Below, one piece after another: positions 1 through 20,573 of a DNA stretch of 20,573 nt. The notes under the pieces were generated by a model, which saw nothing but the letters and a program-made list of their open reading frames with translations, did not search any database and was not told where the DNA came from. The first letter of the stretch is position 1. The number at the start of each line of letters is the position of its first letter. A program made the position numbers and the translations under genes. Source of the DNA: a virus; the IMG/VR virus record IMGVR_UViG_3300033149_000774, positions 1-20,573 of that record, one strand, 5' to 3'.

Positions 1-310
1 CTAAAACATCATTTACTACAAAAGTTGCAGTGTCATCTCCTGGAGTAGCAACAGTTGTTACATTAGTATATTTAATGTGCAGTCTTCCTTGCTCTGCCCA
101 TTTGATAAGGTCAGAAGAAGATGGCATTTCTGCACCAACCATTCTTAAGAACGAGCTGATAGACCTGTTACCATATCTTTCAAATTCTTTCTCATAAGTA
201 TCTGGAAGATACTGAGACATGAAATCAAAATCAGTAATATAGTTAGTAGGTTGAGCAATTCGTTCAGCACTAGGGATTAAATCAAACCCTGGTGTAGCTA
301 AAACACTCAT
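1..310 (-). CDS. Major capsid protein, N-terminal 103 residues (cut by window edge)
   Basis: Probable major head subunit that builds the capsid shell. The frame opens at ATG 308-310 (MSVLATPGFDLIPSAER) and stays open to the left edge, so only the first 103 residues are visible. The visible part has a short flexible start and then an acidic, aromatic stretch (YLPDTYEKEFERYGN). This fits an HK97-fold capsid protein N-arm but carries no diagnostic motif. The call rests mainly on position: it is the next gene after TerL, portal and a scaffold-like protein, 26 bp downstream of the latter, the usual head-gene order. The short AT-rich gap has no promoter box, so it is probably co-transcribed from upstream. 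It could instead be another head protein. Confidence 0.65.
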   Translation of the reverse strand, partial: MSVLATPGFDLIPSAERIAQPTNYITDFDFMSQYLPDTYEKEFERYGNRSISSFLRMVGAEMPSSSDLIKWAEQGRLHIKYTNVTTVATPGDDTATFVVNDVL

Positions 311-336
311 ATTATTAAGTTTTTAATTTTCAAAAT

Positions 337-1446
337 TTATTTACGTTTTCTAATTTTCAATCTATTATTATCGCTAGGCGATGTAACAGATTTAATTTGC
401 AATCCACCCTTTGTAGTTACTTCTGGAACTCTATTCATGCTAAGGTCAATATTTTTAGTTCGTTTCGCATCTGTTGTCACTGCATCAGATTTGCCCTTCT
501 CATAAAAAAACTTCGCAAACTTCTCTGGGTAGCTCGCTATGGCTAAAGAACGATGAAAGCCAGCGTGATCGTTTATTCCATTGTCATCAGAAAACTTCGC
601 AATAAAATTGTTCATGTCTTTCTGTGATGACTTTAGCGTATTCGCTTCTGCTGGTGTGTAAGAAATAACTTGGTCATCAATCTTAAATTCAAAACCTTTG
701 AACTTGTCGTTGAAAACTTCGTCAACCTGCTTCAAGAAGTTATCCCTCATTGATTTAGATTTCTTATCATTTTCTTCAGCTTCTCGTAGCTGTGTCCTAT
801 ACATTTCCAATTCTTCTTGAGCCTTAGAATCAATAGAGGCCACACTTGACTCAAGGGGCATCTTGTATTGCTCTTTTTGCTCTTCAAAGTATTTTCTAGC
901 AGCAGACACTGCTTTCTTTTTGGCAAGTTTTTTTCTTTTTACATCCTTCTCTTCTTCATACTCTTCATCAAAAGAAAACTCTTCTAACATAGAAGCCACA
1001 TCCTCATCATCAAGATATTCGTCTGTAGCTTTATAATAGTTAGCCAAAAGCTCATCATGGTCAACTTTTGAAATATCTCTGTTTAACTTAACAAAGTCTT
1101 CAATGTTTCGACCAGTTTCTTGTTTATATTTGAAGTAAGCAGCAACATCTTCAGGTAATTCTGGAGCTGTTTCTCTTTCTTCTAATAATTCATCTAGAGA
1201 GTTTATGGTTTTGCCATATCTTTCTCCAATATATGAAAGAACGTCTTCATCACTAAATGATGATTTAGTTTCAGCTTCTGTTGCTTCTGCTGTTGTCTCA
1301 ACAGTAGTCTCTACAACAGGGGCTTCAACTTTTGCTACTTCAGCATCAACAAATTGTTCTTCGTGCTTCTGAAGTAATTCTTCTTCAACTTGAACTTTAG
1401 ACTTTTGTTCAACATCGTCTAAGGCTCTTACTTTGAAATCTGCCAT
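337..1446 (-). CDS. Scaffold-like / capsid assembly protein
   Basis: A 369-residue, very acidic and Lys-rich protein between portal and major capsid genes, the usual place of a scaffolding protein. Residues about 15-62 are a low-complexity Glu/Val/Ala/Thr stretch. Residues about 140-240 are strongly charged and predicted helical or coiled-coil. The C-terminus is basic and ends in NNRLKIRKRK, the kind of tail scaffolds use to dock on coat protein. No protease motif was seen. ATG 1444-1446 follows a Bacteroidota -7 box at 1471-1478 and a 17-bp leader shared with groEL, so the scaffold and capsid genes can be transcribed separately from portal. The function is inferred from composition and position; no family signature is recognised. 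Confidence 0.6.
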   Translation of the reverse strand: MADFKVRALDDVEQKSKVQVEEELLQKHEEQFVDAEVAKVEAPVVETTVETTAEATEAETKSSFSDEDVLSYIGERYGKTINSLDELLEERETAPELPEDVAAYFKYKQETGRNIEDFVKLNRDISKVDHDELLANYYKATDEYLDDEDVASMLEEFSFDEEYEEEKDVKRKKLAKKKAVSAARKYFEEQKEQYKMPLESSVASIDSKAQEELEMYRTQLREAEENDKKSKSMRDNFLKQVDEVFNDKFKGFEFKIDDQVISYTPAEANTLKSSQKDMNNFIAKFSDDNGINDHAGFHRSLAIASYPEKFAKFFYEKGKSDAVTTDAKRTKNIDLSMNRVPEVTTKGGLQIKSVTSPSDNNRLKIRKRK

Positions 1447-1463
1447 TTGATTAAATTTAATTT
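1447..1463 (-). repeat. 17-bp leader element shared with groEL
   Basis: The plus-strand sequence TTGATTAAATTTAATTT occurs here, directly before the scaffold-like gene ATG, and identically at 18793-18809, before the groEL ATG. It contains the perfect 12-bp palindrome ATTAAATTTAAT. In both places it lies between the -7 promoter box and the start codon and would be almost the whole 5' leader. Related but shorter AT-rich leaders precede the genes starting at 7245 and 9750. It may be an SD-independent translation-initiation leader or an operator. Confidence 0.6.
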
Positions 1464-1470
1464 AGTTATA

Positions 1471-1478
1471 CAAAGATA
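1471..1478 (-). promoter_or_regulatory. Bacteroidota-type -7 promoter box (TATCTTTG)
   Basis: Plus-strand CAAAGATA reads TATCTTTG on the minus strand, matching TAnnTTTG. It lies 24 bp before the scaffold-like gene ATG, giving a leader of about 17 nt. A possible TTTG lies upstream at 1494-1497, but the 15-bp spacing is short, so only the -7 element is firmly supported. Confidence 0.6.
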
Positions 1479-1506
1479 TAAAATTTATAAATACAAAAAT
1501 AGTCCA

Positions 1507-3942
1507 CTACCTAGGCTCAAACTCAGCTAAATCGAAACCATCTAAACTGTCTTCATTAGATTCAAAGTTTTTTGGAGGTAAATTATTTTTGCGTTGATTA
1601 ATTAATTCTGACTGTTGAGTGTTCTGTTGCGATATCCTTTTTGCCTTTGCATCTTCTCTTTGAGTCTCTCTAGACTGCAATGCATTTTCAGAAATATCTC
1701 TCAACTTCATTTGATACATAAACTCTTCAGCCATCAGTTCTTTTTTAAGCGCAGCTTCTGCTTGCAGTTTTTGTGTTTCTAGTTGCATCTCTGCTTGAAC
1801 AATTGCAATTTTAGATTGAGCTTCAAGCTCGTACTTCTGCATTTCTGCTTGTATTTTCATTTGCTGTGCCTGCATTTGCTGTTCTCCCTGCATCAGTTGC
1901 ATGCGCTCTGCATTCTCTTGATCCTTCTCTTGCTTTTGTTTTCTCTTAAGTTTTAACAACTGATTAGCAAGCTTGATGTTTTTTATCTCTCTGATGTCAA
2001 TCGCATCTTCTAAGTTAATGTCGTTTTTAGAAAGCGCCATCTGAATATTAGCTTCTAATTGAGCTTTTTGCTCTGCATCTGGAGATACTTCAATATGAAT
2101 ACCAAAATCATACAAATATAAATCCTTAATGTCTTCTAAAACTCTGACATTATATTTTCCAATCTTATTTGCAAACTCTTCTTTAAATTCTGCAAACTCT
2201 AAAACATCTGATATTCTATATGAAAGACCAAGCGATACTTGACGCAATAAATAAAGACTTGCATCTAATATGTGTCTAGTAGCAGTGTTTGAATTTAAAG
2301 CTGCTAGTTTTTGAACACCAACCAAAGCGTTCTCGCTTGGGGTACTAGCATCTCTAGCCTCATTCAATCCTGTTACTGCTCTAATCATATCTAGATAATG
2401 ATTATAGTTTTGAATAAGCATTTGCATTTTGCCAGTTCCATTATTAGAGTTCAACTGTGTGATAGGAACTTTTCCTTGATTATATTCTCCATCTTGAGTA
2501 TAGCTTCTGCCAACGACACTACCTGTTTGGAAATACAACCTTAGAGCATCTTCTGGATTGTAAGCGTTGCCTCCACCCAAATCAACCTCATTAAGGCCAT
2601 CAGCATCAATATAAACGCCATCTGGAACAACTCTAGATATAACCTGTTGTAGTTTTAAGTGTGTAATCTGTATTAAATCAGCAAAAGGAATCATTCGTGA
2701 AACTAAAGACTCAATGTTGCCTTTATACATTCGTGGCGCACATGCATAGTATTGTGGTAATGCATATTGACTAGCAGACTTAGGTCGAACCATGTTTTTA
2801 GCCATCTCCCACTTCAATACAATGTTTGTTCCCATTACCATTATTCCCTCATACCAAACCTCTATATTTTTTTCTATCTTTTCAAAGTTGCCTTCTTCCA
2901 TTACCTCTTGAGGTGGATTAAAGGTATCGTCTTTTTCAATAACCCTTTCAGCACCAGATGGTGTTATTTTCTTTTTGTGAACAAACTTCTGAGATGTTTT
3001 ATAATTAAAATATAATAACGTAGCTGTGTCACGAGCAAAAATACTATTCTGATACCACTGGGCCACATTAAAATAATCATACCAAGTTTGACTATACTTA
3101 GCAATTTCTTCCAAATCATTATTTGTTAAACTAGGGTCTATTTTTAAAAGTTCTGTAATAGGTACAGTTTTTATCTCTCCCCAATAAAAACAATCCTTCA
3201 TAAATGGATCTTCAGTATAACTATACACTAAATTAGCTGGGTCTACATAATCAACTTTAATACCTGCGCCTGGCAAAAACTGTTGTTTCATTGCGCCTAT
3301 ACCTATAACCATTAAGTCATAATCAACACGCTTTCTTAAATCTATGTATTGGTTTTCCTCTAATATTGTGTTTATTGAAATCTCTTCAGCTATTTCTATC
3401 GCTGGCTTATATTTCATTTGCATGTATAGCTTTAACTCATCGTCATCGTTAGGAAGCTCTTCTTGTGGCATCGTAAATGTATTGACACCAAATGTTTCTC
3501 CTACTTGAGCTAAAAAATCTTTTGACACCATTTGCCTTTCTATATTATCTTGAAATGCATTTTTCTTTTCAGCAGATAAAGCATCTTGAGCTTCACACTT
3601 TACAGCAAACAACCTATCTGTCATTCCATTAACAACAATGTCTACAAACTTTGGTAAGATAGGAACTGGAGTCCAGTCAAGGTTTAGATAAGATAAATCT
3701 CCATTTATGGCAAGTTCATTTTTATATTTTGCAATCGACTGTTCGCCTCTAGCGTACAACCTTCTTCTGTAAAACTCATTCCACTGATTATAAAATCTAC
3801 ATTGATTGCCATCTTTACGAAACCATTCGTATTGAATAGCCTGACCAATCTGTAGGCCATATTCCATAGTTTTTTTCGTAGAGTCAGACACATACTGACT
3901 TGGAAATCCCATTGGTTGAATTTGTATGCTTACTTGTTCCAT
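1507..3942 (-). CDS. Portal protein
   Basis: An 811-residue portal: the dodecameric ring at the capsid vertex through which DNA is pumped and to which the tail attaches. The body has the pattern of large Bacteroidota phage portals, including a segment near residue 230 reading YVDPANLVYSYTEDPFMKD. A Gln-rich, strongly charged coiled-coil tail runs from about 650 to 770, and the C-terminus is acidic. The length suits the large portals paired with a 750-residue TerL in crAss-like and related phages. The start ATG (3940-3942) overlaps the TerL stop in a TAATG junction, implying coupled translation. The stop is TAG. Context and size make this call strong, although no single motif is diagnostic. 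Confidence 0.85.
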   Translation of the reverse strand: MEQVSIQIQPMGFPSQYVSDSTKKTMEYGLQIGQAIQYEWFRKDGNQCRFYNQWNEFYRRRLYARGEQSIAKYKNELAINGDLSYLNLDWTPVPILPKFVDIVVNGMTDRLFAVKCEAQDALSAEKKNAFQDNIERQMVSKDFLAQVGETFGVNTFTMPQEELPNDDDELKLYMQMKYKPAIEIAEEISINTILEENQYIDLRKRVDYDLMVIGIGAMKQQFLPGAGIKVDYVDPANLVYSYTEDPFMKDCFYWGEIKTVPITELLKIDPSLTNNDLEEIAKYSQTWYDYFNVAQWYQNSIFARDTATLLYFNYKTSQKFVHKKKITPSGAERVIEKDDTFNPPQEVMEEGNFEKIEKNIEVWYEGIMVMGTNIVLKWEMAKNMVRPKSASQYALPQYYACAPRMYKGNIESLVSRMIPFADLIQITHLKLQQVISRVVPDGVYIDADGLNEVDLGGGNAYNPEDALRLYFQTGSVVGRSYTQDGEYNQGKVPITQLNSNNGTGKMQMLIQNYNHYLDMIRAVTGLNEARDASTPSENALVGVQKLAALNSNTATRHILDASLYLLRQVSLGLSYRISDVLEFAEFKEEFANKIGKYNVRVLEDIKDLYLYDFGIHIEVSPDAEQKAQLEANIQMALSKNDINLEDAIDIREIKNIKLANQLLKLKRKQKQEKDQENAERMQLMQGEQQMQAQQMKIQAEMQKYELEAQSKIAIVQAEMQLETQKLQAEAALKKELMAEEFMYQMKLRDISENALQSRETQREDAKAKRISQQNTQQSELINQRKNNLPPKNFESNEDSLDGFDLAEFEPR

Positions 3943-6191
3943 TATCTTATCAATTCGCTTGTAGTACCTTTGTTGTTATATAATGCAAAGTTAAGCCTAA
4001 TTTTTGACTGTTTTTGAACAGCAGGCTGATAGAGGTGTTTTTGATTAGCCATAATAGCTAAACCACTGCTAATACTTGCATCAAATTTGGTTCTGTTGTT
4101 AATATTAAATCTTGCCCAATCTTCTAGTGTTCTTGTAAAATACATTGTCCCCATTTCATCTCTAGCTCTAAACTGACCATCAATATCTAACCCAACGTGT
4201 TTTTCAATATAGCTTTCAATGGCTGCAGCGTGTGCCTGCTTTACATCTTCTGAGCTGTTAGGTATGCCTCCTAACTCTTTTTCTGTAGACGATAATTTGT
4301 TTTTGTGTTTGTCTGGCCTGTTCATGCAAAACCCCCTGTACCCTCTGTTTTTAAAATGATACAACAATCTAGGTTTGTTGTTCTCTACTAAAATGGGCAT
4401 TCCATAAAACACACAAGCCATTAACACCTCTTCAAAGAATATCTCTGCAGTTTGTGGTCTAGCCACATATTGTAAAAAGAATTGATTAGTAGGAGCATCT
4501 TCCATGTGAAACTTGGTCATTCCATGCAAAGCGCCATTAGACCCTCCTCCACCAACAGTGCCAGAAATGTCATAGCTATCACAACCAAAAGATCCTAAAT
4601 GTTCGTTGCCAGGATATTTTACATTGTTTCTTACACTTAACCTGTTTTGCAGGTTTCGCTTGGGCAACCATGAAACTAAAAACCTCCCTTTGTTGTCTGG
4701 AGTCCAGACCACCTTGCTGTCTTTTATTCCATTCTCCCAATAAAACTTACCTCTAGTTAAAAAATGCTCTGGAATCAAAGAATCGTTATAGTCTATCTGT
4801 TGGTAAATCTTAGTAAGATTAAATAATGAAGCCTTACTCTCATCTCTGAACGCATGAGATTCAGACCTTGGAAACTGTCGATAAAATTCATTTAAGGCAT
4901 CTGAATCGTGTTTTAAAGACGTAACTTCATTCTTCCAGTAGTCAACTGCACCTTGGTATATATATTCGTTGTCTACGCCTAATATTTCTTTCTCAGGATT
5001 TTCAAATACAGGCATCCCATATCTATCTATAAACCCTTCCATGTTCCACTCCATAGGGATAAAAAGATTATACAAACCAGATTTGGTTTGGCCATTAGCA
5101 TTTCTTTTTTCTAAACTAGAGTCGTAATATAATTTTTTAAAATTGTCTCCCCCTTTTTCTAAAGCATTACAAGTGCTACCCATCATGCACTTACCAATAA
5201 CCTTATTGCCCAATCGCAAACAGGTTTTTGTTACTCTCCAGTTGCTAAGGATATTATTTGGTCGTATCCACTTTCCACTTTCGTCATGCACTAACAACAA
5301 AAGCTTTTCTCCATCGTATGAGTTTTCATCTGTGTTCTTCCAGTCAATAGTGGTGTCTAACCCATCCACTTCTTGAGCAGCAACATCATACATGTTCTTT
5401 TTTGTAATCTTACTAGCAGGTACACGATAGGCTAATTCTGTTTTAGGCTTATCCATACCATCTTGAACAGGTTTAAAAAAGAATGGATAATTGTTTGATA
5501 TGGGAACAACTTTGTCTGTAAACATTTTTTTAGCATCAGCACCAGTCTTTGATAGTATGCCTATGCGTGAGTCCTTAGCTAAAGTAGCGTTATTTACAGC
5601 TTCTGAAGACCCCATAAAAGAAAACCCAGAGCGCCTAATCTTTAAATAACACATTCCAAAAGACCTTTTATCTGCCTTGCATGCTTCCCAAAATATATAA
5701 AACAATCTATTGGCTTCTCTAAAATCTGGAAGGCCAACATCTATTTTTGTCCATTGCAAATAGGTATAATGACTGCCTGTTATATATGTAGGCTTGCCAT
5801 TGTTCATAAACCAAAAACCACCCTCTCTTCTATCAAACTCACTTTCAATATAATCTACCCACTTTGCCTTAAAAGACGAGGGCATTTCATTCCATTGGAA
5901 AATGCTTTTTACTTTGGATAATTCTTTGGGGTAATCAAAAGATTCCCAATACTGTTCAAGAGATTTATTGCTCCTAGAATAACACTTTTTAGGCGTTGAA
6001 GGTAATGCAATTTTTAAATGATTTATTTCATAGATGTCTCCTATTGTGCCATCTTTAGATATAACTACGATATCATATTTGCTATCATATCCATACGCCC
6101 ATGTTTTAGCCTTGTTTTTTCTTGACAAAACAGACTGCGGAATTACTTTCGTAATAACCCTACATAAACTATTTGGATCTTCGTTCTGCAA
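3942..6191 (-). CDS. terL: Terminase large subunit (packaging ATPase-nuclease)
   Basis: A 749-residue DNA-packaging motor. Its N-terminal ATPase powers translocation and its C-terminal RNase H-like nuclease cuts the concatemer. Visible motifs: a degenerate Walker A at about 186-192 (RRSGFSF, lacking the usual GK[ST]); Walker B LLLLVHDES at about 297-305 with D303/E304; and nuclease acidic residues in FGCDSYD (D538), near ILVEN (E603) and KFDASISSG (D704). The start is TTG (6189-6191). An in-frame TAA lies four codons upstream, and the first internal ATG is about 100 residues in, so TTG is the only plausible start. It overlaps the upstream small gene by 23 bp and is coupled to portal by TAATG. 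Confidence 0.9.
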   Translation of the reverse strand: MQNEDPNSLCRVITKVIPQSVLSRKNKAKTWAYGYDSKYDIVVISKDGTIGDIYEINHLKIALPSTPKKCYSRSNKSLEQYWESFDYPKELSKVKSIFQWNEMPSSFKAKWVDYIESEFDRREGGFWFMNNGKPTYITGSHYTYLQWTKIDVGLPDFREANRLFYIFWEACKADKRSFGMCYLKIRRSGFSFMGSSEAVNNATLAKDSRIGILSKTGADAKKMFTDKVVPISNNYPFFFKPVQDGMDKPKTELAYRVPASKITKKNMYDVAAQEVDGLDTTIDWKNTDENSYDGEKLLLLVHDESGKWIRPNNILSNWRVTKTCLRLGNKVIGKCMMGSTCNALEKGGDNFKKLYYDSSLEKRNANGQTKSGLYNLFIPMEWNMEGFIDRYGMPVFENPEKEILGVDNEYIYQGAVDYWKNEVTSLKHDSDALNEFYRQFPRSESHAFRDESKASLFNLTKIYQQIDYNDSLIPEHFLTRGKFYWENGIKDSKVVWTPDNKGRFLVSWLPKRNLQNRLSVRNNVKYPGNEHLGSFGCDSYDISGTVGGGGSNGALHGMTKFHMEDAPTNQFFLQYVARPQTAEIFFEEVLMACVFYGMPILVENNKPRLLYHFKNRGYRGFCMNRPDKHKNKLSSTEKELGGIPNSSEDVKQAHAAAIESYIEKHVGLDIDGQFRARDEMGTMYFTRTLEDWARFNINNRTKFDASISSGLAIMANQKHLYQPAVQKQSKIRLNFALYNNKGTTSELIR

Positions 6192-6447
6192 ATCCTTGCG
6201 TTATATCGTTTTTTATGTTTTTAGCAGCCATCTCTAAATTTTCTTTTTCAGCTTCTATTCTGCTTAATATTTCAAAAGCATCTTGAATAGCAAGCTTCTT
6301 TGTCGCTGCAGCATTTTTTAATCTATCTGCAGCCAACTCGTCTTCAGGGTCTGGCTTTATTATCTTTTCTTTTGCTACCTTTATTAGTTGTTCAACTGCC
6401 TCATATCCTGCTTCTATTATTTTTTCTTTAAGTTGATTAGATTTCAT
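6169..6447 (-). CDS. Candidate terminase small subunit
   Basis: A 92-residue, almost entirely helical charged protein (starts MKSNQLKEKIIEAG, ends AERRSK). It lies directly upstream of and overlaps terL by 23 bp, the usual position of TerS, the DNA-recognition subunit that hands DNA to TerL. No helix-turn-helix is obvious by eye and no family motif is recognised, so the role is inferred from position, size and helical character. Its start overlaps the upstream stop as ATGA (6444-6447), suggesting coupled translation through this whole block. Confidence 0.5.
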   Translation of the reverse strand: MKSNQLKEKIIEAGYEAVEQLIKVAKEKIIKPDPEDELAADRLKNAAATKKLAIQDAFEILSRIEAEKENLEMAAKNIKNDITQGFAERRSK

Positions 6448-7013
6448 GTTGTCATTGTTATATTCCTAGTGTACATTCTATAAAGCTTTTCTCCATCTAT
6501 TCTGAACTCATATTCGCTTTCAGGTTCAAAACAAACTTCATCTCCTTCTTTTACTCCCAAAGCTTTTAGCTGATCGTTGCTATATTTTATAATTCCTGTT
6601 AGTGGTTCTTCTTTAGTTGTTTTGTTGATATAATAATCTTTGGAATCAATAGGCTTTACAAAACAATAGTCTTGAACACAAGTCCAATTTGTATTGTCAT
6701 CTTTTTTGTACGCATAAAACTGGGAGTCATCTAAAAAGAAAGTATCGTCTTTCAAGAAGCTTTTGCCACTTTTTTCTCTGCCCTTCATGTCATTAAAGAA
6801 CTTAAATACATTATGATGAACCAAAAGCTTATCGCCTTTTTTGATTGGGCCATCATAGTTGATGGGAGTTTCTAATACCATAGCCTCTCTGTTAGAAAAC
6901 CTAAAGTCTTCTTTAGAGGTGTTTGTAATAAAAGTTATGTCTCCCCAATCTACAGTATTGTTGTATCTCTGATTTTTATGAGGCTTAACTATAAAATAAA
7001 ATGGAGACCTCAT
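6444..7013 (-). CDS. Probable GroES-fold (Gp31-like) protein
   Basis: A 189-residue protein with two segments that look like GroES strand pairs. Residues about 45-70 contain GPIKKGDKLLVHHNVF. Residues about 138-186 read TGIIKYSN, then GVKEGDEVCFEPESEYEF, then RIDGEKLYRMYTRNIT. The latter follows the co-chaperonin order GxVv..., VKxGDxVxf..., kidgeeylim.esdI. This suggests a divergent or duplicated Cpn10 barrel comparable in idea to T4 Gp31, which works with host GroEL to fold capsid protein. Its place just upstream of the packaging and head genes fits such a role. A true GroES lies at 16658-16915, so this would be a second one. It could also be an unrelated virion beta-protein; fold prediction would decide. 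Confidence 0.5.
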   Translation of the reverse strand: MRSPFYFIVKPHKNQRYNNTVDWGDITFITNTSKEDFRFSNREAMVLETPINYDGPIKKGDKLLVHHNVFKFFNDMKGREKSGKSFLKDDTFFLDDSQFYAYKKDDNTNWTCVQDYCFVKPIDSKDYYINKTTKEEPLTGIIKYSNDQLKALGVKEGDEVCFEPESEYEFRIDGEKLYRMYTRNITMTT

Positions 7014-7014
7014 A

Positions 7015-7245
7015 TTAAAAATTTATACTGTACTCAATAGATACTGGCATGCTTTCACTAAACTCTTTCCAAAGGATAACTTCTTCTTGAGTGTTAATAA
7101 TAAAAACTTGATAAGAGTTTTTTGTTTTACATCTTTTAATAAGATGAATATTATATTTTTTGTTCAGTATTTCCTGACCAACTATGTAGTGCATCGCACT
7201 TGTTTTATAGTCAGCTCCTACTGATATCTTGCGAATAAATTCCAT
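7015..7245 (-). CDS. Small conserved-looking phage protein, function unknown
   Basis: A 76-residue alpha/beta protein (MEFIRKISVGADYKTSAMHY ... SMPVSIEYSINF). The pattern IRKIS-G-DYK-AMHYIVGQ, then a middle strand pair, then WKEF...MPVSIEY resembles a short protein I associate with Bacteroidota and crAss-like phages near their structural genes. That family has no known role to my knowledge. It sits one base upstream of the GroES-fold gene and 11 bp after the fibre gene's stop, so it belongs to the same leftward unit. The leader before ATG 7243-7245 is AT-rich without a promoter box. Function is not inferred. Confidence 0.7.
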   Translation of the reverse strand: MEFIRKISVGADYKTSAMHYIVGQEILNKKYNIHLIKRCKTKNSYQVFIINTQEEVILWKEFSESMPVSIEYSINF

Positions 7246-7256
7246 TTAATTTAATT

Positions 7257-9503
7257 TTAAAATATTGCCAATACATATGATGTTCCAGGGTTATCTGGGC
7301 CACCAGGAGTTAAGGCATATACATCTCCATTATTTAACGTACCTGTTGCTGCTGCTCTATCTGGAAAGATTGGTATTCCCCCTTGTGGTGTGCCTGCAGC
7401 GCCAGACACATTTATATTAATTGTAGCATTTCCTGCTGCAGCAAATGCACCTAAAGCAATTGCGTTGGGGACAGAAGCGTTTGTGGAAGCGCCTAAAGCT
7501 ACACAGTTATCTGTTCCTATAGCTAATTGACCTACTGCAGTTACATAAGAATCGGCTGCATTAATACAATTAGCTCTTTCTCCTAAGAAAGTGTTACGTT
7601 GTCCATTAACTAAAATATCCCCTGACCTACTGCCAACAGCCACAGTTTCTCTACCACTTGTTAAATTAGACAAAGCTGAAGTACCCACACAAGTTACTGT
7701 TCCTGAAGCAAAGCTTGCCAAGGGAGCTGCATTAGCACCGATAATAGTATTATCTTGAACAGAAACCCTACCAGCGCCTGACCCAAGAATGGTGTTGTTG
7801 TTTCCTTGAACTGAAAACCCTGCATCGTGACCAATAATTGTATTGTCTAAAACCGAAGCAGCAGCAGACTCTCCTGCTAAATAACCAATAGCTACATTGT
7901 TATTTGCTGCGCCAGTAACAGAACCTAGCGCCCTTACACCTATTGTTACGTTTTCATTTCCAGTTAAAGAATTACCTGAACGCTGCCCTATAAATACATT
8001 TGCGTTTCCAGTGCTAGAATTTCCTGCCTCAGCACCTAGTGCAGTATTTAGAAGTCCAGTTACATTAGATTGTAAAGCCTCAAAACCTATAGCAGTGTTA
8101 TCTGAACCATTAGTGTTGTTATTTAAAGCACCATTACCCAAAGCAGAATTATTGCTTCCTGCAAGATTGGATGTCATACTCAATGCACCCAAAGCAGTGT
8201 TGCCATCACCAGTAGTGGTGTTTCTCAAAGACTCTAATCCTATGGCAGTATTGTTTTGGCCTTGAGGGTTTATTAACGCCTCCTCTCCATATTGGAGATT
8301 ATTTGAACCATAAGGATGAACCACATTAGCATAGAAAAGACCCTGAACTATAGTTTGGGTGGGGGCAGTAGGATTACCAATTGTAATATCATATGCAGGT
8401 AAAGCTGGATTATTATTATCTATTTGTATTAAATTGGTTGCTACTGCTTTTCCAACTTCTCCAGCCAAACTGCTTCCAATAAATATATCTTTAGCAGTTA
8501 AATTAGGTAAATCGTTACTTCTTCCTGTACAAGTAACTTGAATGTCTGTTTGACCAGCAGTTCGTGATACAATACCTACATTTTGCACCAACAATGTTTC
8601 TGATGATGGCCTATCTACTGTAAGTTGCCCTGTGGTTTCAGAAACATAAACAATATCTCCAACACTAGGAGCTGTTCCACTAAAGGTTACTGATACATTT
8701 GTTAAGTTTCCAATTAAAATAATTTTACCTTCTGACCCATTAGCAATGTCTTCATACACTAATCCACTTGCAGGCATTTGTGCAACAGGGCCTGAGTCTG
8801 CTGGAATTACCCTTGGAGTTCCTACAGGGTTAGAGTCTAACTTTACAGGTGTGCCTTTTACTAATACTCCACCTGTTTGATTTTCTACTGTTTTAAGAAC
8901 TTGGTGTGGTTCTATTTCTGATTGAGCTGTCCATCTTGGCACTTGATCAGAAGTTGTGCCACCACTTCCTTTACTTATTAATACGTCTCCATCATTGCCA
9001 TAACTTGTAGCTCCAGCAACATCTTTAGCCTGAAGACCACCAGTCTGAATCCATAAAGCTGGGGCTGATGTGTTAAAACTTACTGCCCTAATAGCCTCTG
9101 AAGTGCCAGAAGAAGCAAAAATAGCTCTCGTTGCTGCAGTAAGACCAATAGTGGTATTATCAATAGCGCCTCCATTAATATCTACTTGTGGGAAAGTTCC
9201 CACGCCTGCAGTTAATGTTAGGTTGCCCTGGTTGTTAATGTTTCCAACACCAATGTAATTTCCATTAAGTGTAATGTTTCCAGTTCCAGTATAATTGCCA
9301 GTTAAATTTATATCCTCAGTTGCTGTGTTTCCAGCATCGAGAACTTCTTGTAATGTCACATTGCCTACACTAATAAAATCAGCTAAGGCTTGTACTGTTA
9401 CTGTCTTAGTAGCATTTGAATCGCTAGTGTCTGTTAACACTAAATAATCACTCGCTTGAGGAGTGATATTGGGATATGCAGAGGTGTTGGAAATCTTTGC
9501 CAT
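7257..9503 (-). CDS. Tail fibre / adhesin with YadA-head-like repeats, no S74 domain
   Basis: A 748-residue probable receptor-binding fibre. Residues 1-45 (MAKISNTSAYPNITPQASDY...) form an anchor-like N-terminus. The next part is Thr/Gly/Asn-rich beta structure. From about residue 405 to 690 there is a run of 13-16-residue repeats built on N(T/S)A(L/I)G..A(L/G) (for example NTALGALSMTSNLAGSNNSA). This is the pattern of the trimeric left-handed beta-roll of YadA-type adhesin heads. The C-terminus ends SYVLAIF and, unlike the other fibre at 11296-13800, lacks the self-cleaving S74 chaperone. The start is ATG 9501-9503, two bases from the end of the upstream coiled-coil gene. Confidence 0.75.
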   Translation of the reverse strand: MAKISNTSAYPNITPQASDYLVLTDTSDSNATKTVTVQALADFISVGNVTLQEVLDAGNTATEDINLTGNYTGTGNITLNGNYIGVGNINNQGNLTLTAGVGTFPQVDINGGAIDNTTIGLTAATRAIFASSGTSEAIRAVSFNTSAPALWIQTGGLQAKDVAGATSYGNDGDVLISKGSGGTTSDQVPRWTAQSEIEPHQVLKTVENQTGGVLVKGTPVKLDSNPVGTPRVIPADSGPVAQMPASGLVYEDIANGSEGKIILIGNLTNVSVTFSGTAPSVGDIVYVSETTGQLTVDRPSSETLLVQNVGIVSRTAGQTDIQVTCTGRSNDLPNLTAKDIFIGSSLAGEVGKAVATNLIQIDNNNPALPAYDITIGNPTAPTQTIVQGLFYANVVHPYGSNNLQYGEEALINPQGQNNTAIGLESLRNTTTGDGNTALGALSMTSNLAGSNNSALGNGALNNNTNGSDNTAIGFEALQSNVTGLLNTALGAEAGNSSTGNANVFIGQRSGNSLTGNENVTIGVRALGSVTGAANNNVAIGYLAGESAAASVLDNTIIGHDAGFSVQGNNNTILGSGAGRVSVQDNTIIGANAAPLASFASGTVTCVGTSALSNLTSGRETVAVGSRSGDILVNGQRNTFLGERANCINAADSYVTAVGQLAIGTDNCVALGASTNASVPNAIALGAFAAAGNATININVSGAAGTPQGGIPIFPDRAAATGTLNNGDVYALTPGGPDNPGTSYVLAIF

Positions 9504-9504
9504 T

Positions 9505-9750
9505 TTATTCTTTCTTTGTTACTTCGCCAGTCCTTAAGTCAATAACAGACTCAGCTCCATATTTTTCAACTAATTTTTTTTCTTCTTGAACAAATGATGA
9601 CTTTACCAATCTAACTTGTTCAATTAAATCTGCTTCATGAAGCTTTACCTCTCCTAATGCTATTTTAAGTTTAGCAAACTCAGAGTTTAGCTCTTGAATG
9701 TTTTTTAATTCTTTTTCTTCTAATTTTTGTTTTAATTCTACAGTTTTCAT
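9505..9750 (-). CDS. Small coiled-coil protein
   Basis: An 81-residue highly charged, almost wholly alpha-helical protein with heptad-like hydrophobic spacing from residues 5 to 65, then a small beta-like end (AESVIDLRTGEVTKKE). No family is recognised. It is immediately upstream of the second fibre gene and has its own -7 box at 9771-9778, so it heads a transcription unit that includes the fibre. It could be a fibre accessory or assembly protein, but that is only context. Confidence 0.6.
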   Translation of the reverse strand: MKTVELKQKLEEKELKNIQELNSEFAKLKIALGEVKLHEADLIEQVRLVKSSFVQEEKKLVEKYGAESVIDLRTGEVTKKE

Positions 9751-9770
9751 TTTATTTAATTTGATTTATA

Positions 9771-9778
9771 CAAAGATA
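9771..9778 (-). promoter_or_regulatory. Bacteroidota-type -7 promoter box (TATCTTTG)
   Basis: Plus-strand CAAAGATA, TATCTTTG on the minus strand, lies 20 bp before ATG 9750 and abuts the stop of the upstream gene (9779). It is followed by an AT-rich leader related to those of groEL and the scaffold-like gene. No clear -33 TTTG is visible at the proper distance. Confidence 0.55.
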
Positions 9779-10030
9779 TTAAAATAATTTCAGTAGTTCT
9801 TCCAGTTGCTCCACACTAATCCAACCAGCTAATACTGCTATTAAAAGTACGACTGGAACTAAAGAAGAAACTACTTCTAAATAGGGGACTTCCCCACTTT
9901 TGCTGTTTTCGGTTTCTTGAATGGTTTTTGTTACAGCACCTCCAACAACAGCATGATCAACAAATGTAAGTAAACCTTTACCTACCTTTTTTAATTGTTT
10001 TTTTAAAATTAACTCTTTTAAAATTTTCAT
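9779..10030 (-). CDS. Single-helix membrane protein, holin candidate
   Basis: An 83-residue protein with a basic N-terminus (MKILKELILKKQLKKVGKG), a mildly hydrophobic middle and one clear transmembrane helix at about 54-71 (VVSSLVPVVLLIAVLAGW), then an amphipathic acidic end. It lies just downstream of the endolysin and two spanin-like genes, so a holin or other lysis role is a reasonable inference. Many holins have two or three helices; this one has one clear helix, so it may instead be an antiholin or an unrelated membrane protein. Confidence 0.5.
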   Translation of the reverse strand: MKILKELILKKQLKKVGKGLLTFVDHAVVGGAVTKTIQETENSKSGEVPYLEVVSSLVPVVLLIAVLAGWISVEQLEELLKLF

Positions 10031-10061
10031 AGTTTTAGTTTTATAATTGTGAACTCCACGT

Positions 10062-10469
10062 TCATATGTTTCTGTATTCTTTCATTGCATCAAAAGATGG
10101 ACAGGCTTTAGAAGAAAAATCTCTATGGCCATAAATTGTAGCTTTTGGATGCATTTTTTTTAAATATAATAATAGCTGAAATAGGGCTGTTTTTTGAGAA
10201 GATGTTCTTGTGTCTTTTGGATTCATGTCTTCATCGCAACCCCCTATATAACAAACCCCTATAGAGTCTTTGTTGTGTCCCTTGCAATGTGCGCCTATTT
10301 TATCAACCATGCGCCCATATTCAATAGATCCATCTAGCTTTATAACATAATGATATCCTATTCCAGACCATCCTCTATCTTTGTGCCAGTCATCTATAGT
10401 GGCTGCATCTATATCTTGCCCTTCTCTTGTAGCTGAACAATGCACAATAATTTTATCTATATTCCTCAT
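10062..10469 (-). CDS. T7-lysozyme-like N-acetylmuramoyl-L-alanine amidase (endolysin)
   Basis: A zinc amidase of the Amidase_2/PGRP type that cleaves the amide bond between N-acetylmuramic acid and the stem peptide. Diagnostic matches to T7 lysozyme are plain: IIVHCSAT (first zinc His), WHKDRGWSGIGYHYVIK, NKDSIGVCYIGG, and YGHRDFSSKACPSFD (second zinc His and the zinc Cys). The full open frame starts at ATG 10502, but I place the start at ATG 10467-10469 (MRNIDKIIVHC). The family domain begins there, and the preceding 40-residue gene stops 8 bp before it. From that start it is 135 residues with no signal peptide, so it needs a holin for export. Confidence 0.93.
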   Translation of the reverse strand: MRNIDKIIVHCSATREGQDIDAATIDDWHKDRGWSGIGYHYVIKLDGSIEYGRMVDKIGAHCKGHNKDSIGVCYIGGCDEDMNPKDTRTSSQKTALFQLLLYLKKMHPKATIYGHRDFSSKACPSFDAMKEYRNI

Positions 10470-10476
10470 GTGATGT

Positions 10477-10599
10477 TTATTTACGTACTTTTCGTGCCAC
10501 ATTTCTTCGCTTTCTGCGTTCTTGTTTTCTTTTCTTTGCTTCTTCTAATTTGCGCTTAAGCCTATCTAGCTTATTCTCCATTTCCTGTAAGCTACGCAT
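10477..10599 (-). CDS. 40-residue basic coiled-coil peptide (small ORF)
   Basis: A short frame from ATG 10597-10599 to TAA 10477-10479: a helical heptad-like stretch (LQEMENKLDRLKRKLEEAKK) followed by an Arg/Lys tail. It overlaps the end of the o-spanin-like gene and the longer, less likely start of the endolysin, and it stops 8 bp before the preferred endolysin ATG. That neat spacing is why I think it is translated. No family is recognised. It could be a chance frame in Lys/Arg-coding sequence. Confidence 0.4.
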   Translation of the reverse strand: MRSLQEMENKLDRLKRKLEEAKKRKQERRKRRNVARKVRK

Positions 10600-10781
10600 T
10601 TGGGAGTCCACAGATTTTTGGCATTTTTTTTTACCAACACAGTATCTAAAATTATCAGCGTATCTTTGTTTTTAGGATACTCAATAACCACAGTGTCTAT
10701 AGGCTTAGGCTTATAATCAGCATGACTGACAGAACAACTAATCGCTACTAACAAACTCAATAACATGCCTGTATATCTCAT
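10566..10781 (-). CDS. Outer-membrane spanin-like lipoprotein (Rz1-type candidate)
   Basis: A 71-residue protein with a lipoprotein signal: MR, a hydrophobic stretch GMLLSLLVAIS, then Cys16 in a lipobox-like AISC. After cleavage the mature lipoprotein would be about 56 residues, with a Lys/Pro-rich start (DYKPKPIDT). Its 5' end overlaps the inner-spanin-like gene by 44 bp in another frame, as in Rz/Rz1 pairs, and the endolysin lies just downstream. Together these suggest the o-spanin of a two-component spanin that disrupts the outer membrane in the last lysis step. Spanins diverge too fast for a motif call, so this is inference from topology and order. Confidence 0.6.
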   Translation of the reverse strand: MRYTGMLLSLLVAISCSVSHADYKPKPIDTVVIEYPKNKDTLIILDTVLVKKNAKNLWTPKCVAYRKWRIS

Positions 10782-10971
10782 CGGTTTTGTTTTGTACGTT
10801 TTTTAATCTTTCTTCTAGTCTAATGATAGCCTCATTATTACCCTCCAAGTCAACGACTTTTTTTTCTAACTCATCCAGTCTATAGGTAGTGGTATAATAA
10901 AAACCTCCTACAGATACTAGAAAAATTATTATAGTAGCCAAATATTGTATGTCAATCTTAATCTCTTTCAT
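10738..10971 (-). CDS. Inner-membrane spanin-like protein (Rz-type candidate)
   Basis: A 77-residue protein with a short cytoplasmic start (MKEIKIDIQ), one transmembrane helix at about 10-28 (YLATIIIFLVSVGGFYYTT) and a periplasmic coiled coil at about 31-70 (LDELEKKVVDLEGNNEAI...). This N-in/C-out layout with a coiled-coil ectodomain is that of i-spanins. It is shorter than lambda Rz. Its 3' end overlaps the lipoprotein gene by 44 bp, and its start overlaps the upstream stop by one base (TAATG at 10971). It could also be a small anchor protein unrelated to lysis. Confidence 0.55.
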   Translation of the reverse strand: MKEIKIDIQYLATIIIFLVSVGGFYYTTTYRLDELEKKVVDLEGNNEAIIRLEERLKNVQNKTDEIYRHVIEFVSSD

Positions 10972-11291
10972 TATAACTCTACTATAGCTACAGTATATCC
11001 TTGTGCCTCTAAATCTTCTTTGACTTTCTCAGAAGCTAGTAAAATAGTTTGAGTCTGCCCTTCAGAAATGTCAGCTTGTGCATTATATAAAGGCTTCATC
11101 TCTGTTATTTGTAACACCTTACTGCCTGCTTCAAATGCTGCTGCATTTTCGTAATAGTACATTCCCATTTGCATATCTACACCATTAGCTGCTGCTGCCA
11201 GTTCGATTCTTGCGTATGCGCTATCTAACTCAATGCTTGTGCCTTGAATAGTTAATTTAGCTGTATCTGATTTTGAAATTTCTAATGCCAT
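10971..11291 (-). CDS. Small virion-associated-type protein, function unknown
   Basis: A 106-residue protein (starts MALEISKSDTAKLTIQGTSI). Features: a regular alpha/beta pattern, a conserved-looking centre YARIELAAAANGVDMQMGMY followed by YYENAAAFEAGS, and an acidic C-terminal helix-strand. It lies between the S74 fibre and the spanin pair and overlaps the latter's start by one base. The pattern resembles short proteins found beside fibre genes in Bacteroidota phages, possibly fibre caps or adaptors. I recognise no named family. Confidence 0.6.
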   Translation of the reverse strand: MALEISKSDTAKLTIQGTSIELDSAYARIELAAAANGVDMQMGMYYYENAAAFEAGSKVLQITEMKPLYNAQADISEGQTQTILLASEKVKEDLEAQGYTVAIVEL

Positions 11292-11295
11292 TTTT

Positions 11296-13800
11296 TTATT
11301 TATTTTCTAATTGTTTAACTTTTGCAGACAACTCTTGTACTGCCTTAATCAAAGGCATTACTAATGCTGCATATTGTATTCCTTGTTTACCATTACTGTC
11401 TTCGCTCCAACCACTAAAGTTTACACCTAACGAATCCATAGCTGCTTTTACTTCTTGAGCAATAAGACCATTATGAATCTTTTCAGTATCAAACTCTCCT
11501 TTGATTGGTGCGCCTTTTTCTTCGTCATACTCAGAACCACCTTCTTTAAATCTATCTTCCAGGATTGCCTCATCCCAATCAGCAGGGTGTTTTCGAGTAT
11601 AAGTCTTAGGTTTTAATGCGTTGATGAAGTCTAAGCCTAAAGAAGCATCTTCAATGTTCTCTTTAATTCTTTCATCTGAAGTTACTGTCCAATCAACTGT
11701 AATGTTGTTGGTAGCTACTGAAGCATTACCCCATATACCAACATTAGATCCTGAAGCAACTGCGCCATTACCACAAGCTATTTGATTTGTACCTGTAGCA
11801 GCACAGTCTGCATTAAATCCTATAACAGTATTATTCGTACCTGATGTAATAGAATCTCCTGCATTTGCACCAATACCAACATTACCATCACCAGTGAAGG
11901 CAGTTCCTGCAGAATATAACGCATGATATCCAACTGCAACATTGTTGTCATATTCATTAGAACTACTCGTTCCTCCAAGTGCTTGAAAACCCAAAGCAGC
12001 ATTATTATCTCCACCACCCATATCATACATGGCTTGATAACCAATTGATACATTATTATTATTTCCATTTCCAATTCTACCTGAACTACTTCCTATCGCA
12101 ATGTTAAAACTACCTGTATTATTTTGACCACAATTTTCTCCAATATAAATATTGAGACCAACATTGCCTGAGTTTTGACCTGCTTGTTTACCAATCATTA
12201 TTGCGTTAGATTGGCTTGTTATATTCGTACCTGCATTTTCTCCTATGGTAATAATTCCTGAGCCACTTGTAATAGAATCTCCTGCATTTAAGCCTATTCG
12301 TATATTGCTTCCTGCATCATCAAGTTCCATTATTTCATCGCCTGCGAAATTCTCAATAAAGAAATTGGTGCTGCTTGCTGTATTACCTTGTCCTCTTACG
12401 TGAAGCGTTGCAGTAGGTGCAGTAAACGTAGTGCCAAGATTTATACCTAATTTAGTTTGATTAGCATTAGCAAAATCGCCATGTAACAATATCTGACCAC
12501 TACGACCTAAAGCCAAACTACTATTTTGAGTAGTTGCTACGTTATAGCCAAGTGCCATTTGATATGTTCCAGTATTTACACCACCAGCATAAGCACCTAA
12601 ATATAAATTTTGAGCGCCACTTGTATTAGTATAACCAGCACGATAACCTAAAGCTGCGTTATTTGAACCAAGATTAATTGAGCCTAAACTTAAACTACCA
12701 AATCCAGCGTTTCTTTGACCACTTGACAAAAACTTTAAACTATCTACCCCAAAAGCTGAATTTTCACCACCACTAACCACCGCGCTTTGCATAGATAAAG
12801 AGCCTACTGCTGTGTTTTTTTGACCAGTTGCTTGTTGTAAAGCTGCGTAACCTATTGCAGTGTTTTGAGCATTTGTGCTTACATTTGATAATGTAAATCC
12901 TCCAACTGCTGTATTACTTCCACCAGTTGTTATCGCATCTCCTGACTCTTGTCCTAATAAGACATTAAAGTTAGAGCTTGTTATAGATTTACCAGCACTT
13001 GGCCCAATACATAAATTCCCTTGTGCATTATTAAGTGTTCCAGTTTGTGCAGCACCACCAGCAGTTGTTCCATTTCCAATCCAAACACTAAAACGACCAG
13101 CAGTTGAACTATCTTGTGTTAAACAATCGGTTAATCCATCTAAGTCTGAAGCACCACCGCCTCCTGCTGCAACGAAGCTTAAATTACCTGCTCCATCTGT
13201 TTGAAGAACATCACTAGCGTTTCCATCTGCTGCTGGGAAGGTGTAGTCGTTAATTGTTAATGTGCCATTAGGGATACTTACGTTGTCACTTGAATCTATA
13301 GCAATGGCATCTGAAGTTGGACTAGCAGTGGGAACATCACTACGAGTGATTTTAAATGAGTCATCTGTGCCATCTGTATATATAGACCATCTTCGTGCAT
13401 TGGCTTCATTGAACTGTAAGATAGAATCATCAGTCCCTGTGGAGTCGATTATGAATCTAGAGTGACCTCCATTGCTCTCAAACTTAGTGTCTAAGTCTGA
13501 ACTAGCATTTAAAACATGTAATGCAAAACTTGGGGATGCTGTTCCAATACCTAAGCGATTATTAGAATCATCCCAAAAGAAGTTTGCGTTGTCTTGTGCT
13601 AACACACCTGCTGCGCCAGCAAATAATACTGAACCTGCAGTTGCCCCATTTACAATCTCTCCTATCTTTAATATCCCACTTGTTAAGTCTGATGGATTTA
13701 TTCTTACGTTGGTGTTTGTTCCTCCACCTATATAACCCACTAACCCTGTAATGTTTGATAGGGTTGCTTCTGAGTTAAAATCTGAAAATTTAGTTGCCAT
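11296..13800 (-). CDS. Tail fibre with C-terminal S74 intramolecular chaperone
   Basis: An 834-residue probable receptor-binding fibre. Residues 1-40 (MATKFSDFNSEATLSNITG...) are the likely virion anchor. Next comes a Gly/Ser/Asp-rich beta region with LGIGTASP and WSIYTDGTDD. Residues about 255-690 hold many YadA-head-like repeats (NTAVGSLSM, NAALGYRAG, NVAVGYHAL). Residues 707-834 are a Peptidase_S74 chaperone, opening with TSDERIKENI whose S708 is the expected self-cleavage serine, passing NGLIAQEVKAAM, and ending in a coiled-coil helix (LSAKVKQLENK). In this family the chaperone trimerises the fibre and then cuts itself off, leaving a mature fibre of about 707 residues. Confidence 0.93.
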   Translation of the reverse strand: MATKFSDFNSEATLSNITGLVGYIGGGTNTNVRINPSDLTSGILKIGEIVNGATAGSVLFAGAAGVLAQDNANFFWDDSNNRLGIGTASPSFALHVLNASSDLDTKFESNGGHSRFIIDSTGTDDSILQFNEANARRWSIYTDGTDDSFKITRSDVPTASPTSDAIAIDSSDNVSIPNGTLTINDYTFPAADGNASDVLQTDGAGNLSFVAAGGGGASDLDGLTDCLTQDSSTAGRFSVWIGNGTTAGGAAQTGTLNNAQGNLCIGPSAGKSITSSNFNVLLGQESGDAITTGGSNTAVGGFTLSNVSTNAQNTAIGYAALQQATGQKNTAVGSLSMQSAVVSGGENSAFGVDSLKFLSSGQRNAGFGSLSLGSINLGSNNAALGYRAGYTNTSGAQNLYLGAYAGGVNTGTYQMALGYNVATTQNSSLALGRSGQILLHGDFANANQTKLGINLGTTFTAPTATLHVRGQGNTASSTNFFIENFAGDEIMELDDAGSNIRIGLNAGDSITSGSGIITIGENAGTNITSQSNAIMIGKQAGQNSGNVGLNIYIGENCGQNNTGSFNIAIGSSSGRIGNGNNNNVSIGYQAMYDMGGGDNNAALGFQALGGTSSSNEYDNNVAVGYHALYSAGTAFTGDGNVGIGANAGDSITSGTNNTVIGFNADCAATGTNQIACGNGAVASGSNVGIWGNASVATNNITVDWTVTSDERIKENIEDASLGLDFINALKPKTYTRKHPADWDEAILEDRFKEGGSEYDEEKGAPIKGEFDTEKIHNGLIAQEVKAAMDSLGVNFSGWSEDSNGKQGIQYAALVMPLIKAVQELSAKVKQLENK

Positions 13801-13810
13801 TTTTATTTTT

Positions 13811-13978
13811 TTATGCTGCTTCTGTTGTTATTTGATCTCCTGCTTCAGTAACGATTGCATCTTCTGGTGGAGTCATGCCCACCTCTGTAACTAGGTCGTT
13901 AGGGCTTGGCCCACTTCCACCTCCAGGTAGCTGAATAAAAACAGAAGTTGATATGCCTGCACCTATGCCTGTACTCAT
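13811..13978 (-). CDS. 55-residue Gly/Pro/Thr-rich small protein
   Basis: A small frame from ATG 13976-13978 to TAA 13811-13813, starting MSTGIGAGISTSVFIQLPGG and ending GDQITTEAA. It is Gly/Ser/Pro-rich and then acidic and Thr-rich, with no helix or membrane segment. It fills the gap between the S74 fibre and the 163-residue virion protein: one base separates its ATG from the upstream stop, and its stop is 10 bp before the fibre ATG. This tight packing argues that it is a real gene. The composition suits a short virion linker or decoration peptide; no family is recognised. Confidence 0.6.
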   Translation of the reverse strand: MSTGIGAGISTSVFIQLPGGGSGPSPNDLVTEVGMTPPEDAIVTEAGDQITTEAA

Positions 13979-13979
13979 G

Positions 13980-14471
13980 CTACCAATTAGCTATTATAGT
14001 TCCAGTTACTGTAGTGCCAGTAGCAAATACTCTAATTACAAATACAGGCAAAAAAGTTCCTCCCTTTACGCCTGAATATGTTACCTCACTTCCTGAAGTT
14101 GTTTTTACTTTTATATCTCCATCTGTAGGGATATACAAAATACAACCTTCGCTGTGGTTAGCTTTAGATTCTAAAAATATTTTATATTGCTTGGCAGCGT
14201 CTTGTAATATATTTGCAGAAAGCGACAATACTGTTGCGCTATCAACAGCAGTAACTGTAGCAATTGTTCCATCTGTGATGTTTACTATGATTGCTCCAGC
14301 TTTTAATCCTTGTATTTGTGTAAAGTCTTGTGTTGCATCTGTAAGCTTGTCTGCAGGAATACTTGCATCAGACTCTCCAGTTATTTGAGAAGAGCTTTCT
14401 AAAGGTATGTCTATAGTATCACTTGGAATGACATTGGCAGCTAACCCTACTTGTAATTTTTGATACGCCAT
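13980..14471 (-). CDS. Probable beta-rich virion protein (decoration or head-tail type)
   Basis: A 163-residue protein starting MAYQKLQVGLAANVIPSDT. It is rich in Thr/Val/Ile/Ala with few charges, alternates strand-like segments, and has a central part GAIIVNITDGTIATVTAVDS followed by LSLSANIL. The C-terminal half (TTSGSEVTYSGVKGGTFLPV...ATGTTVTGTI) resembles small beta-barrel decoration proteins that assign a value to a position on the virion surface. I infer a structural role from composition and from its place upstream of the fibre. Its ATG shares one base with the upstream stop (TAATG). No named family is certain. Confidence 0.55.
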   Translation of the reverse strand: MAYQKLQVGLAANVIPSDTIDIPLESSSQITGESDASIPADKLTDATQDFTQIQGLKAGAIIVNITDGTIATVTAVDSATVLSLSANILQDAAKQYKIFLESKANHSEGCILYIPTDGDIKVKTTSGSEVTYSGVKGGTFLPVFVIRVFATGTTVTGTIIANW

Positions 14472-14662
14472 TATTTATTTTTTTTATATGGAAACATTCG
14501 ATTCAAAGAGTCTCTTCTCTCAGAACAACCACAGTCTTTGCCTAACGCTTTTGCGCCTTTTTCTACAATATTTTTGATCCCTGTAACTCTAGTTACTTTT
14601 TCTATTGTATCGCCTAAACCTTTAGACTGCCTGCGAGAAGAACTTGCTTTGAACTTAGCCAT
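14471..14662 (-). CDS. Small basic protein with Cys-Gly-Cys motif
   Basis: A 63-residue, Lys/Arg-rich protein. It has a helical middle (GLGDTIEKVTRVTGIKNIVE) and a distinctive end, DCGCSERRDSLNRMFPY, then a Lys tail. The CGCxxRRxxLNxxFPY pattern recurs in short proteins of Bacteroidota phages as I remember them; it has no known function. Two close cysteines could bind metal or cross-link. It is the last of eight consecutive tiny basic genes and runs directly into the virion genes, so a virion or DNA-binding role is possible. Confidence 0.65.
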   Translation of the reverse strand: MAKFKASSSRRQSKGLGDTIEKVTRVTGIKNIVEKGAKALGKDCGCSERRDSLNRMFPYKKNK

Positions 14663-14666
14663 ATGT

Positions 14667-14885
14667 TTACTTTCTAATTAATTTTCCTAAATGTCCTTTT
14701 ACACTCTTAGGGTAATGCTTTTCATATTTCATAGAATGATCGCCACCATAAGCATGTCCATATTCTTTTTTAGACATAGCTTTACTTTCGTCTCTTCTGT
14801 CTTTTAAAGATTGCTTGTGTTTGCCTTTGTGCTTGTTGCCTAAAGACTCATCAAGTCTTGCATTATATCCTTGTTTTTTTGCCAT
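14667..14885 (-). CDS. Small basic Lys/His-rich protein
   Basis: A 72-residue protein (MAKKQGYNARLDESLGNKHK...) dominated by Lys, His, Gly and Ser, with a central segment RRDESKAMSKKEYGHAYGGD and a basic end. Probably disordered or nucleic-acid binding. It has no Cys. It starts at ATG 14883-14885, four bases upstream of the 63-residue CGC gene. Not recognised; part of the basic small-protein cluster. Confidence 0.6.
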   Translation of the reverse strand: MAKKQGYNARLDESLGNKHKGKHKQSLKDRRDESKAMSKKEYGHAYGGDHSMKYEKHYPKSVKGHLGKLIRK

Positions 14886-14916
14886 TATATTATTTTTACT
14901 TACGCATTTTTAAAAT

Positions 14917-15108
14917 TTATTTTTTCTTACAAGCAAAATTCTTAGCAAAGTTAGCTTTTTTTACAATAGCTTCACTGTACTTTTTGGTATTGCCCATTAC
15001 CATTTTAGCAGCCTCACACGAAGACATGCCTTTCTTTTTTGCCCATCTACTAAAAGAACCTCGCTCTTTTGGGCTTATCTCTATATCTAGTTTCTTTTTT
15101 TTCGCCAT
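14917..15108 (-). CDS. Small basic protein (ERGSFSRWAKKKGM type)
   Basis: A 63-residue basic protein. Its first half is ISPKERGSFSRWAKKKGMSS, followed by CEAAKMVMGNTKKYSE and a Lys/Ala end with a C-terminal Cys. The ERGSFxRWAKKxGM pattern is one I associate with short phage proteins in marine viruses; the role is unknown. Its start ATG lies only 4 bp from a TATCTTTG box at 15113-15120, so the transcript may be nearly leaderless. Confidence 0.65.
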   Translation of the reverse strand: MAKKKKLDIEISPKERGSFSRWAKKKGMSSCEAAKMVMGNTKKYSEAIVKKANFAKNFACKKK

Positions 15109-15112
15109 AATA

Positions 15113-15120
15113 CAAAGATA
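15113..15120 (-). promoter_or_regulatory. Bacteroidota-type -7 promoter box (TATCTTTG), near-leaderless
   Basis: Plus-strand CAAAGATA sits exactly between the stop of the upstream gene (15121) and ATG 15108. A start site some 6-7 nt downstream would fall on or next to the ATG, predicting a leaderless or near-leaderless mRNA. No -33 element was found. Confidence 0.5.
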
Positions 15121-15420
15121 CTAATATTTTCCTCTTCTAGTTTTAGGAGAGCTTTTTGTTGACCCTCCTTTGCCTGCCCACAAGTGCTTGCAGGCCCAAT
15201 ATCTAGCTGTCAACTTAGACTTGGCTGTTCCACACTTGTGTCTAGCTTTGAAACTCTTTCTCGCAGCAGGCGAATAATTATGACCATACCCCTTTGCTCC
15301 AAAGTGGATGATTTTTTCTTTGCCACTCTCGCAGGCTTTTACCATTTTCTTTTTGCCTGGTCTTGTAGATGACCTGACTTTGTTACAAGCCATTTTTGCT
15401 TTATTAACTCTAGTAGCCAC
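15121..15420 (-). CDS. Small basic Cys/His protein (SFKARHKC...ARYWACKHLW)
   Basis: A 99-residue basic protein. It has an N-terminal Arg/Lys-rich part with Cys residues (KMACNKVRSSTRPGKKKMVK) and a core KSFKARHKCGTAKSKLTARY followed by WACKHLWAGKGG. The core resembles short viral proteins (SFxARHxC...ARYWxCKxLW) seen in aquatic phages and some algal viruses; to my knowledge their function is undescribed. Several Cys and His could bind zinc. The start is GTG (15418-15420), overlapping the end of the upstream 37-residue gene by 11 bp; the next ATG would remove about 10 residues. Confidence 0.7.
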   Translation of the reverse strand: MATRVNKAKMACNKVRSSTRPGKKKMVKACESGKEKIIHFGAKGYGHNYSPAARKSFKARHKCGTAKSKLTARYWACKHLWAGKGGSTKSSPKTRRGKY

Positions 15421-15523
15421 CTTTTTTAGTTTTTACTTTTTTACCTTTAGATTTAGCATATTTCGTAGCTGCAGCTTTACCTTTTTTGGTATATGCAAAT
15501 TTCTTTTTTCCTACTGTTGGCAT
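15410..15523 (-). CDS. 37-residue Lys-rich peptide
   Basis: A frame from ATG 15521-15523 to TAG 15410-15412. It encodes MPTVGKKKFAYTKKGKAAAT, then KYAKSKGKKVKTKKGGY. The MPxVGKKKFxYTKKG...AKxxGKKV pattern looks like a genuine short phage protein. It exactly fills the otherwise empty gap between two neighbours. Seventeen Lys in 37 residues suggest nucleic-acid binding. Confidence 0.6.
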   Translation of the reverse strand: MPTVGKKKFAYTKKGKAAATKYAKSKGKKVKTKKGGY

Positions 15524-15527
15524 AATC

Positions 15528-15773
15528 TTATCGTTTTGATTTTACTTTTGCTTTTGCAGTATTAGAAACAAATTGCTTCTTACTGCCTCCTTGACTTTTT
15601 TTCTTGCGAGCAGTTTTTGCTCTCTCTGCTTTTGAAAGACTACGTGCTTTAGATAATGGCAAACACCTGTCTGGGTTCTTTTTGTTTTTGCTAGTACCAC
15701 ATGCTCCTTTAATAGAACCATCAGTGCCTATACGAACCCACTTCTCGTCTCTCCATTTTTTTAATGCGCCCAT
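15528..15773 (-). CDS. Small basic protein (KWVRIGTDGSIKGACGTS type)
   Basis: An 81-residue protein starting MGALKKWRDEKWVRIGTDGS, then KGACGTSKNKKNPDRCLPLS, KARSLSKAERAKTARKKKSQ, and a Lys/Ser-rich tail. The order KWVxIG...CG...CLPxxKAxSLxxxExAxxxRKK resembles a small uncharacterised family I know from aquatic phages and large algal viruses. Two Cys flank a basic loop. It shares one base (TAATG at 15773) with the upstream gene. Function unknown; DNA binding or a virion-internal role is only a guess from charge. Confidence 0.7.
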   Translation of the reverse strand: MGALKKWRDEKWVRIGTDGSIKGACGTSKNKKNPDRCLPLSKARSLSKAERAKTARKKKSQGGSKKQFVSNTAKAKVKSKR

Positions 15774-15931
15774 TACTTTCTCTTTTTACCTTTTGCGTAA
15801 TTAGGATCTTTGCAATATTTACTTGCTGCCATATTAGCATAAGCCGAAGGATACCTATCAAAGGTTCTCTTTGCCCAGGCTATTCCTGCAGCACAAATCT
15901 TATTGCCCTTTTTTTTCTTTAACTTACTCAT
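15773..15931 (-). CDS. 52-residue basic protein (YPSAYANMAASKYC type)
   Basis: A frame from ATG 15929-15931 to TAA 15773-15775. It reads MSKLKKKKGNKICAAGIAWA, then KRTFDRYPSAYANMAASKYC, then KDPNYAKGKKRK. The core CxAGxAWAKRxFDxYPSAYANMxASKYC is a recurring short viral motif, with two Cys framing a helical pair. It overlaps the upstream stop as ATGA and the downstream start as TAATG, so it sits in a translationally coupled chain. Role unknown. Confidence 0.75.
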   Translation of the reverse strand: MSKLKKKKGNKICAAGIAWAKRTFDRYPSAYANMAASKYCKDPNYAKGKKRK

Positions 15932-16206
15932 GACTTTTTACCTCTTGCTTTTTTATCTCCCTTAGTATCATTAGTATCTCCTCTGTTACTTTTGGCTTTA
16001 CAAAAAGTAAGTATGGTTTTGCCTTTATATATCTTATGGCATGCATCTAATCCATCGCCATTGCCATACGTTTTCTTCTTTCTATTAAACCTATTTAACT
16101 TGCTGCGCTTTTTAGTGGCCTCTTTGCTTTTGTTGTACTCTTTGTCATAAGCTTTTTTCTTTGCGTATGCGTCAGGGTTTTTTTTATAGTAGTCAGAGGT
16201 TTTCAT
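15928..16206 (-). CDS. Small basic protein (KKRSKLNRFNRKKKTYGNGDG type)
   Basis: A 92-residue strongly basic protein. It has an N-terminal Lys/Tyr repeat-like part (MKTSDYYKKNPDAYAKKKAY), then KKRSKLNRFNRKKKTYGNGD, GLDACHKI and a Lys-rich tail. The KRxxxNRxNRK...GNGDGxDxxH pattern resembles short proteins of aquatic phages and loosely recalls an HNH-like Asn/His arrangement, but the catalytic set is incomplete and I do not call a nuclease. It is first in the basic-protein cluster and is driven by the -7 box at 16214-16221, only 7 bp from its ATG. Confidence 0.65.
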   Translation of the reverse strand: MKTSDYYKKNPDAYAKKKAYDKEYNKSKEATKKRSKLNRFNRKKKTYGNGDGLDACHKIYKGKTILTFCKAKSNRGDTNDTKGDKKARGKKS

Positions 16207-16221
16207 ATCTTTACAAAGATA
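16206..16221. promoter_or_regulatory. Overlapping divergent -7 boxes in a near-palindrome
   Basis: The sequence TATCTTTACAAAGATA has 7-bp inverted arms around a central AC. On the minus strand it gives TATCTTTG (16214-16221), with a possible TTG at 16239-16241, for the basic-protein cluster. On the plus strand it gives TATCTTTA (16206-16213), one base from consensus, for the rightward gene at 16246. The boxes overlap, so one polymerase or repressor could block both. Confidence 0.55.
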
Positions 16222-16245
16222 CTAAAATTAAATATACTCAATTTC

Positions 16246-16692
16246 ATGAAACACTACATACCACGAGACTATCTAAAATATTATAGAGTAATTAGATATT
16301 TCTTTTGTGCCAAGTATAATATAAGCTATCCAGACCTGGAGCTTTTGTTTTTCCTATACTCAGAAAAATACTTTAAGAGAAAAGACTTTGACAACTATGC
16401 ATCTCTCTATAGCTGGGATGATAATAGGTTTTATAGACTTACTAATGCTGGGTGGATAGATACCTTTAAGAGACACAAGAGTGGTAACAAGGTAATATAC
16501 AAAGTGTCCTATAAGGCAGTAAGGATGATTGACTCCTTTTACAAAAAATTAGCTGGAGAAGAAATCCCTGAGTCCCCCTCCAGCAATCCTTTGTTTTTAA
16601 AAAATGTCAAGTACACAGATAAGGTGTACAGAAATATGATTAAAGATATGAATGAGTTTATTCGACAACAACGACATCTCGCTCCTGAATAA
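16246..16692 (+). CDS. Probable winged-helix DNA-binding protein
   Basis: A 148-residue protein, the only rightward gene in the window. Residues about 25-95 follow a winged helix-turn-helix order as in MarR/PadR-like regulators: a helix SYPDLELLFFLYSEKYF, a turn, a recognition-like segment ASLYSWDDNRFYRLTNAGWI, then a wing FKRHKSGNKVIYKVSYKAVR and a C-terminal helix MIDSFYKKLAGE. The tail after 115 is Lys/Arg-rich. Its promoter region overlaps that of the basic-protein cluster, so it could control that cluster and itself. Its 3' end overlaps groES by 35 bp tail-to-tail. The regulatory role is inferred from fold-like pattern and position. Confidence 0.6.
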   Translation: MKHYIPRDYLKYYRVIRYFFCAKYNISYPDLELLFFLYSEKYFKRKDFDNYASLYSWDDNRFYRLTNAGWIDTFKRHKSGNKVIYKVSYKAVRMIDSFYKKLAGEEIPESPSSNPLFLKNVKYTDKVYRNMIKDMNEFIRQQRHLAPE

Positions 16693-16915
16693 TAGTTCTA
16701 GGCTCTCCAGAAATAATCATAGTAAAAGACCTGGCTTTATCGTAATACACCACATCGCCTTTGGCGATCGAATTTACTTCAGTTCCTGGAGCTATTACTT
16801 TAGCCTTGTTATATCTAAACCCTTCCTTGTCCTGAGCAGATAATAAGATGCCACTCTCTGTCTTTATATCTTCTTTGATGGTCTCGACTACTATATATTT
16901 ATTTATTGGCTTCAT
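16658..16915 (-). CDS. groES: GroES-type co-chaperonin
   Basis: An 85-residue Cpn10: the heptameric lid that caps the GroEL chamber. It starts MKPINKYIVVETIKED. The GroEL-binding mobile loop is at about 15-31 (EDIKTESGILLSAQDKE). Then come KAKVIAPGTEV (bacterial GroES: GkVvAvGpG), KGDVVYYDK and a closing strand pair EPRTIIQERDVVVV (bacterial: eylimresdIlai). The length is slightly below the 95-97 of bacterial GroES, with a short roof region. It lies two genes downstream of groEL, with stop-start overlap to the 77-residue gene between. Its 3' end overlaps the convergent winged-helix gene by 35 bp. Confidence 0.88.
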   Translation of the reverse strand: MKPINKYIVVETIKEDIKTESGILLSAQDKEGFRYNKAKVIAPGTEVNSIAKGDVVYYDKARSFTMIISGEPRTIIQERDVVVVE

Positions 16916-17145
16916 TTTATTCCTAAGTTTACTTTTTCTTTTAAGTGCTTTAAGTCGTTAATCTTTTTTTCCCAAGTCTCCTTTTCATTTTCAGGAAGCT
17001 CGTTTCTATTTAAGATGTCCTCATATCTATCTACGCTCTCATCACAATATTCATTGACCATCTTTATCTCTTTGACATCTAAATAAACCTTAGAGTATAT
17101 ATACTCCTGCTCATCGCCTGGGTCTGATAATATATAACTACTCAT
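16912..17145 (-). CDS. Acidic 77-residue protein between groEL and groES, unknown
   Basis: A small acidic protein (starts MSSYILSDPGDEQEYIYSKV) with a short beta segment followed by two charged helices, the second long and Lys/Glu-rich (WEKKINDLKHLKEKVNLGIK). No family is recognised. Its ATG overlaps groEL by 8 bp and its stop overlaps groES as ATGA, so it is locked into the chaperonin operon. A helper or adaptor of the phage chaperonin is possible, but nothing in the sequence shows it. Confidence 0.65.
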   Translation of the reverse strand: MSSYILSDPGDEQEYIYSKVYLDVKEIKMVNEYCDESVDRYEDILNRNELPENEKETWEKKINDLKHLKEKVNLGIK

Positions 17146-18790
17146 GATCCTCGTATGTTCTTGCTAGTGTAACAATGGCGTTTGTAGACATAATGGTGGT
17201 AGCCACACTAACAGCATTTAACAATGCGCTCTTTGTAACCTTCGCTGGATCTATGATGCCACTTTCCATTAAGTCAACCTTTGCTTTGCTGTTGGCGTTA
17301 AAACCCATAGTGTGCCAATGTGATGAGTCTATGTTTGAAAACATTTCAGCAAGCTCCTCGCCATCGCACCCTGCGTTACGCATGATAGTTTCAAATGGCT
17401 TCTTTAATGCCCTGCTCAATATACAGCCTGCTGCCCACTCTTCATTGCTTGATGATTTTTTATCGCCCCAATGTGTTATGTTATATAGAGAGTCGAAATT
17501 AAATAATGCCAATCCTCCCCCTGGAAGTACACCTTCTTCATTTGCTGCACGAACAGCACACACTGCATCTTCAATCCTATCGTACCTTTCCTTTTGCTCT
17601 GTGTCTGTAAAGCCCCCAACAAATATAGCACCCAGGCTACCACCCAATGTTGCAATCCTAGTTGCAATGTGGTCTTTGTCAGCTTTGCTAGTGGCGTTTT
17701 TATATTGAGCATCTAATTCTAAAAGTCGATTAGCAACCTCATCGCTGATGTAATTGCTTTCTTTAGTGAGTATAGTCTCGTTCCTACTTACTACTACCTT
17801 CTTTATTTTTCCTAAGTCTTCAACAGTAGCTAGGCTTAAGTCATCGCCAGTGCGCTCTGAGAAATAAGTGGCGTTGAAAGAAATAGCCAGGTCTGATAAT
17901 AATTCCTGCGACTTCCATCCAAAGCTTGGTGGATCTATAACACACACCCTAACTTTGTTCTTAACAACATTAGCAGCTAAAGTGTTTAACATATTGGGAG
18001 AACATGGCGCAACAATAAGTAACTTGCCCTGCTTTAAAACAATTGGCTTTAACAACTTCTCCAACTCAAAGATATTGTCCAACTGCTTGTCTGAAACAAA
18101 TAAATAACAGTCTTCAAATATACACTGGTCTTTCTCGTGGTTGTTTATAAAGTGACTGGAACTGTATCCCCTGTCTAACTTTAAGCCATCAATAACATGA
18201 GAGTAGGTCTTCTCTGTGTCAGACTTCTCTACAGTTACAACTCCTGACCTACCAACCTGCCAATAAGCTTCGCCAATTATTTGGCCCAACCCCTTGTCGT
18301 TGTTAGCAGATATAGTAGCAATGTCAACAAGCTTCTTCTTGGTGTTAATCTTAATGGAGTTCTTTTCTAAAAACTCCACGTACTCATTTGCAATACGAAC
18401 AATCTCATTTAATAACACTGTCCTGTTTAATGCGACCTCGCTGTTTTCTAATTCCCATATTATCTCATTGACAATGGCCTCTGCCAATACAATAGATGTA
18501 GTCGTTCCATCACCAGCATCCAATGCAGTCTTTGCTGCAGCTTGCTTGACAACTTTAATCGCTAAGTTTTCAATGGGGTCTAAAAGGTCAATGGACTTCG
18601 CAACTGTTACGCCATCTTTAGTAACAGTGATTCCATGTGTGTGAGATTGAGACTCTATCAACACTGTCTGACCCTGTGGGCCTAATGTCGATTTAACTGC
18701 CTTAGATAATTTTGATATTCCTGAAATTAGTTTCTTTCTAGCATCTGTGTCAAACGCTAAATTTTTAGGAGAATAGCTTCCTTGATTCAT
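17138..18790 (-). CDS. groEL: Phage-encoded GroEL-type chaperonin
   Basis: A 550-residue group I chaperonin, an ATP-driven folding chamber. Equatorial motifs: TLGPQG (35-40), TKDG with D59, GDGTTTSIVLA with catalytic D94, TISANND (159-165). Apical domain at about 195-385: Y209 and F214 in the RGYSSSHF segment align with substrate-binding Y199 and F204 of E. coli GroEL, but Y203 is replaced by H213, and the FGDRRK segment is FGWKSQ. C-terminal hinge: RIEDAVCAVRAANEEGVLPG with D408 matching D398. The Gly-Gly-Met tail of bacterial GroEL is absent (ends TYEDHE). ATPase residues are intact, so it should be active; the changed apical face suggests phage-specific clients, perhaps capsid protein. Promoter box at 18814-18821. 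Confidence 0.95.
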   Translation of the reverse strand: MNQGSYSPKNLAFDTDARKKLISGISKLSKAVKSTLGPQGQTVLIESQSHTHGITVTKDGVTVAKSIDLLDPIENLAIKVVKQAAAKTALDAGDGTTTSIVLAEAIVNEIIWELENSEVALNRTVLLNEIVRIANEYVEFLEKNSIKINTKKKLVDIATISANNDKGLGQIIGEAYWQVGRSGVVTVEKSDTEKTYSHVIDGLKLDRGYSSSHFINNHEKDQCIFEDCYLFVSDKQLDNIFELEKLLKPIVLKQGKLLIVAPCSPNMLNTLAANVVKNKVRVCVIDPPSFGWKSQELLSDLAISFNATYFSERTGDDLSLATVEDLGKIKKVVVSRNETILTKESNYISDEVANRLLELDAQYKNATSKADKDHIATRIATLGGSLGAIFVGGFTDTEQKERYDRIEDAVCAVRAANEEGVLPGGGLALFNFDSLYNITHWGDKKSSSNEEWAAGCILSRALKKPFETIMRNAGCDGEELAEMFSNIDSSHWHTMGFNANSKAKVDLMESGIIDPAKVTKSALLNAVSVATTIMSTNAIVTLARTYEDHE

Positions 18791-18813
18791 ACTTGATTAA
18801 ATTTAATTTTAAA

Positions 18814-18821
18814 CAAATATA
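18814..18821 (-). promoter_or_regulatory. -7 promoter box of the chaperonin operon (TATATTTG)
   Basis: Plus-strand CAAATATA reads TATATTTG on the minus strand, matching TAnnTTTG. It lies 23 bp before the groEL ATG, followed by the 17-bp leader shared with the scaffold-like gene (18793-18809). It is the left end of the 326-bp gap (18791-19116), which holds repeats and a terminator but no gene. Confidence 0.6.
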
Positions 18822-18838
18822 AATAAAAAAATAAAGCG

Positions 18839-18874
18839 TGTACTAAAAAAACACTACTTGTACTAAAAAAGTAC
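18839..18874. repeat. TGTACTAAAAAA repeated at a 20-bp interval
   Basis: TGTACTAAAAAA occurs at 18839-18850 and 18859-18870, exactly 20 bp apart (about two helical turns). The second is followed by another GTACTA, making an inverted repeat GTACT-A5-AGTAC (18860-18874). It lies 18-60 bp upstream of the groEL -7 box, where an activator or repressor would bind. Confidence 0.6.
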
Positions 18875-18903
18875 TAAGCATGATGACTTTAAATACTACT
18901 ATA

Positions 18904-18931
18904 CTCTTTATATATATCTCTTTATATATAT
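18904..18931. repeat. 14-bp tandem repeat CTCTTTATATATAT x2
   Basis: Two perfect head-to-tail copies at 18904-18917 and 18918-18931 in the groEL upstream gap. Extremely AT-rich, so easily melted or bent; could be part of an upstream element or of an origin. No gene covers it. Confidence 0.7.
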
Positions 18932-18960
18932 CTAAAACTTTCTAAAAATTTGGAGAAAAA

Positions 18961-19054
18961 ATCGTCATATCGTCATAGTTGGTAGTTAAGTTGTTGTAAA
19001 CCAACGAATTAAGTTATGACGAAATAGAAATAAAATCGTCATGAGTATGACGAT
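18961..19054. promoter_or_regulatory. ATCGTCAT operator-like repeat array
   Basis: ATCGTCAT occurs as a direct tandem pair at 18961-18968 and 18969-18976, inverted (ATGACGA, 7 of 8 bases) at 19016-19022, forward at 19035-19042 and inverted at 19047-19054. The last two form an 8-bp hairpin with a GAGT loop. Between them lies GTTGGT (978-983 of the 18 kb block) paired with ACCAAC (19000-19005). Five copies in both orientations within 94 bp suggest binding sites for a dedicated protein, 140-240 bp upstream of the groEL promoter. Confidence 0.6.
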
Positions 19055-19060
19055 AATGGA

Positions 19061-19091
19061 AATAAAAAAGGGATGACCAACGCCATCCCTT
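19061..19091 (-). terminator. Rho-independent terminator (leftward)
   Basis: On the minus strand, AAGGGATG (from 19091) pairs with CATCCCTT (to 19068) around an 8-nt loop and is followed by a run of T with one A (complement of AATAAAAAA at 19061-19069). It is 26 bp beyond the stop of the 67-residue gene and should end its transcript, insulating groEL from it. Confidence 0.8.
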
Positions 19092-19116
19092 CACACACAC
19101 ACTAAAAAGGAAACAA

Positions 19117-19320
19117 TTATAGTTTCTTAAATAAGTCTAAGTTAGCTTTTGCTAATTCATTACCCTCAGCAATCATGCGAACTTTTTCAGCTCTCTTCAT
19201 TGCCTTACGCATCTTAGCAGCTTTTGATATTCCAGAGATAGGTTCTTTAGAATCATTAATCAATCTACCCTTCTCTACTTTGAATCCTAACTCGCTAGGT
19301 TTTATATTATCTAAATACAT
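19117..19320 (-). CDS. Small basic helical protein, unknown
   Basis: A 67-residue protein: a short N-terminal part MYLDNIKPSELGFKVEKGRL, then a basic helix GISKAAKMRKAMKRAEKVRM and an amphipathic end. No family is recognised. It forms its own transcription unit, with a -7 box at 19337-19344, a leader of about 10 nt, an inverted repeat just upstream (19364-19383) and a terminator at 19061-19091. As a small basic protein bordering the CTAG-rich region it might bind that DNA or RNA, but this is speculation. Confidence 0.65.
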   Translation of the reverse strand: MYLDNIKPSELGFKVEKGRLINDSKEPISGISKAAKMRKAMKRAEKVRMIAEGNELAKANLDLFKKL

Positions 19321-19336
19321 AGTCTTTCTTTTAAAA

Positions 19337-19344
19337 CAAAGATA
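19337..19344 (-). promoter_or_regulatory. Bacteroidota-type -7 promoter box (TATCTTTG)
   Basis: Plus-strand CAAAGATA, 16 bp before ATG 19320, for the 67-residue gene. The surrounding leader is AT-rich; no clear -33 TTTG, but a palindrome occupies that area. Confidence 0.6.
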
Positions 19345-19363
19345 ATAAATTTATATCAGATAT

Positions 19364-19383
19364 ATAGAACCTCTGGGTTCTAT
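19364..19383. repeat. 8-bp inverted repeat ATAGAACC-TCTG-GGTTCTAT
   Basis: Perfect 8-bp arms with a 4-nt centre, beginning 20 bp upstream of the -7 box of the 67-residue gene, over the expected -33 zone. Best read as an operator. Alternatively it ends a leftward RNA from the CTAG region, but no T-run follows on that strand. Confidence 0.6.
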
Positions 19384-19490
19384 GGCGAAATACCAGCAAG
19401 ACCCCCAAAAAAAAAATCAGATTATAACCTAGCAAAAATGGGTTTTCAACCTAGCGCCTTGGATTTTTTTGGCTTTTTTCCCTAGGGCTA

Positions 19491-19520
19491 CTAGGTTAGA
19501 TCATTGGACGTTTAACCTAG
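19491..19520. repeat. Hairpin CTAGGTTA / TAACCTAG, 14-nt loop
   Basis: Perfect 8-bp inverted repeat at 19491-19498 and 19513-19520, built on two oppositely oriented CTAG sites. Could fold in RNA of either strand or as a cruciform. Confidence 0.65.
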
Positions 19521-19632
19521 CCCTACCCTAGTCTCCATGGTTTACGCAGTCCCCACATAACGCACATATTTCTAGAGACAAGCAACCACGTACATGCGTG
19601 GGCTAATAAAGAAAAAAAACGTGTGTACTAGA

Positions 19633-19659
19633 TGATGCCATCTAGGGATATTGGCATCA
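19633..19659. repeat. Hairpin TGATGCCA / TGGCATCA, 11-nt loop
   Basis: Perfect 8-bp inverted repeat at 19633-19640 and 19652-19659. The stem contains no CTAG; a CTAG lies in the loop. The pairing is therefore not a by-product of the repeat motif, which supports real secondary structure. Confidence 0.65.
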
Positions 19660-19719
19660 ATACTCCTCTTCGACTAGATACGCCAACCTAGTCTATGCCA
19701 TTCCCTCTTACCATGTCCA

Positions 19720-19747
19720 ATCTAGTGCCAACCTTCCCTCACTAGAT
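19720..19747. repeat. Hairpin ATCTAGTG / CACTAGAT, 12-nt loop
   Basis: Perfect 8-bp inverted repeat at 19720-19727 and 19740-19747, with a C/T-rich loop. Formed by two opposed CTAG sites. Confidence 0.65.
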
Positions 19748-19752
19748 AGGTA

Positions 19753-19794
19753 AACCTAGACCAATACCTTCCCTTAATCTAGTATTTCTAGGTT
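19753..19794. repeat. Thirteen-bp bulged hairpin, 14-nt loop
   Basis: AACCTAGA (19753-19760) pairs with TCTAGGTT (19787-19794). After a 2-nt CC bulge the helix continues with AATAC (19763-19767) and GTATT (19782-19786), leaving a 14-nt loop. The inner five pairs lie outside any CTAG site, so the helix extends beyond the motif. Confidence 0.7.
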
Positions 19795-20026
19795 ACAGAC
19801 AGAGAGTCTTTACCTAGCCCCATCTAGCATCTTGATTATAGCAAATATTCCCACTAGATTTAGACCCCTGCTAACCTGCTCTGTGTCAAGCAGTTACAAA
19901 GACAAGCTATTAAAATGCTGATTTTATTCTACTAGATTAGATCCTAGGTATGAGGCGAACATATTAAAATAAAAAAAATGTAAAAAAAATTTACTAGATG
20001 TGGAAGCGTAAAAAATGCGTAGACAA

Positions 20027-20057
20027 TTTGTAAATAACGAAAATGGTTGTATCTTTG
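20027..20057 (+). promoter_or_regulatory. Rightward Bacteroidota promoter TTTG-N19-TATCTTTG
   Basis: TTTG at 20027-20030 and TATCTTTG at 20050-20057 are separated by 19 bp, the most complete -33/-7 pair in the window. A start near 20062-20064 is expected. The DNA downstream encodes no protein over 60 residues in any frame, so the product is probably RNA. Confidence 0.7.
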
Positions 20058-20256
20058 GAGTGTCACTCGCTGACATCGTTCTTTTACATGCTGACCTACC
20101 TTACACTAGATGCGAACGTGCCAATTCCTAGATTGGGTACTAGTTGAAGAGTTCAAGGAACGCTAGATTAGGTAGAGATAATTTCCAAAGGTCAGATATG
20201 AATCCGAAGTACTAGATTACACGCTAGATTAGAAGACTGCCATGATAAGAGCAGTA

Positions 20257-20293
20257 GCTAACCTAGTGGACTTTCATGGTAACTAGGTTTAGC
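20257..20293 (+). repeat. Eleven-bp bulged hairpin, 14-nt loop
   Basis: GCTAACCTAGT (20257-20267) pairs with ACTAGGTT, a bulged T, then AGC (20282-20293). The loop is 14 nt, as in the hairpins at 19491 and 19753. It lies inside the candidate rightward RNA and is its strongest local helix. Confidence 0.7.
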
Positions 20294-20483
20294 CAACCAA
20301 AAAGGATAGAGTTAAGGAGGTGCGCCTCTGGAATCTCCTAGATGGGAAGCGTTCAGATACTAGATTAAATCTGAGAACAACCTAGTGAGAGTAGAGAGAA
20401 TAACCTAGGAAAAGGATTGAGGGGATGAAAATTCTGAAATCGAAACTAGATTAGCAGACCTAGTAGGTGTAGATAAGGACTAG

Positions 20484-20514
20484 ATGGTAAACCAAAAAGG
20501 GTTAAGCCTACCAT
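20484..20514 (+). repeat. Two-part stem ATGGTA-AACC / GGTT-TACCAT
   Basis: ATGGTA (20484-20489) pairs with TACCAT (20509-20514). Inside, AACC (20490-20493) pairs with GGTT (20500-20503) around AAAAAG, leaving AAGCC unpaired on the 3' side. No CTAG in the helix except its first bases overlapping a site. Confidence 0.6.
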
Positions 20515-20573
20515 AAGTCACTAGAAGTAATCGAACAAACACCGAAACGCATCATGAAGTCTAATCTAGTCCA

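Follow-up and report, generated by a model that had tools for sequence, protein, structure and literature searches.

A dense array of directional, orientation-spaced CTAG sites in the gene-poor end of a podovirus-like phage contig

We have analysed a window that is the whole 20,573-base IMG/VR contig of a podovirus-like phage, with a gene set that includes a terminase (phrog_6681), a portal protein (phrog_6547) and GroES- and GroEL-like genes. By terminase, its nearest named relatives are the environmental podovirus genome MW202828 (74% identity) and phages of Flavobacterium, Cellulophaga and other flavobacteria. At the end of the contig, adjoining a conserved 67-aa ORF and GroEL, lies a block crowded with the tetramer CTAG (Table 1). 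The contig end truncates this block, and the 99.96% identical contig G001/L009 reaches window-equivalent position 20804. In the related contigs L010 and L011, the other flank of the locus carries divergent genes including ArdC (PF08401/PF18818), so that the CTAG block lies between two divergent operons. A 46-aa ORF in L009 and L010 begins just beyond the window end, at equivalent ~20631. Neither the 67-aa ORF nor the DNA of the block matched named phages, and an ARAGORN search of the window, L009, L010, L011 and L012 found no tRNA.

Table 1. Features at and near the CTAG block, in window coordinates
Feature	Position	Strand	Basis or remark
MarR-like winged-helix protein (phrog_17028), candidate array binder	16246..16692	+	profile, fold
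67-aa conserved ORF, locus marker	19117..19320	-	56 loci with an encoded relative in IMG/VR
TATCTTTG promoter element of the 67-aa ORF/GroEL side	19336..19343	-	directed away from the array
CTAG array, 39 sites	19429..20569		counts, motif fitting; nearly all ACTAGRTT(R) in either orientation
Family-conserved element AAAAAAGCCAAAAAAATCC	19461..19480	-	sequence; relatives' own motif arrays adjoin the element
Exact ACTAGGTT site (example)	19490..19497	+	convergent with the TTAACCTAG site on the opposite strand at 19517, at a distance of 26 bp
Convergent pair CTAGRT-N6-AYCTAG, spaced exactly 14 bp	19628..19645		one of four
Other 14-bp convergent pairs	starts 19674, 19742, 20446
Antisense ORF, 50 aa	19924-20076		ORF list; sole ORF inside the window's block
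Promoter TTG-N19-TATCTTTG	20027..20056	+	Bacteroidetes-type by consensus, pointing to the divergent early genes
Possible type-II hammerhead, left part AATC-GAAA-CTAGATTAG ... CTAATCTAG-TT	20438..20573	+	Rfam E 0.031, below gathering score; manual reading

The promoter of the early side fits the Bacteroidetes consensus TAnnTTTG and sits in a site-poor stretch of the array (19998-20105), a gap whose size is not unusual for this number of sites. Early genes of the relatives are joined via CTAGATATG (starts at L010:861-1070 and 1-858; L011:2763), and in L010 its TAG terminates one gene while its ATG opens the following one. Elements matching TAACTnnyTGAttnTCAgtnnnTTA are dispersed in the gene-free region of relatives, at L163:7360-7610 and in upstream regions of L157 and L177, and one lies at 19873-19897 of the window; they are possible family-wide iterons. 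Three hairpins in L011 (1700-1760, 4024-4106 and 4170-4250) look like tRNA T-arms with the loop TTCGATT, and ARAGORN made no tRNA call for them.

The initial annotation had reported 39 CTAG sites at about ten times the level elsewhere, and this enrichment proved real. The block holds 39 CTAG in 1141 bp (19429-20569), one per 29 bp, and is 12.3-fold denser than the remaining 19428 bp of the window with 54. The first-order Markov expectation for the block is 8.3, and 1000 dinucleotide shuffles of it gave a mean of 8.5 (sd 2.6) and a maximum of 17. By the ratio of observed to expected counts, CTAG ranks first in the block among all 256 tetramers, and the count in the rest of the window, which the initial annotation had proposed as a check, is at or below expectation (54 vs ~72). 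With the extension from L009, the full array comprises 43 CTAG sites in ~1.4 kb. The description of the block as gene-free holds inside the window, where the short antisense ORF is the only one; on the other hand, freedom from genes is not essential to the signal, since the excess enters coding genes in L010.

The sites are directional. An 8-base signature, ACTAGRTT/AAYCTAGT, had been proposed; the extension beyond CTAG is borne out, and its corrected form is a directional CTAG-R-T-(T/G)-R preceded by A. The unit of the array is thus the asymmetric ACTAGRTT(R), with the orientation of each site on the palindromic CTAG assigned by fitting. CTAG is followed by A or G in 42 of the 43 sites and then by T in 38, and the flanks carry 3.95 bits of information, whereas none of 200 random CTAG sets subjected to identical fitting exceeded 2.16. 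The window contains 13 exact copies of ACTAGRTT, every one between 19490 and 20570. The sites of the array face both ways, with the strong ones confined to the early side, and the recurring sequence spans only about 9 bp within unique flanks.

The distance between neighbouring sites varies with their relative orientation: 22-23 and 12 bp for tandem, 14 bp (four times) for convergent and 20 bp (three times) for divergent neighbours. A single rule fits all three classes, namely a motif centre shifted by 1.5 bp from the middle of CTAG in the direction of RTT, and a period of 11.2 bp. The phasing resultant is 0.69 vs a null mean of 0.25, with none of 300 nulls as high under an identical parameter search, and when all pairs up to 250 bp are included, the observed value stands above all 200 nulls. 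Analysed separately, the two halves of the array gave 0.83 at 1.5/11.4 and 0.55 at 1.0/11.1 (fixed-parameter p<0.001 for each half). Without an offset, the best score drops to 0.37; the fitted offset coincides with the middle of the nine-base motif, without that position having been supplied as input. A step of 11.2 bp is what would be expected of B-DNA underwound by ~6% (10.5/0.94), and AA/TT periodicity was too weak to fix the helical repeat of this DNA. The L010 array reproduces the phasing and is not an independent replicate, because it is 97-100% identical to L009 there. The diverged relative L011 did not show the phasing (p about 0.4-0.55), nor did the coding part of L010, both of which offer few close pairs, and the other short-motif arrays of relatives at the locus have no common 11-bp step.

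In L010 and L011, the CTAG excess runs on into early coding genes; in L010 these are the genes for ArdC, a 69-aa and a 124-aa protein, with 22 CTAG in 1443 coding bases. Leucine codons standing before a G-codon are CTA in 16 of 21 cases in the L010 early genes and 8 of 19 in those of L011, vs 9 of 120 in the late genes of the window (p = 6e-11 for L010 early vs window late; p=0.026 for L011 early vs L011 late). Compared with the other leucine codons of these early genes, those before G are more often CTA (p=0.009 in L010, p=0.001 in L011), and L010 also uses CTA frequently when no G follows (10/28). This codon bias points to selection acting on the CTAG tetramer itself, most simply at the DNA level.

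Considering the relatives, the enrichment at the same locus, another check named by the initial annotation, recurs in L009 and L010, is weaker in L011 and is absent in L369, L370 and L375. L009 and L010 have 41 of 43 sites in common. Their identity changes sharply at ~19608, from 84-91% on the left to 97-100% on the right, which suggests a recent exchange; therefore, the high identity there was not taken as proof of constraint. Recombination was considered as the sole cause and rejected as such. Left of the step, six of seven CTAG sites have been retained although their flanks have changed, a pattern that is no more than suggestive. L011, with a GroEL 59-60% identical, has a weaker and differently arranged excess, and L369, as distant by GroEL as L011, has none and carries a G-rich array instead.

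Across 53 relative loci (L143-L195), CTAG is often depleted, and 12 loci of 8-16 kb contain none where 21-49 are expected (L143, L147, L150, L151, L156, L161, L162, L164, L181, L182, L184 and L188). Such total absence suggests that some hosts of the family restrict DNA at CTAG. Most relatives repeat short words at the same locus, and the words differ by lineage: CTAGRTT here, and AACGGGG-, ACAGG-, ACGCG- or GGCAG-like ones elsewhere. Many 260-bp blocks of the relatives contain 2-3.4 times the repeated 6-mers of their own shuffles, as compared with 0.8-1.6 for coding controls; in the blocks of L163, L167 and L185, this repetition is absent or barely present. A-tracts, C/G-runs and repeat arrays are retained at the locus across the family. 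At the equivalent locus of MW202828 (Manatee Spring phage; L316:4900-5350), there is a dense ACGCG/GCGAC array, part of which is annotated as a hypothetical protein gene.

Beyond the family, degenerate-pattern scans of viral contigs yielded chance clusters among the matches listed, and a scan of genome contigs found no comparable array; L391 was rejected as a 7-bp tandem repeat. The ATCTAGTTG arrays of the cyanophage-type contigs L337, L344, L345 and L324 were not equated with the CTAG array, as they lack its phasing (p 0.05-0.89). Dense AATCTAGTTGTG/ATCTAGATG arrays lie at L337:4800-5260, L344:1850-2250, L345:2780-3280 and 4440-4720, and L324:2540-2760, mixed in some contigs with the palindrome ATCTCGTCGAGAT, and L344 and L345 show DNA similarity to Synechococcus phages.

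We consider, with a probability of roughly 55%, that the block is a helically phased array of sites for one sequence-specific DNA-binding protein, lying in a control region between the divergent operons. A binding array was among the possibilities first raised, and it gains support from the asymmetric motif, the orientation-coded ~11.2-bp steps and the selection for the tetramer inside coding DNA. The region that it occupies would control the divergent early operon on one side and the 67-aa/GroEL operon on the other. Each ACTAGRTT(R) word would be one site for a single protein in either orientation, and the spacing would set the motif centres on one face of underwound DNA. Bound proteins may touch their neighbours and build a cooperative nucleoprotein cluster around the early promoter, the output of which would be control of early transcription and/or of replication start. 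The binder is presumably encoded by the phage.

The MarR-like protein is a candidate for this binder on thin evidence. It has 148 residues, and its search matched 59 sequences including the window's own, with nearly every relative represented. Its model (pLDDT 88.6) has a winged-helix fold with a Foldseek probability of 1.0 (best E 1e-3), and sequence profile matches to MarR have E 0.07 or worse. The window, L010 and L011 have in common an HKSGN wing and, within the predicted recognition helix, Tyr63; the other 20 aligned sequences differ there. As only these three related sequences share the residues, they do not prove a link between the protein and CTAG, and relatives with the same MarR-like protein have other array motifs. 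Dimers of MarR proteins recognise inverted half-sites separated by about one turn, and by analogy the 14-bp convergent pairs would suit such binding. The scope of this assignment is a contig that ends short of the early region, where another regulator may lie.

Among known systems, the array resembles operator and centromere arrays but lacks some defining features of stoperators, parC and iterons and was therefore assigned to none of these classes; it may act as an operator, an origin or a partition site, or as the packaging site that the initial annotation also named. Cluster A mycobacteriophages have stoperators, short asymmetric sites of the L5 repressor present in >20 copies per genome, whose motif and repressor specificity co-vary between relatives (PMC9283540, PMC6550527). 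The likeness lies in many short asymmetric sites of one motif, here 43 oriented sites. However, stoperators are 13-mers spread over the genome, intergenic and mostly one-way relative to transcription, whereas the CTAG sites are crowded in ~1.4 kb in both orientations.

It is unlikely that the sites are instead the functional core of a replication origin or a partition site, with iterons or parC-like repeats rather than transcriptional operators. The position between divergent operons and the A-tracts, C/G-runs and repeat arrays retained across the family would fit such a core, as would the iteron-like tandem spacings of 22-23 and 12 bp. Iterons at phage and plasmid origins are longer, near-identical direct repeats. 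The array shares with iteron origins a control region, tandem spacing near 22 bp and a place beside A-rich sequence, and its steps are regular; yet its unit is short and occurs in both orientations within unique sequence. As for partition, the ParR of plasmid R1 needs 11-bp repeats (PMC9426499), and the array likewise has repeats at about one-turn spacing. It differs in having far more sites in both orientations, and it recurs over only ~9 bp as compared with the direct repeats of 10-20 bp in ParMRC systems. No parM or parR gene was found among the scanned proteins of the window, L010 and L011, in which the early region is incomplete, and no initiator or ParR gene is tied to the array. The spread of the excess into L010 coding genes and the location of the Elemovirus replication genes elsewhere also argue against this alternative.

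The proposal that the block is the imprint of RNA helices is not supported. In its fullest form, the CTAG words would be the helix arms of a long folded transcript, perhaps with hammerhead ribozymes as its basis, and we regard this as quite unlikely. It draws on relatives that carry hammerheads between early genes, and on the weak type-II match at the right end of the array, whose helix III can be read as CTAGATTAG/CTAATCTAG. The CTGATGA core of this candidate lies beyond the window (~20593-20601), and the same candidate stands at L009:200-370 (minus strand), where CUGANGA, GAAA, NUH and three helices can be read in what is a weak match. A matching helix III is weak evidence because CTAGATTAG and its complement abound in the array, and helix II is broken by an insertion in L010. 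In that contig, a terminator-like insertion, AAGGTCGGAGACCTTTTTT, follows directly after the CTGATGA core. A short hairpin of the sites at 19429 and 19451 still pairs in L010 despite changes on both sides. However, in their variable flanks, opposite neighbours pair at the same rate as randomly chosen sites (2.42 vs 2.41 of 4 positions, p=0.53), three of the four 14-bp convergent pairs have an A.C mismatch just beyond CTAG, and 150-nt folding z-scores in the array are mostly weak, between -2 and +1, with a lowest value of -3.1. An Rfam scan of the block gave nothing above gathering, and CTAG is favoured inside coding genes too.

The hammerheads of the relatives deserve description in themselves. 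A scan for CTGANGA-stem-GAAA found hammerhead-like ribozymes in many relatives, on the early-sense strand except for a few chance-like matches and in many cases immediately before the start of the following gene. L163:2532-6745 (minus strand) carries nine in ~4 kb with complementary helices I, II and III and, in eight of nine, a GTC cleavage site; by sequence, CUGANGA, GAAA and NUH are joined there by three helices, with scores below Rfam gathering. Further ribozymes of this type (CTGANGA, stem, CGAAA, hairpin, GTC) occur in L011, L151, L158, L159, L167, L184, L188, L193 and L317. Clustered hammerhead ribozymes have already been described in prophages (PMC3088659). The relatives of this phage are similar in having hammerheads between early genes; the difference is that hammerheads do not explain the CTAG array itself.

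A role in restriction-modification, with the tetramer as a methylation mark like GATC at E. coli oriC, is the least probable alternative, for although CTAG is under strong selection in the family and the CTAG-free relative loci look as they would under a CTAG-cutting host, a methylase palindrome explains neither the RTT flank nor the off-centre phasing, and no methylase gene was identified in the window, which excludes the early region. The oriC cluster of palindromic GATC tetramers works with Dam/SeqA. There, as here, a palindromic tetramer stands far above background in a control region and helical-face spacing matters, whereas the present motif has a direction, and its phasing runs from a centre that is not that of the tetramer.

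Returning to the binding array, a wider reading is that the family keeps a motif array at one control locus, with each lineage swapping the motif and co-evolving it with the conserved MarR-like protein. We offer this only tentatively and find it doubtful. If true, the array would be the phage analogue of rapidly evolving centromeres or immunity sites, and its CTAG version would have spread into coding genes through synonymous codons.

In summary, to our knowledge, few natural arrays combine so many copies of one short directional word with measurable helical phasing. The spacing gives an estimate of the step from within the sequence, 11.2-11.4 bp, which is near that of underwound DNA. If a phage protein binds the array, the family would provide a natural motif-swap series for change in a regulator and its site array, and the hammerhead-punctuated early operons of the relatives are a second testable system.
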